From a bacterium (lineage in GTDB: Bacteria; Sumerlaeota; Sumerlaeia; SLMS01; JAHLLQ01): a DNA stretch of 64,000 bases. The notes under the pieces were generated by a model. That model was not told the DNA's origin and searched no databases. It saw only the letters and a program-made list of their open reading frames with translations. The position numbers and the translations under genes are program-made. Of this stretch, positions 1 through 64,000 are shown piece by piece; the stretch's first letter is position 1; each line of letters opens with the position of its first letter. The stretch is from contig JAHLLQ010000001.1 of NCBI GenBank assembly GCA_020444065.1, positions 1,116,001 to 1,180,000 on the forward strand, written 5' to 3'.

Positions 1-1469
1 CCCGCCAGCGTAGCTGTCCGGGAATTGACGACGGCCAGCGCCTGCTCGAGCTGCCAGGCTGACTGAAGCAGCTTCGCCTCGGCGAAGGGGCCGCTGAAGA
101 GCTGCATTCCGACGGGCATTCCCACGTCCGTGAATCCTACCGGCATGGAGAGTCCGCAGTAGCCGGCGAGGTTCAGGGACAGCGTGAAGATGTCGGACAG
201 GTACATCTGCATCGGGTCGCCGATCTTGTCGCCGATTCGGAACGCAGCCGTGGGAGCGGTTGGCGCTGCAATCACGTCGACCTTCTCAAGCGCAGCAGTG
301 TAGTCCTGCTGGATCAGCGTGCGAACCTTCTGGGCTCGCAGGTAGTAGGCGTCGAAGGTCTCGGCCGAGAGGACGAAAGTCCCAAGCATGATGCGGCGTT
401 TCACTTCATCGCCAAACCCGGCGGCACGCGTCTTGGAGAACATCTCGACGATGTCCTTGGTTCCTTCGGCGCGGAAGCCGTAGTGGGCTCCGTCGTAGCG
501 CGCGAGGTTGGAGCTGGCCTCGGCCGTCGCGATCACGTAGTACGTCGACACGGCGAACTTCGCGGCGTGCGGCATGGAGACGTCGACAATCTGGGCGCCG
601 GCGTTCTCAAGCTCGGTGAGAGCATTGCGGCAAGCCGCAGCGACCTCGGCATCCAGGCCTTCGACCTCGAAGAATTCCTTCGGCCGACCGACGCGCAGGC
701 CCTTGAGGGAGCCGCTCTTCAACTGTCCGTAGTAATCGTCCGTACCAAGCTCAGAGCTCGTACTGTCCCTCGGATCGTGTCCTGCGATCGCGCCCAGCAT
801 CAAAGCCGCGTCTTCGACATCCACCGTCAATGGGCCGATCTGGTCAAGCGACGAGGCGAACGCCACGAGTCCGTAGCGCGACACACGGCCGTATGTCGGC
901 TTCAGCCCGACGACACCGCAAAATCCGGCGGGCTGCCGAATCGAACCGCCGGTGTCGCTTCCGAGCGCCGCAGGCGCCATTCCTGCAGCAACCGCCGCAG
1001 CCGATCCGCCGGAGGAGCCACCCGGCACGAAGGCGGGGTTCCACGGGTTGCGAGCGGCACCGTGCGCGGACTGCTCATTCGAGCTGCCCATGGCGAACTC
1101 GTCCATGTTGGCCTTGCCGAGGATGATCGCGCCGGCCGCTTCCAGTTTCTGAGCGACGGTCGAATCGTACGGAGCGCGGAAGTTCGACAGGATCTTGCTG
1201 GCGCACGTTGTCAGCGTGCCGCTCTTGCACATGTTATCCTTCAGCAGAACCGGTACGCCATCCAGCGGCCCGAGGGCGTTTCCGGCCTTGCGGCGCGCAT
1301 CCGACTCGTCGGCGGCGGCGAGCGCTTCATCCCGCATCAAATCGACGACGGCGTTGACCGTGTCATTCACATTCTCGATCTGGCCGAGATAGCGTGTGAC
1401 GACCTCGCGGGAAGAGACTTCCCCACCGCTCAACTGGCGGGCGATTTCGTGAACCGTCATCAAGGGCAT
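1..1469 (-). CDS. gatA: Asp-tRNA(Asn)/Glu-tRNA(Gln) amidotransferase subunit A, 3' end cut by window edge
   Basis: GatA is the amidase subunit of GatCAB. It releases ammonia from glutamine or asparagine so that misacylated Glu-tRNA(Gln) or Asp-tRNA(Asn) can be amidated. The reverse strand reads as an amidase-signature enzyme: LLKDN carries the catalytic lysine (about residue 77), and GGSSGGS and GSDTGGSIRQPA carry the two serines of the Lys-Ser-Ser triad. About 489 residues are visible, close to the usual length, so only a short C-terminal piece is missing. I chose ATG at 1469; a second in-frame ATG at 1460 is possible. gatC lies 22 bases upstream on the same strand, as in many gatCA operons. 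gatB is not in the window. Confidence 0.96.
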   Translation of the reverse strand, partial: MPLMTVHEIARQLSGGEVSSREVVTRYLGQIENVNDTVNAVVDLMRDEALAAADESDARRKAGNALGPLDGVPVLLKDNMCKSGTLTTCASKILSNFRAPYDSTVAQKLEAAGAIILGKANMDEFAMGSSNEQSAHGAARNPWNPAFVPGGSSGGSAAAVAAGMAPAALGSDTGGSIRQPAGFCGVVGLKPTYGRVSRYGLVAFASSLDQIGPLTVDVEDAALMLGAIAGHDPRDSTSSELGTDDYYGQLKSGSLKGLRVGRPKEFFEVEGLDAEVAAACRNALTELENAGAQIVDVSMPHAAKFAVSTYYVIATAEASSNLARYDGAHYGFRAEGTKDIVEMFSKTRAAGFGDEVKRRIMLGTFVLSAETFDAYYLRAQKVRTLIQQDYTAALEKVDVIAAPTAPTAAFRIGDKIGDPMQMYLSDIFTLSLNLAGYCGLSMPVGFTDVGMPVGMQLFSGPFAEAKLLQSAWQLEQALAVVNSRTATLA

Positions 1470-1491
1470 CGCGGATTCCAATCGACTGAAG

Positions 1492-1812
1492 TCAGATAAT
1501 CTGCGGGACTTTGAAGCAGTCGTCTTCCTGCTCCGGGGCGTTCGCGAGCGCCTGGCCGGGCGCCAGACTCTTGCTCGGCACATCGGTGCGGAAGACGTTC
1601 CTCGTGGGGATGGCGTGACTGGTTGGCTCGACGCCGTCGAGGTCCAGTTCCGCCAGGAGATTCAAATGGCCGACGATCTCGGTCAGTTCGCGAGAGTAGC
1701 GCTCGACCTCGTCGTCGCTGAGCTCCAGACGCGAGAGCAGGGCCACGTGTCGCACGCGGTCCCGATCGATTCGTTCAACTTTGTCGACTTTCTGGAGATC
1801 GTCTCCGGCCAT
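1492..1812 (-). CDS. gatC: Asp-tRNA(Asn)/Glu-tRNA(Gln) amidotransferase subunit C
   Basis: This 106-residue protein matches GatC, the small subunit that wraps around and stabilises GatA. The family pattern is clear: a helical start with HVALLSRLELSDDEV, then a middle helix ending HLNLLAELDLDGVEPT, then an extended tail with NVFRTDVP and the acidic LANAPEQEDDCFKVP end. The start at 1812 lies five bases past the stop of the small gene before it, and a purine-rich stretch in the end of that gene can act as ribosome binding site, so the two are probably translated together. gatA follows directly. Confidence 0.95.
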   Translation of the reverse strand: MAGDDLQKVDKVERIDRDRVRHVALLSRLELSDDEVERYSRELTEIVGHLNLLAELDLDGVEPTSHAIPTRNVFRTDVPSKSLAPGQALANAPEQEDDCFKVPQII

Positions 1813-1817
1813 CCGGA

Positions 1818-2036
1818 TTACTCCTCTTCTTCCTCGTCGGGCTTGTCGACGGTCAAGCCGGCAAACTTGAGTGCCAGCTTCTTCTCGCCCTCTTCCTTGA
1901 ATTTGACGATCGCCTTGCTGCGCTCGTCCATGCCCGTACGCAGCAGAACCTTGCCAATACCGAACTTGGGATGGTGAACCTGAGCGTTATTCTGGATCTC
2001 GGGGAATGCGATTTCCTGGTCGTTCGTTGTAGCCAT
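1818..2036 (-). CDS. small Tudor/SH3-like protein with acidic tail
   Basis: A 72-residue protein of unconfirmed function. Its core, with HHPKFGIGKVL followed by IVKFKEEGEKKLAL and FAGLTV, resembles the small beta-barrel (Tudor-like) domain found at the C-terminus of UvrD/PcrA helicases, where it contacts RNA polymerase. Here the domain stands alone and ends in a run of five glutamates. It is encoded just ahead of gatC with only a few bases between them, so it is probably co-transcribed with the amidotransferase genes. Whether it binds RNA polymerase, tRNA or a protein is not visible. The helicase-tail resemblance is a recalled motif pattern, not a database result. Confidence 0.75.
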   Translation of the reverse strand: MATTNDQEIAFPEIQNNAQVHHPKFGIGKVLLRTGMDERSKAIVKFKEEGEKKLALKFAGLTVDKPDEEEEE

Positions 2037-2080
2037 CTTCTTCTCTCTTCAGTGTGTGGTTCGAGCGCCGAGTCGCCGAT

Positions 2081-2566
2081 TCAGGCGAAGCGCTTCTTGA
2101 TTTCCTCGATCAGGCCGGATGTCGAACTGCCCGGCAGGAGAGGAAGGGAAAGCACGCGGCCCCCGCGTTCAAGCACAAATTCGTGTCCGACGATTTCAGG
2201 CACGCTGTAATGACCGCCCTTGACGAGGACGTCGGGGGCGACGGCCTCGATGATTTTGGCGGGTGTATCCTCGTGAAACGCCACAACTGCCCGCACGGAT
2301 TCCAGGCCGGCGATGACGCGTTGGCGCTGGTCCAGGGGCAGAATCGGACGGCCTTCGCCCTTCAGGCGGCGGACCGACTCATCGTCGTTCAGGGCGACGA
2401 TCAACGCATCGCCTTCGTCCGCGGCGCGTCGCAGCGAATCGACGTGCCCGGCATGCAGAAGATCGAAAACACCGTTGGTGAACACAACCTTTCGGCCGGC
2501 ACGGCGCTGCTCCTCAGCCCAGGCAGATGCCGCCTCGTAGTCCTTCAGGATCTTGTCTTCAGTCAT
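2081..2566 (-). CDS. rfaE2: D-glycero-beta-D-manno-heptose 1-phosphate adenylyltransferase (RfaE2 type)
   Basis: A 161-residue single-domain nucleotidyltransferase that activates heptose 1-phosphate with ATP to give ADP-heptose, the lipopolysaccharide core or S-layer sugar donor. Sequence signs are TNGVFDLLHAGHV (HxGH signature at residues 38-41), ALNDDESVRRLKG, the central VLVKGGHY, and the C-terminal STSGLIEEI. In Escherichia coli this activity is fused to a kinase in HldE; here only the C-terminal half is present, so the kinase and phosphatase must be elsewhere. The ATG overlaps the stop of the AmaP-like gene by four bases (ATGA), so the pair is translationally coupled. Confidence 0.93.
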   Translation of the reverse strand: MTEDKILKDYEAASAWAEEQRRAGRKVVFTNGVFDLLHAGHVDSLRRAADEGDALIVALNDDESVRRLKGEGRPILPLDQRQRVIAGLESVRAVVAFHEDTPAKIIEAVAPDVLVKGGHYSVPEIVGHEFVLERGGRVLSLPLLPGSSTSGLIEEIKKRFA

Positions 2567-3336
2567 TCTTTCTTTTCCGGCTCGTCAAAGAGTGAGTCCA
2601 GCTTCTTGTCCAGGGGCGCCTCGTCGGCCTTTTCGACCAGCTTGTCCGCCGGCTTGTCGATGGGTTTGTCGGCCGGCTTGCTTGTCGAGGGCGGCTTCAG
2701 CGCGGGTGCGACGGATGCCTTCTTCTCTTTCTTTGGCTCCACTGGCTTGGCGGGCTTGGCCGGTTTCTCGGGCTTGGCTTCCTTCGGCTTCTTCTTCCGA
2801 ACCCTGCCGCTCTGAACATCGAAGACGATGACGCGGATGGTGGATGTGGTGGAAGTTCCGAGAAGCTGCTCAAGAGATTCAGCGGTCACGCTTCGCACTT
2901 CGCGCTCAACGGCCGGAACCGGCGAGCGGTCCGAAACAGCCACATTGACCGTGACAGAAGCAGTGCGGCGGCGGCCCTGGCAGGCACGGACGCCGGTCTT
3001 TGTCACGGCTTCGACCTTCGACATCACGTCGCGACGGACGACGCGCTCAATCGCGGCGGGGGTCAGCCGGATCAGGTCGCCGTCTCCGCTGCGCGCTTCG
3101 ATATGATCGCCGCGGCCGAGCAGGGTGAAGGCCGCGCCAGCAAGGATCGGCAGTAGTATGGAGGCCACTCCCATCCCGGTGTGCAGCGGTTCCGGGACAT
3201 AAGCCAAACCGGGCCATTGTTCCGGCCCGCCGGGAATCCAATTCCGGAAGCTGGTCTGCATGAGCCAATCCACTCCGATCACGAAGAGCGTGAGCAGGCA
3301 CAGGATCATCAGAATTCGTACGGTGAATTTCCTCAC
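2563..3336 (-). CDS. AmaP-like membrane anchor with long Lys/Pro-rich cytoplasmic tail
   Basis: A 257-residue protein with two N-terminal membrane segments (about residues 7-25 and 54-74), then a soluble domain (about 95-180) with the alternating pattern of the Asp23/AmaP family (VTVNVAVSD, REVRSVTAESLEQLLG). In Gram-positive bacteria AmaP tethers Asp23 to the membrane. The last 75 or so residues are low complexity: repeated KP, KPA and KPAD units with strong positive charge, then an acidic end. The gene follows the Asp23 gene by 73 bases and overlaps rfaE2 by four. The AmaP assignment rests on topology, the domain pattern and the Asp23 neighbour. Confidence 0.82.
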   Translation of the reverse strand: MRKFTVRILMILCLLTLFVIGVDWLMQTSFRNWIPGGPEQWPGLAYVPEPLHTGMGVASILLPILAGAAFTLLGRGDHIEARSGDGDLIRLTPAAIERVVRRDVMSKVEAVTKTGVRACQGRRRTASVTVNVAVSDRSPVPAVEREVRSVTAESLEQLLGTSTTSTIRVIVFDVQSGRVRKKKPKEAKPEKPAKPAKPVEPKKEKKASVAPALKPPSTSKPADKPIDKPADKLVEKADEAPLDKKLDSLFDEPEKKE

Positions 3337-3409
3337 GATGGCTCCATCCTATGGGCAGACTGGATCCGCGAACGGACCGGCGTTCCCGCGCAGCGCAGTC
3401 GAGGCCAAC

Positions 3410-3841
3410 TTACTCTTCTTCTTCTTCCTCGACTTCGCGGCGGTGCGGCTCGGAGAGGATGATGCCGACGATCTTGATATCGACGCGACTCACGATCGCG
3501 CGAGTCATCTTCTCGACGGTGTCCTTGATGTGATGGCGCAGGCGAACTGCCAGCTCATACATGTCCTTGCCGTACGCCATGCGCACCGAGCAGGTGATCA
3601 CGACGCTGTTGTTCTCCGGGTCGCGCTCGATCAGGATGCCCTGAACGGGCTCCTTGCGGCCGGTGAGAACCTTTGCGAGGGCGGACTTGCTCTCCAGCGA
3701 GACGTCGTCCACCTCGGTGGTCGCGATGCCGGCGATGCGGGCGATCACGTCGTTACTGATCTCGATGTGTCCATCCTGGTCCGTCACAAACGGGCCTTCG
3801 AGTTCTTCCGCGTAGCTTTCGTTCTGCTTGGTCTCTGTCAT
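3410..3841 (-). CDS. Asp23/Gls24 family envelope-stress protein
   Basis: A 143-residue Asp23-domain protein. Characteristic stretches are GHIEISNDVIARIAGIATTEV near residues 24-44, GILIERDPENNSVVITCSVRM, and the C-terminal amphipathic helix with LRHHIKDTVEKMT. Asp23 proteins gather at the membrane through AmaP and are linked to cell-wall stress in Gram-positive bacteria; their role in diderms is little studied. The protein ends in six glutamates, opposite in charge to the Lys-rich tail of the neighbouring AmaP-like protein. The start at 3841 has a GAGGAA ribosome binding site. accC lies 56 bases upstream on the same strand, so accBC and this pair may form one transcript. Confidence 0.92.
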   Translation of the reverse strand: MTETKQNESYAEELEGPFVTDQDGHIEISNDVIARIAGIATTEVDDVSLESKSALAKVLTGRKEPVQGILIERDPENNSVVITCSVRMAYGKDMYELAVRLRHHIKDTVEKMTRAIVSRVDIKIVGIILSEPHRREVEEEEEE

Positions 3842-3897
3842 CGTTCCTCTGCCTCAATGAAGTCGTATGGATATCAGGTTTCGGATTTCTCTTGGCC

Positions 3898-5277
<1,380 letters not shown>

Positions 5278-5319
5278 GAAGACTCCAAATCTTTCGGATT
5301 CAGTCGTCTGCGCGGCCTA

Positions 5320-5856
5320 TTAGCTGGGCTCGATCGCGAACATGGGCTGGCCGTACTCGATGGGCTGGCCATTCTCGACCAGCACCTTGCGCACAACGCC
5401 GCGCACCTCCGCCTTGATCTCGTTCATGAGCTTCATCGCCTCGATGATACACATGACCGTGTCCTCGTCGACTCGATCGCCAACCTCGATGAACGGGAGC
5501 GATTCGGGCGACGGAGCCCGGTAGAAGGTCCCGACCATCGGAGCGGTGATCTTCTTCAGATTAGCGTCCTCATCCTTGGGAGGCTCGGCCGCGGCGGGAG
5601 CTGCCGCGGAAGCGGGGACGGGAAGCGGCGTGGCGCCGCCGAGTTCTTGCGCGGAAACGCCAGCGATGGCCGGAGCGGCCGGGGCCGCAATGATCTGGGC
5701 GGGCGCTTTGCGCCCGACGATCTTCAGGTGGAACTCGCCGTTCTCTAACTCCAGTTCCTCGATGCCCTTCTCTCCCACCAGGGAGATGAGTTCCTTGATC
5801 TGATCGTGCGTGGGTTGAGGCATATTTTCGGGATTAGACTTGAAACGAGTCGCCAT
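5320..5856 (-). CDS. accB: acetyl-CoA carboxylase biotin carboxyl carrier protein
   Basis: The biotin carrier of acetyl-CoA carboxylase. An N-terminal helical region (QIKELISLVGEKGIEELEL) is followed by an Ala/Pro-rich flexible linker (about residues 50-95) and the biotinyl domain with APMVGTFYRAPSPES, then IIEAMKLMNEI. Lys142 in EAMKLMNE is the expected biotinylation site. Two starts are possible: ATG at 5856 (178 residues) or ATG at 5823, which gives the more typical N-terminus MPQPTHDQIKEL. The gene heads the accB-accC-asp23-amaP-rfaE2-gatCA block. The 167 bases upstream are the likely promoter region, but I cannot name a specific box. Confidence 0.97.
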   Translation of the reverse strand: MATRFKSNPENMPQPTHDQIKELISLVGEKGIEELELENGEFHLKIVGRKAPAQIIAAPAAPAIAGVSAQELGGATPLPVPASAAAPAAAEPPKDEDANLKKITAPMVGTFYRAPSPESLPFIEVGDRVDEDTVMCIIEAMKLMNEIKAEVRGVVRKVLVENGQPIEYGQPMFAIEPS

Positions 5857-6023
5857 GGGATAGCCCTTAGTTATCGGAATAGGTCATTGAAACACGGCGT
5901 TTTAGGAGTGGCTCTCAGGTCCCCCCGCCGGTTCTGTTTCATGGTCCGCCAGAATCCCCGCCCATCCCCAAAGTGGTCAATGGTTTTCCCCTGCGGCCGG
6001 CCTGCGTGTGTAAAGCGATCCCG

Positions 6024-6842
6024 TCAGCCCAGGTCTTCCAACGGAGTCATGATTCGTTGCCGCTTGTCGAAGCGAGCGAACTCCGTACCGCCACAGCTTC
6101 GGAGGTACTCGACAGCCTCGTCGAAGTAGCGCCCGACTTGCTCCGGAGTGTGCGAATCCGATCCGAATGTGATCGGAACCCCGGCCTGGACGAGCAATTC
6201 CAGCACCGGGCGGCAGGGGAAGAAGTCCCGGTTTCGGTGATCGCGGCCGCTGGTGTTGATCTCGACCGCCACGTCGCCTTCGAGGATATCCGGCAGAATC
6301 CGGTCGACGAACGGCAGAACGCCCTGCTTCGGCACGGAACCGGATCGCCGAATTACGTCCAGGTGAGCCAGGATGTCGCACAGGCCGCTGCGGGCCAGCC
6401 GGCCGACTTCGGTGAAGTACACGTCGTAGACGGACTCGATATCTTGAGACAAGAAGCCCCAGGTAGAAACCATGGTCCCGGCGCTCGGATCGAGCAGATG
6501 GTGGACGCTGCCGAGAACGTAGTCGAAAGGATAGGATTCGATAAACTTCATCGCCTCGTCGAAACGCTTCGGAACCCAGTCCGCCTCCAGCCCCACACGC
6601 AGCAGCGGTCGCCCAAGCTTCCCGTCGTAGTCCTCGCGCAACTCGTCCATGATGGCGAGATAGCGCTGCATTTCCTCACGACTTGGAGCGAGGCGCCTCT
6701 CTCCCAGCATGGTCATCCAGTAGGAATGCTCGGAGAAGCCGAACTCATCCAATCCGAGGTCGGCAGCGCGCTCGGCGTAATCGCGAGGGTCCCCGTAGGC
6801 GTGGTGGCAGAGCGGTGTGTGAGCGTGATAGTCGACGCGCAT
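6024..6842 (-). CDS. PHP-domain phosphatase, histidinol-phosphatase (HisK) type
   Basis: A 272-residue PHP-family metallophosphoesterase. The N-terminus MRVDYHAHTPLCHHA carries the first metal ligands (His6, His8). Later blocks are GLDEFGFSEHS, GLEADWVPKRF, FDYVLGSVHHL, DILAHLDVIRR, EINTSGRDHR and the C-terminal FGSDSHTPEQVGRYF. This set is typical of HisK-type histidinol phosphatases (L-histidine step 8), but close relatives have other substrates, and no his genes are adjacent. The ATG at 6842 is chosen because it gives the conserved N-terminus and falls seven bases after the stop of the epimerase gene; the reading frame stays open further upstream inside that gene. Confidence 0.88.
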   Translation of the reverse strand: MRVDYHAHTPLCHHAYGDPRDYAERAADLGLDEFGFSEHSYWMTMLGERRLAPSREEMQRYLAIMDELREDYDGKLGRPLLRVGLEADWVPKRFDEAMKFIESYPFDYVLGSVHHLLDPSAGTMVSTWGFLSQDIESVYDVYFTEVGRLARSGLCDILAHLDVIRRSGSVPKQGVLPFVDRILPDILEGDVAVEINTSGRDHRNRDFFPCRPVLELLVQAGVPITFGSDSHTPEQVGRYFDEAVEYLRSCGGTEFARFDKRQRIMTPLEDLG

Positions 6843-6849
6843 GCGGCGG

Positions 6850-7803
6850 TCAGAGTCCTTCCTCGAGAAGTTCGCGAACGTACTGTGCCTCGGCGGCAAG
6901 GCCCTCGGCCAGTCCAACGTTCGGCTGCCAACGAAGCACTTCCCGCGCCCGGCTGATATCCGCGCCGGTGTGGGTGACGTCACCATCCTGGCGAGGGAAT
7001 TGCCGAATGCGCGGCTCGATTCCGGTGACGCGCCCCATTTCTTCAAGACAGTGCGCCAACGTCACCCGGCTGCCACCGCCGATGTTGTAGACGCCGCCGG
7101 GTTCCGAGTTCTCCGCCGCGGCGAGGTTGGCCGCGACGGCATCGCTCACATAGGTGAAATCCCGCGTCTGCTGGCCGTCGCCGTACTGCGGGATTTCCTT
7201 CTCGGTGAAAATCGCGCGGAAGAACTTGTGAAACGCCATGTCGGGGCGCTGGCGCGGTCCGTAGACAGTGAAGTATCGCAACGATGCCGTGTGGATTCCG
7301 AAACACTTCGCGTACAGCACGCAGAGGTGCTCGGCGGCCAGTTTCGTGACGCCGTAGGGCGAGACCGGCTGCGGTCGGTCGCTCTCGCACATGGGCAAGT
7401 CGGTGCGTTCACCATAAATTGAACTGGAGGACGCGTAGATCACGCGCGGCGGCCCGGGGGTTTGCTTGACGGCCTCGAGCAAACGCTGCGTGGCCAGCAC
7501 ATTCCACTGGGTGTAGCACTCGAACTCCTCGCCCCAACTGGCGCGGACACCGGCCTGGGCAGCCTGGTGGAAAACCACGTCGACGCCCTCCAACAGGTGG
7601 TCCCAACGCAGGTCCAGCATATTGCCGGCGTTGAATTCGAAGTTCTCCCGGTCGCGCAAGCCGAAAAGGTTCCGTTCCTTGATCGCCCGAGAGTAATAGT
7701 CCGTGAAGCAATCGATGCCGAGAACGGAATCGCCTCGATCGAGGAGCGCTTCTGCAAGACTGGACCCAAGAAACCCGGCCACACCGGTGACAATGGCGCG
7801 CAT
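6850..7803 (-). CDS. NAD-dependent nucleotide-sugar epimerase/dehydratase
   Basis: A 317-residue extended short-chain dehydrogenase. Gly7-x2-Gly10-x2-Gly13 in VTGVAGFLGSSL binds NAD. The catalytic residues are the serines in YASSSSIYG (about 123-131) and Tyr150/Lys154 in SPYGVTKLAAEHL. The substrate-side blocks RYFTVYGPRQRPDMA and DFTYVSDAV are like those of UDP-glucose or UDP-glucuronate 4-epimerases, so the role is probably making a sugar donor for surface polysaccharide. The exact sugar cannot be read from the sequence. ATG at 7803 gives the standard short N-terminus. The PHP gene follows seven bases after its stop, so the two form an operon. Confidence 0.9.
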   Translation of the reverse strand: MRAIVTGVAGFLGSSLAEALLDRGDSVLGIDCFTDYYSRAIKERNLFGLRDRENFEFNAGNMLDLRWDHLLEGVDVVFHQAAQAGVRASWGEEFECYTQWNVLATQRLLEAVKQTPGPPRVIYASSSSIYGERTDLPMCESDRPQPVSPYGVTKLAAEHLCVLYAKCFGIHTASLRYFTVYGPRQRPDMAFHKFFRAIFTEKEIPQYGDGQQTRDFTYVSDAVAANLAAAENSEPGGVYNIGGGSRVTLAHCLEEMGRVTGIEPRIRQFPRQDGDVTHTGADISRAREVLRWQPNVGLAEGLAAEAQYVRELLEEGL

Positions 7804-7993
7804 GATGTAACGGCCTCCTGCCGCGGACTGGCGACAAACCACGCCGCCGACGCCTCAACGGCTACCGGCCGCCACGCCGCGGGGGAAAGGGGAAAACCAC
7901 CCTCCTGCGACCTCGCGATTCCGATTGCACCGGACAAAGACCTGGGAGCCTGTTCCAGTCGCAATGATGTTGATGTTCATGGAGGTGCGTGAG

Positions 7994-9631
7994 TCAGTCG
8001 ACTTCGAAGATCAGAGTGCGTGGTCTTCGAATATCAAGCACGCAGGCAACAACATGCTCCCCGTCCGGGTTCCAGGACTTGCCGCCTCGGAATCCGAGCC
8101 CATTGATGCGGCACATCCCGGGGAACGCTGCCAAGGTGCGCAGCGCTCCACTTTCCAGATCCCACAGCTGCAGCCTCACTCGGGAACTCCCACGTGGCGT
8201 TGGCGCGGTCCTGGAGGCCAGAATGCACTTCGTGCGATCTGGCGATGGCTCGCTCATCACGACAACGATGTCGTCGCTCAACGGTAAGAGCGCCACGATC
8301 TTCTCTGGCGAGGCAGCGATCAACTCTATCCCATTTTCGGTCTCGGCGGGATAGATAGCGAAGTCATCCGCGGCATCGAAGAAGACGAAGGAGTCTTTGG
8401 AGTAGTGGTACCGCGGCAGGGGCCGCGTTTCTCCCGTTCGCCGATGATGCCAGGAGAAACTGCACCGATCCGGGCCGCCCTGAACGAGAATGAACGGTCC
8501 CTCCTTGGCATCCACCGCGGCGACATACTGGGGATAATCCTCTCCATCGAGAAACTCACCGGTCGACAGATCGCAGAAGATAAAGGGGTTCTCTTCATCC
8601 TCAATTGCATAGGAATCCTCGTAAGTCTCATTGAGTGCGAGGATGTTGTCGGTGATCCAGACGGCGTGTACGTATTTGCCAGGCAGTGTTATCGATGTGC
8701 CCAAGTCCAAATCGGTCAGGATGAAATGCCGGTTCGAAGACTCCCCTCCCAGGCTTCTCGTCAGCAGAATGCGACGATTCGGCGACCACGTACCATCGCC
8801 GTATGTTGAGTCGAATGGGAACGCACTGCCCGGAAGATCCTTCGCAATGGTCCGGCTTGAGTGATCTTCGAGGTTGTAAAGAAGCACATCGACCAGTCGC
8901 TCACCCTCGGTGATTGATTTATTCGAATGAAGAAGAGTAACTTGATTCTGCGAGTAGAGTTCTGCGAGTCGCCACTCTCCAGGCGACAGGTCCGCGTACT
9001 CAACCTCTCCATCCATTGCGATGAAGTACATCCGCCCCGCTCCACTGGCGTAGTCGGTACTTACGGCGATGAGGGGGAAGTTGACTTCGGGCACCCATTG
9101 GCAGTTCGAAAACACCAGCGAACCCTCTAAGTAAGCACCGCCCGCGTAGCGTTGGGAGGAGCCCAGGAAACTGCTGGCAACAATCGCGATCAGCAGAACG
9201 GTGATTCCCAGGAGCATGGGCCAGCGTCGCCCGAACCAAAGCACCGCCAATCCGATCACAGCAATGGAGACCGCAAAGACCCAAATGGGTTGCACCAGCC
9301 AAGGAAAAGTCCGGAATCCGATTCGCTGCGCCGCCAGATCGATGAGTGCCGCCACTGCCAGCAGCAATGTGACAACGAAAGCAACCCGAGACCGAATTTG
9401 AGATGCCTGCACGGCTGCGATCAGGAGGGAGAGAAATGCCGCCCCCGGCAGTGCGTATGGGAAGATCCGCATGGACCAGACATCCGGGGCGGCGAAGGCA
9501 AGCAGTGCAAGGACGATGACCCAGGCAACCGTGAGTACAGGTCGGGCCCAGGGGGAATCTTGGCGTTCAGGAGTCGGGGTGCCGGCTCCGGCGAACGCTT
9601 CCTTGAGATCGAAATCGCCTTGATGAGAAAT
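7994..9631 (-). CDS. membrane-anchored PD40/beta-propeller-like protein, probable ATT start (copy 1)
   Basis: A 545-residue protein if read from ATT at 9631; the first in-frame ATG is at 9472 and would start inside the second membrane helix. The extension encodes a hydrophilic N-terminus (SHQGDFDLKEAFAG) and an extra helix (PVLTVAWVIVLALLAFAAP), giving about five membrane segments in the first 160 residues. The rest is a soluble domain with PD40/TolB-like strands such as WSPNRRILLTRS, EPSPDRTKCILAS and SWNPDGEHVVACV, which suggests a propeller outside the inner membrane. No ATG, GTG or TTG exists in frame between the upstream stop and 9472. A GGGGAGGG ribosome binding site sits eight bases before ATT. 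It is paralogous to the gene ending at 10104. Function unknown. Confidence 0.8.
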   Translation of the reverse strand: MSHQGDFDLKEAFAGAGTPTPERQDSPWARPVLTVAWVIVLALLAFAAPDVWSMRIFPYALPGAAFLSLLIAAVQASQIRSRVAFVVTLLLAVAALIDLAAQRIGFRTFPWLVQPIWVFAVSIAVIGLAVLWFGRRWPMLLGITVLLIAIVASSFLGSSQRYAGGAYLEGSLVFSNCQWVPEVNFPLIAVSTDYASGAGRMYFIAMDGEVEYADLSPGEWRLAELYSQNQVTLLHSNKSITEGERLVDVLLYNLEDHSSRTIAKDLPGSAFPFDSTYGDGTWSPNRRILLTRSLGGESSNRHFILTDLDLGTSITLPGKYVHAVWITDNILALNETYEDSYAIEDEENPFIFCDLSTGEFLDGEDYPQYVAAVDAKEGPFILVQGGPDRCSFSWHHRRTGETRPLPRYHYSKDSFVFFDAADDFAIYPAETENGIELIAASPEKIVALLPLSDDIVVVMSEPSPDRTKCILASRTAPTPRGSSRVRLQLWDLESGALRTLAAFPGMCRINGLGFRGGKSWNPDGEHVVACVLDIRRPRTLIFEVD

Positions 9632-9706
9632 GGTTGTGCCCTCCCCGGCCCTCGCGCCAGAATCAAGGACAGTTGTTCACGGTGCGCTCGAAAGCGCAAT
9701 TGGGAA
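9473..9706. repeat. 5' block shared with 11610-11843 (copy 1)
   Basis: A 234-base stretch that matches 11610-11843 with about 16 differences by eye (roughly 93 percent). It covers the N-terminal 53 codons of the membrane protein, its ribosome binding site and about 75 bases of leader. The leader holds a perfect hairpin, GCGCT-CGAA-AGCGC at 9684-9697 (a TTCG loop when read on the minus strand). Beyond the block, toward the gene body, the two copies diverge strongly, so the 5' ends have been kept alike by conversion or selection. A 12-base word, AGTCAGTCGACT, marks the 3' ends of both gene copies (7992-8003 and 10076-10087). Confidence 0.92.
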
Positions 9707-9735
9707 TTCAGGCTCACTCCGCGAAAGGACAGCGC

Positions 9736-10077
9736 ATGCACCCAATCCCGTCGATCACACTTCTCCCCAGCCCAGAGATTCTGGAGCACAAGTGCCGCGT
9801 CCTCGCCTTCGTCAGCGAAGTCCTGCCGGCGCACTACGTGATGGGGCCGCTATTCATGGGATGCTACGGCACATTCACGCCGAGCGATCCGGATTGCGAC
9901 TCGTGGGAATCGAACCTCTTCGACACCTGGATCGCGCACGACCTGATCGAATTGATCATGGATGCCGACAGTTCCATCGCAAAAGGTGAAAAGGTATCCG
10001 CGGGCACGCCGACGGTCGTGAAGTGGAACCGCTTCGCCCCGTCGTACTCGCCAAACGCGTCGAACTACCCGCTGTAG
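9736..10077 (+). CDS. hypothetical 113-residue protein between the duplicated membrane genes
   Basis: I do not recognise this protein. The start at 9736 is chosen because AAAGGA lies six bases upstream and because the frame further upstream runs antisense to the conserved block of the neighbouring gene. It is soluble, with hydrophobic helices in the first half (EILEHKCRVLAFVSEVLP), three cysteines, an acidic middle (TPSDPDCDSWESN) and a C-terminal end PSYSPNASNYPL. There is no signal peptide. It is transcribed away from copy 1 and toward copy 2, and it is the only gene between the two copies. It could be part of the duplicated unit with its second copy lost, or an insertion that separated them. 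Confidence 0.6.
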   Translation: MHPIPSITLLPSPEILEHKCRVLAFVSEVLPAHYVMGPLFMGCYGTFTPSDPDCDSWESNLFDTWIAHDLIELIMDADSSIAKGEKVSAGTPTVVKWNRFAPSYSPNASNYPL

Positions 10078-10103
10078 TCAGTCGACTGGAAAGACAGCAG
10101 CCC

Positions 10104-11768
10104 CTACTCGACAGGCATGATGTGTAGAGCGGCGTATCGGAAACGATCGCACTCGAAGAAGAAATACCGGCTGTCCGGGCTCCAGATTTCACCTGGTTGC
10201 TGCGTGTTCGCAAAGCTCAGCCAATAGGATCCCCACCGAGTGAACAGCGGCTCCAGCGCCTTCGCCTCGAAATCCCACATGTAGAGTAGGGTGGTATTCA
10301 GTCCACGGGCGGACTCTTCCGTCTCGTATGGAACCAGTGCCTTCTTTCCATCCGGGGAGATGAAAATGTCGTCGGGCGGGGTCTCAAAGGGCCACGCGCG
10401 CCGAGCGACGACCGCATCAGGTGTCACAGCGACAAGATCGATCCCATCTTGTCCTCGGCTCGGGTAAACAAGGAGGCTGTCCGAGCGTTGAGATTCGATT
10501 GGGGCGTTGGGAGTATAGTAGAAATCCGGCATCGGACGCATTTTGCCATCAGTCCGGTTGTACCAGAAAAACTCTCTGTCACCTGCTCCAAACAAGATGG
10601 GCTCGAATTCCCCGATCTGTCGGACGAGTTCCTCCGAATGAATAGGATCGTCTGGTTCTGGGGTAATCTCCCCGGACTCGCAGTCGTAGAAGAAATAGTC
10701 GGTGGTTGAGACGCTGCGCTCGCCCACGTCGCGCTCTTTTCTTTTTGTCAGGACGAGCGTTCCATCCTGGAGCCATAATGCGCTGAAATACCCTGTTGGA
10801 AGCTCGGTTGCTGTCCCTTCCTCAAAGTCATTCAAAACAAGTCGAAAAGAGAATCCGATAGATTCCTCTTCAATACGATGAGCAGTAACGAAGTATCGTC
10901 GATCCGGCGACCAGGAGGAGATTCCCCGCTCAGGATTGGATAGCCAGGCGACATTGCGCATCTCTTGATCGCTGGTGATCAGCGTGTGATTTGTGAGATC
11001 ATAAACCGAGAGCGATACGGTCGACGTCGTTGCCGGATCAGAACAGCACATCAACGTCAGCTCGTCCGGGGAGTATCTCTGCCCGAGGTTCCATGCCCCC
11101 AGGCCCAGTGGATAGTATAGGAGATTGCAGTCTGTTTGGAAGTGGAGCAGAAGAGTCGGTCTCCCGGAGATCGTCATGGGAACAAGCGCCAGTTGCAGCT
11201 CGTCACCACCGTACCACTGGGCTGTGCAACCACTGACCAGAAACGCCCCGGTTTCTAACATTGCGCCCCGATTCCAGTGAGAAATGGAACGCACTAGAAA
11301 TCCCGTCGCAGCGAGGAGCAGCACAAACATTGCCGCGGAGATAGTCTTCCAGGTCATCGCGCCTTGCGTTCCCCACAGCGCAGCCAATCCGCCCAGGGCT
11401 AATACAACTGCGTAGACCCAAAGCGGTTGCATGAGCCAGACGGGCCTCCAGGCGGCATATCCCAGTGCAGCAAGAAGGCCGAGCAGAAGGACCGCCACGA
11501 TGCTGGAGAGGATGAGTAGAGCCTTGCCTTCAATGATCCGGGGTTGAAAGAAGGTCACCAGGAATCCTGCAGCAACCGCCCCCGGCAGCGCGTACGGGAA
11601 CAGGCGCATGGACCAGACATCCGGCGCGGCGAACGCGAGCAGTGCCAGGACGATGACCCAGGCAACCGTGAGTACGGGTCGTGCCCAGGGGGAATCTGGC
11701 CGTTCAGGAGTCGATGTATCGACACCGGCGAACGCTTCCTTGAGATCGAAATCGCCTTGATGAGAAAT
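10104..11768 (-). CDS. membrane-anchored PD40/beta-propeller-like protein, probable ATT start (copy 2)
   Basis: Paralogue of the gene at 7994-9631, 554 residues from ATT at 11768 (first in-frame ATG at 11609). The same N-terminal organisation is seen: hydrophilic start, then membrane helices around PVLTVAWVIVLALLAFAAP, FPYALPGAVAAGFLVTFF, ALLILSSIVAVLLLGLLAAL, PLWVYAVVLALGGLAAL and TISAAMFVLLLAATGFLV. The external part carries PD40-like strands SWSPDRRYFVTAH, ISPDGKKALVPY and IWSPDSRYFFFE. Identity to copy 1 is high over the first 53 codons and low in the propeller part, so the two proteins may share a membrane partner but sense or bind different things. Its leader hairpin and GGGGAGGG site match copy 1. 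Function unknown. Confidence 0.8.
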   Translation of the reverse strand: MSHQGDFDLKEAFAGVDTSTPERPDSPWARPVLTVAWVIVLALLAFAAPDVWSMRLFPYALPGAVAAGFLVTFFQPRIIEGKALLILSSIVAVLLLGLLAALGYAAWRPVWLMQPLWVYAVVLALGGLAALWGTQGAMTWKTISAAMFVLLLAATGFLVRSISHWNRGAMLETGAFLVSGCTAQWYGGDELQLALVPMTISGRPTLLLHFQTDCNLLYYPLGLGAWNLGQRYSPDELTLMCCSDPATTSTVSLSVYDLTNHTLITSDQEMRNVAWLSNPERGISSWSPDRRYFVTAHRIEEESIGFSFRLVLNDFEEGTATELPTGYFSALWLQDGTLVLTKRKERDVGERSVSTTDYFFYDCESGEITPEPDDPIHSEELVRQIGEFEPILFGAGDREFFWYNRTDGKMRPMPDFYYTPNAPIESQRSDSLLVYPSRGQDGIDLVAVTPDAVVARRAWPFETPPDDIFISPDGKKALVPYETEESARGLNTTLLYMWDFEAKALEPLFTRWGSYWLSFANTQQPGEIWSPDSRYFFFECDRFRYAALHIMPVE

Positions 11769-11843
11769 GGTTGTGCCCTCCCCGGCCCTCGCGCCAGAAT
11801 CAAGGACAGTTGTTCACGCCGCGCTCGAAAGCGCAATTGGGAA
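11610..11843. repeat. 5' block shared with 9473-9706 (copy 2)
   Basis: Second copy of the 234-base block. It holds codons 1-53 of the membrane protein, the ribosome binding site GGGGAGGG and a leader with the hairpin GCGCT-CGAA-AGCGC at 11821-11834. In the last 29 codons of the shared coding part the two copies differ at six places, and all six are silent third-position changes. This shows that this reading frame is translated and under purifying selection although it lacks a standard start codon. Amino acid changes are confined to a small hydrophilic patch (codons 16-24). Confidence 0.92.
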
Positions 11844-11881
11844 GTTGCCCCAAGAGTCTCGCGCTTGGGTGCAGGATGATG

Positions 11882-12292
11882 CTACCCTGACAACTCCGCC
11901 ACTGATCCGATTGTTTCGGACACGCGCACGCCGAAGCGATGGCCGTTTGGGAAGGCGTTCTTGAGTCGGGCGAGGAAGAGCGCCGCCATGTTCTCGGCCG
12001 TGGGTTCGCCGTCGACGCGGGTCAGCTTCATGTTGATGGCGCCGGCTTCGAGAACACCAATCAGCGGATCTTCGGAGTTCAACCAGATGCCGTGATCGAA
12101 GTCTCGGAACAGCTCCGACCGCAGGCGATCGAAGTCCAGGAAGTCGACGGCGATGCCGGAGTGCGAATCGACCGGCGCTTCGACCCAGACAGTGATCCCC
12201 CAATTGTGGCCGTGCAGGTTTTCGCAGCCTCCGACATGATTCAGCAGGCGATGCGCCGCGGCCAATTCTCCCAGTTCACGAACGATCTTCAC
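11882..12292 (-). CDS. queD: 6-carboxy-5,6,7,8-tetrahydropterin synthase / 6-pyruvoyl tetrahydropterin synthase family
   Basis: A 136-residue enzyme of the QueD/PTPS family, which converts dihydroneopterin triphosphate in the queuosine (preQ0) or pterin pathway. Key features are AAAHRLLNHVGGCENLHGHNW: the first His and the HGH pair are zinc ligands and the Cys is the catalytic residue. DFLDF with a following DHGIWLN forms the central part, and PTAENMAALF is the family's C-terminal motif. The start is GTG at 12292, because GAGGAGA just upstream, inside the end of nadA, fits as ribosome binding site and gives the usual N-terminus VKIVRELGELAAAHR. It lies 11 bases after nadA. Other queuosine genes are not in the window, so QueD versus eukaryote-type PTPS is inferred. 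Confidence 0.88.
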   Translation of the reverse strand: MKIVRELGELAAAHRLLNHVGGCENLHGHNWGITVWVEAPVDSHSGIAVDFLDFDRLRSELFRDFDHGIWLNSEDPLIGVLEAGAINMKLTRVDGEPTAENMAALFLARLKNAFPNGHRFGVRVSETIGSVAELSG

Positions 12293-12303
12293 AGGTTCTC
12301 TCC

Positions 12304-13398
12304 TCAGCGCATCTTCATCATGCGTTCGAGCGCAACAAGCGCCCATTTCCGCGTTTCGTCGTCGACGCGAATAACGTTCTTAGGTTTCGACTCGGCGATC
12401 GAATCGAGCGATTCCGCCAGTGCTTCGGGGCTGATCCGGAACATGGTCGAGCACTGGCAGGCAAACGGCGCCAGCGACGCGATGAACTTATCCGGGTGCT
12501 CGTTTTTCAGGCGATTGACGAGATGATGCTCGGTGCCGATGGCCCACTTGCTGCTGGCCGGCGAGGCTTCCACGGCTTGAATGATGTGCTTGGTCGAGCC
12601 GGCCTGGTCGGCCTTCTGAACGACCTCGAACATGCATTCCGGGTGCACGATGACCTGGATGCCGGGCACGCGCTGGCGCCAGATGTCCGGGTGCGAGGGT
12701 TGGAAATTCTGGTGTACGGAGCAATGGCCCTTCCAGAGGACGACCTTTGCCTTTGCGTAGGCCTCCGGATCGTTGCCGCCGTCGGGCTGCGCGGGATCGT
12801 AGACGATCATGTCCTCGAGCCCGATCCCGAGGTCGTAGCAGGTGTTCCGGCCGAGGTGCTGGTCGGGAAAGAAGAGAAGCTTCTCGCCCTGCGCGAACGC
12901 CCACTCCACGATCATGCGCGCGTTCGAACTGGTGCACACGCCGCCGCCGTGGCGCCCGCAGAATCCCTTCAACGCCGCCGTCGAATTAATGTAAGTGATC
13001 GGGATGAACGTCGCATCGGTCGCGTCGGTCAGCACGTCCCACGCTTCTTCGACCTGGTCGATGTCCGCCATGTCGGCCATGCTGCATCCGGCCCGCATGT
13101 CCGGCAGAAGCACCTGAACGCTGTCCGGCGTCAGGATGTCGGCCGTTTCCGCCATGAAATGCACGCCACAGAAAATGACGTATTCGATGCCCTTCAACTC
13201 GGCGGCGAACAGGGACAGATCGAGGCTGTCGCCGCGGCGATCGGAGAAGTCGATCACGTCGTCGCGCTGGTAGTGGTGACCGAGGATCACAACGCGGTCG
13301 CCTAGCTCTTCCTTGCGACGAGCGATGCGCGCCTGCAACTCGGGGTCGATCGGTTCATTCCCCAGCAGCGGGGCTGTTGCGATCGGGACATCTGCCAT
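12304..13398 (-). CDS. nadA: quinolinate synthase A
   Basis: NadA condenses iminoaspartate with dihydroxyacetone phosphate to quinolinate, the committed step of de novo NAD synthesis, using a [4Fe-4S] cluster. The 364-residue protein shows VILGHHYQRDDVIDF, CGVHFMAETADIL, the cluster cysteines at Cys105 (AGCSMADM), Cys255 (VHPECMFEV) and the C-terminal CQCSTM (Cys314/Cys316), plus YINSTAALKG and CTSSNA. Length is normal. nadB and nadC are not adjacent. queD follows in an apparent operon, and the upstream leader is strongly structured. The start at 13398 is preceded by a GGAAGGAAAGG ribosome binding site. Confidence 0.97.
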   Translation of the reverse strand: MADVPIATAPLLGNEPIDPELQARIARRKEELGDRVVILGHHYQRDDVIDFSDRRGDSLDLSLFAAELKGIEYVIFCGVHFMAETADILTPDSVQVLLPDMRAGCSMADMADIDQVEEAWDVLTDATDATFIPITYINSTAALKGFCGRHGGGVCTSSNARMIVEWAFAQGEKLLFFPDQHLGRNTCYDLGIGLEDMIVYDPAQPDGGNDPEAYAKAKVVLWKGHCSVHQNFQPSHPDIWRQRVPGIQVIVHPECMFEVVQKADQAGSTKHIIQAVEASPASSKWAIGTEHHLVNRLKNEHPDKFIASLAPFACQCSTMFRISPEALAESLDSIAESKPKNVIRVDDETRKWALVALERMMKMR

Positions 13399-13419
13399 GA
13401 TGGGGCCTTTCCTTCCGAC

Positions 13420-13492
13420 GGCGCCGCACGGGCGCCTGCGATTGCGAGGATGCTAGGCAGCCCGGCACGGGCCGGGCAATGCGTTTCCTCGC
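13420..13492 (-). promoter_or_regulatory. structured leader RNA candidate upstream of nadA
   Basis: Two nested or adjacent stems lie in the nadA leader. The larger element pairs 13444-13450 with 13486-13492 (GCGAGGA/TCCTCGC, seven pairs). It encloses a three-pair step (13457-13459 with 13480-13482) and a seven-pair stem GCCCGGC/GCCGGGC (13460-13466 with 13471-13477) capped by four bases. A second hairpin, GGCGCC-GCACG-GGCGCC, spans 13420-13436, just before the ribosome binding site. This could be a translational or attenuation switch. It does not match what I remember of the NAD-I (nadA motif) riboswitch. The pairing is read directly from the sequence; function is inferred. Confidence 0.5.
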
Positions 13493-13661
13493 GGTGCCGG
13501 GTGCAAAGGGAATGCCCAATTGGAAGTCAGGCCAGATAACCTCTTATGCTCGCTTGATTTTCTGATTGCGCCAGCCGGGCGAAAATGATTGCGTTTTGCA
13601 ACATCGCAAATCAATGTCTGGGGTGTCCAGGCAATGAACGCAGGCGTGCTCTTCCGCTGGG

Positions 13662-14291
13662 ATGCGGGGTGTGATTGTGCGTATATTTGCCGTGCTCGTC
13701 TTTCTTTGTGCGTCGTCGTTCTCGACCGGATGCGTCTTCGTGGCCGGCGATTCGAATCCGTTTGTCATGGGGATTGGAAGTCTGCGTGTCACTTCGGCGG
13801 GCTGGCCGGATGATGAAGGAGCGCTCGCTGAGGCGACTGAGAATCGAGCCGTCGCAGTCGACACACAGATCGCAACGCCGCTTCTCTACCTGGGGTACTC
13901 GAACTCTCTCTCCGGAATCGTGGTCGGGCCTTCCAAACTGAGGACCACCTCCATTTACGTCCTTCGCGAACCAATCGAAGGAGAGAGAATCTCCAACACA
14001 TCTCTGAAAAGAGGGCCATTCCTCTTTCACTTGGGCCAACGAAAGCCCCCAGGGGCAGAGCGGGTGGCAACGCGGGACTGGCTGGGCTCGGTCGGAGCAA
14101 AGATCGTCCGACAACGCGACACGCTCTCCCTCGGCGTCGGCTACCAGTGCCGGATGGTCGGTTCAGGCATCGCGGAGGACAGATCGTGGGGGTACGCGCT
14201 TTACGACGAAGAACCATGGATCCAAATCATAACGACCAGGACGTCGGTCGAAACTCTGAAAGGGGTAACGCTCAATGAACGCAAGGATTAG
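13662..14291 (+). CDS. predicted lipoprotein, unknown function
   Basis: A 209-residue protein with a short N-terminal hydrophobic segment ending SSFSTGC, a plausible though non-ideal lipobox with the lipidated cysteine near residue 24. The mature part has no motif that I recognise; it contains tracts such as IATPLLYLGYSNSLSGIVVG and a C-terminal WGYALYDEEPWIQIITT, with a mixed beta-strand appearance. Its end overlaps the start of the next gene by 17 bases, so the two are coupled. Together with the next two plus-strand genes it forms a compact unit facing the giant FG-GAP gene. The start could also be the GTG a few codons downstream. Confidence 0.7.
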   Translation: MRGVIVRIFAVLVFLCASSFSTGCVFVAGDSNPFVMGIGSLRVTSAGWPDDEGALAEATENRAVAVDTQIATPLLYLGYSNSLSGIVVGPSKLRTTSIYVLREPIEGERISNTSLKRGPFLFHLGQRKPPGAERVATRDWLGSVGAKIVRQRDTLSLGVGYQCRMVGSGIAEDRSWGYALYDEEPWIQIITTRTSVETLKGVTLNERKD

Positions 14292-15420
14292 ACTGACCTC
14301 GTATGTGCTGTTCTTGTTGGCGCTGGCGGTGGGGACGGGTTGTGGAATTGGCCAATCTCGTATGGCCTTTGTGACCAATACATCTCACGGAATCGATCTG
14401 GACACGATTCCTCCGCGAACTTCCATCGCGTTCTCCCGCCAGGTAGGCGTCATCGCCCCGCAATATCCAGGCGGGGAGGTTCCCCCCGCACTGGCGACTC
14501 TGAAGCGGGCGGATACAACGAATATGACCTGGATACAGAAGTCCGTAGCGACCGTTGGCAAGATCTTCGGCTTCGGAGTCAGCCAGAATTTCGCAACAGG
14601 GAAGGCCGCTTACAATCTTGCAGCCAGCACGGGGAAAATAGGAGATCAACCTCCAATGGGCTTTCGAGAGGCCGAGGCAGTCCGGATCAAAGCGACTAAT
14701 GATGAACTACGATATGATCGAAACCACGGCCTACTGGAACTCGTAGTTGTCGATGGCCTTATCAAGGGACTAATTACAGGGTCGAAACTCGATCACAAGG
14801 CCAAGAACCCCTTCTTCTTCGGGACTAACACGAATTTCGGCCTGGATATTTCATACACACCGCAGGGCGCCCCCAAGTCTGTCGCGCTAGGTCTGAAGCG
14901 GCAGGAAGTCGCTGTCGTTGTTGTCTCACCGGTCCAAACAACCGACGTAGATGTCAAAGGGACGGCATATGTCGTTCCACACGTGCCATCCCTATTCGCC
15001 GGATTCTCGCTGGATGCGGGCGCGAATGGCACTGCGACCTCGATGGACGTGCAGGAAATCTTCGCAACGGGCACCGTGGCTGAGGCCATGGCAATGAACG
15101 GCAAGACGCGAGAGGAGATCATGAAGCCCGCCTTGTTGATCCCTAACGATGTCGCGAATAATCTCCCGGCACTCAATCGAGATCAGATAGACTTCAAACT
15201 CTGGCTGAGTGATCTTTACTGGAAATCTGACAAGAAGCGTCAGGAAGATATAGAGAAAATCGCCACTGACGAGTTCAACAAGAAGGGGGAAGTCAGTTCC
15301 ATCCAGGAGGTCTTCGATGCGGAGCCCAATGAACTGACAGAGGAGCTAATGAAAGCCATCAGATCAAAGATTGGAAAACTGCCCCCAGCACCACCCGAAA
15401 CACAGGCTGAAGAGGAATAG
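14275..15420 (+). CDS. predicted lipoprotein, unknown function
   Basis: A 381-residue exported protein. Residues 1-23 form a signal sequence ending VGTGC, so it may be a lipoprotein, though glycine at the lipobox -3 position is unusual. The mature part contains an amphipathic segment KSVATVGKIFGFGVSQNFATG, a stretch of beta strands (VAVVVVSPVQTTDVDVKGTAYVVP is one clear region), and a charged C-terminal helical region rich in Lys and Glu that ends PPAPPETQAEEE. I know no family with this arrangement. It overlaps the preceding lipoprotein gene by 17 bases and is followed after four bases by a 63-residue gene, so the three are likely one operon. Base composition is visibly more A-rich than in neighbouring genes. 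Confidence 0.72.
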   Translation: MNARIRLTSYVLFLLALAVGTGCGIGQSRMAFVTNTSHGIDLDTIPPRTSIAFSRQVGVIAPQYPGGEVPPALATLKRADTTNMTWIQKSVATVGKIFGFGVSQNFATGKAAYNLAASTGKIGDQPPMGFREAEAVRIKATNDELRYDRNHGLLELVVVDGLIKGLITGSKLDHKAKNPFFFGTNTNFGLDISYTPQGAPKSVALGLKRQEVAVVVVSPVQTTDVDVKGTAYVVPHVPSLFAGFSLDAGANGTATSMDVQEIFATGTVAEAMAMNGKTREEIMKPALLIPNDVANNLPALNRDQIDFKLWLSDLYWKSDKKRQEDIEKIATDEFNKKGEVSSIQEVFDAEPNELTEELMKAIRSKIGKLPPAPPETQAEEE

Positions 15421-15424
15421 AGAC

Positions 15425-15616
15425 ATGGCAAAATATGATGCATCCACCCACGTGGAACCATTACACTTCACGGCCGACGATGGTGCACAGATGAAGACAA
15501 AAATCGAAGCCATCTGCGGACTACAAGCCAATCTGGGCCGCGAACTAAAAGCCGCCTTCCCAATGGTTGTTGACCAGAACAACGTCAAAGTGGTGCTGAT
15601 CTTCCAAAATCGCTAG
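15425..15616 (+). CDS. small hypothetical protein, 63 residues
   Basis: A short soluble protein starting MAKYDASTHVEPLHFTADDG and ending VVLIFQNR. The predicted pattern is helix (MKTKIEAICGLQANLGRELKAA) followed by a short strand. ATG at 15425 lies four bases after the stop of the upstream lipoprotein gene, whose last codons are purine rich and can serve as ribosome binding site; that spacing is the main support for it being real. No family recognised. It might be a small partner of the two lipoproteins, but nothing in the sequence shows this. Confidence 0.6.
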   Translation: MAKYDASTHVEPLHFTADDGAQMKTKIEAICGLQANLGRELKAAFPMVVDQNNVKVVLIFQNR

Positions 15617-15627
15617 CGGCCCCTGTT

Positions 15628-15648
15628 TGGCGAAGGATTACTTCGCCA
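15628..15648. terminator. perfect inverted repeat between convergent genes
   Basis: TGGCGAAG-GATTA-CTTCGCCA forms an eight-pair stem with a five-base loop in the 21-base gap and the last codons of the minus-strand FG-GAP gene. Its position between two converging stops suggests a shared transcription end point. There is no T-run on either side, so it would not be a classical intrinsic terminator; a Rho-assisted or RNA-stabilising hairpin is equally likely. Confidence 0.45.
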
Positions 15649-18600
15649 TCCAACCAACCACGTCGGCAGCGTCCATGTAACGAATCGTGGCACTGACCCC
15701 GGTGGAATCGAATGCATTTCCGGTAGTGTCCGTGATGGCTCCGGGAACGAAAGCGGCCGTGATATCGCCGTATTCCGTCACGGTGGTCACGACGATCGTG
15801 TAGGGCCCGGCCCCCGAGCCGGACATGTAGAAGTTGGAGGCGCCGGCGTCCCCGGGGAAGGTCATGTCCATGGCGTTTTTGTCCATGCCCAGCACGGGCT
15901 CACTGAAAGTCACCGAGAAGCGCACCGGAAGAACCGTCGCCGGGACCTGCTGGGTCGAGGCCGGGGCGAGCGGAGACGTCATGTACGGCGCATTTGCATC
16001 GTAGTCGCGAATGAACGGTCCGCTGGAGGCAACATTCGGAACGGCGTTCCCATCCTCGGCCACGCCGGCCGGGATCGAGACTTCGATTCGCTCCAGCACC
16101 GAATCCGGAACAAGATCGAACGTGTAGATGCGACCATCGGTGGATTGGAAGTTCTCAACTGTGGCGTTGGTGACGACCATATCGCTTGCTTCAAAGCCCG
16201 TGACTGCACGCCGGAATGTCGCGGTTGCGGGAATCGGTGAATCCTCCGTCGGACTTGGAGAGTCCGAAGTGACGACGACGTTGAGCGGCTTCTCCTCGCC
16301 GGCGGCTCCGGCAAATCGATAACTGGCGTAACCGATTCCGTAGTCGTTCAGATCCAGGGGCGTGTTGCCGATATTCGTATCGGGAGGATCCATTGTCGGC
16401 AGGAACTGGTTCGAGAGATAATCGCTCACGTAGTTGCCGACGTACGCCAGGGCGCGAATATCGTCGCCCACTTGCAGATCGGGCAAACGATCGAGCGGAA
16501 TTGCGACCTCGATACCGGTTGTCACCAGAGCCGGATCGGTGCCGACAAATTCGAAGTTGCTCTGCCATCCATCCCCCACACCATCGACGTTTGCGTTGTT
16601 CATGCCGATGCGGATTCCCTGACGCGCATCGATCATTGGATTGGTTGTGGCGCCGCTGTCGAAGTCGTCGGTCGAGCGTTCTTCCTGCTGACGGAAATCG
16701 ACTTCGTGGAATGTCCAGTCGGCCGTGCCGTTATTGTACGTGTCGAAGAACTTGAATCCGAAGTAATAGTCCGCGTTCATACCCGTCGGCAGTACGCAGC
16801 CGTTCATGTAGCCGTACGCGAACCAATTGTCGTAGACCCAACTGATCCACGGAATCTCGTTTTCGCCGGTGTCGGGTTGGGAGGCATCGTCCAGGAAGAA
16901 CCCCATCACGTTGCCGTTCGATTCCAGGTTCCCGGCCATGAAGACGTAGAGGAACTCGTCATCGTTGGCCATGTAGAGCGCGTTCAGCTCGCTGCCGCTC
17001 TCCATCAGAATGCCGGCCGATTGATCGCCGAATCCTGTACTGACGCCTTGAACGGCGATCGGAGGACCGTATGCATCGTCCAGCGTTCCATCGATGATGA
17101 TGCCGGTCGGCTGTCCCTTGATCGCGAACCAGCCAAGTTCCGTCACGGGCGCCGTCACGCGATTGCGCTTCAAGTAAAACGTCGCATCGGCGACCTGAAC
17201 CCACGAATTTGTTGTCGGATCGTCAGTCTGGCAGAGAGCGAGCGTGCCCTCGACCAGGCCGGCGATTTCATCCGGATTGTAGGAAAGGGTCAGCGAGGCA
17301 CTCGTCCAGCCCACGCGGTCGGTGGTCAGTTGCCACGCGACGTTTGCTGTCTCAGATTCATCGCCGAGCATTCCCAGATGTTCGTCGGTGTAGTAATGCA
17401 CGAGCGTAGTCTGCGAGGCTCCACCAGCCCCGTTGTCCGCGCCATCGCCATCGGAATAGTCGATCGCGACTCCCGAGTGCCCGAGACGTACGGGGGGAAC
17501 CAGGCCGGTGCCGACCGGCGAGTAGCGTTGCGCGCCACCGGCGTCCGTCGCGCCGTCGCCCTCGATCACCATGAAATCTGTGCGGAAGATATTGGAACTG
17601 GGTGCGTATGCGAAGGCGTCTTCGAAATGATCGCCGTCGAAATCTGCAAACATCCCGGGCGGCAAGCCCAGGTTGTCGTCCTCGCTGCGGCCGGAGAGCG
17701 TGAAGAAATCATCCGCACTGGTCAGCGTGTGGATCACTCCCCACGACGTGAACGGATAATCGTACGCAACCACATGCCCGACCATGGTGGATGCGCCTTC
17801 CGCCCAGGCGAAATCGCCGTAGATGATCTGCGGCGTAGCGGTTCCGAGAAGATGCACGGGTGCCGCGCGATAGGCGTCGGAATCCGTCGTCGGTAGCAGC
17901 AACCGGATCTCGTTCCATGCGCTGGTGGCGGCGTCGGTGTCCAAGTCTACGATTTCACCGCGGAGTGCTGACGTTCCCGGCAGAATCGTGATGGTCACGT
18001 TCGTGGAGTTGCGTGAGGACGTAAAGAGGTCCAAGCCTTCTGCGCCATCGAAGTCCGCGAGCGCTCCGTCGGCCCCGAATCCTTCATCATCGCCGAGGAT
18101 TCGCGTCTCCCCCGCCGGACCGATGGCGCCGTCGGTATCGAGCGTCAACGTCCCGGATGTAAGCGGGCCATAGAGGATGTACGCGTCGGCGGTTCCCTGC
18201 GAGGTTGCGAACAGATCGTTCCATCCGTCCCCGTCGACATCGCCGATCGCCGACGAGCCACCGAACTGATCCATGGTATCATCGCCAAAGATGCGCAACT
18301 CGCCGGCGGGACTCACGGCATCCAATCCACTCGTCGTCGTATCCAGATCGATGATCTGATTCGGCAAGATGGGAGAGCCCCAGATCACATAACCTTCGCC
18401 GGCGCGTCCCCGTCCTCCCGGATCGCCGTCCGGCGCTGCGATGAACAAGTCGTCGATGCCATCGCCGTTCAGATCGCCGGCGGTCATTGCGCTGCCCAGA
18501 TGATCCGCATCGTCATCGCCGAGGATAAGAGTTTCACTTGTCCTTGGGGCTTCCGCGGCGGTCCCGAGCGTATACGATCCCGGCGCGAAGCTCTCCGCAC

Positions 18601-19063
18601 CGTACAGAATGTAGATCGCGCCATTCCCCGTGCCGGCCAGTGTGTCCGCCATCGGCGCACCGATGGCCAGGTCGCCAACTCCGTCGCCGTTGAAATCACC
18701 GCCTGCGAGGGCGACGCCAAAGTCCGAGCTACTTCCGGGAACGCTGAATCGGATGATGTGGTGCTGGGCGAGTGTGGCGTCGGAACTCATCGTGTCCATG
18801 CCGAAGAAGTACGGATCGGTGAGGAGAATCTCCACGCGATCGGGTTCTCCGATTTCCTGGATGCCGAGACACAGATCGGGTCGGCCGTCGCCGTTGAAGT
18901 CGGTGTTTCCGCCCGTTATCTCGGCCCAATAGGGCCCGCCGTACTTCGCAAGGAAGTAGCGATTGCGGTTTTCGCCGCGGTATCGCGCCGAATCCGGCAA
19001 CTGCGCGGAAGCGACCCCGGCGGCCGCAAGAATAACGATCAGCAGCAGACGTGAGACACGCAT
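15638..19063 (-). CDS. large secreted FG-GAP repeat protein with CBM9-like and Ig-like domains
   Basis: A 1141-residue secreted protein. The signal peptide (about 1-20) ends in ASA. Six FG-GAP/integrin-type calcium loops are visible: near residues 54-68 (TDFNGDGRPDL), 123-137 (GDFNGDGVGDL), 196-211 (GDLNGDGIDDL), 274-288 (GDVDGDGWNDL), 336-350 and 473-488 (ADFDGDHFEDA), together forming a beta-propeller. A CBM9/DOMON-like domain follows from about 654 (GIIIDGTLDDAYG). Two bacterial Ig-like domains follow, around 930-1030 (RAVTGFEASDMVVTNATVEN) and 1040-1130 (SVTFSEPVL). No sorting tag such as PEP-CTERM or LPXTG is seen. The role is likely adhesion or polysaccharide binding; no catalytic domain is apparent. 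Confidence 0.9.
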   Translation of the reverse strand: MRVSRLLLIVILAAAGVASAQLPDSARYRGENRNRYFLAKYGGPYWAEITGGNTDFNGDGRPDLCLGIQEIGEPDRVEILLTDPYFFGMDTMSSDATLAQHHIIRFSVPGSSSDFGVALAGGDFNGDGVGDLAIGAPMADTLAGTGNGAIYILYGAESFAPGSYTLGTAAEAPRTSETLILGDDDADHLGSAMTAGDLNGDGIDDLFIAAPDGDPGGRGRAGEGYVIWGSPILPNQIIDLDTTTSGLDAVSPAGELRIFGDDTMDQFGGSSAIGDVDGDGWNDLFATSQGTADAYILYGPLTSGTLTLDTDGAIGPAGETRILGDDEGFGADGALADFDGAEGLDLFTSSRNSTNVTITILPGTSALRGEIVDLDTDAATSAWNEIRLLLPTTDSDAYRAAPVHLLGTATPQIIYGDFAWAEGASTMVGHVVAYDYPFTSWGVIHTLTSADDFFTLSGRSEDDNLGLPPGMFADFDGDHFEDAFAYAPSSNIFRTDFMVIEGDGATDAGGAQRYSPVGTGLVPPVRLGHSGVAIDYSDGDGADNGAGGASQTTLVHYYTDEHLGMLGDESETANVAWQLTTDRVGWTSASLTLSYNPDEIAGLVEGTLALCQTDDPTTNSWVQVADATFYLKRNRVTAPVTELGWFAIKGQPTGIIIDGTLDDAYGPPIAVQGVSTGFGDQSAGILMESGSELNALYMANDDEFLYVFMAGNLESNGNVMGFFLDDASQPDTGENEIPWISWVYDNWFAYGYMNGCVLPTGMNADYYFGFKFFDTYNNGTADWTFHEVDFRQQEERSTDDFDSGATTNPMIDARQGIRIGMNNANVDGVGDGWQSNFEFVGTDPALVTTGIEVAIPLDRLPDLQVGDDIRALAYVGNYVSDYLSNQFLPTMDPPDTNIGNTPLDLNDYGIGYASYRFAGAAGEEKPLNVVVTSDSPSPTEDSPIPATATFRRAVTGFEASDMVVTNATVENFQSTDGRIYTFDLVPDSVLERIEVSIPAGVAEDGNAVPNVASSGPFIRDYDANAPYMTSPLAPASTQQVPATVLPVRFSVTFSEPVLGMDKNAMDMTFPGDAGASNFYMSGSGAGPYTIVVTTVTEYGDITAAFVPGAITDTTGNAFDSTGVSATIRYMDAADVVGWMAK

Positions 19064-19315
19064 GCGACTTCCCCCGAATCAGGTTTCTACGAATGTCCGC
19101 AGGCTATGAGATGGAACCGGCCCTGTCGCAACAGGAAACGGGCGAGCCCCGTGGCATACCGGACTATGGATGGATATGGATGCGCTATCGACACTGGTCG
19201 CAGGCGACTTCGGGAGCAAGTCGGAATCCCGCCCCTCCCAAGGCTTGACTCCCCGGCATCGCATCCGCAGGGTCGGGCCGTTGCAGCAGCCACTTCCCCT
19301 CAGGACAGACGCCCG

Positions 19316-19978
19316 GTGGACGAACGGAAGCCCTCTTCTCGCTACAAGCGCACGGACAATGGCCTGCTGGTGGCCGTCGAAGGAATCGACGGTGCCGGCA
19401 AGACGACCCAGTGTCTGATGTTGCGCGATTGGCTGCACGAGCAGGGCGTCGGCTGCTCGATGTTCCATGAGCCCACCCACGGCCCGATCGGCGAGGAACT
19501 GCGGCGCCTGGCCCGCAGCGGACGCCTCGAACCGCAGCAGGAATTCGAGTACTTTCGCAAGGATCGCATCTACGACGTGGAGACGAACATCGCGCCGGCG
19601 CTGGCCCGGGGCGAGGTGGTGATCATGGATCGCTACTACATCTCGTCGATCGCGTACCAGGGCGCGCTCGGGCTCGACGCGGCGGAAATCCAGGCCGCCA
19701 ATGAGGCGATTGCTCCGCGACCGGACCTGATCTTCCTGCTAGATGCGCCGGTGCGCGATGCGCTCGGCCGCGTGATCGAGCGCGACGACGCCGGACCCAA
19801 TCTGTTCGAGCGCGAAGAGTACCAACTCGAAGTCCAGCGGCGGTTCGCGTTGCTCGACATGCCGGGAATCTGCCGGATCAACGCGGCCCGAGGCATCTCA
19901 GAGGTCCACGAAGAGATGCGCGAGATTGTGCCGCTTCCCCCATACGATTTCTTCGGAGCACCAAAGCGCGAAGGCTGA
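19316..19978 (+). CDS. tmk: thymidylate kinase
   Basis: Thymidylate kinase phosphorylates dTMP to dTDP. VAVEGIDGAGKTTQCLML is the P-loop. The dTMP-binding DRYYISSIAYQGA and the family's arginine/acidic LID region (GRVIERDDAGPNLFE) follow, and the strand DLIFLLDAP precedes the LID. I take GTG at 19316 (220 residues), since the frame remains open upstream but the additional residues look unlike any kinase; an AGGA lies about 11 bases before it. The usual family length is about 210. The gene faces away from the FG-GAP gene, and the 252 bases between hold the divergent promoters but no gene that I can see. Confidence 0.9.
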   Translation: MDERKPSSRYKRTDNGLLVAVEGIDGAGKTTQCLMLRDWLHEQGVGCSMFHEPTHGPIGEELRRLARSGRLEPQQEFEYFRKDRIYDVETNIAPALARGEVVIMDRYYISSIAYQGALGLDAAEIQAANEAIAPRPDLIFLLDAPVRDALGRVIERDDAGPNLFEREEYQLEVQRRFALLDMPGICRINAARGISEVHEEMREIVPLPPYDFFGAPKREG

Positions 19979-20065
19979 CCCGCGCAAGACGTGCTTGCCC
20001 ACACCACCGATTGACAGTAGACAACGCGTACCGAACGAAGCAACGGCATCCCCAAGGAGTGTGCG

Positions 20066-21490
20066 ATGCGGCGACAGGTTGTTTTGCTGTTCCCGGTGTT
20101 CCTGGCGATCGCCCTTCTGCTTAATGCCCCGCACCTCGGCGGGTTTCTGATCACCGACGATCTTCCGATGCTCTACCGCACGTCGCCGCTGTCCGGTGCG
20201 GGATTCTGGGATTGCTGGAAGGTCTGGGGGAACGGATTCTGGCGCCCGCTGAATTGCGTGATGTTTTTCGTTCTGCAGCGAATCGCAGGATTCAATGCCC
20301 TTCCCTTCGATGTTCTGGCAGTGGTCATTCATGCCATCGTGGCGACACTGACCGTCGTCGTGGGCACTCGTGTGCTGCGACTGGCGATGGCTCCAGCGGT
20401 TCTCGCAGGCGTCCTGATGGTCGTGCATGTCGGCGCCTTTCATCCGCTCTCACAACTGAATGCCGCGTGCGATTCGACGTTCGCAGCGGGGCTGTTGCTC
20501 TTTGTTCTGGGCTGTCATGCATTACGAGAGAGCCCCACGCGTCTGGCAATCGCCCAATGGGTTGGTGGATTGACCATCTGCGCCCTCAGCAAAGAACTGG
20601 TCGTTCTCCTTCCCGTCTACTTCCTACTATGGACGGGAACGTGGCGTTGGAAAGCATTGTCGCCTCGGCAACGGATGGCCGGCGCTGTGACGCTAGCCGT
20701 CTCTGGCGCTTACTTCATCGCGCTCTTGCTGGGGCAGTTCCTGGCGGAGAATTCTTACTCGGGCGAACAGCGAGTCCTGCTGAACCCAGTTTCATTCGGG
20801 CGCCAGGTTGCCGATTACCTGTTCTCCGTCGGGGTGCCATACATCCACGTGGTCGAAGCCCCATTCGGAGCCATCTCCCTGTCGCACAACACTCTTTGGG
20901 GAATTCGTGGACTGATCGCGATTGGGGTCCTCGTGTTCGCATGGAAGTCCTGGCAGGGCGCAATTCCAAGGCAACAGACAATTCTCGCCGTTTCGTTGGT
21001 GCTGCCGCTGCTTCCCCCGAGCCTGCTCGCCGATCCCCCGCAAAGCCGGTATCTCTATTCTGCTCTCCCATTCTTTTGCCTGCTGCTGGCCGATGTGGTC
21101 CATCGCGCCCGGCGGCGGAGCCCATTACTCGGGCGATGGGCCTTCGGCGGAGTCTGCGTGCTCGGAGTCGTTTACGCGATGGGGTTCTATGCGTCCCCCA
21201 CTGTCGATGCGACGAGGCAAACGGAGCGTGCTGTGGAGGCCTTTATCCACGACGCGAAGGGGTATTCGAAGGACTGGATCGACGGCACGATGATCTCCAT
21301 CTACGCCCATCCGCACCCGGGACAGGGAGAGAGTCGGTGGGTTTACTCGCAACTCCTCTTCGAACTCTTCATCCCGGAGAAGGACGTCACGGTCGTGCTC
21401 GATCACATTGTCCCGGAGACCTCCGCGGCCTATGCGTTCGACTCGAATGTCCTGAGGCTCAGGCCGATCCCGCCGGGCAGCCATCTTTAG
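20066..21490 (+). CDS. polytopic membrane protein, GT-C glycosyltransferase-like
   Basis: A 474-residue integral membrane protein with about ten hydrophobic helices starting at residue 5 (VVLLFPVFLAIALLL). The early loop contains FLITDDLPML: an acidic pair just after the first helix is the hallmark of GT-C fold glycosyltransferases (PMT/ArnT/oligosaccharyl types). A short soluble C-terminal part follows the last helix. A RYLYSALPFFCLLLADV segment near residue 340 is also common in that superfamily. Substrate is unknown; transfer of a sugar from a polyprenyl donor is the family expectation. It starts 87 bases after tmk and stands 63 bases before mutL. Confidence 0.72.
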   Translation: MRRQVVLLFPVFLAIALLLNAPHLGGFLITDDLPMLYRTSPLSGAGFWDCWKVWGNGFWRPLNCVMFFVLQRIAGFNALPFDVLAVVIHAIVATLTVVVGTRVLRLAMAPAVLAGVLMVVHVGAFHPLSQLNAACDSTFAAGLLLFVLGCHALRESPTRLAIAQWVGGLTICALSKELVVLLPVYFLLWTGTWRWKALSPRQRMAGAVTLAVSGAYFIALLLGQFLAENSYSGEQRVLLNPVSFGRQVADYLFSVGVPYIHVVEAPFGAISLSHNTLWGIRGLIAIGVLVFAWKSWQGAIPRQQTILAVSLVLPLLPPSLLADPPQSRYLYSALPFFCLLLADVVHRARRRSPLLGRWAFGGVCVLGVVYAMGFYASPTVDATRQTERAVEAFIHDAKGYSKDWIDGTMISIYAHPHPGQGESRWVYSQLLFELFIPEKDVTVVLDHIVPETSAAYAFDSNVLRLRPIPPGSHL

Positions 21491-21553
21491 GGTGGCTAAG
21501 GTCGCGGCCTTGTGCTTGGCAATAGGCTCCGATTCGGAAGGAACCGGCACTCC

Positions 21554-23467
21554 ATGACCATCCGCGTACTGCCACAGACACTGATCAACCAGATCGCCGC
21601 CGGCGAGGTGGTGGTCAATATGGCCAGCGTCTTGAAGGAGATGGTGGAGAACTCGATCGATGCGGGCGCCACGCACATCGATATCGAGTTGGCCAACGAT
21701 TTGCGCGACATGACGATCGCGGACGATGGCTGTGGGATGGACCGCGACGACGCAGAGTTGTCTCTGCAGCGCCACGCCACGTCGAAGATCCGCACGACGG
21801 AGGATCTGTTCGCGATTCAGACGCGCGGGTTCCGTGGCGAGGCATTGGCGTCGATCGCGGCCGTATCGCGCCTGGAACTGCAAACGCGCCGACACGAGGA
21901 TTTGTCCGGAACGCGAGTCGTTGTCGAAGGCGGCGCCATCGAGCGCATCGAAGGTGCCGGCTGCCCGGCCGGGACGCGGATCATCGTGCGGGACTTGTTC
22001 TTCAACACACCGGCGCGACGGAATTTCCTGAAGACCCCGGTCGGCGAATTCAACGCCGCGCTGCGAACGCTTGTCCGACAGGCATTGGCTGCGCACGAGG
22101 TTGGAGTCCGCGTTGTCAAAGACGACAAGGTCCATCTCGATCTGCCCGTGGGCCAGAGTCTCGCCGATCGGTTCAAGGCCTTGATGGGTTCGCAAGTCGA
22201 ACACGGGCTGCTGGAGCTGGCATTCGACCGGCCGCCGGCTCGGGTTCGCGGGTACCTGGCGCGCCCGCTGAGCAGTCGCTCCGACCGTCGTTCTCAGTAT
22301 CTGTTCGTCAACGATCGGCCATTTTCCAGCAAGCAAATCGCCGCGGCCATCGAGCAGGCCTGTCGCGGCTTTATCATGATCGGGCGCTTTCCGATCTTCT
22401 GCGTCTTCATCGACGTTCCTCCAGAGGAGGTGGACATCAACGTCCACCCGACGAAAGAAGAAGTGCGATTCCGCAACGAACGCTCGATCGCGGGCGCGTG
22501 CTATCATGCAGCGCGTCTGGCGCTCGAAGAACATGGCCACGTCCCAAACATGCAGTTGGGCGACGAGCAGGGACCGCAACCTGCCGAGCAGGAGTCGCGT
22601 CCGGCTCAAGATCCAGCCTTCTTCACGTCGCCGGAAGCTTTGGTCGCACGGGCGTTCGAGCGCAAACGCGCTCGCGAAGTGCAAAGCGATTGGATCGGCC
22701 TCGCCGCGCAGCAGGAGGACTTTCAGCCGCGTGCTCCGGAGTTCGCCCCCGCGCTGGGACCCGCCGAACGCGTCTCTGCCGAAGAGCCGGAAGCCGATGC
22801 GGAGCCCACTGCGCCCCCGCCAAAGCACTCCGCGCAATCGCCGATTGCTGCCGGCCCGGGCGAACGGCCCGAGCCAAACTTCTGGCGCCAGGGCTACGAA
22901 CCCGAACCTCTCGGACAGATCGCGAACACGTACATCGTTGTGCGATTCGGACCGGACCTCTTGCTCGTCGACCAGCACGCGGCACACGAGCGCATTCGTT
23001 TCATCGAACTCCAGCAGCGATCGGCGGAGATTTCATCGCAGACGTTGCTTGTGCCGGAGACGTTCGACGTGCCTGCCGATCGCCGGGCGGCGATGGAGAC
23101 GCTGGCGCCCGCGCTGCAGAACCTGGGATTTGAGGTCGAGGAGTTCGGCGGCTCGACCTGGAGCATCACCGGTGTCCCAAGCGATCTGCAGAAGGTCGAT
23201 CCGAAGTCATTGATCCTGGACTTGTTGGATGAATTCGAAAGCGCACCGCGAATCAACCGCGTCGCCGACCTGCGAGAGAAGATTCTGATCCGCGCGGCAT
23301 GTCACTCGGCTATTCGCGCCGGGCAAAGGTTGACCGCCATGGAAATGGAAGAGCTCCTTCGCCTGATGCGCCAGCACCAGCTCTCGTTCACCTGTCCCCA
23401 CGGCCGCCCGACCGTGATTCGGCTGGCGAAGGATGAGTTGGATAAGCAGTTCAAGCGGATCGTGTGA
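21554..23467 (+). CDS. mutL: DNA mismatch repair protein MutL
   Basis: MutL couples mismatch recognition by MutS to strand excision. The 637-residue protein has the GHKL ATPase N-terminus (LPQTLINQIAAGEVV, MVENSIDAGATHI, DDGCGMDRDD, TRGFRGEALASIAAV) and NVHPTKEEVRF at the end of the N-terminal half. A Pro/Ala-rich linker follows, then a C-terminal dimer domain. The latter carries endonuclease motifs: DQHAAHERIRFIE, ACHSAIRAG and TCPHGRPT, so this is a nicking-type MutL as in bacteria without MutH. In the first motif the final glutamate is displaced by one residue relative to DQHAx2Ex4E. ATG at 21554 gives the standard N-terminus. Confidence 0.96.
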   Translation: MTIRVLPQTLINQIAAGEVVVNMASVLKEMVENSIDAGATHIDIELANDLRDMTIADDGCGMDRDDAELSLQRHATSKIRTTEDLFAIQTRGFRGEALASIAAVSRLELQTRRHEDLSGTRVVVEGGAIERIEGAGCPAGTRIIVRDLFFNTPARRNFLKTPVGEFNAALRTLVRQALAAHEVGVRVVKDDKVHLDLPVGQSLADRFKALMGSQVEHGLLELAFDRPPARVRGYLARPLSSRSDRRSQYLFVNDRPFSSKQIAAAIEQACRGFIMIGRFPIFCVFIDVPPEEVDINVHPTKEEVRFRNERSIAGACYHAARLALEEHGHVPNMQLGDEQGPQPAEQESRPAQDPAFFTSPEALVARAFERKRAREVQSDWIGLAAQQEDFQPRAPEFAPALGPAERVSAEEPEADAEPTAPPPKHSAQSPIAAGPGERPEPNFWRQGYEPEPLGQIANTYIVVRFGPDLLLVDQHAAHERIRFIELQQRSAEISSQTLLVPETFDVPADRRAAMETLAPALQNLGFEVEEFGGSTWSITGVPSDLQKVDPKSLILDLLDEFESAPRINRVADLREKILIRAACHSAIRAGQRLTAMEMEELLRLMRQHQLSFTCPHGRPTVIRLAKDELDKQFKRIV

Positions 23468-23475
23468 TCGCGGCT

Positions 23476-23895
23476 TCAGCCCTGGTAAGTTTTCTTCAGA
23501 TACTTCACCGACTCTGCGATGAGCTCCCGCAGCACCTTTGCATCCACGTCTTCCAACTTCTTCACATACAGGCAGCCCTTGCCGTTCTTGTACTTCCCCA
23601 ACTTCTCCATCAGGTCCTCGTAACGAGAGAACCCCGCCATGATGTAGATGCTGAAGGCTTGCTTGCGTGGTGAGAAACCGGTCAAAAACCAGTCGCCTTC
23701 GCGGCCGCTGGCGTACTTGTAGTGATAGTGCCCGAACCCAACGATACTGCCGCCCCACATGCGGGGTTCTTCGCCGGTGATTTCTTTCATCATCGCCAGG
23801 ATCGCAAAGGCATCCTCGCGGCGCTTGGGGTTCTCGACGGAGTTCAGGAACTCCTCAACACTGCCGTCATTCTCTTTGGTCTTCAACTCAGCCAT
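23476..23895 (-). CDS. DUF1801 domain protein
   Basis: A 139-residue protein with the DUF1801 (YdhG-like) fold signature: NPKRREDAFAILAMMKEITGEEP, then MWGGSIVGFGHYHYKY, then the strand-rich FSPRKQAFSIYIMAGF and a helical end. The biochemical role of the family is unknown; the structure is frataxin-like and members often sit beside SRPBCC proteins and ArsR regulators, as here. It is the last gene of the four-gene operon and converges on mutL with eight bases between the stops. Confidence 0.9.
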   Translation of the reverse strand: MAELKTKENDGSVEEFLNSVENPKRREDAFAILAMMKEITGEEPRMWGGSIVGFGHYHYKYASGREGDWFLTGFSPRKQAFSIYIMAGFSRYEDLMEKLGKYKNGKGCLYVKKLEDVDAKVLRELIAESVKYLKKTYQG

Positions 23896-23916
23896 GGCGT
23901 CTCTCCAATTGAAGGC

Positions 23917-24480
23917 TCAGGCTCCTTCATAGGCTTCTTTGATCCACCCAAGCAGTTCCTTATCGATGTCTTTCTCGGTCGCGATCCGAACGCGGTGGCT
24001 CACCATCGCATTGAAACTGCCGGAGGCTTCAAGTCGGTCGGTCGGAGCCTTGCCTGGCAGATTGATCCCGACGTCGATTCTCGTGGCCGTGGAGGGCTGA
24101 ATCAGCCCGAACTGCTTTGAACGGCGCAAACTGACGTAGGACTTCTTCGGGGCGATTTCCACGTCCTTGCCAAACTTCCGGATTTCCTTGATGAGCTTCT
24201 CGTAGATTGGGCGCAGATCGGCCTTCTTGCCGCTATACTGGCCGGCAATCAGGTCGTCGCTCGGCTGCGCACTGGCGGCGCTTCCGAGAGTCTCGTGGGC
24301 AATCAGATTCGCGTATCCGTGGGTTACGCCGTGCTCGGATTTAAGCCGTTTGACGATCTGCCCGTGTTTCTTCTCCTCCCACTTCGCGACGATCTTCTTC
24401 CATTCAGGCAGAGTCTTGCCGGTTTTCTCCTTCAACGCTGCAATCATCGACGCAGCCATTTCTTCCGGGGATTTCGCCAT
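23917..24480 (-). CDS. DUF4287 and DUF5655 domain protein
   Basis: A 187-residue protein in two parts. Residues 1-67 are the helical DUF4287 domain (MAASMIAALKEKTGKTLPEW, then HGVTHGYANLIAHE). Residues 80-185 form DUF5655 (IYEKLIKEIRKFGKDVEIAPKKSYVSLRR is one region, followed by GINLPGK). Neither domain has a proven reaction; DUF5655 resembles a nucleic-acid or small-ligand transport fold only by weak analogy. The gene lies 20 bases downstream of the SRPBCC gene and 21 bases upstream of the DUF1801 gene. This order is widespread in soil bacteria, so the set probably acts together. Confidence 0.88.
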   Translation of the reverse strand: MAKSPEEMAASMIAALKEKTGKTLPEWKKIVAKWEEKKHGQIVKRLKSEHGVTHGYANLIAHETLGSAASAQPSDDLIAGQYSGKKADLRPIYEKLIKEIRKFGKDVEIAPKKSYVSLRRSKQFGLIQPSTATRIDVGINLPGKAPTDRLEASGSFNAMVSHRVRIATEKDIDKELLGWIKEAYEGA

Positions 24481-24500
24481 GGTGGTCTTCCTTTCGAAGG

Positions 24501-25013
24501 TCAGAGCGGCCAGTTTTCGACGCGCTGGCTCTTGGGCGAGATGGGCTCCATTATTCGGAACAGGACAAACAGAAGGCGAACGCCGAGCGCCGGCTTTCCA
24601 GTCTCCACAACGCGCTTCAGGGTGTTCACGATTAACTTTCCGCCCTGAAGCATCTGCTTGGCTGTTTTCGTTCCGGCTGGAAGGTCCTCAAGCGTCATTG
24701 TGAATTGCGTGCCACCATCCTTCTGCTCGAGATCGTAGATCACCTTGCAGGGCGGATCGTCGCAGTTTGTGAACTTGAAAGTGTGCGCGTAGCGGCGCGG
24801 AGGATCGAATTCGAGGATCTCGCCCACGACGCCGACGAACTTCCCACTCTTCGTGCGCATCTGCATCTTCTCGCCGGGCTTCAGTTCCCTGGTGTGCAAT
24901 TGCGAGTTGAACATGCAGGCCTGCGGCTTGTCCTGCCTGGTGATCTCCTTCCAAACCTCCTCGATGGGTCCGTTGATTTGAACCCGGAACACAGCCTTGT
25001 CGCTGTCAGCCAT
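24501..25013 (-). CDS. SRPBCC / AHSA1-type START-like domain protein
   Basis: A 170-residue member of the activator of Hsp90 ATPase homologue (AHSA1) branch of the SRPBCC superfamily, a hydrophobic-cavity fold. Seen features: FRVQINGPIEEVWKEIT at the N-terminus, MQMRTKSGKFVGVVGEILEFDPPRRYAHTF in the central sheet (read as two shorter blocks), and the long C-terminal helix with GGKLIVNTLKRVVETG. In bacteria, such genes paired with ArsR regulators are thought to bind or sequester small hydrophobic compounds. Its ATG lies inside the end of the arsR gene, overlapping by eight bases, so translation is coupled. Confidence 0.9.
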   Translation of the reverse strand: MADSDKAVFRVQINGPIEEVWKEITRQDKPQACMFNSQLHTRELKPGEKMQMRTKSGKFVGVVGEILEFDPPRRYAHTFKFTNCDDPPCKVIYDLEQKDGGTQFTMTLEDLPAGTKTAKQMLQGGKLIVNTLKRVVETGKPALGVRLLFVLFRIMEPISPKSQRVENWPL

Positions 25014-25350
25014 CGTTGTCGCTCCTTTGGGATTCGATTCGGTACTTCATCGCGGTCATCTCAGAGGCCCAGAAGGAACTGAATTCCGTGGACCAGCGAT
25101 CGTAGATCATCTGGATGGGCACCGGATTGAAGTACAAGTGCCGAACCCTCCCCACCTTGCGCGAAACAACCAGATTGGCGTCCTCGAGAAAACGGAGGTG
25201 CTTGAGGATCTGGATGCGGCTGACTTCGAAGAACTCCGCCACGTGGTTGACGCTGCAACCGGGCGAGTCCTTCAGGATGTCCAGAATCCGCCGCCGATCG
25301 GAATTGGCGAGCGCCCGGAACGTTGCATCCATCTCCTCATCTGCTATCAT
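25006..25350 (-). CDS. ArsR-family HTH transcriptional regulator
   Basis: A 114-residue winged-helix protein: MDATFRALANSDRRRILDIL, CSVNHVAEFFEVSRIQILKHLRFLEDANLV (the recognition helix lies in VSRIQILKHL), then the wing with VVSRKVGRVRHLYFNP. This is the ArsR subgroup that lacks obvious metal-binding cysteines in the DNA-binding helix; members repress operons with SRPBCC proteins. Start may be 25350 or the internal ATG at 25332; the latter matches the common N-terminus, but GAGGAG directly abuts it, so I keep 25350. A palindrome typical of its own operator touches the start codon. Confidence 0.9.
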   Translation of the reverse strand: MIADEEMDATFRALANSDRRRILDILKDSPGCSVNHVAEFFEVSRIQILKHLRFLEDANLVVSRKVGRVRHLYFNPVPIQMIYDRWSTEFSSFWASEMTAMKYRIESQRSDNDG

Positions 25351-25366
25351 GTAACCATTTAGTTAC
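25351..25366. promoter_or_regulatory. palindromic operator candidate for the ArsR-type regulator
   Basis: GTAAC-CATTTA-GTTAC is a perfect inverted repeat with a six-base spacer immediately before the regulator's first ATG. Its size and TAAC/GTTA half sites fit operators described for ArsR-SRPBCC operons. Autorepression is inferred from position: bound repressor would block the promoter or the translation start of the four-gene operon. Confidence 0.6.
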
Positions 25367-25664
25367 CCATCAGCCCCGCCATGACAAGAGGAAAATACCG
25401 TGGGTACATAAATACTCAGAATCTGTGCACGGGATTGCACATTTCCCAACGTCCAGGTGCGATACGGGTTTCGCAGACAGCAAGTAAAGTTTCTGTTTTC
25501 AACGACCTACAGTTTATAAGCTGTGCCTCTTTGACCACCCTGGGAATTGTGAGACTGGTATGAGGTCTGCAAATAGGATGGTTTGAACTACGAGACTGAC
25601 GCGCGAACTGGGAAGCTCGATGGGCACGACTCGTACCTATAAGGGAAGAAATCAGGGACTGATT
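25367..25664. other. intergenic stretch without a recognisable gene
   Basis: This divergent space between the ArsR operon and the plus-strand unknown gene is visibly richer in A and T than its surroundings and must hold promoters for both. I see a short inverted repeat, GTGCA-CGGGAT-TGCAC, near 25425-25440 and a TTTATAAG word near 25513, which could be part of a promoter, but no clear paired -35 and -10 boxes. No open frame of convincing quality and no tRNA-like fold is seen. Confidence 0.5.
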
Positions 25665-26546
25665 ATGGGGATTTTCGATCAAGTGAACGAAGTCATCGGC
25701 GCCGTGAAGGGCTGGTTTGACCGGTGCGAGGAAGAGCGCCGTCAGGAGGCCCTGGAGGTTCTTCATCCTCCGCGGCAGGAGAGCGACCGCGATGACAATC
25801 TGGGCGAGGACGCCCAGGGGCGGTTCTTGAACTTCGATGGCAGCAAGAAGCCCCAGCGTGGCTTGATGGACGATCCGACAACGGACGTTGCTGCCCCGCC
25901 GCTGACTCCCCCGCCCCCCACTGGACATAGCCACGCGCCCGCCCATCCCGAACATGCCCACATGACAAAGGGGAAAGCCGATCCGCGGACTCCGCCCACG
26001 CCAGGCGAAGTGGCTGGACTACGGCACCGAGGCAAGAATGTGGAACCCGATTCGGGCGGCCTGATTCAGAACGAAACGAACGATACGATGTATAACGCCC
26101 GGAACCAGGTGGTCGCAGTCATTCACCAGCGCTACGCGAAGTTTGGCGATTCGATCGCGACCGCGGTTCTGACGAAGGCCTTCATGCCGAATGGGCTCGA
26201 GCTATTGCTGACGAAGTTAGGCCTGGGATCGGTTGGATCGCAGTTCGAAGATCACGAGCAGATCGTGCGCTTCATCGATCGCGAAGGCGTTGCGGAGTTC
26301 TGTCGCCGCGCGGGCATTCGCTACAACGAGGAGAAGACAAAGTCTGAGCGGCAGACCTACGAAGAGAAGCAAAAGCGACGCCGCACGTCACAGAATTTCG
26401 CCCGCCAGGCGAAGAACGGCGGCGTCTCACCCACGATGGATCTAAAGAAAACTGGTATCAAGCCAGTGAAGCTGGAGAAGGCCGAGAATCTTCCGCAGTT
26501 CCAGTCGCCTGCCCCCGCCCCGCCGAAGGATCCAGGCACTGACTGA
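25665..26546 (+). CDS. unknown soluble protein with Pro/His-rich linker
   Basis: A 293-residue protein (308 if the earlier ATG at 25620 is used). ATG at 25665 has AGGGA six bases upstream. It begins with an amphipathic helix (MGIFDQVNEVIGAVKGWFDR), followed by a charged region and a low-complexity linker of prolines and histidines including HSHAPAHPEHAH. A compact region around AVIHQRYAKFGDSIATAVLTKAF and the following LELLLTKLGLGSVGS comes next, then a Lys/Arg-rich coil (EEKQKRRRTSQNF) and a Pro-rich tail. No signal peptide or membrane helix. I recognise no family. It stands alone between the ArsR operon and maf. Confidence 0.68.
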   Translation: MGIFDQVNEVIGAVKGWFDRCEEERRQEALEVLHPPRQESDRDDNLGEDAQGRFLNFDGSKKPQRGLMDDPTTDVAAPPLTPPPPTGHSHAPAHPEHAHMTKGKADPRTPPTPGEVAGLRHRGKNVEPDSGGLIQNETNDTMYNARNQVVAVIHQRYAKFGDSIATAVLTKAFMPNGLELLLTKLGLGSVGSQFEDHEQIVRFIDREGVAEFCRRAGIRYNEEKTKSERQTYEEKQKRRRTSQNFARQAKNGGVSPTMDLKKTGIKPVKLEKAENLPQFQSPAPAPPKDPGTD

Positions 26547-26632
26547 GGTCCAGGGGTTTCATGAACAAGGCGCTCGAGTCCTGCGCGAACCATCAGCAAA
26601 TCAAGAAACAGAATCCCGGTCTGGGTCGGTAA

Positions 26633-27250
26633 TCAGCGCCAGCGCTCGGGCGGCGCGGGAACGCGGTAGCGGGAGCCGGGGATGGCTTCCGACAACATCC
26701 GCACAAGCAGTGCACACGGCAACCCCACCACGTTGAAGTAATCCCCCTCCAGGTGATCGACGAATCCGCCGGCCTCTTCCTGAATGGCGTAGGCTCCGGC
26801 CTTGTCGAATACACGCCCCGTCGCGATGTAGTCTTCAATCTCCCGTTGCGATAGATTGCGAAACACAACATCGGTGGTTTCCGAATCGAGCATCGCTTCG
26901 GGCCGGCCAGCAATGGCAACGGCAACGCCGGTGATGACCTGGTGGGAGTCGCCGCTCAGGCTGTGCAGCATGTCGCGGGCGGCTTCTGCGTCGCTGGGCT
27001 TGCCATACAATTGGAGACTCTTCGTCACCACGGTGTCCGCACCGATCACGACGGTCCCTTCGGATTGGGACTGGGCAACGTCCATAGCCTTCGCATAGGC
27101 GGCGCGGATGGCGAATGTGCGCGGATGATCGGCCGGGATGGCCGATTCGTCGACGCCGGAGGGAATTACTTCGCATTCGATTCCCATGCGGGCGAGCAGT
27201 TCACGCCTGCGCGGCGAGTTGGATGCGAGAACAATCTTCGGTTGGGTCAT
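26633..27250 (-). CDS. maf: Maf-family nucleoside triphosphate pyrophosphatase
   Basis: Maf proteins hydrolyse non-canonical or canonical nucleoside triphosphates (dTTP/UTP or modified bases) to monophosphates. The 205 residues show the N-terminal ASNSPRRRELL phosphate loop, GVDESAI, AYAKAMDVA, VIGADTVV with the metal-binding aspartate, and YIATGRVFDKAGAYAIQ near the C-terminus. The extra 20 or so C-terminal residues beyond ALLVRML are not conserved. It starts four bases after the stop of the lipoprotein gene, so the two are co-transcribed. Confidence 0.95.
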   Translation of the reverse strand: MTQPKIVLASNSPRRRELLARMGIECEVIPSGVDESAIPADHPRTFAIRAAYAKAMDVAQSQSEGTVVIGADTVVTKSLQLYGKPSDAEAARDMLHSLSGDSHQVITGVAVAIAGRPEAMLDSETTDVVFRNLSQREIEDYIATGRVFDKAGAYAIQEEAGGFVDHLEGDYFNVVGLPCALLVRMLSEAIPGSRYRVPAPPERWR

Positions 27251-27254
27251 TGAG

Positions 27255-28094
27255 TCATTTCTCTTCGGGCAATGAATCGGCGACGCCCAGCAGCGGCGCG
27301 ATGTCCAGTTCCAGCACGACGATCCACTCGCCGGTGGGAAGCTCTTCGCTTCGCAATGTGCGGGCCGCCCGAATTGCTCGCGAGCAGGCCTCGGCCATCA
27401 CGGCGTTGCGGTGCATGAGGTCACCCATCCGGGTTTTGCTGTCGAGCGGAACGAGTTGGATCTGGTCGATAAGGTCCGCGCGGGCGCGACGAAGGGCCTC
27501 TCGTTGAGCAGTCAGTTGTGCCTGAGCATCTTCGCGTCCGTCGGTGGGTTGCACCAGTTCGGCGCGAACGCCGCCTCCGGAAGAAAGGACTGCCGCCGCC
27601 AGTCCGCCCAGACGCATCTCCAGCGCGATGCTGACATCGCCCTCATCCCAGTCCGCCCGAAGGTCTTCTTCGGCGGAAGCAAGAGCGGCTTCAAGCGCGC
27701 GCGCCACAGGCGGGTTTTCTTTGGCAAACTCAGCCAGGTTCTTGTCCACAACTGCAGGCAATTCGTCAGCCTGTCGCCGCAGGTCGGCCTGGGCTTCGCC
27801 GCGTGCCGCCAAGACGGCACCGGCGTATGGAACGCCGGGAGGCGCATCGGTTTCGCCTTCGATCGGGGCAACCGCCGATGCGCGCAATATCTGACGCGCC
27901 CAGGGGATGGAGACTGGAGCCTGCAATTCCGGAGCGGGGGTGCGGGTTTCGGCTCCCGCGATGGGAGCGCGCCCTTCGCCGGTGACGAGCCATGTGGCCG
28001 GACGATTCGCGGCACAGCCAAAAAGAAAGAGCGCGACAGAGACAATCGCCGCCAGTCCCACTCGGGAAGTCAGAAGTGCACGCGGCGAGTTCAT
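27255..28094 (-). CDS. predicted lipoprotein with Ala-rich helical body
   Basis: A 279-residue protein from ATG at 28094. The signal sequence ends SVALFLFGCAAN, a standard lipobox with Cys about 21. The mature part is alanine-rich and mostly helical (EALRRARADLIDQIQLVPL), and the last third resembles a small beta-alpha domain of the LPP20/FlgT-like type seen in lipoproteins: a regular repeat of helix, then EWIVVLELDI. That resemblance is weak. Its ATG shares one base with the stop of the heparinase-like gene (TGATG), and maf begins four bases after it, so all are one transcript. Confidence 0.72.
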   Translation of the reverse strand: MNSPRALLTSRVGLAAIVSVALFLFGCAANRPATWLVTGEGRAPIAGAETRTPAPELQAPVSIPWARQILRASAVAPIEGETDAPPGVPYAGAVLAARGEAQADLRRQADELPAVVDKNLAEFAKENPPVARALEAALASAEEDLRADWDEGDVSIALEMRLGGLAAAVLSSGGGVRAELVQPTDGREDAQAQLTAQREALRRARADLIDQIQLVPLDSKTRMGDLMHRNAVMAEACSRAIRAARTLRSEELPTGEWIVVLELDIAPLLGVADSLPEEK

Positions 28095-29755
28095 CAGTCC
28101 TGCTGACCGCGCGGGAAGATGCGGCGACGAACGCGCATCCGACCGGTGGAGTTCAACTTCTTCAGCGACCGCTGAAACCAGGTCCAAGGCATCAGCACCG
28201 ATTCCTGGAAGACGTTCGAGTTGGCAACGTAGATCGACGTCGCATCGGAACCGGCCGCCAGCCGGTGGAAGCGCGGCGCGCGGCGACGTGGCAATTGCAC
28301 TTCATCGACGACGGCAATGGCGTCCTCTCGGAATGCCAGCCGACGCCGGAACTGAATCGATGTGCGGGCCTTTCCGGTGATCAGAATCTTCTGCAGCAGG
28401 AACCGGACAGCATTCGCATGGAAGCGCCCGATGGTCAGCAGCAGTACGCGAAAGACGATCTGCTTGAACGGTGTCGACAAGGGTGCGCGACGGCGTTGAA
28501 AGACGCCGGAGACTTCGATCTCCAGGTGATCCGGCGCGATCTTCACTTTGTTGCGGTCGACGATGTGTGTCACGACCACGCGGCCGTCGTCCAGTTCACC
28601 GATCAGGCCCGTGTCGCTGGCGATTGGGCCTTCGCGGTCGAAGGCTTTGAACACGCCTCCCTTGTTCGCCGCCGCGACAGCGTGGTACTGCGGGCCGCGC
28701 ACGACGAGCATCTCTGCGCCCTCGAACCACTTCGCTGTCAGCTTCTTGGGCAGATCGATTGGCTTGCCGCGCTCCGGCGAGTAATCCCGCCAAGCCTGCA
28801 TCCAATCGTAGACGTAGTGCGCCGCCATGCGATCGTCGTCGTTGTAATAGCGGCGCCGCTCGGGCATCGAGCGCTGCAGGAAGGTCTCCGCAATATTGGC
28901 GGCGTTCGGGAAACGAGACGCCATGACCTCGAAGCCGTGCGGATAAAAGTGGTACGTGTTCCGGCTGCCGTACTCGCCGCCGTAAGAACCATCCGGGTGC
29001 ATGAAGTTGACCGCGAAGTCCACAGCACGACCGATCGGTTCGATCAGGCGCTCGTCCTGGGTCTTCTGCCAGAGCTTGGTCAGGAACCCGATGCTGCAGG
29101 TGTGGTAGCCGGGGTCCGCGCCTTCGTACTCCTGGAACCAGCCTTCGGGATCCTGCCAGCTCAGGGTCAGATCGCGGAAAGAATTCGACGCCTTCAGGAA
29201 GCGCTTCTCGCCCGTCAGGATGTACACATTGTATAGCGCCAGCGCCGCGAAGGCCTGGTGGTTGGCTAACTGACCGGTTTCGTTGTGCTCGCGCAACCAG
29301 TCGCCACGAAGCGCAAAGAACTCGAGGTGACGCGGCTCGCGCAGATCGAGTTCGATCGCACTTTCCGTCATGGCGTAGAGACTGAACACCAATGCGCCGA
29401 GCGCGCGCTCGAACGGGAAGTAATCGTCGCAGGAACCATTCGGATAGCTGGATTCGCGGGCGAAGTCGATGCCGGCCTCGACGAGTTCCTTCATCCGAGG
29501 CAGTCCGTAATACGGATTGTTCGGCATCTGGAGCTTGTACGCCAGCGCCAGCGGCAGGACGAATTCCTGGTTCATGCCACACGGGAAGTCCATCGTCCGG
29601 TAGTGCCAGTACTGACGATCGAAGCAGCCGTACGTGCGGCTGAACGGGTTCTTGTCCGCCATCAGAATCAGGCGCGGCAAAGCACGCAGCGCTTCGTACG
29701 CGTACCAGTCCCGGTGACCGGGCTGGGGTTGAGGAAACTCTTGAATATCAGGCAA
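28094..29755 (-). CDS. heparinase II/III-like (alpha/alpha toroid) protein
   Basis: A 553-residue protein whose first two thirds look like the helical toroid of polysaccharide lyases: ALGALVFSLYAMTESAIEL, NHQAFAALALYNVYILTGEKR, GFLTKLWQKTQDERLIEPIG, then RNTYHFYPHGFEVM with a Tyr-His cluster where family catalytic residues lie. A beta-sandwich-like C-terminal part follows (VKIAPDHLEIEVSGVFQRRR). I take TTG at 29755, with GAGG upstream, because this avoids a 32-base overlap with the preceding gene. No signal peptide is visible, so it may be cytoplasmic and act on imported or precursor sugar chains. A true lyase activity is inferred. Confidence 0.72.
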   Translation of the reverse strand: MPDIQEFPQPQPGHRDWYAYEALRALPRLILMADKNPFSRTYGCFDRQYWHYRTMDFPCGMNQEFVLPLALAYKLQMPNNPYYGLPRMKELVEAGIDFARESSYPNGSCDDYFPFERALGALVFSLYAMTESAIELDLREPRHLEFFALRGDWLREHNETGQLANHQAFAALALYNVYILTGEKRFLKASNSFRDLTLSWQDPEGWFQEYEGADPGYHTCSIGFLTKLWQKTQDERLIEPIGRAVDFAVNFMHPDGSYGGEYGSRNTYHFYPHGFEVMASRFPNAANIAETFLQRSMPERRRYYNDDDRMAAHYVYDWMQAWRDYSPERGKPIDLPKKLTAKWFEGAEMLVVRGPQYHAVAAANKGGVFKAFDREGPIASDTGLIGELDDGRVVVTHIVDRNKVKIAPDHLEIEVSGVFQRRRAPLSTPFKQIVFRVLLLTIGRFHANAVRFLLQKILITGKARTSIQFRRRLAFREDAIAVVDEVQLPRRRAPRFHRLAAGSDATSIYVANSNVFQESVLMPWTWFQRSLKKLNSTGRMRVRRRIFPRGQQD

Positions 29756-29789
29756 TGGACAACCTCGCCGGTGGGTTCTCGTCGACCCG

Positions 29790-32120
29790 TCAGGGGACGA
29801 GAGGACCGGGCGCAGTGTCAATGCGCACGTTCTCCAGGTAAATGGGCTGCGAACTGATGGTCGGATTGAAGCCCATCAGATCGAAGGCCAGGTAGAAGCC
29901 GTTCTCATCGATGTCGTCAGGAATGACAGCGTACATGACGAGGTCGTTCCCATCGGCATCGGGAATCACACCCGTATAGCCCGCCGCCAGGGAAGCCGTC
30001 GTCATGGTCTGGTAGTACTCGAACGTCCACGATCCGAAGCGCATACGGAGGTCGGAGACGATGCGCTCGTCGGGCTCGTCGCAAGACAGCGTGCTGGTGA
30101 TCCGGACGATTGTGCCGGGAGTCATTTCCATCCGCGCGCTGCTCCAGAAGCCGAAGCAGGTGTTACTGCTTGGCGCCAGCCAGAGCGCGCCGCGGCCGAT
30201 GTCGTGCCCGTGCGTCGGCACATCAAACAACGATACGTAATCGAAGAATTGCCAACCTTCTGCGTCCTGGTCGAAAGTGAATTCCCGGTACGGGCTGAAC
30301 TGGCTGTCGAAAGACGCGCGGTCGATCTCGGTCGCGTCGATTTCCTCGAAGTCGAACGGCGTCATGGCCTTCGTGCGGGCTGGCGAGCGTCCGAACTCCA
30401 GCATGTCGAGCGACAGGGTGTAGTAAAAGGGCGTGGTTCCGGGATTAGTCCGCAGGCTTCCATTCTGGAAGTCGATGATCTGATAGTAGTCGCGGCCCGA
30501 TTCGGGCGGCGCGAGGACTTGGTTCTGCGCCGGCACGAAGGCGGACGAGAACGAAAGCTGATTCAGCAGACCGTTCTGGCGCATACGGACTTCCGGCATT
30601 CCGGCGATATCCGGGCCTGCCGATGCGATCCGATGACGCATCTGGAGGAGCGTGTCCGGCGACTGGATGTTCGGCATGCCCTCGATGATCGCACCACCGT
30701 AAGATTCTTCCTTGATCCCGCCAAACTCGATTCGACCAGGGATGCTGCGGAGGCTTATGGGCTCCCATGCGAGCACATCGACGAGTTCCCAGCCGTCGAG
30801 GAAACTGCCGAATCGATAGGAGGTCGTTTGGCCTGCTTCAAGTGCGCCGATGTCGAGAACGTCGTCCTGCTCGTTGCCTACTCCGGCAACATCAAACAGC
30901 CGGGGAACGCCCATCGCGTCGTATTCGAATCCAGCATCGTTCAGCGCAAGCCGGTCGATCGCCGAGGCGCCGTCCGCCAGGCGGAAATCTTCATTCGCAG
31001 AATCGACGAACAGGAACTCGTCCTCGACCAGATTTCCGAACTGCGTGCCGTCGTTGACGAGGCTTGTGTTGATCGCCTCGGCCGTCAGAACCGGCGTCGT
31101 CCCAGCGTCCAGATAGGAGCCGAGAATGTTCTTCGCGAAGATGTTCTCCGAGATCTCGTCGCCGACGGTCTGCTCGGCTTCGCTGACGCCGTAATCGTCA
31201 TTCTCGGCAAAGATGTTCTGCCGAACCTTTGGCAGCGACTCATCGATGCGCAGGCCCGCCTGACGGTTCTTGGCGATCGTATTGTTCGAGATGATCGCCT
31301 GCGACCCGGCTTCGAGGAGAATTCCGTCCTCGTTCAATGAGACGATGTTGCCGATGAGTTGTGGCGACGTTCCCTGGCAACGAATACCCGCGTCGGTGCT
31401 GCGATGCACGAAGCTGTTCTGCACGAGGCCGGTGGCGTTCTCGAAAAAGCTGATGCCCTCCGCATCGCTGCGGCGTACTTCGGTCCGGACGATCGTCGCG
31501 GTGGAGTCTCCCTTCACAACAATGCCGCGGCCGCGATGGTCGATGAAGTAGCACCGATCGATCAGAACATCGGCGTTGTTCGTCACCTCCACGCCCGAGA
31601 GGCCGGTGATGAACTCACACTTCACGATGGTCGGCGAGGCATCGCCCTGCACCCGGATCGAGGCACCCGTCGAGCCTTCGAAATCGCAATTGTCGATGAT
31701 CGAGTTGTCGCGCGCTTCGATGCTCCAGTACCCGCCGGTCAGCGTCATGTAGGCGACACGAGCGTTGTCCTCCAGAACAAGGCCGCCCTTGCCAAGCCCG
31801 GACGACAGTGTCACGCGCGACACAGAGAGCTTGTCGGCTTTGAAATCGCCGTCCTGAACGCCACCGATCAGTTCGCGGCTGCCGGAGAGAACAAGCTGGC
31901 CGGTGGTCGCGTAGTCGCCCGCCGCCACGACGATGCGGTCGGCCGGCGAAGCGAAGGCCTTCATCACCGTCTGGAACGGCTCCGCGATGGTTCCTTCCCC
32001 CTCGTCGCTACCGTTCGTGGACACATAAACGGTGGTCTGGGCGAAACTTGAAGAGGCGAGAGCTAAGCCAAACAAAACGAATACAAAAGCGCGAAGAGCA
32101 GACTTGTAAGAGAGGTGCAT
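29790..32120 (-). CDS. secreted right-handed beta-helix repeat protein
   Basis: A 776-residue secreted protein. The signal peptide (about 1-28) ends SSSFAQ. It begins with the DUF1565-type start VYVSTNGSDEGEG and PFQTVMKAFASPADRIVVAAGDY, then many short beta-helix turns (for example GVEVTNNADVLIDRCYF, ATIVRTEVRRSDAEGI, NGILLEAGSQAIISNNTI-like coils near residues 200-340). From about 430 a beta-sandwich region with WELVDVLAWE and FTFDQDAEGWQFFD repeats twice, possibly carbohydrate-binding. Such proteins are often polysaccharide lyases or adhesins; no catalytic site is evident. The heparinase-like gene follows 34 bases after its stop. Confidence 0.85.
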   Translation of the reverse strand: MHLSYKSALRAFVFVLFGLALASSSFAQTTVYVSTNGSDEGEGTIAEPFQTVMKAFASPADRIVVAAGDYATTGQLVLSGSRELIGGVQDGDFKADKLSVSRVTLSSGLGKGGLVLEDNARVAYMTLTGGYWSIEARDNSIIDNCDFEGSTGASIRVQGDASPTIVKCEFITGLSGVEVTNNADVLIDRCYFIDHRGRGIVVKGDSTATIVRTEVRRSDAEGISFFENATGLVQNSFVHRSTDAGIRCQGTSPQLIGNIVSLNEDGILLEAGSQAIISNNTIAKNRQAGLRIDESLPKVRQNIFAENDDYGVSEAEQTVGDEISENIFAKNILGSYLDAGTTPVLTAEAINTSLVNDGTQFGNLVEDEFLFVDSANEDFRLADGASAIDRLALNDAGFEYDAMGVPRLFDVAGVGNEQDDVLDIGALEAGQTTSYRFGSFLDGWELVDVLAWEPISLRSIPGRIEFGGIKEESYGGAIIEGMPNIQSPDTLLQMRHRIASAGPDIAGMPEVRMRQNGLLNQLSFSSAFVPAQNQVLAPPESGRDYYQIIDFQNGSLRTNPGTTPFYYTLSLDMLEFGRSPARTKAMTPFDFEEIDATEIDRASFDSQFSPYREFTFDQDAEGWQFFDYVSLFDVPTHGHDIGRGALWLAPSSNTCFGFWSSARMEMTPGTIVRITSTLSCDEPDERIVSDLRMRFGSWTFEYYQTMTTASLAAGYTGVIPDADGNDLVMYAVIPDDIDENGFYLAFDLMGFNPTISSQPIYLENVRIDTAPGPLVP

Positions 32121-32200
32121 AGACTGGTTACCAATCCCCATCCGTGGAGTCGTTGTTTTACTGGCGTGGAGAGGCTGGCAAGTCAATGGGAATGGGGCAA

Positions 32201-32235
32201 ACGAAACTGCCCGAGGTTCCCCCCGGGCAGTTCGT
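32201..32235 (-). terminator. hairpin after lpdA
   Basis: On the minus strand the sequence ACGAACTGCCCG pairs with CGGGCAGTTTCGT (one bulged T) around a ten-base loop, followed by a short T-rich run. It lies 28 bases after the lpdA stop and 81 bases before the start of the beta-helix gene, so it probably ends or attenuates lpdA transcription. Confidence 0.6.
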
Positions 32236-32262
32236 TGCATTCATTTGAAGCGACTCGGTGCC

Positions 32263-33663
32263 TCAGATGTGAATCGCCATATCCTCGGAGGCCGCGGCGG
32301 CTTCCATGATCGCTTCCGACAGGGTCGGGTGCGCGTGGATGGCGTGGTGAATGTCCTCGGAAGTCGCTTCGAGGGACTTCGCGAGACCCAGCTCTGCGAT
32401 CATCTCGGTCGCCTCGGTGCCGACGATGTGGGCGCCGAGAACTTCGCCGTACTTCTTGCCAAAGATGATCTTCACCATGCCTTCGGGATCGCCGCCGGCC
32501 ACGGCCTTGCCACTGGCGCGGAAGGGAAACTTCCCGACCTTGTATTCGAGGCCCTTGTCTTTGCAGGCTTCTTCAGTCAGGCCAACGCTGGCGACCTGCG
32601 GCTGGCAGTATGTGCAGCCGGGAATGTTCGAGTAATCGATCGGGTGCGGGTTCATTCCCTTCAGGTGCTCGATGGCGTGAACGCCCTCGGCGCTGGCGAC
32701 ATGAGCCAACCAGGGTGCGCCGACGACGTCGCCGATCGCGTAGATGCCGGCGACGCTGGTGCGATAGTGCTCGTCGACGACGATGTGATTGCGCTCGGTC
32801 TTCACGCCGATTTCTTCGAGGCCGATGTTCTCGACATTGCCCTGGACGCCGATAGCCATCAGGACCTTCTCGGCCTTCAGGGTCTCGGGCTTACCGTCCT
32901 TGCCCTTCTTGAACGTGACTTCCGCGCCGCCCTTCTGGGTCTTGACGGAGTCGACGAACACGCCCGTGCGAATGTCGATTCCGCGGTGCTTCAGGGCCTT
33001 CGCGACGATGGCGGAGCACTCGCGGTCCTCAACGGGCAGAATTGTCGGCAGGGCTTCAAAGACAGTGACCTTCGTGCCGAGCACAGCATAGAAGTAGGCG
33101 AACTCGATTCCGATCGCGCCTGCGCCGACGATGGCCAAGGACTCGGGCTGCTTGTCGAGGCTCATGGCTTCGCGACTGGTGATGATGGTCTTGCGATCGA
33201 TCTCCACGCCAGGAAGCGTCCGCGGGCGAGCGCCCGTCGCGATGATGATGTTCTTCGCCTCGACTTCCTTCTTGCCATCCTTGCCGTCGACGACGATGCG
33301 GGTCTTGGATTTCAGCTTCGCCGCGCCGTGGATGGCCGTGACCTTGTTCTTCTTCATCAGAAAATCGATGCCGGAGGCCATCTTGTCGGCCACGCCGCGG
33401 CTACGCTTGACGATCTTGCTGAAGTCGAACTGCAGGTCCTTGCAGGTGATCCCCCAGTCGCCGCCGTGCTTGATGTGATCGTAGACTTCCGCATTCTTCA
33501 GCAGGGCTTTGGTAGGGATACACCCCCAGTTGAGGCAGATGCCGCCGAGGCGATCGCGATCGATGACCGCCGTCTTAAATCCAAGCTGAGCCGCCCGAAT
33601 TGCGGCAACGTATCCGCCGGGGCCTCCGCCGATCACCGCAACGTCGAATGAACTGACTGCCAT
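32263..33663 (-). CDS. lpdA: dihydrolipoyl dehydrogenase
   Basis: The E3 component that reoxidises dihydrolipoamide in 2-oxoacid dehydrogenases using FAD and NAD. The 466-residue protein has VAVIGGGPGGYVAAIRAAQLG (FAD), the redox disulfide in GGICLNWGCIPTKALL (Cys43, Cys48), the NAD-binding GAGAIGIEFA, YAIGDVVGAPWLAHVASAEG-type FAD site (read as shorter blocks) and the active-site HAHPTLSEA at the C-terminus. It probably serves the sucAB complex encoded at 42231-46537, since no other E3 gene is visible there. It stands alone, with a hairpin after its stop. Confidence 0.97.
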   Translation of the reverse strand: MAVSSFDVAVIGGGPGGYVAAIRAAQLGFKTAVIDRDRLGGICLNWGCIPTKALLKNAEVYDHIKHGGDWGITCKDLQFDFSKIVKRSRGVADKMASGIDFLMKKNKVTAIHGAAKLKSKTRIVVDGKDGKKEVEAKNIIIATGARPRTLPGVEIDRKTIITSREAMSLDKQPESLAIVGAGAIGIEFAYFYAVLGTKVTVFEALPTILPVEDRECSAIVAKALKHRGIDIRTGVFVDSVKTQKGGAEVTFKKGKDGKPETLKAEKVLMAIGVQGNVENIGLEEIGVKTERNHIVVDEHYRTSVAGIYAIGDVVGAPWLAHVASAEGVHAIEHLKGMNPHPIDYSNIPGCTYCQPQVASVGLTEEACKDKGLEYKVGKFPFRASGKAVAGGDPEGMVKIIFGKKYGEVLGAHIVGTEATEMIAELGLAKSLEATSEDIHHAIHAHPTLSEAIMEAAAASEDMAIHI

Positions 33664-33788
33664 GGGTATCTCCTGTATCGTAAAGGGTCTGTATCTCGAA
33701 GCCTATGGGACGGGATGGGTCCGATAGGGTGCTTTCGTTTTCACGGCCATGGGGGTAACGCAAGAATCGGGCAATTGCGCTCAGGGCC

Positions 33789-34799
33789 TCACTGGTGGCT
33801 CGGCGGCATCTGAGCAGGATAGCCTGAGGTGTCGAAATATAACGTCTCCGGGAAAATCCGGTACTGTGGCCCGAACTGGTCGATAAAGTAGGCGGAATAT
33901 CCGCGCAGGAAGACAAAGACGGGCAAGAGTACGACACACCGGACGACGGGCAGGGCTGCGATGCAGCAAGTCAAACAGGTCAGCACGCCAGCCAGCAAGC
34001 CGACTGCAATAGAGATGACTATCTTCATCAGAAGATAGAGGAAGAACGTGCCGAGATTCGCGGTCATGAGAGCCCAGGCATCCTTGAGTCCCTCAGTCGC
34101 CGTGCATCGCCGGGCGTACATGATGGGGACGACGAAGTTGTCGATGAAGAATGTCAGCAGGCCCATCCCAATCCCCATGAAGATCATGATCAGAACCACG
34201 ACGACGATTGTGACGATTGTCGGAGTCGTGAACTGGTCCGCCTGGAGATCCGAGTATCCGATCAGTGCACCCACACCCAGAAGGATCGCGCCGATGACAA
34301 ACCCGATCGTGTAAATGACGGCTCGCAGCATGAATAGCGAGTTCCCCTCGCGCTGAAACTCGTTCCATGGGCCACGAATCTCTGCTGTATTGTGGGCGAG
34401 ATTCGCGAGGAAAGCGAAGTCGGCGCGACTTCGCAGCCAGAAGACCAGCATCATGAAGAGATAGCTGATGATGAGGACGAGGATCGTCCCTGCGAGGATC
34501 CATGCAAGGTTCGAATCGATCCAACTGACGACATCGTCAAGGGATCCGGAACCCGGTCCTCCCCCGCCTGGTCCACCTCTCCAACTGCTGCCGAAGTTGG
34601 CACCCTGGCGCAGGAAGTCAGTCAGCCATGCCAGGAATCCGAGGATGAACCAACGGCCGATATCGAAAGGCTCGAAGCAGATCATCCGAGTCAGATCGAA
34701 CGCGCTGGACATCGGGGTTGTGACAGAGGGCTGGAGAGGACCGTGGATGCCGCTGGACGGCATCTCGGGGGGCGGACCTTGGGGTGTCTGATCGCTCAT
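33789..34799 (-). CDS. membrane protein with Pro/Gly-rich cytoplasmic start, unknown function
   Basis: A 336-residue protein with a proline-rich N-terminus, then membrane helices at about 55-72, 100-130, 155-185, 200-230 and 255-300. Between the first two lies a glycine-rich loop (RGGPGGGGPGSGSLDD). The stretch FDIGRWFILGFLAWLTDFL and the long helix pairs resemble DUF4013-like or glycerophosphodiester-phosphodiesterase membrane domains, but I cannot assign it firmly. The cysteine-rich segment VLTCLTCCIAALPVVRC lies in the last helical hairpin. It follows the ABC exporter by 27 bases on the same strand and could be a partner. Confidence 0.75.
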   Translation of the reverse strand: MSDQTPQGPPPEMPSSGIHGPLQPSVTTPMSSAFDLTRMICFEPFDIGRWFILGFLAWLTDFLRQGANFGSSWRGGPGGGGPGSGSLDDVVSWIDSNLAWILAGTILVLIISYLFMMLVFWLRSRADFAFLANLAHNTAEIRGPWNEFQREGNSLFMLRAVIYTIGFVIGAILLGVGALIGYSDLQADQFTTPTIVTIVVVVLIMIFMGIGMGLLTFFIDNFVVPIMYARRCTATEGLKDAWALMTANLGTFFLYLLMKIVISIAVGLLAGVLTCLTCCIAALPVVRCVVLLPVFVFLRGYSAYFIDQFGPQYRIFPETLYFDTSGYPAQMPPSHQ

Positions 34800-34826
34800 C
34801 GGTCCAGTGGTCCCTGTCTTTTGAAC

Positions 34827-36872
34827 TCAGTCTTTCTCGCCGGCGGCAAGCTCGGCTTCGAGGGCGGCCTGGTTCTGCTGGTCTCGCGTCAGTTCGGTTC
34901 TACAAAGGTCGGCGTAGCGCCCGCCGCGGGCAAGGAGTTCTTCGTGGGTGCCGGTCTCGACGATCCGGCCTTCTTCCATCACCACCAGTCTATCCGCGTT
35001 TCGAACGGTCGAGAGCCGGTGGGCGATGACGATCACGGTGCGATCCTTCATCAGGCGGTCGAGCGCTTCCTGCACGAGCGCCTCGCTCTCGTTGTCGAGC
35101 GCGCTGGTCGCTTCATCGAGAACGAGAATCGGGGCGTTCCGCAGCAGGGCTCGGGCAATGGCGACGCGCTGCCTTTGGCCGCCGGACAATTGGCCACCGC
35201 GCTCGCCGATCCGCGTGTCGTAGCCGTCGGGCAATTCAGAGATGAACTGGTGGGCATTGGCCGCTTCGGCAGCAGCCTGGACCTCTTCCATCGTCGCATC
35301 GCGTCGGCCGTAGGCAATGTTATAGAAAATCGTCGTGTCGAACAGGATGGTTTCCTGCGTCACGATAGCGATCTGCTCGCGGAGGCTGCGGAAGGTCACA
35401 TCGCGCAGATCGTGTCCGTCGATACGGATCGAGCCCTTTGTCGGATCGTAGAATCGAGGCAGCAGCCGAACCATGGTCGACTTGCCGGATCCCGACGCGC
35501 CGACGAGAGCGTAGACCTTCCCCTTCGGGATCTTCAGGGTGATATCGCGCAAGACAAGATCGCGTGTCTGCGTGTAGGCAAACGAGACGTCATCGAACTC
35601 GATGTTCTCGGAGATCTTCGGCAGTTCGATGGCGTCCGGCTTCTGAACCACGTCCGGCGTGGCATCAATGATCTCGTAAATGCGGTCGGCGCTCGCGAGG
35701 CCGCGCTGGATTTTGACGTATCCGCTCGAGAGGCCCTTGAGCGGCTTGTAGAAGCGGGTCAGCGCGACGAGGTAGACGATGAACTCGGCGGCATTCATCG
35801 TTTCCTTCTTCATGACGAGGTATCCGCCGAGGATCAGGACCACGCCCATCGCGGCGGTCGTGAGGATATCGACGACCGGGCCCGACGCGAGGCGAAGACG
35901 CATGCGGCGGATCTGGCGCTTGAGTTGCTCCTTCGAGACGCGCTTGAAGCGTTTCCGTTCGTGGCGTTCCGTGTTGAAGGCCTTGACGATCTGCATTCCC
36001 TGGATCGTCTCCTGCATCACGTCGATCAGGTAGGCGTCCTCCTCCGCGTCGGCCTTGCTCATGCGGCGAAGGGCCTTGCCAACGAGCGCGATCGGCACGA
36101 CGATCAGGGGGACGGCCACGATTGTAATCAGCGTGATCTTCGCATTGATGATCAGCAGGACGATCAGCAGGAAGACGATCTGGAACGGAACCATGATCGA
36201 TTGAGTCAATGACGACTGCATGATCTGGCGAACCTGCCCCACGTCGCTGCTGAGGCGCGCGATCAGGTTGCCGGAAGTGCGCACCTGGAGCGCGGACATA
36301 TCCAATTCGAGACAGCTCGCGTACAGGTCCACCTTCAGTTTTTGAAGTGCGCAGTAGATGACCTTCGTGATGTTGTATTTTGCCTGATACTCCAAGAAGG
36401 ACTTGAAGACTGTTGCGATCAGAATGAATGCAACGATCCAGTTGATTGCGTTTTCGCGGTGATCGATCAGGAACTCCTGGATTTCCTCGCGTCCCTTGTC
36501 TTTTCGCGCAGAGAGCCAAATTTCGGCGTCCTCAATGAACGCGAATCGTTCCTTGAAGGATTCAACGGCATTCTTTGCAGTGTCCTCGGCGTGGGCGCGC
36601 TTTTCTTTCAGGATGCTCTCGTCGTGCTTTCTGGATGCTTCGTACTGCTCCTCGCGCGCCTCGGCCGTCTCGGGATCGAGAACCATTTCAATCACCGGAA
36701 TCATCGGGAGCAGCGCCGCCGCGGCGAGGAACCCGGACAGGAAGGCCGATCCAAAAGCCATCAGAATGGCCTTCTTGTAGGGAAGCATGTAGCTCAAGAC
36801 GCGGAACAGAAGGAGCCTGTTCTTCACGATCGAGCGCTTCTCGTTCTTTACCTTTTTCTTCTTTTTGGCCAC
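34827..36872 (-). CDS. MsbA-like ABC exporter (fused permease and ATPase)
   Basis: A 681-residue half-transporter, probably a lipid or lipid-A flippase or drug exporter. Six membrane helices are followed by the ATPase domain with LVGASGSGKSTMV (Walker A, about residue 460), LSGGQRQRVAIARALL (signature) and PILVLDEATSALD (Walker B), and HRLSTVRNADRLVV. The first 15 residues are very Lys-rich (MAKKKKKVKNEK). The segment between helices 1 and 2 (about 50-135) is far longer than in MsbA and is charged and helical, rich in Glu/Lys; it looks like an extra coiled coil. Substrate cannot be read from the sequence. Confidence 0.92.
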   Translation of the reverse strand: MAKKKKKVKNEKRSIVKNRLLLFRVLSYMLPYKKAILMAFGSAFLSGFLAAAALLPMIPVIEMVLDPETAEAREEQYEASRKHDESILKEKRAHAEDTAKNAVESFKERFAFIEDAEIWLSARKDKGREEIQEFLIDHRENAINWIVAFILIATVFKSFLEYQAKYNITKVIYCALQKLKVDLYASCLELDMSALQVRTSGNLIARLSSDVGQVRQIMQSSLTQSIMVPFQIVFLLIVLLIINAKITLITIVAVPLIVVPIALVGKALRRMSKADAEEDAYLIDVMQETIQGMQIVKAFNTERHERKRFKRVSKEQLKRQIRRMRLRLASGPVVDILTTAAMGVVLILGGYLVMKKETMNAAEFIVYLVALTRFYKPLKGLSSGYVKIQRGLASADRIYEIIDATPDVVQKPDAIELPKISENIEFDDVSFAYTQTRDLVLRDITLKIPKGKVYALVGASGSGKSTMVRLLPRFYDPTKGSIRIDGHDLRDVTFRSLREQIAIVTQETILFDTTIFYNIAYGRRDATMEEVQAAAEAANAHQFISELPDGYDTRIGERGGQLSGGQRQRVAIARALLRNAPILVLDEATSALDNESEALVQEALDRLMKDRTVIVIAHRLSTVRNADRLVVMEEGRIVETGTHEELLARGGRYADLCRTELTRDQQNQAALEAELAAGEKD

Positions 36873-36909
36873 GTGGCGTGAGAGGCCTTTCTACAACCGT
36901 GCAGATAGG

Positions 36910-36932
36910 CGCTTGGGCAGCCTGCCCAAGCG
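36910..36932. repeat. perfect palindromic hairpin in the divergent ABC/HAF intergenic region
   Basis: CGCTTGGGCA-GCC-TGCCCAAGCG is a ten-pair stem with a three-base loop. It lies 38 bases upstream of the ABC exporter start, so it could sit in the 5' leader of that gene, or be a REP-like element. No T-run follows on either strand, so a terminator is unlikely. Confidence 0.55.
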
Positions 36933-37099
36933 TCCGCAGACTCTGCTCGCCTCCCCCCAACCCCGTCAAGGGCAGTGCCCGCCCGAGCGGTGGCACACAA
37001 CTCTCTCCTCCTCACCCCGACGACACATGATCATCCGCATTCCGGAAGGTTTTTCCGAATTTTCACCTCTCGGGTGCGAGAAATGACAAGGTTGGGGCC

Positions 37100-38209
37100 A
37101 TGCGTTTGACCATTTCGATTTGGGCATGGAGCGCGCTGGTGTTGCTCCTGCCGGCAGCCATTCGGGCCGCCGATCCGCCTGTCATCTACGATGTCACCGA
37201 CATCACCGGCTGGAGCGAAGTGCAGTTGGCGACGATCCCGTACTTCCGGCACGCGGTGTTTGTTCTGCCATGGGGCGGGTCGAACCTGTCGCCGCGGGCG
37301 CGCAACCACGCAGGCCAGATCGTCGGCGTCGCGGCGAGCAACTCCGACTACGCCGCCTACTACGAGAGCAATGTGCTCACGTACAAGACCTGGCTGGGGC
37401 AGTACTACTGGTCCTACACGACCTGGGATGGCGATGATCTGCACTTCTATAATGGATACGTTCGTTTCGCCCGCCTCTACGATGTGAACGCATCGGGAAC
37501 CTCAGTCGGCGAATCGACCGTTCAAGGATCCGGCAGCAGCTCACTTGGTTGGTCATCCCGGGCGATCTCCTACGATCCGGCCACGTCGGAATCGCTGGTG
37601 GTACTGACGCCGGAATATTTCCGCGGAACGGCGCTGGGGATCAACAATTCCGGCACGATCACGGGCTGGGTGGCGGACGAGAGCTCCCCCACGCGCGGAT
37701 TCCGCCGGATGGCGGATGGGCAGTTCGAGCTTCTCGATGGTCTGAGCATCAGTTCCACAAAGGGGATCGCGATCAACAATGCGGGGCTGATTGCAGGCGA
37801 AAGCTATGCGGCGTCCTTCGAACCCCACGCCGTCGCCTTCATGCCAGGAACGACACAACCGATCGATCTTGGTTTGCCTTCGAACGGTGTGTCGGATGCC
37901 GGGACGGCCAACGGAATGAACGAATCGGGAGCAATCTGCGGCGCGGTCTGGGCGAAGGCCCAATCGTACGAGCACTTCGCAGCGGTCTGGCTGCCGGTCT
38001 CGGAAGGGCAATGGGAAGCCTGGGACTTGAACGAAATGCTGTCCGGCGGAGACGTGCTTCTGGAGAATGCCCGCGCGATCAACGACGAAGGGCTGATCCT
38101 CGCAACCGGCCGCCCGGATGGCAGCGATGTGTTCGGGTCGCGCACCTACATCCTGACGCCGCAAGGAACGGATTGGAACGCCCCCGCAGGAGCCTGGGTG
38201 GTGTATTAA
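37100..38209 (+). CDS. secreted HAF-repeat protein
   Basis: A 369-residue secreted protein. The signal peptide (1-24) ends IRAADP. The mature part carries about six repeats of the HAF type, each with N-x-x-G-x-I-x-G: NHAGQIVGVA, NASGTSVGES, NNSGTITGWV, NNAGLIAGES, NESGAICGAV and NDEGLILATG. HAF repeat proteins are extracellular, of unknown precise function, and often encoded near adhesins. No anchoring motif is visible. The stop is three bases from the stop of the facing membrane-protein gene. Confidence 0.85.
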   Translation: MRLTISIWAWSALVLLLPAAIRAADPPVIYDVTDITGWSEVQLATIPYFRHAVFVLPWGGSNLSPRARNHAGQIVGVAASNSDYAAYYESNVLTYKTWLGQYYWSYTTWDGDDLHFYNGYVRFARLYDVNASGTSVGESTVQGSGSSSLGWSSRAISYDPATSESLVVLTPEYFRGTALGINNSGTITGWVADESSPTRGFRRMADGQFELLDGLSISSTKGIAINNAGLIAGESYAASFEPHAVAFMPGTTQPIDLGLPSNGVSDAGTANGMNESGAICGAVWAKAQSYEHFAAVWLPVSEGQWEAWDLNEMLSGGDVLLENARAINDEGLILATGRPDGSDVFGSRTYILTPQGTDWNAPAGAWVVY

Positions 38210-38212
38210 GTA

Positions 38213-39214
38213 TTACTTCCGGAACTGCTCGACGAGAGTATCGCATTCAGCCCATTCCTCAACACTCTCCAAAGGCATGATCAGGATGATGTCCCCATCG
38301 CCGGACATCTCATCGTAGATGAGCGGTTTAAGATCAATCACCGGGTCGGCAATTTCAGGGGGAAGTGGCGCCCGCGGGTTGATGTCCCAATCGCCATCGG
38401 GGCCGGGCGAATAGACGAGCAGATGCGTGTTTGTGACGTAGACGCCGAAGGTCGCATAGGAGTCGTCCGAGTAGGGATCGCGCGGCAGGAACTTGCGACG
38501 CTCCCCGGGAAATGTTGGGATGAAGGATGGGTCCACGATAACCCCAGAGGAGAGCGTCGAGATCGCAAAAGACACGGATCGCGGATCGACTCCTGAATTC
38601 ACACTGTAACTTCCAACCTCGATCGCCTCATCTCCCAGTTTCAACCACGCACACCCCGCGATTCGAGCCATCAGTTGCATGCGCTCATTAATCTGGTCGC
38701 GAGGATCGATTGCATCCGGCAATGCCCCGGCGCGAGGGGCGCGTATGAAGTAGTTTTCGAACGCGTCCGAGTCCGGTCGCCACAAATCCAGACCGACAAG
38801 CACGAGTGCCACACATCCGGCACCGATCGCCAACTTCTCGCCAGTATTCTGGCGGTGCACCGTCCGTAGAAGGATCACCGCGCCGGCGGCCGACAGGATG
38901 GAGAAGCTGGCCCAGATCGACATCAGAGCATAGAGCGGCCCGGTGGAAAGCAGGGACATCGCTGCGAAGATCCACGCAAGGACAACGGCCCAGTGGAGAG
39001 GGGGTGTCCACTGCAGGAAGACGATCTCGTCGGGCCGGCGCTTGGGCGTGCGGCGACGGCGCGAACGCTCACCGCTGGCCTTGGCTTGCTCGCCGACGTC
39101 CAACTGGATCGCCGCATCGTAGTCATCCCCCAGCGACCCGGAAGGCGGGACACGCCATGGGTTTACAGGGATCGGCTCCGTCGGGGCCTGTTCGGTGACG
39201 GGAATGTCGGCCAT
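38213..39214 (-). CDS. membrane protein with pseudopilin-like C-terminal tail
   Basis: A 333-residue protein. The first 90 residues are cytoplasmic, with a highly basic [13 protein letters not shown] stretch. Hydrophobic helices run from about 75 to 150 ([37 protein letters not shown] and a third). The extracytoplasmic part ends with [25 protein letters not shown]; the SPGPDGDWD motif recalls the C-terminal region of type II secretion pseudopilins (GspG). This is a resemblance only; there is no N-terminal prepilin cleavage site. It converges on the HAF-repeat gene. Function unknown. Confidence 0.7.
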
Positions 39215-39450
39215 ATGGTCGCCCGTGTCGCGTCAATTCGTCACACTTCTTGCTTTTACCTCTACGGGAGTTGATGGCCCGAGGCGAGAGGAATTCCGGG
39301 AAGCTGCAGCGCACTGATGGACAAAGTCGATGGCCGGATCGACTGAGGGCTTGGGGCTTGTGTTTCGCTTCACATATACCTTACGCTGTGCCGCGCATTT
39401 GCCGGAGGAGAGCCACTGACCGGACATCCCTCCCCATTCCGAGAGAAAAG

Positions 39451-42150
<2,700 letters not shown>

Positions 42151-42172
42151 TCTGAATACAGGAAAGTCAAGC

Positions 42173-42206
42173 GGGCGGGTCGCGTGCGTCGCGATCCGCC
42201 TGTTTT
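42173..42206 (+). terminator. intrinsic terminator or attenuator between acnA and sucA
   Basis: GGCGGGTCGCG pairs with CGCGATCCGCC (11 pairs with one G-U) around a five-base loop, followed by TGTTTT. It lies 23 bases after the acnA stop and 25 bases before the sucA start. It probably ends most acnA transcripts, and its closeness to the sucA ribosome binding site may also affect sucA translation. Confidence 0.75.
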
Positions 42207-42230
42207 CCAAACAGGAAGGAACACTTGGGT

Positions 42231-45056
42231 ATGAGTTCGGAACCCGGCCAAGGTGAGGCCATTAACTCCTGGAATCCGGAATACATGGAAGCACTGTACA
42301 ATCAGTGGCGCCAGGATCCGCAGTCCGTCACGGAAGAGTGGCGGGCGTTTTTCCAGGGATTCGAACTGGGGCAGAGCTTTGCTGTTGAGGCGCCGCAAGA
42401 ATCCGGCGCATCTGCAGATGAAATCGAAGAATCGGCTGTCGAACGCCTGCATACGCACGAGGAACTGACGCAGTTCGAGTGGCTACAGGCGCAGGTTGAC
42501 TCTTTGATTTATCACTACCGCGATGTCGGGCACTTGATCGCGCAACTCGATCCGCTGGGGCGTAACCGCGAGTCCCACGCACTGCTGGAACTGGCGGCGT
42601 TCGGGTTGGACGAGTCGCATCTCGACATGCAGTTCCATGCCGACAAGCTGCTATGGGGTCCGCCGCGGATGACGCTGCGCGAGATCCTGGCGGCGCTGCG
42701 CGAAACGTACTGTCGCAGCATCGGCGCGGAGTACATGCACATTCAGAACACGCCGGAACGCCGCTGGCTGCAGCGCCGGATGGAGAAGGATCAGAACCAT
42801 CCGCAGCTTCCGGTTGGCAAAAAGCTGCGGATTGCGCGGCTGCTGCGCAAGGCGACGGCATTCGAGCGCTTCCTGCACACAAACTACGTCGGACAGAAGC
42901 GTTTTTCGCTCGAAGGCGGCGAGACGCTGATTCCGTTGCTCGATGCGATCGTCGAGAAAGCGCCTTACGAAGGTCTTCAGGAGATCGTTCTCGGCATGGC
43001 CCATCGCGGGCGACTGAATGTGCTGACGAACATCCTGCAGAAGTCGTACGAAGAGATTTTCACGGAATTCGAAGACAACTACACGCCCGGCATGGTCATG
43101 GGCGACGGCGATGTGAAGTACCACAAGGGCTACTCGCTCGACTGGTACACGTACCAGGGGCAAAAGGTCCACCTGAGCCTGACCGCGAACCCAAGCCACC
43201 TCGAGGCGGTCTATCCGGTTGTCGAAGGACGGGCACGCGCGAAGCAGCGAATCCTCGGCGATTTCGAGCGCACCAAGGTGATGCCGCTGTTAATCCACGG
43301 CGATGCGGCCTTCCCCGGCCAGGGCATCGTGGCGGAAACGCTGAATCTCTCGCAGCTTGTCGGCTATCGCACCGGAGGATCGATTCACATTATCGTGAAC
43401 AACCAGATTGGCTTCACGACGTTGCCGGAAGACGCGCGCTCGATGGCGTACTGCACGGACGTGGCGAAGAGCATTCAGGCGCCGATCTTCCATGTGAATG
43501 CGGACGATCCGGAAGCCGTGATCCACATCGCGGAAATCGCCGTCGAGTTCCGCCAGAAGTTCCAGAAGGACGTCGTGATCGATCTGTACTGCTATCGCCG
43601 TCTCGGACACAACGAAGGCGATGAACCGAGCTTCACGCAGCCGAAGTTGTACGAGATGATCAACAGCCATCAGACGACCCAGGAAATCTACATGGAAAAG
43701 CTGATCGCTGATGGCGTTGCCACGCGCGAGATGCTCGATGAGATGTCCCAGGAGTTGGACAAGTACCTGTCCGACGCGCAGGGCCGTGCGAAAAACCAGC
43801 AGGTCGTCTTCGCCCAGCAGTCCCTTCGTGATGAATGGAAGGACATGCAACCGATCTACACGCATGATGCCGTGGAGACGGGTGTGCCCAGAGAGCGATT
43901 GGTGGAAGTCGCCGAGATCTGGGATCGCTTCCCGGATGGTTTCGAGCCGAATCGTAAGATCCGCCGCCTGTTCGGAAAACGCGTCGAAGCCGTACGCAAC
44001 AACGAGCCACTCGATTGGGCGACGGCAGAGTCGCTCGCGTTTGGATCGCTCTTGATCGAAGGCACGCCGCTGCGCCTCTCCGGCCAGGACAGCCGACGCG
44101 GGACCTTCAGCCAACGCCATGCGGCCGTGTGGGATTCAAGCAGCGGCGAGATGTACATCCCGCTGAATAATATCGCGGCGGAACAGGGACGTTTCTGCGT
44201 TTATGATAGCCCGCTGTCGGAAGCCGCCGTGCTGGGCTTCGACTATGGGTATTCGCTCGGGAACCCGGACATGATGATCCTCTGGGAAGCGCAGTTCGGC
44301 GACTTCGCAAACGGTGGGCAGACGATCATCGATCAGTTCATCGTTTCGAGCGAATCGAAGTGGGGACGCTTCAGTGGCCTTACGATGCTACTGCCGCACG
44401 GATACGAAGGCCAGGGACCGGAGCACTCCAGCGCGTGGCTTGAGCGCTTCCTGCAGATGTGCGCGCAGGACAACATCCAGGTCTGCAATATCTCGACGCC
44501 CGCGCAGTACTTCCATGCGTTGCGTCGGCAAATGCGCCGGAATTTTCGCAAGCCATTGATCATCATGGCCCCGAAGAGCCTGCTGCGCCATCCGCGGGCA
44601 ACCTCGCGCATCGATGATATGGCCGAGGGGCACTTCCGTGAAGTGCTCGACGATGATCGCGATCCGAAGAAGGTGCAGCGCATCGTGATGTGTTCCGGAA
44701 AGGTCTACTATGATCTTCTCGAATATCGGGAGCAGGAAAACATTGATGATGTCGCGATCGTTCGCGTGGAGCAGTTCTATCCATTCGCCGAGAATGGACT
44801 GGCAGCGATGATGGATCGCTATCGCAAGAAGGTCGAATTCGTCTGGTGCCAGGAAGAGCCGAAGAACCGTGGAGGCTGGACGTTCATGTCGCAGCGCATG
44901 CAGGAGCACTTCGACATTCGACTGCGCTATGTCGGCCGTTCTTCCGCGGCCAGCCCGGCGACGGGTTCTCTGCACCGCCATCGCCAGGAACAGGATGAAA
45001 TCGTCCGCACGGCGATGCAAATGTCAAAGAAGGCGCTGGCAACAAGCGCGAAGTAA
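42231..45056 (+). CDS. sucA: 2-oxoglutarate dehydrogenase E1 component
   Basis: The thiamine-diphosphate-dependent E1 of the 2-oxoglutarate dehydrogenase complex. The 941-residue protein starts near NSWNPEYMEALYNQWRQDP (the E2-binding N-terminus) and holds AHRGRLNVLTNIL, GDGDVKYHKGYS, LTANPSHLEAVYPVVEG, IHGDAAFPGQGIVAETLNL (read as two blocks), NQIGFTT and EGDEPSFTQP. The C-terminal part has FSQRHAAVWD-type motif and HGYEGQGPEHSSA. Either ATG at 42231 or TTG at 42225 could start; AGGAAGGA lies upstream of both. It is followed after 77 bases by sucB. Confidence 0.97.
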   Translation: MSSEPGQGEAINSWNPEYMEALYNQWRQDPQSVTEEWRAFFQGFELGQSFAVEAPQESGASADEIEESAVERLHTHEELTQFEWLQAQVDSLIYHYRDVGHLIAQLDPLGRNRESHALLELAAFGLDESHLDMQFHADKLLWGPPRMTLREILAALRETYCRSIGAEYMHIQNTPERRWLQRRMEKDQNHPQLPVGKKLRIARLLRKATAFERFLHTNYVGQKRFSLEGGETLIPLLDAIVEKAPYEGLQEIVLGMAHRGRLNVLTNILQKSYEEIFTEFEDNYTPGMVMGDGDVKYHKGYSLDWYTYQGQKVHLSLTANPSHLEAVYPVVEGRARAKQRILGDFERTKVMPLLIHGDAAFPGQGIVAETLNLSQLVGYRTGGSIHIIVNNQIGFTTLPEDARSMAYCTDVAKSIQAPIFHVNADDPEAVIHIAEIAVEFRQKFQKDVVIDLYCYRRLGHNEGDEPSFTQPKLYEMINSHQTTQEIYMEKLIADGVATREMLDEMSQELDKYLSDAQGRAKNQQVVFAQQSLRDEWKDMQPIYTHDAVETGVPRERLVEVAEIWDRFPDGFEPNRKIRRLFGKRVEAVRNNEPLDWATAESLAFGSLLIEGTPLRLSGQDSRRGTFSQRHAAVWDSSSGEMYIPLNNIAAEQGRFCVYDSPLSEAAVLGFDYGYSLGNPDMMILWEAQFGDFANGGQTIIDQFIVSSESKWGRFSGLTMLLPHGYEGQGPEHSSAWLERFLQMCAQDNIQVCNISTPAQYFHALRRQMRRNFRKPLIIMAPKSLLRHPRATSRIDDMAEGHFREVLDDDRDPKKVQRIVMCSGKVYYDLLEYREQENIDDVAIVRVEQFYPFAENGLAAMMDRYRKKVEFVWCQEEPKNRGGWTFMSQRMQEHFDIRLRYVGRSSAASPATGSLHRHRQEQDEIVRTAMQMSKKALATSAK

Positions 45057-45085
45057 GACGAACGAACACGCATCGAACTTGAGAG

Positions 45086-45108
45086 CGGACCCGCAATGCG
45101 CGGGTCCG
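45086..45108 (+). promoter_or_regulatory. intercistronic hairpin between sucA and sucB
   Basis: CGGACCCGC-AATGC-GCGGGTCCG is a perfect nine-pair stem with a five-base loop in the 77-base gap between the sucA stop and the sucB start. No T-run follows, so it is more likely an mRNA-stabilising or processing hairpin, or a weak attenuator that sets the E1:E2 ratio, than a full terminator. Confidence 0.6.
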
Positions 45109-45133
45109 ACACAATAGCGAGAGTAGGCAAACT

Positions 45134-46537
45134 ATGATTCACGAAGTTGAAGTTCCTTCCGTAGGCGAATCGATCAGCGAAGGCATTCTCGCCGTGTGGC
45201 TTGTGGGCGACGGCGAGCGCATCGAGAAGGGCCAGCCGCTCTTCGAATTGGAGACAGACAAGGCATCGACCGAGGTGCCCGCTCCGGAATCCGGCGTAGT
45301 CGCGCACAAGGCGGCGGCGGACGATGAGGTCAAGGTCGGCCAGGTCGTCGCCACGATCGATACGGAAGCCACCGGCGAAGCACGGGCAAAAAAAGAAGAG
45401 AAGAAGCCGGCTCCGAAAGAAGCGCCTAAGAAGGAAGAGCCAAAGGCTGAGCCGAAGGCACCCGCGCCTCAGAAGGTCGAGCAACCGGTCGAAAAGAAGG
45501 CAGAGGCGCCCGCGAAAGAAGGCGCCTCGCATCGTCAGGCATCCAGCGTCGCGCGCAAAATGGCCGAGCAGTATGGCGTGGACGTCGCGGAGATCCCCGG
45601 CACTGGACCGGGCGGTCGCGTAACACGCGAGGACGTGCTCCTCGCCATGGAACGCACAGGCCGCATCGGCGAAGAGAAGGCCGAAGAGTCCGCTCCTGAA
45701 CCTGCAGCACCGCAAGTTGAGGAAGAGGACGTTCCGCGCCTGCCCCCGATGCCGCCGGTTGCGAAATCGCCGCATGAGCTTGAGACACCGAAGCCAACCC
45801 CGTCCGAGAAGCCTGCTCCAAAGAAAGCCGAAGGCGACGGCGATGTAACCCGCGAGCGCATGAGCATGCTGCGTCGCCGGATTGCCGAGCGCCTCGTTTC
45901 CGCGCAGCACAACGCAGCGATGCTGACCACGTTCAACGATGTGGACATGAGCGCCGTGATGAACCTGCGCCGCGAATATAAGGAGCAATTCAAGGACCGC
46001 CACGGCGTGGGGCTCGGATTCATGTCGTTCTTCGTGCGCGCCACTGTGAAGGCGCTGCAGGACTTCCCGCGCGTCAATGCGGAGATCGATGAGACGGACA
46101 TTGTACTGCACAACCGTTACCATGTTGGAGTCGCCGTGTCGACACCGCGAGGCCTGGTCGTTCCAGTGTTGCGCGATGCCAACGAGAGATCATTCGCGGA
46201 CATCGAGTCGCAGATCGTCGATTTCGCAACGCGTGCTCGCGCCGGCAAGATCGAGTTGGATGAGTTGCAGGGCGGGACGTTCTCGATCACAAACGGCGGC
46301 GTCTTTGGCTCACTACTGTCGACGCCGATTCTGAATCCGCCACAGAGCGCCATTCTGGGGATGCACCGAATCGAGGAGCGCCCCGTAGCGCGCAACGGGG
46401 AAGTCGTGATCCGGCCGATGATGTACCTGGCCCTGAGTTACGATCACCGGATCGTCGACGGACGCGAAGCGGTCAGCTTCCTGGTTCGTATCAAGGAGTG
46501 CATTGAGAATCCCGAGCGCCTGCTGCTCGACGTCTGA
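45134..46537 (+). CDS. sucB: dihydrolipoyllysine succinyltransferase, E2 component
   Basis: E2 of the 2-oxoglutarate dehydrogenase complex. The 467-residue protein has the lipoyl domain ([20 protein letters not shown], with Lys43 in ETDKAST as lipoylation site), a long Ala/Glu/Lys/Pro linker (about 85-130), the E3-binding domain ([20 protein letters not shown] then [17 protein letters not shown]), a second linker, and the catalytic domain with [12 protein letters not shown] and [13 protein letters not shown]. The catalytic histidine and aspartate are both present. The next gene overlaps its stop by one base (TGATG). lpdA and lipA are elsewhere in the window. Confidence 0.97.
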
Positions 46538-48135
46538 TGACAACGAACGATTCGTCACCTGCCTCGCGCCCTGGCCTGCTTCAGAACTGGCAGTGGCGCA
46601 CTGCCCTGCTTATCGGCCTGGCGGCGCTGGTAGCGTGTGCGATCGTTCATCATCCGAAGACCGGTTGGAACGTCAACACACGGTTGAATCTAGTGTTTGC
46701 GATCGTCGACCAACAGACCTTCGCCATCGACGACTATCACGAACTGGAGCCCTACGCGACGGGCGACAAGGCATTCTACGAAGGCCACTACTACTGCGAC
46801 AAAATCATCGGGCTTTCGCTTCTGGCCGTGCCACCTTACGCGGCGCTGCGAATGGTCGGCTGGAGTCCGACATTCCAGCAAGCGAACTACGCGCTGCGCC
46901 TGCTGGCTGTCTCGATTCCCGGCGCAATTGTCGCCGCACTGATGTGGCTGTTGATGGTGCGACTGGGAGCTGCCCCGCGTCGGGCTCTGTTCGCTGTCGC
47001 GGCGGCGTTCTTCGGAACGATGCTGTTCGGATACTCGACCGTCTTCTACCCCTACCTGCCCGGAATCGCATCGGCGATGGCCGCGCTTTGGATGATTCTT
47101 TTTCCGCGTGCGCGTCGACTGACAGTACGAAACAGCTTCGCGATCGGACTCCTTTGTGGCTTTGCGATGCTGTGCGATCTGACGTTTGGTTTGCTGATCG
47201 TGGGAATCGGAGTGGTGTTCCTGATCCGACTGCTGGATCAAGCGGCTCTCTTCGGCGTGCGGGCCTTTGCAGACATGCGCGGCATGAGTTCGCCGAAGAA
47301 CACCGCATTGAAGATCCTTGCCGCTGGAATCATCGGAGGCATTCTTCCGCTCGCGGTGTTCGTGCTCTACTCGATCAGTATTTTCGGCTCGCCGACGATC
47401 CCGTACGCTTACGAAGTCAGCGATCGGTTTCGCGAAGGCATGCAGGCGGGCCTGATGGGCGTGACGACACCGAGGCTGGCGCCACTCTGGTTTATCACCT
47501 TGCACCCGTTCCGAGGACTCTTCTTCTGGTCCCCGATTCTATTGCTGGCTGCCGGTGGGTCGATCATGCAAACGCGTTCGTCTGGCCGGCGACGGATCAT
47601 CGGATGGCTGGGACTGTGGTGCCTTGTCAGCTATCTGCTGTTCAATGCGGGATATTATATGTGGTGGAGTGGCTGGAGCATGGGGTCGCGACTGCTGCTG
47701 CCCATGTTGGCCGTCACGCCGCTCGGACTGGCCGAGTGGTGCCGCCGCGATCGCGCAAAGGGCCTGTGGTGGACTATTCTTGTGATCGGGACGATCTCGA
47801 TCCTGCTGTCTGCGCCCCTCTCTTTAATCGATCCGCAGATACCCCAAGGCAATGACGACGAGGTCCTGGCAGAAACCACATTCGCCACAGACTTGGAAAT
47901 CCCGCAATTCGTGTATCTGCAGGTTTTCTACAACGGCGAGATCTTGAAGCACCCGGAAGTCTGGATAGCCCGCGGAAATCGTGGCTTGTTTCTTGGCGGC
48001 CTCTTGATTGTGATCGGGCTGTTTGCTGCCGCGGTATTCTGGACTCCGCCAAAGCACTTGCCCTTTGAACGCCTGGAGCTGCCGAGCAAGTCTCTGGATG
48101 GTTCGGCCGGCCCGGCACCTCAACCCATTCGGTGA
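46537..48135 (+). CDS. polytopic membrane protein, GT-C/PMT-like
   Basis: A 532-residue protein with about ten to twelve membrane helices. The early loop contains QQTFAIDDYHELEPYATGDKAF: an acidic pair soon after the first helix, as in GT-C glycosyltransferases. Later parts such as VFYPYLPGIASAMAALWMIL and YNAGYYMWWSGWSMGSRLLLP-like stretch (about 370-395) fit families of predicted glycosyltransferases seen in large-genome bacteria. The C-terminal tail is short and Pro-rich. The start overlaps the sucB stop by one base (TGATG), although a metabolic link to the dehydrogenase is not evident. Confidence 0.75.
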   Translation: MTTNDSSPASRPGLLQNWQWRTALLIGLAALVACAIVHHPKTGWNVNTRLNLVFAIVDQQTFAIDDYHELEPYATGDKAFYEGHYYCDKIIGLSLLAVPPYAALRMVGWSPTFQQANYALRLLAVSIPGAIVAALMWLLMVRLGAAPRRALFAVAAAFFGTMLFGYSTVFYPYLPGIASAMAALWMILFPRARRLTVRNSFAIGLLCGFAMLCDLTFGLLIVGIGVVFLIRLLDQAALFGVRAFADMRGMSSPKNTALKILAAGIIGGILPLAVFVLYSISIFGSPTIPYAYEVSDRFREGMQAGLMGVTTPRLAPLWFITLHPFRGLFFWSPILLLAAGGSIMQTRSSGRRRIIGWLGLWCLVSYLLFNAGYYMWWSGWSMGSRLLLPMLAVTPLGLAEWCRRDRAKGLWWTILVIGTISILLSAPLSLIDPQIPQGNDDEVLAETTFATDLEIPQFVYLQVFYNGEILKHPEVWIARGNRGLFLGGLLIVIGLFAAAVFWTPPKHLPFERLELPSKSLDGSAGPAPQPIR

Positions 48136-48142
48136 TCGTCAA

Positions 48143-49498
48143 ATGATGAGAACTCGTGCATTCCTGATTCTGCTTCTTGCACTTTGCGTGCTGCCGCTCC
48201 ACACGGTGTCGGCTATCGAGCCCGTCCGCCCAACGGACGAAGACACATCGGCCACGGAGGTCGAACTGCCGGAGCGAATCGACTCGGACTGGATTCTGAT
48301 CTACGAGCAGGCTTACGGCGTCGAGGGTCTGTACCTGGACGAGCCACCGGCTGGAGATGACCTGCCGGCACAGTGCCGCGAGAATCTCGCTATGCTGACA
48401 AAGGCGGCTGCGACCTGGGGAATGCTGCACGAAGATCCACCGACGGTGGAAGCCCTCAAAGCGGCAGAGCGCATCGAGGAAGCTCCGCAGTGCCCGCAGG
48501 GTGGAACGTACACATGGAACGAAGACGAGAATCGATTCGACTGCACGACGGGAGGCTCGCACAGCCTCGTCGTGGGGGCGTTGCGGCAGTTGCTCGGAAT
48601 GGAACTGTACGAGGAGCGCGTTGCAACGGCCCCTCTGTCGGTCCGAAAGTCATGGCAGATCATCTACAACGACGAGAAGGCGCCAGAGCTGCTGCATCGC
48701 GAAATCGAGACGCGCATGTTCGCGCTGCGCTATACAGACAGCGCCGAGATTCGCCAGACGATGCGGATCCAGTCTCTCCTGGGTGAATTGAATGCCGCGA
48801 TCGAGTTGGCCACGGCAAGCGAACTGCTGGAGAAGGATCAGGAGATCACGATGAAGGATGTCGGCGCCACCGGGCTGATCGATCGCCTGGAAGCGTTGCC
48901 CGGCCAAGGACGGTACCGTGTGTCGAAGGTCGGCGAACCGCCCGTGGCCGTTTATCCCGATGGCGACATTCCGTACTCGAACCAGGCCATCATCGATAAG
49001 ATGCAGGAACTGGCAGACGGTGCGCTGGAGCAGTATCCCGATTATCCGCCGGCCCTGGCTCTGCGGGCCCGCTACATGGATGGCGAGGAAGCATTGAAGG
49101 GAATCAACAAGGCGATTGAGCTTTGGCCGGACGTGCCGGCGCTTCATGTTCAGCGACTTGCCACGAACGCGCGCTTGAACAGGGTGAAGGACTTCACACC
49201 GGACCTGGACTACTTGCTGGCACGCTTCCCAGCCGCGCCGATTCTGCTGGAAATCGATTCGGCCACGCGTCTCGGCAAGGTGGGTCTCGCGCCGCCGATC
49301 CGAGCCAGCATCACGACTCCCATGGCGACGGTGCGGCCGGAGATTCTGACCGTTCAGTTGTTGGCGATGAAAGCGCTGTCCTCTGCCAACGAGCAGGATC
49401 AGGCGAATGCCCTCTATAAGCGCTTGATCAAGTCACACCCGGGTTACGAACCGCTCGTTTCACCGGATGGTTCGTACAGACGCACAATGCCGCGGTAA
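48143..49498 (+). CDS. exported protein of unknown function
   Basis: A 451-residue protein with a signal sequence in the first 25 residues (FLILLLALCVLPLHTVSA). The mature part is soluble with Cys pairs (PQCPQGGTYTW and RFDCTTGG): this stretch looks like the C-terminal region of pseudopilin-like or ComP-type proteins (CPQGGTYTWNEDENRFDCTTGG type). The rest is helical, with possible TPR-like stretches near ALALRARYMDGEEALKGINKA. ATG at 48143 or 48146 may start it. It follows the PMT-like gene after seven bases, so it belongs to the suc transcript. Confidence 0.75.
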   Translation: MMRTRAFLILLLALCVLPLHTVSAIEPVRPTDEDTSATEVELPERIDSDWILIYEQAYGVEGLYLDEPPAGDDLPAQCRENLAMLTKAAATWGMLHEDPPTVEALKAAERIEEAPQCPQGGTYTWNEDENRFDCTTGGSHSLVVGALRQLLGMELYEERVATAPLSVRKSWQIIYNDEKAPELLHREIETRMFALRYTDSAEIRQTMRIQSLLGELNAAIELATASELLEKDQEITMKDVGATGLIDRLEALPGQGRYRVSKVGEPPVAVYPDGDIPYSNQAIIDKMQELADGALEQYPDYPPALALRARYMDGEEALKGINKAIELWPDVPALHVQRLATNARLNRVKDFTPDLDYLLARFPAAPILLEIDSATRLGKVGLAPPIRASITTPMATVRPEILTVQLLAMKALSSANEQDQANALYKRLIKSHPGYEPLVSPDGSYRRTMPR

Positions 49499-49513
49499 AG
49501 GGGCCGCCTCGAG

Positions 49514-50470
49514 TCAGACGAACTCCTCGCTCTGCTCTTCCGCGTGGTAAGAGGATCGAACCATCGGGCCGCTCTCGACGTGGCCAAGGCCCATCGATTC
49601 GCCCTCTTCCTTCAATTGCCGGAATTCGTCCGGGTGAACGAAGCGCGTGATCGGCAGGTGCTTCTTCGTGGGCTGCAGGTACTGGCCCAAGGTCAGAATA
49701 TCGCAATCGATCGCAACGAGGTCGCGCATCACATCGCGCACGTCGTCGAGGGTCTCGCCCAGGCCCAGCATCAGCCCGGTCTTGGTCTTCAAGCCGGCTT
49801 CCTTCGCCATCGCGAGAACCTGCAGCGACCGCGCGTAAACGGCTTGGGGGCGCACGCGCGTATACAACGACGGCACCGTCTCGATGTTGTGGTTCAGAAT
49901 CTCCGGACGTTCTTCAAAGACAAGGTCGAGTGATTCGCGTTCGCCAAGGAAGTCGGGGATCAGAACCTCGATCCGGCAGTCGGGAGCCTTTGCGCGAATC
50001 TGCCGAATCGTGTCGGCAAAGACGGCCGCGCCCCCATCGGTAAGCTCGTCGCGATTCACGGATGTGATCACCGCGTGGCGAAGCTTCATCGCGCGGATCG
50101 ATTCGGCCACGCGACGCGGCTCGTCCAGATCGAGTTCTGTCGGGCGACCTGTCTTGACGGCGCAGAAGCCGCACGCACGCGTGCATGTGTCGCCGAGAAT
50201 CATGAACGTTGCAGTGCCGCGCGTCCAGCACTCGCCCAGATTCGGGCACTGGGCCTCTTCGCAGACAGTGTTCAGGTGCTTGTCATCGACGAGACTGCGG
50301 ATCTTGGAATAGCCTGCACCGGCCGCAATCCGGCCTCGAATCCAGGGCGGCAGGCGCCGTCCGGTTTCCGCCAACTGCTGAGGCGTCAGGCTTCCGGGAT
50401 GATAGCCGTCGGCCCCTCGCGAGGAATCGCCGGGCTCGAACGAAGGCCGTTCGTCAATGATAACTGGCAC
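49514..50470 (-). CDS. lipA: lipoyl synthase
   Basis: Radical SAM enzyme that inserts sulfur into octanoyl-protein to make the lipoyl cofactor of E2 proteins such as SucB. The 318-residue protein shows the auxiliary cluster cysteines Cys70, Cys75 and Cys81 ([12 protein letters not shown]), the radical SAM motif Cys96-x3-Cys100-x2-Cys103 (CTRACGFC), SVNRDEL, and the C-terminal RSSYHAEE with the conserved serine. The start is GTG at 50470, with a GAAGGG about ten bases upstream. Lipoyl transfer (lipB) is not in the window. It diverges from the xerC/D gene around a branched palindrome. Confidence 0.97.
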
Positions 50471-50493
50471 GTAACCAATGTCCCTTCAATGTT

Positions 50494-50565
50494 TTGCGTG
50501 GCAGGCAGAGGTGGCCGTCTCCCCCGCCAACGGTCATCCTGGGAAGCATCCCCCGTGCCACGCAA
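50494..50565. repeat. branched palindrome between lipA and xerC/D: structured RNA or REP-like element
   Basis: The outer arms TTGCGTGGCA (50494-50503) and TGCCACGCAA (50556-50565) pair perfectly over ten bases. Inside, TGGCCGT (50512-50518) pairs with ACGGTCA (50530-50536) around an 11-base loop, and GGGA (50541-50544) with TCCC (50549-50552). Together they draw a three-way junction of about 72 bases. The inner stem is fully paired (with one G-U) only in RNA copied in the plus direction, toward xerC/D. The GGCA-rich arms also resemble short palindromic repeats common in planctomycete-like genomes. It begins 23 bases before the lipA start. Confidence 0.5.
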
Positions 50566-50666
50566 GGGAGATTCGGGACTCGCGGTCCGTGGACTGCCAA
50601 ACGCCATCGTCCTTTCCCCTTGCTGTTCTTGGTCTCTTCGAGGGAGCCACGACTCGGAGAAACGCC

Positions 50667-51578
50667 ATGGCCTGGAACATGCCCATCGAGGATGCTTTGG
50701 ATTCGTTTCACACGTTCTTGCGTGTGGAGAAGAATCTCTCGCCGCGCACGCGGGAAGCCTATCGTTACGACCTGGAGCGCTTTCACAAGTACCTGTCGGG
50801 CGACGGAAAAGAGTCGATCGGGCTGAAGGACGTCACGCCCGATCACATTCGGGAATACATGGAGTTTCTTCAGAAGGACCACGGCTACAAGGCCACGACG
50901 CTGTCGCGAGTGGTGGCGTCGGTGCGAGTGTTCTTCGATTTCTGCCTGGAGCAGGAACTGATCGACACAAGCCCGGCCAAGGATGTTCACCGGCCAAAGC
51001 TGCCGAAGAAACTGCCGATCTACCTGATCGAGGAAGAAGTCCGCAAGCTCCTGACGGCTGTGGACACGTCGACATGGATCGGGCGCCGCGACCTGACGAT
51101 GCTCATCACGATGGTCTACACGGGCGTGCGTCTGCAGGAACTGGTGGGGCTCGATACGCTGGACGTGGATTTCTCTCGCGAGACGATCAAGATTCTCGGC
51201 AAGGGCAACAAGGAGCGCCTAGTTCCGATGAACCGGCAGGTTCGCGAAGCGCTCGAGTTGTGGCTGAACGATGCCGAGCGAAAGGTCGCTGATGGAGAGC
51301 GTGCGCTCTTCACCAGTTCGCGAGGGCGCCGGCTGTCCGGACGATCGGTGCAGTACATGGTCGATCGCTACGTGGAACGCGCGGGTATCGACAAGGAACG
51401 CATTTCGCCTCACAAGCTGCGGCACACGTTCGCGACGTTGCTTCATGGTCGCGACGTGGACCTGGTGGATATCCAAGCGCTGATGGGACATGCCTCGATC
51501 GCCAGCACGCAAATCTATACGCACACCGATGCCGGGCGTCTGCAGTCGGCGATCGATCGGTTAGGCATTGGCGATTAG
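50667..51578 (+). CDS. xerC: tyrosine recombinase XerC/XerD
   Basis: Site-specific recombinase that resolves chromosome dimers at dif. The 303-residue protein has the N-terminal SAM-like domain (EDALDSFHTFLRVEKNLSPRT) and the catalytic set Arg155 (TGVRLQELVGL), Lys179 (GKGNKERLVP), His249-x2-Arg252 (HKLRHTFATLL), His275 (MGHASIASTQ) and Tyr284 (QIYTHTD). Length and motifs match chromosomal Xer proteins, not phage integrases; I cannot separate XerC from XerD by eye. I took ATG at 50667 for the normal N-terminus. Its stop overlaps the stop of the facing MMPL gene by four bases. Confidence 0.92.
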   Translation: MAWNMPIEDALDSFHTFLRVEKNLSPRTREAYRYDLERFHKYLSGDGKESIGLKDVTPDHIREYMEFLQKDHGYKATTLSRVVASVRVFFDFCLEQELIDTSPAKDVHRPKLPKKLPIYLIEEEVRKLLTAVDTSTWIGRRDLTMLITMVYTGVRLQELVGLDTLDVDFSRETIKILGKGNKERLVPMNRQVREALELWLNDAERKVADGERALFTSSRGRRLSGRSVQYMVDRYVERAGIDKERISPHKLRHTFATLLHGRDVDLVDIQALMGHASIASTQIYTHTDAGRLQSAIDRLGIGD

Positions 51579-53605
51579 GCGCGTCGCTTCTCCAGCGACG
51601 GAAGCAAGACAACATCCGCGAAACAAGCTGCAGCAATGGTGACACCGGCCAGCATTCCGAAGTGCTGAAGCGACGGTAGCGTCGTCAGCGCCAGTCCACT
51701 GAACAGGATCGTTCCGACGACACCGGCAAGCACGATTGCCCGCGAGCGGTGCGCAACTGTCTCGGGATGAGCAAGCGATGCCAGCATGAAGACCGTTGAG
51801 TTCACGACGAATCCGAAGAGCATCGAGAAGAGCTGCGAGTTCGTCATGTCGACCGCCCATCCGGTCACGGCGAAAAGCAGCACGGTGGCGGCGAATGGGA
51901 CAAGATTAACGGCCAATGCGATCAAGCCCGTCGCGAACGATCTGAGGAGGAAAGCGATGCAAACGGCGACGAGCAGCAATGATAGAGCGAAACTGCGGGC
52001 TGCTTCCTGCAGAATGCGAAGCTGAACGTCCATCAGGTTTGCGACGGTACCCGTGACGCGGCGCTCAGGGGAGTCGCCTTCGATCTGTTCGCGAATGCTT
52101 TCGATCTGCTTGCCCGGCAATTGAGGAATGATCACACGCACAAGCGTCGCATCGCCGTGAATGAAGGCCTTCGCTGCTTCCGGAGGCGTCTCCGCCAATT
52201 GACGCATTCGTTCAAGGAGCGAGACGTCATCGTGCGCCGCTTGCTGCAGATCCAGCCAGGCAGCGGGACCAATGACAGTTGCACCTTGAGGGGTAAGTTC
52301 CCTGGCAATCTGCCTTTCTGCTTCAAAGTCGCCGGCCAGGCCGTCGGGAGATTCAATTCGTACAAGCAGCCCAAGGCTGCCGCCGAATGCCTGATCGATT
52401 CGCGACAGCGTTTGAGCCAGTTCCGAACTGGCGGGCAACTGGCGCGCGATGTTGGCCTCGGTCTGGATGAAACGAAGCGCTCCCCCGCCGGCGAGGAGTA
52501 GAAGGAGCGTCAGCGCGATTCCCAGCGCTCGAGGTAGTCGTCCGATCTTCAATCGCTGAAGCAACTTCGGTCCTTCCGACTGAGGGCTGCAGCGCACCCA
52601 GTCCATTCCGCGCGGCAGAGCAAATCGCGAGAATCCCCATCCGACGATGACGGCCATCGGCAACGTCCATCCGATCGTCCGGAGGAATGGAAATGCCGCC
52701 ATTGCCAGAGCCAGGAGCGATACGGCGGTCGTGATCATCGCGAAGAAGAAGGGGCGGCTGAGTTTCCTTGCGGCAGCAGCAAAGTGAGTCCGCTCCGAGG
52801 CAGATTCGCTCCACAAATGCACAAACGTTTCCAGTCCGATCACTGCTAGAAACGGGAGCGCACCCAGTTGTGCTCCGTTCAACGAGAGCCCGAGCCAGCC
52901 GCACAGGCCAATCCATGCAGCGCCAGGGAGCAATCCGCTGAGTGCAAGACCGACAATCCCCCACAAATTGCGGAAGATCAGGAACCCCAGCAGCACAATG
53001 GCGACGGCAAGGTACACTCCGATGCGAATCATGTTCGCCTGAACCAGGCGATCGAGTTCGACATTGAAGGCAACCGGGCCACCAATCGTCCAATCGCCGT
53101 TGCGGTCGGCAAGATCCCGCACCTCTGCAAGAAGCTTGCTGCGCGCCGCGCTGTCGCCGGCAGAAACCCATGCGAACAGCCGAATAGACCGTCCATCGCG
53201 CCCCAGCAGCGTGCCGCGCGCGAATCGAGAATCGAGAATCGTCTCCTGCAAATTTGGATCGGGGATTTTCTCGGCACTTGGGCCGAGGGATTGCGCCAAC
53301 GTTGGCAACGCATCGACGCGTGCCACGCTAGGTACCGCGGTCAATTCATCGGCGAGTTGTTGCTGGGCCTGCCATTGGCTCGAGTCGAACGGATCGACAT
53401 CGAACCGAACGAAAGAAACATATTCGTCCGGCCCGAACTCGTCGAGTGTCTGGCGATGCAACTCCGCAGCGGGCGTGTGCGGCGCCGTCCACGTAGCGGG
53501 GCTGTTGTCGATTCGTGCCCGCACGGCTCCGAAGGCGAGAACGACTGTGAGCGCCACCCAAAAGACCGCCCACAGTCGTTCCCGGCTATCCGGATTCGTC
53601 GCCAT
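51575..53605 (-). CDS. MMPL/RND-superfamily membrane transporter
   Basis: A 676-residue protein of the MMPL/RND type: an N-terminal helix (LWAVFWVALTVVLAFGAV), a large extracytoplasmic loop (about 30-200), a bundle of about five helices (205-345), a second loop (390-540) and a second bundle to the end. The repeated halves are typical of RND permeases; the total length is near the small end for the family (usually 750-1000). ATG at 53605 overlaps the upstream gene by 20 bases. It is the third gene of a lipoprotein-rich operon, so export or assembly of an envelope lipid or lipoprotein is a reasonable guess. Confidence 0.85.
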   Translation of the reverse strand: MATNPDSRERLWAVFWVALTVVLAFGAVRARIDNSPATWTAPHTPAAELHRQTLDEFGPDEYVSFVRFDVDPFDSSQWQAQQQLADELTAVPSVARVDALPTLAQSLGPSAEKIPDPNLQETILDSRFARGTLLGRDGRSIRLFAWVSAGDSAARSKLLAEVRDLADRNGDWTIGGPVAFNVELDRLVQANMIRIGVYLAVAIVLLGFLIFRNLWGIVGLALSGLLPGAAWIGLCGWLGLSLNGAQLGALPFLAVIGLETFVHLWSESASERTHFAAAARKLSRPFFFAMITTAVSLLALAMAAFPFLRTIGWTLPMAVIVGWGFSRFALPRGMDWVRCSPQSEGPKLLQRLKIGRLPRALGIALTLLLLLAGGGALRFIQTEANIARQLPASSELAQTLSRIDQAFGGSLGLLVRIESPDGLAGDFEAERQIARELTPQGATVIGPAAWLDLQQAAHDDVSLLERMRQLAETPPEAAKAFIHGDATLVRVIIPQLPGKQIESIREQIEGDSPERRVTGTVANLMDVQLRILQEAARSFALSLLLVAVCIAFLLRSFATGLIALAVNLVPFAATVLLFAVTGWAVDMTNSQLFSMLFGFVVNSTVFMLASLAHPETVAHRSRAIVLAGVVGTILFSGLALTTLPSLQHFGMLAGVTIAAACFADVVLLPSLEKRRA

Positions 53606-54428
53606 CGACTTCACTCCACTCCTTCCAAAGCGCATAGGCTTCATCCCGATTCTCCGCATCGCGCGGGAAACGGTTTGGCTCCGCGAGCGCATGATCGAGC
53701 ACCTCGATTGCCTCTCGCGTTCTTTCCTGCGCCTTCAATATCTGCGCGAGCACGATGGCTGCCTCGATGGAAGGCTCTTCTTCATACGCCAGACGCGCGA
53801 ATGCCTCCCCATCGGTCAAAGAGCTGCTCGGCTCGCCGATACTCATCGTCTTGGCAATCCAGGGCAGCGTAGCCAAGCGGTAGTTCAAAATCGCCATCGC
53901 GAGATTAGCTGTGGGGTTATGGGGGTCCGCTCCGAGGGCCGCCCGGGCAGCCTCCAGGGTTTCGTCCGCCTGGCCGGCACGCGAGAACATCGGCTGCAGG
54001 TGAATCGTCGTTCCGAGCGCCCAGGCGTACCAAGTGTTCGTTTCGGCATCCTGCGGCTCCAGTCGCGTGGCCTCTGTTGCATACTCGAGAGAACTGAGAG
54101 CGGAGAGAGCGCGTTGGTCTTCCTCGTGAGGGTGGTGCAGGAAGACGCCGTCGGCTTCGGCGCGTGCCGCGCGCCAAAGGGCATCCGGATTTGCGGGATT
54201 TTCCGCCACCAGATGGAGGGCAAGCTCACGCGATGCGCGAAGATCCATGGATTCGCGCAACACATCGACACGGGCGAGTTCCTTGGCGACAAACCCGCGA
54301 TCCTGCTCGGGACGCGGCAGCGCCATGACTTCCTGCCACTTCGTTACGTTATAGCCCGCCGCGCATCCGCTCAGCAGGAGTGCCATCAGTATCGGAAACA
54401 TCCGCCACATTATCGGAAGCCTCTCCAT
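53586..54428 (-). CDS. TPR-rich lipoprotein
   Basis: A 280-residue predicted lipoprotein. The signal sequence ends LLLSGCAA, a canonical lipobox (Cys at about residue 22). The mature part consists of helical repeats of TPR size: ASRELALHLVAENPANPDALW, YATEATRLEPQDAETNTWYAW, TLEAARAALGADPHNPTANLA and IEVLDHALAEPNRFPRDAENR, each read within one repeat. It may be tethered to a membrane as a scaffold for the MMPL transporter encoded next. Start codons at 54428, 54410 and 54401 are possible; all overlap the C-terminal coding part of the preceding gene by at least 50 bases. Confidence 0.85.
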   Translation of the reverse strand: MERLPIMWRMFPILMALLLSGCAAGYNVTKWQEVMALPRPEQDRGFVAKELARVDVLRESMDLRASRELALHLVAENPANPDALWRAARAEADGVFLHHPHEEDQRALSALSSLEYATEATRLEPQDAETNTWYAWALGTTIHLQPMFSRAGQADETLEAARAALGADPHNPTANLAMAILNYRLATLPWIAKTMSIGEPSSSLTDGEAFARLAYEEEPSIEAAIVLAQILKAQERTREAIEVLDHALAEPNRFPRDAENRDEAYALWKEWSEVDGDESG

Positions 54429-55950
54429 TCAGTGGGATTCGTAGCATGGTCTCGAGAAGACCGGGATCGTCGTAGTCGTACTGATCGAAATGAACAAGGT
54501 GCAGGCCAGGAGCGCGAGGCGTCCCGGCGTGGAAGATACCGGATGGATAGAGCATCAGGGCCTCGGGACGGTCTGCGCCGCGCACGAGTCCATCACGATC
54601 GTAGAGCGAAACCGTGTCGCCGCCCCACGCCAGTTGTTCAAGTTCTTGTGAGGGCAACAGCGAATACTCCGCGGCCGTTTCGTACGCAGGAATCCACTCC
54701 TCAAAACGAACAGCGGCGATCAGATGGAATCCACTCCGCACGTAGGCAATGGGGTGTGGATTATCTGGAAAGAACTCGCCACCAGTTTCCGGCACGATTG
54801 GATCGATGCGTCCTTTGATGTGGCGCGCGATGGTGTACTTGCCCTGCTCCGGATCGCCGTAGAGGCGTTCGGCGCTCTGCTCAACGCGATCGAGCGGATA
54901 CAGGCGGTGGTAGCATCCGCATGCGTAGACAGCTTCGGAAACCAGCGGCCGATTGCCTTCATCCAGCGTGATGCGGATCAACTGCCCTTCGGAACGTCCG
55001 GCTTCCGGATCGTTGTGCTTTAGCTCGGGATGGTCATGATACCAAAAGGAGTAATTCATCTGGTTGAGCCACCGACCATCGACGAAGGCACGCGTGACGT
55101 GACCATAAAGCGATGGCCGCGATTCATCGATCTCCGCGACGGGATCGCCCTTTCGATTGGGAATCAACCCCACACGTCCGGGTATGTCGTCGCGAAAATC
55201 GGGCGGTCCATCTTCGGGAACTTCCTGCGCGATGATCGGCGCGTAGAGAGCCAGAAGTTCCTCGTCCGTCGCCGACGCAAGATGATCCAGCGTCGCCAGG
55301 TCGCGCGTGTAGTCGGGCTCGTACAAAACGGCCTTCGGGAAGTCGCGCCAGTTCTCGCCGCGCCATTCCTCCTTGGCGTGGTGCGAAATCCAGGCATTCA
55401 CGAAGGGCACGGCAGGCAGCGCGGACAGCATCCGCCAGATCCGGCCGTCTTGCTTGTCAAAGCCCGGCGTCGCATCCGTCATGGCATCGAGCCAAGCCTC
55501 GCACTCCTCCGGCGTCTCCAGCCTCGAAACAGCCTCTAACTCCAACTGCCCCGCCAGTGACAGCTCATCCTCGTCGACCGAAACAGGGGCCAATCCCTCC
55601 GCGTCGATCCTAAGGTTCTGGGCCCCGATGTCCAGCATGTGCCGAATTGCGACCACGGCATTTTCACGGAAGATGACCGGGTGATTCACCTGGTCCTTGA
55701 GCAGATGAAGCCGCAGACGAGTCTCCGAATCGACTCCCAGCCAGGGGCGTTCATCGATCGTCTGGTGGGCAATGTTCCAGGTGGTGGACTCGTGGCGGGC
55801 ATCCTGCTCCAACTCGCGAAATCCATCGGCGGCCGGTGGCTCGGGCAACAGGCCCGGGGCGCCAGAGGACGCGCACCCTGCCAGAAGCGCCACAATGGCC
55901 AGGGCAGCCAGAGCGGCAATGCGGTTGATGTGCAGATTCGAGATTCTCAT
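54349..55950 (-). CDS. large lipoprotein of unknown function
   Basis: A 533-residue predicted lipoprotein with the signal segment ending IVALLAGCASS (canonical lipobox). The mature protein is acidic and contains YACGCYHRLYPLDRVEQSAE with two cysteines near the middle, plus FHLIAAVRFEEWIPAYETAAEY. I recognise no domain. ATG at 55950 is preferred over 55959 for the typical Lys/Arg-then-hydrophobic start (MRISNLHINRIAALAALAIV). Its 3' end overlaps the next gene's start by up to 80 bases, which ties the two together. Divergent from the 56177 gene. Confidence 0.75.
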   Translation of the reverse strand: MRISNLHINRIAALAALAIVALLAGCASSGAPGLLPEPPAADGFRELEQDARHESTTWNIAHQTIDERPWLGVDSETRLRLHLLKDQVNHPVIFRENAVVAIRHMLDIGAQNLRIDAEGLAPVSVDEDELSLAGQLELEAVSRLETPEECEAWLDAMTDATPGFDKQDGRIWRMLSALPAVPFVNAWISHHAKEEWRGENWRDFPKAVLYEPDYTRDLATLDHLASATDEELLALYAPIIAQEVPEDGPPDFRDDIPGRVGLIPNRKGDPVAEIDESRPSLYGHVTRAFVDGRWLNQMNYSFWYHDHPELKHNDPEAGRSEGQLIRITLDEGNRPLVSEAVYACGCYHRLYPLDRVEQSAERLYGDPEQGKYTIARHIKGRIDPIVPETGGEFFPDNPHPIAYVRSGFHLIAAVRFEEWIPAYETAAEYSLLPSQELEQLAWGGDTVSLYDRDGLVRGADRPEALMLYPSGIFHAGTPRAPGLHLVHFDQYDYDDPGLLETMLRIPLNGEASDNVADVSDTDGTPAERMRGGL

Positions 55951-56176
55951 ACGACCCAATCGCTCCCAGCGAAACAGACTTCCCCAAAGGCTCAGGCAAA
56001 GTCTTTGCCATGGCTGAAGTCGCCTGTTGGCAGGCTTCTTCGGAAGTTTCTACCCGAGGATCGTGAAAAGATTGCCGCGTATTCCTCCCCTGGGGGGCGA
56101 TTCTGCGGGCAGAATGTGGAACCGGCCTTGCTCTCGATTCAGCGGCTGGAACTATTCCCCGAGTTGGAGAACCCGT

Positions 56177-56959
56177 ATGTCCCCCAAACTCCTCTGCCTG
56201 TCGCTGGCCGCTATGCTGTTCGGGGTCGGCGCGTTTGCTCAGGATGAGAGCATCGAGAACGCCAAGAGCGACTCTATCGTTGTTCTGGATAAGGCGATCT
56301 TCGCAAATGACGACGCCGCGATTGCCGCGGCCCTGACCGATGTCCTGAACGAGGTAGAGCAGAGTCCTCAGGACTACGATCTGCGCATCGCCGCGGCACG
56401 AGGCTATCTGGCGCGGGCGGACCTGGTGCGCGCGGATCGCCAGATGGGCGATATCGAGAGTGACGAAGTGGGGGCGCTGCGCGATCGACAGGCGGAGTGG
56501 GGGGAAGCCGGGGCAGCGCATGCCTCGGCCGCTAAGAAGCTCGCCAAGAATCCGAAGGAGAAATCCGAGGCCTATCGTCTCTCCGGCGAATGCACCGTCC
56601 ATCGAATCAACGGTCCGATTGCCGGCATGCGTTTCGGACCGACCGCGAAGTCGGACATCGAATACGCGCTGACGTTGGACAAAGAAAACTGGGAAGCGCA
56701 CCGCGCCCTTGGGCTGATGTATCTGAATAATCCACCGATCAACGGGGGCGATCTCGACAAGGCCGTGGAGACCTTTACGACCTGCGCCGAGAAGGATGGT
56801 GATCGCGACGTGTATCACGCCCTTCTGGCCCAGGCGTGGATGAAGAAGAAGCGCCCGGAGCGAGCTCGCCTGGAAGTTGCAAAGGCACTGCAGAAGAACG
56901 AGAACAACCGCCTCGCACTCGACATCAAGACGCGATTGGAGGAGGCAGGCAAATGGTGA
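56177..56959 (+). CDS. secreted TPR-like protein
   Basis: A 260-residue exported protein with signal peptide ending GVGAFAQ. It carries TPR-like helical repeats, best seen in YDLRIAAARGYLARADLVRA, EAHRALGLMYLNNPPINGGD and DVYHALLAQAWMKKKRPERA. The NPPINGGD element between two helices is a variant I associate with TPR proteins next to MMPL-type transporters. The start at 56177 has GGAGA eight bases upstream. It is followed, with a seven-base overlap, by a HEAT-like lipoprotein, and lies opposite the MMPL operon across a 226-base divergent gap. Confidence 0.82.
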   Translation: MSPKLLCLSLAAMLFGVGAFAQDESIENAKSDSIVVLDKAIFANDDAAIAAALTDVLNEVEQSPQDYDLRIAAARGYLARADLVRADRQMGDIESDEVGALRDRQAEWGEAGAAHASAAKKLAKNPKEKSEAYRLSGECTVHRINGPIAGMRFGPTAKSDIEYALTLDKENWEAHRALGLMYLNNPPINGGDLDKAVETFTTCAEKDGDRDVYHALLAQAWMKKKRPERARLEVAKALQKNENNRLALDIKTRLEEAGKW

Positions 56960-57405
56960 ACATCGCCTCATTCATTCGACTTGCACCGGAAATCGCGCTC
57001 GTCATGCTGACCGTTGGGTGCGCCTCGCTGGGTTCTCTGCGCGAACGCCGCTATGCCGAAGTCACACCCGAGCAAATTCACCGCGCGGGCGAAACCGACG
57101 ACTCCCAGTTGGCGCCACCGCTACGCGGCATGCTCGAGGATCGATTGGATCCGGGTGGTACGGATGTGACCGATGCGCAGGCCATCGAGGCCGTCATTGC
57201 GCTTGGCAAGGTGGGTTCTGCCAAGGACGCCGCAGTTGTTGAACGCATGCTGTCGGATGATCCTTCGGAGGACGTCCGGTATTTCAGCGTCGATGCCTTG
57301 GCGGCGCTCGATCCGGATGGCTTCAGCACACGTGCGGAGCGGTTGCTCGAAGAAGAGGGAAGCGCGCTCGTGCGCGAACGGATTTCTGAACTCATGACAC
57401 CGTAG
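56953..57405 (+). CDS. small lipoprotein with HEAT-like repeats
   Basis: A 150-residue predicted lipoprotein, signal sequence ending LVMLTVGCASLG. The remainder is helical, with HEAT-like pairs: AQAIEAVIALGKVGSAKDAA, VVERMLSDDPSEDVRYFSVD, ALAALDPDGFSTRAERLLEE. Such folds usually serve as protein-binding platforms. Its ATG lies inside the end of the TPR-like gene (ATGGTGA overlap), so the two are made together and probably work with the neighbouring envelope proteins. No enzymatic residues are visible. Confidence 0.75.
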   Translation: MVNIASFIRLAPEIALVMLTVGCASLGSLRERRYAEVTPEQIHRAGETDDSQLAPPLRGMLEDRLDPGGTDVTDAQAIEAVIALGKVGSAKDAAVVERMLSDDPSEDVRYFSVDALAALDPDGFSTRAERLLEEEGSALVRERISELMTP

Positions 57406-57503
57406 AAATTGAATCGGCGCTCCGGTTTTCGGTGGTTCCCCTTTACGCCCTGGCCGGATCGGCGTTTCCATTGATTTGAGAGAGTGGAGGAAGGTCTCTC
57501 GCC

Positions 57504-59327
57504 ATGTCGCTGAAAACTCGTTTCTTTGTTCTGTCTCTCCTTTTCGTCGCCGGTACGGTGACGTTCTATCTGATTATGGAAAATCAGAAGGAGGAGCTTC
57601 GTTCCATTCGTCATCGGATTGAGGACGATTGGGAAGAGACCCGCCTGCTGATGGAACTGTCGGATCAAATCAGCGATATCCACATGGAGTTCGAAGGCAG
57701 TGGCCTGGAAGCCGACCGCGAAATGGCGATGAGCCACTTGGGCGAGGCGTTGGCGCGCGCCGCCGAAATCCGCGATCACGCGGAAGACGATCCGACCGGC
57801 GACGAAGGAGAGGAACAGGAGCTCACCTCCCTTGCACGATTGGACCAGACTCTTCACGACCTGCAGGCGTTCATCAACACGTCACCGGCGCCGGGTACCA
57901 CCGAGGAAGATCTTCTCCGCCAGATGAATGCCCTGTACGGGCGCTCTATGATAGCCATCGGCAACTACAATCAGGGGGCTCTCGAGGAGCTGGATTCATC
58001 GCTGGATCGATTAGATCGCAGCGAGGAAGTCCTCGAGAACATGTCCCACACGTGGACGATCGGGATGTTCGTCCTGCTGGCCCTGGCATGGGTAGGGTTT
58101 GGCATTTGGCTTCTACGTCCGATCCGTCGGCTGCAGAAAATGGTGCGGTACGTGCGCAACGGCAAGTTCGAGTCCGTTTCTGGAGCGCGTGCCCCGGGCG
58201 AGATCGGCGAAGTGATCTCTTCGTTCCAGGACATGGCCACAGAGATTCACTACTTCACAACACAATTGGAGCATCGGGTTCAAGAGCGCACGCAGGAACT
58301 CGAATCGTCGCGGCGTCAACTGCGCCAGATGCTGGATCTCTTGCCCGATGCGGTCGGACTTGCCACTCCAGATGGAAAGATTGTGATGGCCAACGATACA
58401 TATCGTACGCTGCTATCTCCCGATGGAGTCTCGAAGGTGAAGGAACTCCAGCAAGGAAAGCGAACGCCTCAGGGTTACTTCCAGTGGGTTTCGCCCGATG
58501 GCACAAGTCGCATGCTCGACGTACAGGAACTCCCGATCGCAACAGTGGATGGGCAGACCGACGTCGTCCTCGAATGTGTCCGCGACATGACACGCCAACT
58601 CGAAGTGGAAGCGGCTTTGGCATCGTCGCAGAAGCTCGCTGCGCTCGGACGCTTGTCGTCCGGAATGGCTCATGAGATCAACAATCCGCTGACGGCGATC
58701 GGCGCCTGCGCCGAAGGACTACTGAAACGGCTGAAAGCCGATCAACTGGAGCGCGAGACGTTCTTCGACTACCTGCAGACGATTCATGACGAAGTCTTCA
58801 GGTGCAAAGAAATCACTGAGCGCCTGTTGGATCTCTCGCGTCGCCGCGAGCACGAGTTGAAAGACTTCCAACCGTGCGATTTGATTGAAGACGTGACCAG
58901 ACTGGTCGGAAAACTCGCCGAATCCAAGGGCGTGACAATCGAATCGTGCTTGGGAGATGATGCGGAAATCCACTCCAGCCCGAGTGCCTTCCGACAGGTC
59001 ATCCTGAATCTGCTGATGAACTCGATTGAAGCCTGCGACAATGGTGGAAGGATCGAGATCGAAGGCGCATGGTCGAACGGCGATGTGCAGATTTCAATTC
59101 AGGACAACGGCGTCGGTATTGCCCCTGAAGACCTCGACCATTTGTTTGAGCCATTCTTTACACGCCGTCGCGATCAGAACGGGACCGGCCTGGGTCTGTA
59201 TGTTTGCCAAGGTCTGATCGATGCACTCGGCGGCAAACTTCGGGCGGAAAGCGAAGGTCGCGGAAAAGGTTCGCGCTTCATCGTGACGTTGCCGCGCCAT
59301 CCGCGGACGTTGACGGAAGAATCATAG
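57504..59327 (+). CDS. membrane sensor histidine kinase (HAMP, PAS, HisKA, HATPase)
   Basis: A 607-residue sensor kinase. Membrane segments at about 6-25 and 183-204 flank a periplasmic helical sensor region rich in Glu. A HAMP linker follows (about 205-255), then a PAS domain (280-365; LLPDAVGLATPDGKIVMANDTY). The HisKA domain has His390 in SSGMAHEINNPL. The ATPase has N502/N506 (LNLLMNSIEACDNG), DNGVGI (534-539) and GTGLGL (560-565). It is paired with the NtrC-type regulator 13 bases downstream. The signal it senses is unknown; the sensor part is a helical bundle of the four-helix type. Confidence 0.95.
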   Translation: MSLKTRFFVLSLLFVAGTVTFYLIMENQKEELRSIRHRIEDDWEETRLLMELSDQISDIHMEFEGSGLEADREMAMSHLGEALARAAEIRDHAEDDPTGDEGEEQELTSLARLDQTLHDLQAFINTSPAPGTTEEDLLRQMNALYGRSMIAIGNYNQGALEELDSSLDRLDRSEEVLENMSHTWTIGMFVLLALAWVGFGIWLLRPIRRLQKMVRYVRNGKFESVSGARAPGEIGEVISSFQDMATEIHYFTTQLEHRVQERTQELESSRRQLRQMLDLLPDAVGLATPDGKIVMANDTYRTLLSPDGVSKVKELQQGKRTPQGYFQWVSPDGTSRMLDVQELPIATVDGQTDVVLECVRDMTRQLEVEAALASSQKLAALGRLSSGMAHEINNPLTAIGACAEGLLKRLKADQLERETFFDYLQTIHDEVFRCKEITERLLDLSRRREHELKDFQPCDLIEDVTRLVGKLAESKGVTIESCLGDDAEIHSSPSAFRQVILNLLMNSIEACDNGGRIEIEGAWSNGDVQISIQDNGVGIAPEDLDHLFEPFFTRRRDQNGTGLGLYVCQGLIDALGGKLRAESEGRGKGSRFIVTLPRHPRTLTEES

Positions 59328-59340
59328 GAGACAGGGAATC

Positions 59341-60720
59341 ATGCCAGACAAAGAGAAGCTACACATCGCACTCATCGACGATGAATCGGCTATTCGCCGC
59401 ATTCTCGGGAGAGAACTGGAAGGGCTTGGGCTCACAGTGTCGACCTTCGAGGACGCTGCCAGCGCCCGGAGTTGGCTGCAGGAGCAGACGCCGGACGCCA
59501 TTGTGCTCGACGTTCGCTTGCCGGGAATTTCCGGCGATCAGTTTCTCCGTGAACTCGCGGACCTGGCTCCGTCCGTCCCGGTGATCATGCTGACGGGCCA
59601 CGCGAATGTCGACCTGGCTGTCGAGTGCATGAAGCTTGGGGCAGTCGATCTGCTGACGAAGCCCTGCTCCATCGATCACCTGGAACTTGCGATTCGCCGT
59701 GCCGTCGAAGGGACGCGGCTCCGAGAAAAGACCCGGACGCTGACGCGACATACACAACCGCTGCGCCCGCTGCCAAAACTGTCGGGATCGTCGGAACCGA
59801 TGGCATGTCTGCGCCGCATGATTGGCAAGGTCGCGGGCTTTGACGAGTCGGTCCTTATCATCGGCGAGAGCGGAACAGGCAAGGAACTCATTGCTCGAAT
59901 GATTCAGCAGCAAAGCAACCGCGCGAAGGCAGCGTACCTGACCGTCAACTGCGCGGCCGTCTCCGAGACGTTGCTGGAAAGCGAGCTGTTCGGGCACGAA
60001 AAGGGAGCCTTCACCGGCGCGGAAGAACGCCGCCTGGGATTCTTTGAAATTGCTGACGGCGGGACGCTATTTCTCGACGAGATCGGCGACATGCCGATCT
60101 CCATGCAACCCAAGTTGCTGCGCGTACTGCAGTCGGGCGAGTTCCGTCGCGTTGGTGGGAACAAGGCGCTCCATGCCGACGTGCGGGTCATCGCCGCCAC
60201 GAACAAATCCCTGATCGACGAAGTCCGCGAGGGCCGCTTTCGTGAGGATCTGATGCATCGCGTGAATACAATCACCCTCGATGCTCCCCCACTACGCGAA
60301 CGAATCGAAGACCTTAATGAACTGATCGAACTCTTCAGCAAGGAGCTCGGCGAGGAATACGTCGGCCGCCCATTTGGCAAGGAGACCCTCGATATTCTGC
60401 GCAACTACGCCTGGCCGGGAAACGTCCGCGAACTGCGAAACGTCGTGCGCCGCGCGCTGATTCTGTCCGAGAGCGATGAGATCCAGCCCGAGGATCTGCC
60501 TCGTCATTTGCGCCAGATGGTAAAGCCGGCGGACGAGAACACGGAGGCCTACGTGTTCGATTCGAACATGACGATCGCCGACTTGGAGAAGCGTCACATC
60601 CTGGCGATGCTGGACGACTGCGGCGGGAATAAAACACAAGCCGCACGGAAACTCGGAGTCTCTGTGAAGACGCTCTACAACAAGCTGGAAGCGTGGCAGT
60701 CGGACGACGAGGCGGAGTGA
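59341..60720 (+). CDS. sigma-54-dependent NtrC-family response regulator
   Basis: A 459-residue regulator. The receiver domain has the acidic pair Asp13/Asp14, phosphoacceptor Asp57 (IVLDVRLPG), Thr85 and Lys107. The AAA+ domain has GESGTGKE (175-182), the sigma-54 contact loop GAFTGA (222-227), and Walker B GTLFLDEIGD (241-250). The Fis-type HTH at the C-terminus is seen in NKTQAARKLGVSVKTLYNKL. It should activate sigma-54 promoters after phosphorylation by the adjacent kinase; no target promoter is recognisable in the window. Its 3' end overlaps the facing hydrolase gene by 46 bases. Confidence 0.96.
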   Translation: MPDKEKLHIALIDDESAIRRILGRELEGLGLTVSTFEDAASARSWLQEQTPDAIVLDVRLPGISGDQFLRELADLAPSVPVIMLTGHANVDLAVECMKLGAVDLLTKPCSIDHLELAIRRAVEGTRLREKTRTLTRHTQPLRPLPKLSGSSEPMACLRRMIGKVAGFDESVLIIGESGTGKELIARMIQQQSNRAKAAYLTVNCAAVSETLLESELFGHEKGAFTGAEERRLGFFEIADGGTLFLDEIGDMPISMQPKLLRVLQSGEFRRVGGNKALHADVRVIAATNKSLIDEVREGRFREDLMHRVNTITLDAPPLRERIEDLNELIELFSKELGEEYVGRPFGKETLDILRNYAWPGNVRELRNVVRRALILSESDEIQPEDLPRHLRQMVKPADENTEAYVFDSNMTIADLEKRHILAMLDDCGGNKTQAARKLGVSVKTLYNKLEAWQSDDEAE

Positions 60721-61373
60721 AGCCGCAGCGCCCATTCCTGGGCGACGTCGGCAATTCGAGGCGCATCGCCCACGAATAAGTGATCGCTTCCATCCAGCGT
60801 CAGGACATTATCGGATTCTCGGGTGAGCCCCGTCGATGCAACAAGCTCTTCGTCGCTGACGGCGAAGTCCTCTTCCGCTAAGATAATCCGCGTCTGCGGA
60901 ACGACTCGCGCCGATTGAGGCATTGCGCGCAAAGGTGGACTGATCGCAAACACGGGCGATTCGTCTGCCAGCAGCAGACTCACGATCGCTCCGTAGGAAT
61001 AGCCGGCGTACGCGGTGATTTCCTCGTCACATCCAAGCGTTTCTTTGCGAAACCACCCGGCAATCTCTTGTGCATCGGCCAGATCGCCGGCGCTGGATTC
61101 GATCAAGCGATGATCTTCCCAGAATCGCGTACGCATGGCATCGACCTCTTCCTGGCTCAGTCCCGTTCGCGTGCGATACTCCCACGCCAATGCGGCGAAA
61201 CCTGCTCGCACGCATCCGTCGAGAATTGCCATCACGACGGGATTATCGAGCGTCCCACCCAGCAAAGGGTGCGGGCAGTTGACGAGAATCCGTCCCCGAC
61301 TGGCGTTCGCATCCGGATAGGCCAGGATGCCTTCCGTTTCGAACGTTGTGCGAATCCGAACGCGCTCCATCAT
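60675..61373 (-). CDS. alpha/beta hydrolase
   Basis: A 232-residue hydrolase. It has the oxyanion-strand region GRILVNCPHPLLGGTLDN, the nucleophile elbow AYAGYSYGAIV with Ser126, a plausible acid in LAEEDF and the catalytic His198 in DGSDHLFVGDA. This arrangement resembles the short-chain hydrolase/dienelactone-hydrolase or KANL3/Tex30-like group. Substrate unknown. Its ATG overlaps the aminotransferase stop by four bases (ATGA), so it belongs to the three-gene operon. The last 15 codons run antisense through the end of the NtrC-type gene. Confidence 0.85.
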   Translation of the reverse strand: MMERVRIRTTFETEGILAYPDANASRGRILVNCPHPLLGGTLDNPVVMAILDGCVRAGFAALAWEYRTRTGLSQEEVDAMRTRFWEDHRLIESSAGDLADAQEIAGWFRKETLGCDEEITAYAGYSYGAIVSLLLADESPVFAISPPLRAMPQSARVVPQTRIILAEEDFAVSDEELVASTGLTRESDNVLTLDGSDHLFVGDAPRIADVAQEWALRLHSASSSDCHASSLL

Positions 61374-62614
61374 GCCAGGACCTCGCGCGTCGCCGCCATC
61401 GCATCCGCCGTCGCGGTCGCAACTCTTTCGAGTTCATCGTCCGAAACGATCAGTGGTGGCTCGAACGTCAGAACGTTGCGCCCAGGGCCCGTCTTCCCAG
61501 CCAGGATGCCATTGTCACGCAACGAACGCAGGACCGCATCGCATCGATCGGTCGCGGGCTGTCCTTCGTGCGACAACTCAACGCCAATCATCAGTCCCTT
61601 GCCGCGGACATCCACGATTCCGTCATCGTCGATCGCGCGCAGCATCTCCTTGAAACGCTCGCCCTTCCGACGGGATTCGGTGGCAAGGTTCTCCCGCTGC
61701 ATGATCTCCAGGACCTTCAAGGCCGCGGCAACGGGCACGAGATTCCCCCCGAAGGTGGAGGCCTGCGGCGATGTGAGACGGGCTGCAACTTCCTCAGTCG
61801 CCATCCATGCCGCGATCGGGAGGCCGTTTCCGAGGGCTTTCGCGACACTCATCAGATCGGGCGAAGTCTCCCAATTCTGCAAACCGAACCACTCGCCCGT
61901 TCGACAGAATCCCGTCTGCACTTCGTCTGCGATCAGGAGGATTCCGTGCTCTTGCAGAAATGCGCGCAGCTTCTGGAAGTACCCATCCGGCGGCACGAGA
62001 ATTCCACCATTCCCACAGATCGGTTCGGCGATAAACGCGGCGAAGTAATCCGCACCCTTCGACGCAATGGCTTGTTGAAGCTGAGAGAAGTGCACATCCA
62101 TCCCGACGTTCATGGGATGATCAACGTGAATGACAACCTCGGGCCGGAAAGGGTCCGCCTGCCACATTGGCAGTCCGGTGGTTGCCATGGTCAACGAAGT
62201 CCTTCCATGCAGGCCACCGCGAAACGCAAGAAAGGCAGGACGTCCTGTGGCGATGCGCGCCGCAATCAAGGCGCCTTCGTTGGCGCCGCTTCCGTCTGCG
62301 CAGAAGAACACCCGGCTGAGTCCCCGCGGTGCGACGTCGACTAGCTTCTCGGCCAACTCAATCATCGGCTCGGTCAGGAAGATAGTGGTGGTGTGCTGCA
62401 GTTTTCGCATCTGTTGTGCTGCGGCTTCAACGACCTCCGGATGGCAATGCCCCAGTCCATTCACTGCAACGCCGGAGTAGAAATCGAGATACTCCCGCCC
62501 GCGATCGTCACGCACAACGGTGCCTTTGCCATCCACGAGATGGAGCGGATCGTCGCCGAAGAAATGATAAAGGCACGGCATCAGGACGCGGCGTTTTCGT
62601 TCCAGCAGGTTCAT
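61370..62614 (-). CDS. class III pyridoxal-phosphate aminotransferase
   Basis: A 414-residue aminotransferase of subgroup III (4-aminobutyrate, acetylornithine or alanine-glyoxylate types). Seen are the N-terminal DGKGTVVRDDRGREYLDFYSG, the PLP-site ADGSGANEGALIAAR, FRGGLHGRTS, AEPICGNGGILVPP, the pyridine-nitrogen aspartate Asp230 (LLIADEVQTGF) and the Schiff-base Lys259 (SVAKALGNGLPI). The amino donor and acceptor cannot be deduced. ATG at 62614 follows a GAGGAGG site 11 bases after the stop of the SCP2-fusion gene; the hydrolase start overlaps its stop. Confidence 0.93.
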   Translation of the reverse strand: MNLLERKRRVLMPCLYHFFGDDPLHLVDGKGTVVRDDRGREYLDFYSGVAVNGLGHCHPEVVEAAAQQMRKLQHTTTIFLTEPMIELAEKLVDVAPRGLSRVFFCADGSGANEGALIAARIATGRPAFLAFRGGLHGRTSLTMATTGLPMWQADPFRPEVVIHVDHPMNVGMDVHFSQLQQAIASKGADYFAAFIAEPICGNGGILVPPDGYFQKLRAFLQEHGILLIADEVQTGFCRTGEWFGLQNWETSPDLMSVAKALGNGLPIAAWMATEEVAARLTSPQASTFGGNLVPVAAALKVLEIMQRENLATESRRKGERFKEMLRAIDDDGIVDVRGKGLMIGVELSHEGQPATDRCDAVLRSLRDNGILAGKTGPGRNVLTFEPPLIVSDDELERVATATADAMAATREVLA

Positions 62615-62625
62615 TCCCGTCCTCC

Positions 62626-64000
62626 TCAGTAGATGCCGCCGGCGACAGCCGAAGCCGTCTCTCGTGCCGGTCGAGGGGATTCGAAACCTGATTCGCAGGC
62701 ATCGGCTTCGTCGCGCTCCACGCAATTTAGCAGCAACATCGACTCGTCAAAGCGATGAAACAGGACTCTGCCCGTCTCGCCGGCGAGAGCAAAGTCGCGC
62801 AGATTCTCCGGATTGCGCAGCAAACGAATCGCCACGCGATTCTCGGCTGTGCGGTATCGCAACGGACGCGTCGCATCTTCAATCAGGCAACCGAACAGCG
62901 AATTGCCATATCCATTGATGAGCGCACAGTGCGCGGGGAGTTTGCCCGCTAACCATTCGCGCTCGTCGCGAGTGATGCTCTGGCCGCCGAGGTGAACTAG
63001 GCGCAGGTTCGCGATCCATGGTCCGGAGTGCTTCTCCAGGAGTACCTGCAGAACCGACGGCGTGATGAACAGAGCGTCGACGCTTTCTCGCTCGAGTAAT
63101 GCCATCGCCTGGCGTACGAGATGTTCGCGATGCCGCAGCGAGGCGGTCGAGCCGGGCAGCATTGTGCGATGCCAGCGCGGATCGAAGTCCACCTTCAATG
63201 CGTCGATGCCACTGGTTCTGCGTGCGAGCGCGTCGGCCGCCTTGCCAATGATGTGCGGTCCCGTGGGACCGACGAACAACCACTGCGCGAACATCTCCAA
63301 TTCACGATGCCCCAATTCGGACAACAGCGGCGTGACGAATCCGGCTTCGAAATCCTTCGCCGACCACGCGGCCGTGACGGGGTCGCCCGTTGTGCCGCCG
63401 GTCTCTCCGAGCGTGAATTCTCCGCCCGTGCGTAGCAGTTTCATAGGGACGAAATCGCGCCACGGACGATGCGACATGGCCTGGCGATCCATCGGCCCGA
63501 ACGCCGCCAGATCCTCGATCGTTCGCAGCTCTTGCGGCTCGATCCCGAGTAGACTCGAGCGCTCCACCCAGTAACGCGAGCCATCCTTCGGGTCCATGTG
63601 GAGAGCCAGCATCGCGCGCTGATGAGGCGTCAGTTCCGTGGTCACGCTGCTGATCGTGGCCTTCAATGTCGACGCCGGTGAACCGTCCCATGGAATGCGT
63701 CGGAAGACGGATTCGAGCAAACTCCCAAGGCGGACGGCCAGAAGCTTGTCGCCGCCAATGCGCAATTTGCCCGTAAAGACAGCGCGCTGCGGCGACCAGT
63801 CGCCGGCTGCAATCTTCAGGAAAGTCGAAGCAGCCAATCGGTATGTGCAGACCGGCTCCGCCTCTTCGAGCACAGCGAGGCCTTCGTTCTTTTTCTGAAC
63901 GGTGAAGCGGCGGCTCTCTTTGCCCTCATGCAAATCGAACGAGACAGGAACGCCGATGGAATCCAGCAGTTGATTCTCGTTTGCGCTCAGGCGAGGCGGC
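62626..64000 (-). CDS. SCP2-like domain fused to PaaK/LuxE-type adenylate-forming domain, 5' end cut by window edge
   Basis: The frame is open to the window edge, so the start lies beyond 64000; about 457 codons are visible. The first part (near 63990-63700) carries an SCP2-like sterol-carrier fold signature: RAVFTGKLRIGGDKLLAVRLG. The remainder looks like a shortened adenylate-forming enzyme of the PaaK/LuxE type: GETGGTTGDPVTAAW is the phosphate-binding loop, FVGPTGPHIIG and VDALFITPSVLQVL follow, and INGYGNSLFG is the conserved Tyr/Gly motif before the hinge. The C-terminal hinge domain is short (GRVLFHRFDES). A lipid-carrier domain fused to an activating domain suggests a fatty or isoprenoid acid as substrate. 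Confidence 0.72.
   Translation of the reverse strand, partial: PPRLSANENQLLDSIGVPVSFDLHEGKESRRFTVQKKNEGLAVLEEAEPVCTYRLAASTFLKIAAGDWSPQRAVFTGKLRIGGDKLLAVRLGSLLESVFRRIPWDGSPASTLKATISSVTTELTPHQRAMLALHMDPKDGSRYWVERSSLLGIEPQELRTIEDLAAFGPMDRQAMSHRPWRDFVPMKLLRTGGEFTLGETGGTTGDPVTAAWSAKDFEAGFVTPLLSELGHRELEMFAQWLFVGPTGPHIIGKAADALARRTSGIDALKVDFDPRWHRTMLPGSTASLRHREHLVRQAMALLERESVDALFITPSVLQVLLEKHSGPWIANLRLVHLGGQSITRDEREWLAGKLPAHCALINGYGNSLFGCLIEDATRPLRYRTAENRVAIRLLRNPENLRDFALAGETGRVLFHRFDESMLLLNCVERDEADACESGFESPRPARETASAVAGGIY

Follow-up and report, generated by a model that had tools for sequence, protein, structure and literature searches.

Two paralogous bacterial membrane-protein genes that very probably start at ATT behind an unusually strong Shine-Dalgarno sequence

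Where does translation begin in the two paralogous membrane-protein genes of this window, the 64,000-nucleotide stretch of DNA that was analysed as a whole? In both copies the first ATG is preceded by 53 further open codons in the same frame, which include a complete extra membrane helix, and there is no ATG, GTG or TTG in the 68 codons that separate the upstream stop from that ATG. An earlier note on this DNA had described this situation, and its bases and coordinates are correct. In copy 1 the in-frame TGA is found 16 codons upstream of an ATT, and the first ATG is codon 54 (9472); the geometry of copy 2 is the same, with the first ATG at 11609. CTG occurs in the extension only inside the helix. 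The note had also placed a Shine-Dalgarno sequence eight bases before the ATT, which holds and can be refined, as the 3' end of GGGGAGGG is 7 nt and its GGAGG core 8 nt before the ATT, and CCGGGGAGGGCACAACC directly precedes the ATT at 9631 and at 11768. The features are listed here.

7994-9631, minus strand: coding sequence of copy 1 counted from the ATT, five helices followed by a beta domain
9473-9631, minus strand: 53-codon extension of copy 1, under coding constraint
9485-9541, minus strand: first membrane helix of copy 1, PVLTVAWVIVLALLAFAAP, within the extension (Kyte-Doolittle 2.29 over 19 residues)
9629-9631, minus strand: putative start codon ATT of copy 1
9639-9646, minus strand: Shine-Dalgarno sequence GGGGAGGG of copy 1 (duplex energy -11.5 kcal/mol)
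9677-9679, minus strand: in-frame upstream TGA of copy 1
10104-11768, minus strand: coding sequence of copy 2 counted from the ATT
11610-11768, minus strand: 53-codon extension of copy 2
11766-11768, minus strand: putative start codon ATT of copy 2
11776-11783, minus strand: Shine-Dalgarno sequence GGGGAGGG of copy 2
11814-11816, minus strand: in-frame upstream TGA of copy 2

A comparison of the two copies over the 53 extension codons gave 14 nucleotide differences, distributed 1/3/10 over codon positions 1, 2 and 3, and replacements in four of the 13 changed codons (P=0.0017 when the same changes are placed at random). In the other two frames the changes would be nonsynonymous in 12 of 12 and 10 of 11 changed codons. 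The differences are unevenly spread. Codons 1-14 are identical, codons 15-24 hold four replacements, all of them in codons 16-24, together with three synonymous changes, and look to be under relaxed constraint, and codons 25-53 hold six synonymous and no nonsynonymous changes (P=0.0003, random placement). The earlier note had reported six differences, all synonymous, and concluded that the frame is translated; the six are real in codons 25-53, but the four replacements in codons 16-24 were left out, and the substitutions can be taken as proof of translation only from about codon 25 on.

The codon-usage score points the same way. Below zero from the TGA to the ATT, it reaches +1.9 and +2.5 in codons 1-15, is negative again in codons 16-30 of both copies, and positive from codon 31 on, strongly so in the helix, and the other frames score badly. 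When the onset of coding was fitted without regard to start codons, it fell 3-4 codons after the ATT in copy 1 and near codon 33 in copy 2. When 1452 gene calls are ordered by the coding signal that lies above their first canonical start, the two extensions come 6th and 7th. A separate ranking was headed by an 'extension' at the window's left end, which was discarded as the apparent antisense of an amidase-like gene on the minus strand.

Standard gene finders would choose ATG 54, where the frame has its first canonical start, and the 5' region before it would then be untranslated or a relict whose conservation has some other cause. This is very unlikely, considering the 1/3/10 bias over codon positions, the pattern of six synonymous changes to none and the coding usage, all upstream of ATG 54, and the weak Shine-Dalgarno sequence at ATG 54 itself (-3.6 kcal/mol). 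Going by the sequence, the frame is translated and under coding constraint before ATG 54 is reached.

The Shine-Dalgarno sequence before the ATT is unusually strong, -11.5 kcal/mol as compared to a median of -5.8 and a best decile of -9.8 for ATG starts, and its 8-nt spacing is within the usual range of the genome. Such an arrangement is rare by chance; in random in-frame stretches of 69 codons from the genome, an ATT with GGAGG 5-10 nt upstream was found in 0.5%; for GGAGG before any one of eight near-cognates the figure was 7.8%. We also surveyed 2.06 of the 5.20 Mb of the genome, the 1452 gene calls mentioned above, for non-canonical codons scoring above every canonical start. This rule is permissive, control codons pass it too and there are 137 matches altogether, and the strength of the case therefore lies in the combination of evidence. 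Four ATT, ATC or ATA codons preceded at 5-10 nt by a GGAGG core beat all canonical starts, and at a spacing of exactly 8 these were copy 1 (score 8.7), copy 2 (6.4) and infC (4.1) only. The fourth match is an ATC with spacing 10 and a score of 3.6, and the gene concerned has a canonical start upstream of it. An ATC at C2:378164 was rejected as a near-cognate start, since the part that looks conserved still lies beyond a canonical codon found 46 positions further downstream.

The gene infC encodes initiation factor 3 (IF3); it starts at AUU, AUC or AUA and is autoregulated by IF3. Its recovery by the survey served as an internal positive control. In this genome its start reads GGAGG-AATCAGCC-ATT, with the same 8-nt spacing as in the membrane-protein pair, and in the phylum infC has ATT, ATC or ATA behind a GGAGG-type Shine-Dalgarno sequence in most of 30 loci (L008 and L091-L119), usually seven codons before a conserved Asn. 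Thus, it is very probable that ATT is used in this organism together with discrimination by IF3.

Translation of the extension with initiation at the ATT is the best-supported reading of the sequence, and both genes very probably start there. Since no orthologues were found, we infer the start at exactly this codon. A start at some other non-canonical codon, such as the neighbouring ACC or TCT, an ACG or CTG in the helix, or a codon upstream of the ATT, would agree with substitution evidence that begins at about codon 25. It is nevertheless very unlikely, as the ATT is the only near-cognate codon of the extension with a strong Shine-Dalgarno sequence at a good spacing, and ACC and TCT each share at most one position with ATG.

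The search for homologues covered 60 relatives, 40 genomes of the phylum and two GTDB contig scans, and neither protein searches nor searches with a two-row profile found any. Weak matches in the phylum (L010, L012, L016 and L019) were set aside, being apparently unrelated proteins whose hydrophobic stretches are similar. In genomes of the same family, the membrane-protein genes were not seen in the synteny around nadA.

The two copies can also be compared with each other beyond the limits of the extension. They share a block of 268 nt, which is 92% identical and contains the leader, the Shine-Dalgarno sequence, the ATT and the first helix.

9439-9706, minus strand: shared 268-nt block on the side of copy 1, a putative gene conversion tract
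11576-11843, minus strand: shared 268-nt block on the side of copy 2

The surroundings of the ATT, from about -80 to +42, are almost completely identical, and past codon 75 the nucleotide identity drops to 0.35-0.55; the proteins are 36% identical overall. It is most likely that the shared 5' block, the ATT included, has been homogenised by gene conversion. This means that the two ATTs are one observation, and not two separate lines of support as the earlier note had treated them, and also that substitutions say nothing about codons 1-14. A sequencing error, or else a true indel or point mutation, by which a canonical start was lost or came to lie in another upstream frame, could have been copied from one gene to the other in this way, and there is a single assembly, but this too is very improbable because the other upstream frames have negative coding scores and no shared start preceded by a Shine-Dalgarno sequence, the two genes are elsewhere different from each other and uninterrupted for over 540 codons, and the Shine-Dalgarno sequence is correctly placed for the ATT.

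Counted from the ATT, the encoded proteins have five hydrophobic segments, the first inside the extension, and after them an all-beta region. With a pLDDT of 46.9 the AlphaFold model is too poor to reveal the packing of the extra helix; its secondary structure consists of helices followed by strands. Most of the matches listed by Foldseek are propeller proteins, including TolB, with low TM-scores. No sequence family was matched at 0.1, and the propeller profiles (PD40/WD40) gave no significant match, Pfam PD40 being below the cut-off with E=0.13. The beta domain is probably a propeller, judging from the model. The likeness to TolB/WD40-like beta-propellers concerns the fold only, through low-confidence model matches and the weak PD40 match, and the pair differs from them in lacking sequence family membership and in having five N-terminal membrane helices. 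With the extra helix the number of helices is odd, and the beta domain should then be located outside the cytoplasm; a start at ATG 54 would reverse the topology. If the ATT start is true, standard gene callers would remove a whole membrane helix and reverse the predicted topology with it.

It is likely that the genes form a pair of membrane proteins, with five N-terminal helices and a beta domain, that are initiated at ATT with a low, IF3-sensitive output from a gene-converted 5' block. In such a mechanism the unusually strong Shine-Dalgarno sequence, at normal spacing, would recruit the ribosome, and the AUU would presumably be read as Met by the initiator tRNA. Initiation at this weak codon would be inefficient, as for infC, and would respond to changes in the amount or the fidelity of IF3, which would keep both proteins low. 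The low yield and the IF3 dependence are predicted by analogy. The infC gene of the same genome resembles the pair in having ATT with GGAGG 8 nt upstream. Unlike the pair, it encodes the discriminating factor; the membrane proteins would be targets only, with no feedback implied. If true, this adds a gene pair other than infC that starts at AUU, from a phylum in which, as in the lineage itself, we know of no experimental data, and it supports a near-cognate start combined with a strong Shine-Dalgarno sequence as a general means of low, IF3-sensitive expression.

The earlier note had named infC and pcnB as the main precedents for such starts and regarded the pair as a new case. The pair is indeed another well-supported candidate, but not one of a new kind, as examples in cvfC1, ccpN, sigR and Nostoc have also been published. 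The pcnB gene of Escherichia coli starts at AUU and is translationally limited (Binns and Masters 2002, cited in PMC13009471). It is thus a case of AUU outside infC that is expected to limit expression, as in the pair, but it does not encode a membrane protein, and its start is experimental whereas that of the pair is putative. In Staphylococcus aureus, cvfC1 starts at AUU and ccpN at AUA, both near-cognate starts with unusually strong Shine-Dalgarno sequences, as in the pair, and reporters gave about 10% of the AUG output, for ccpN up to 30% in rich medium (PMC13009471). These two starts are conserved across species and were mapped by Ribo-Ret (PMC13009471), in contrast to the pair, which is lineage-restricted and known from sequence. 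The Streptomyces sigR gene has a non-canonical start that puts it under IF3 control, as predicted for the pair; its codon is GTC, and the control was demonstrated genetically (PMC5472188). In Nostoc, eight revised genes have ATA or ATT starts (PMC8557916).

Two other genes of the same genome were observed with possible non-canonical starts. A gene on the plus strand at C3:245934 (L168), named by sequence motifs as a TRAM-domain RumA-like RNA methyltransferase, has no in-frame ATG, GTG or TTG before its conserved N-terminus, and its candidate start is an ATC behind GAGGAACCGTC. In its orthologues from the same order, an ATG or GTG precedes the corresponding point by some codons, and the gene itself has a GTG in another frame just upstream; this is either another near-cognate start or an indel. 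At C1:1008471, on the minus strand, a GTT behind GGAGGGCGGTCGGTA nine codons before a TTG start is a weak candidate. It is conceivable, though doubtful, that AUU and AUC starts with strong Shine-Dalgarno sequences make up a small IF3-controlled set in this lineage, consisting of infC, the pair and perhaps the RNA methyltransferase, and that gene conversion spreads a weak-start cassette between paralogues.

The leader sequence is unique to the pair. Searches of it gave no Rfam match to a riboswitch and no sigma-70-like promoter, and its predicted fold is not better than that of shuffled sequences (z +1.28). A frameshift from another frame upstream was considered and rejected, there is no coding signal there. 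The shared leader contains a mini-frame of five codons, GTG-AAC-AAC-TGT-CCT-TGA, at 9663-9680 and 11800-11817 on the minus strand, which ends 31 nt upstream of the ATT, and its TGTCCTT can pair with the Shine-Dalgarno sequence in the predicted fold; being identical in copies 1 and 2, it gives no independent support. It was also possible to observe a short hairpin, GCGCT-TTCG-AGCGC, at the upstream edge of the shared block (9683-9698 on the minus strand, and 11821-11834 in copy 2), and an open frame of 147 aa on the plus strand (9634-10077), located between the copies and overlapping the leader on the opposite strand.
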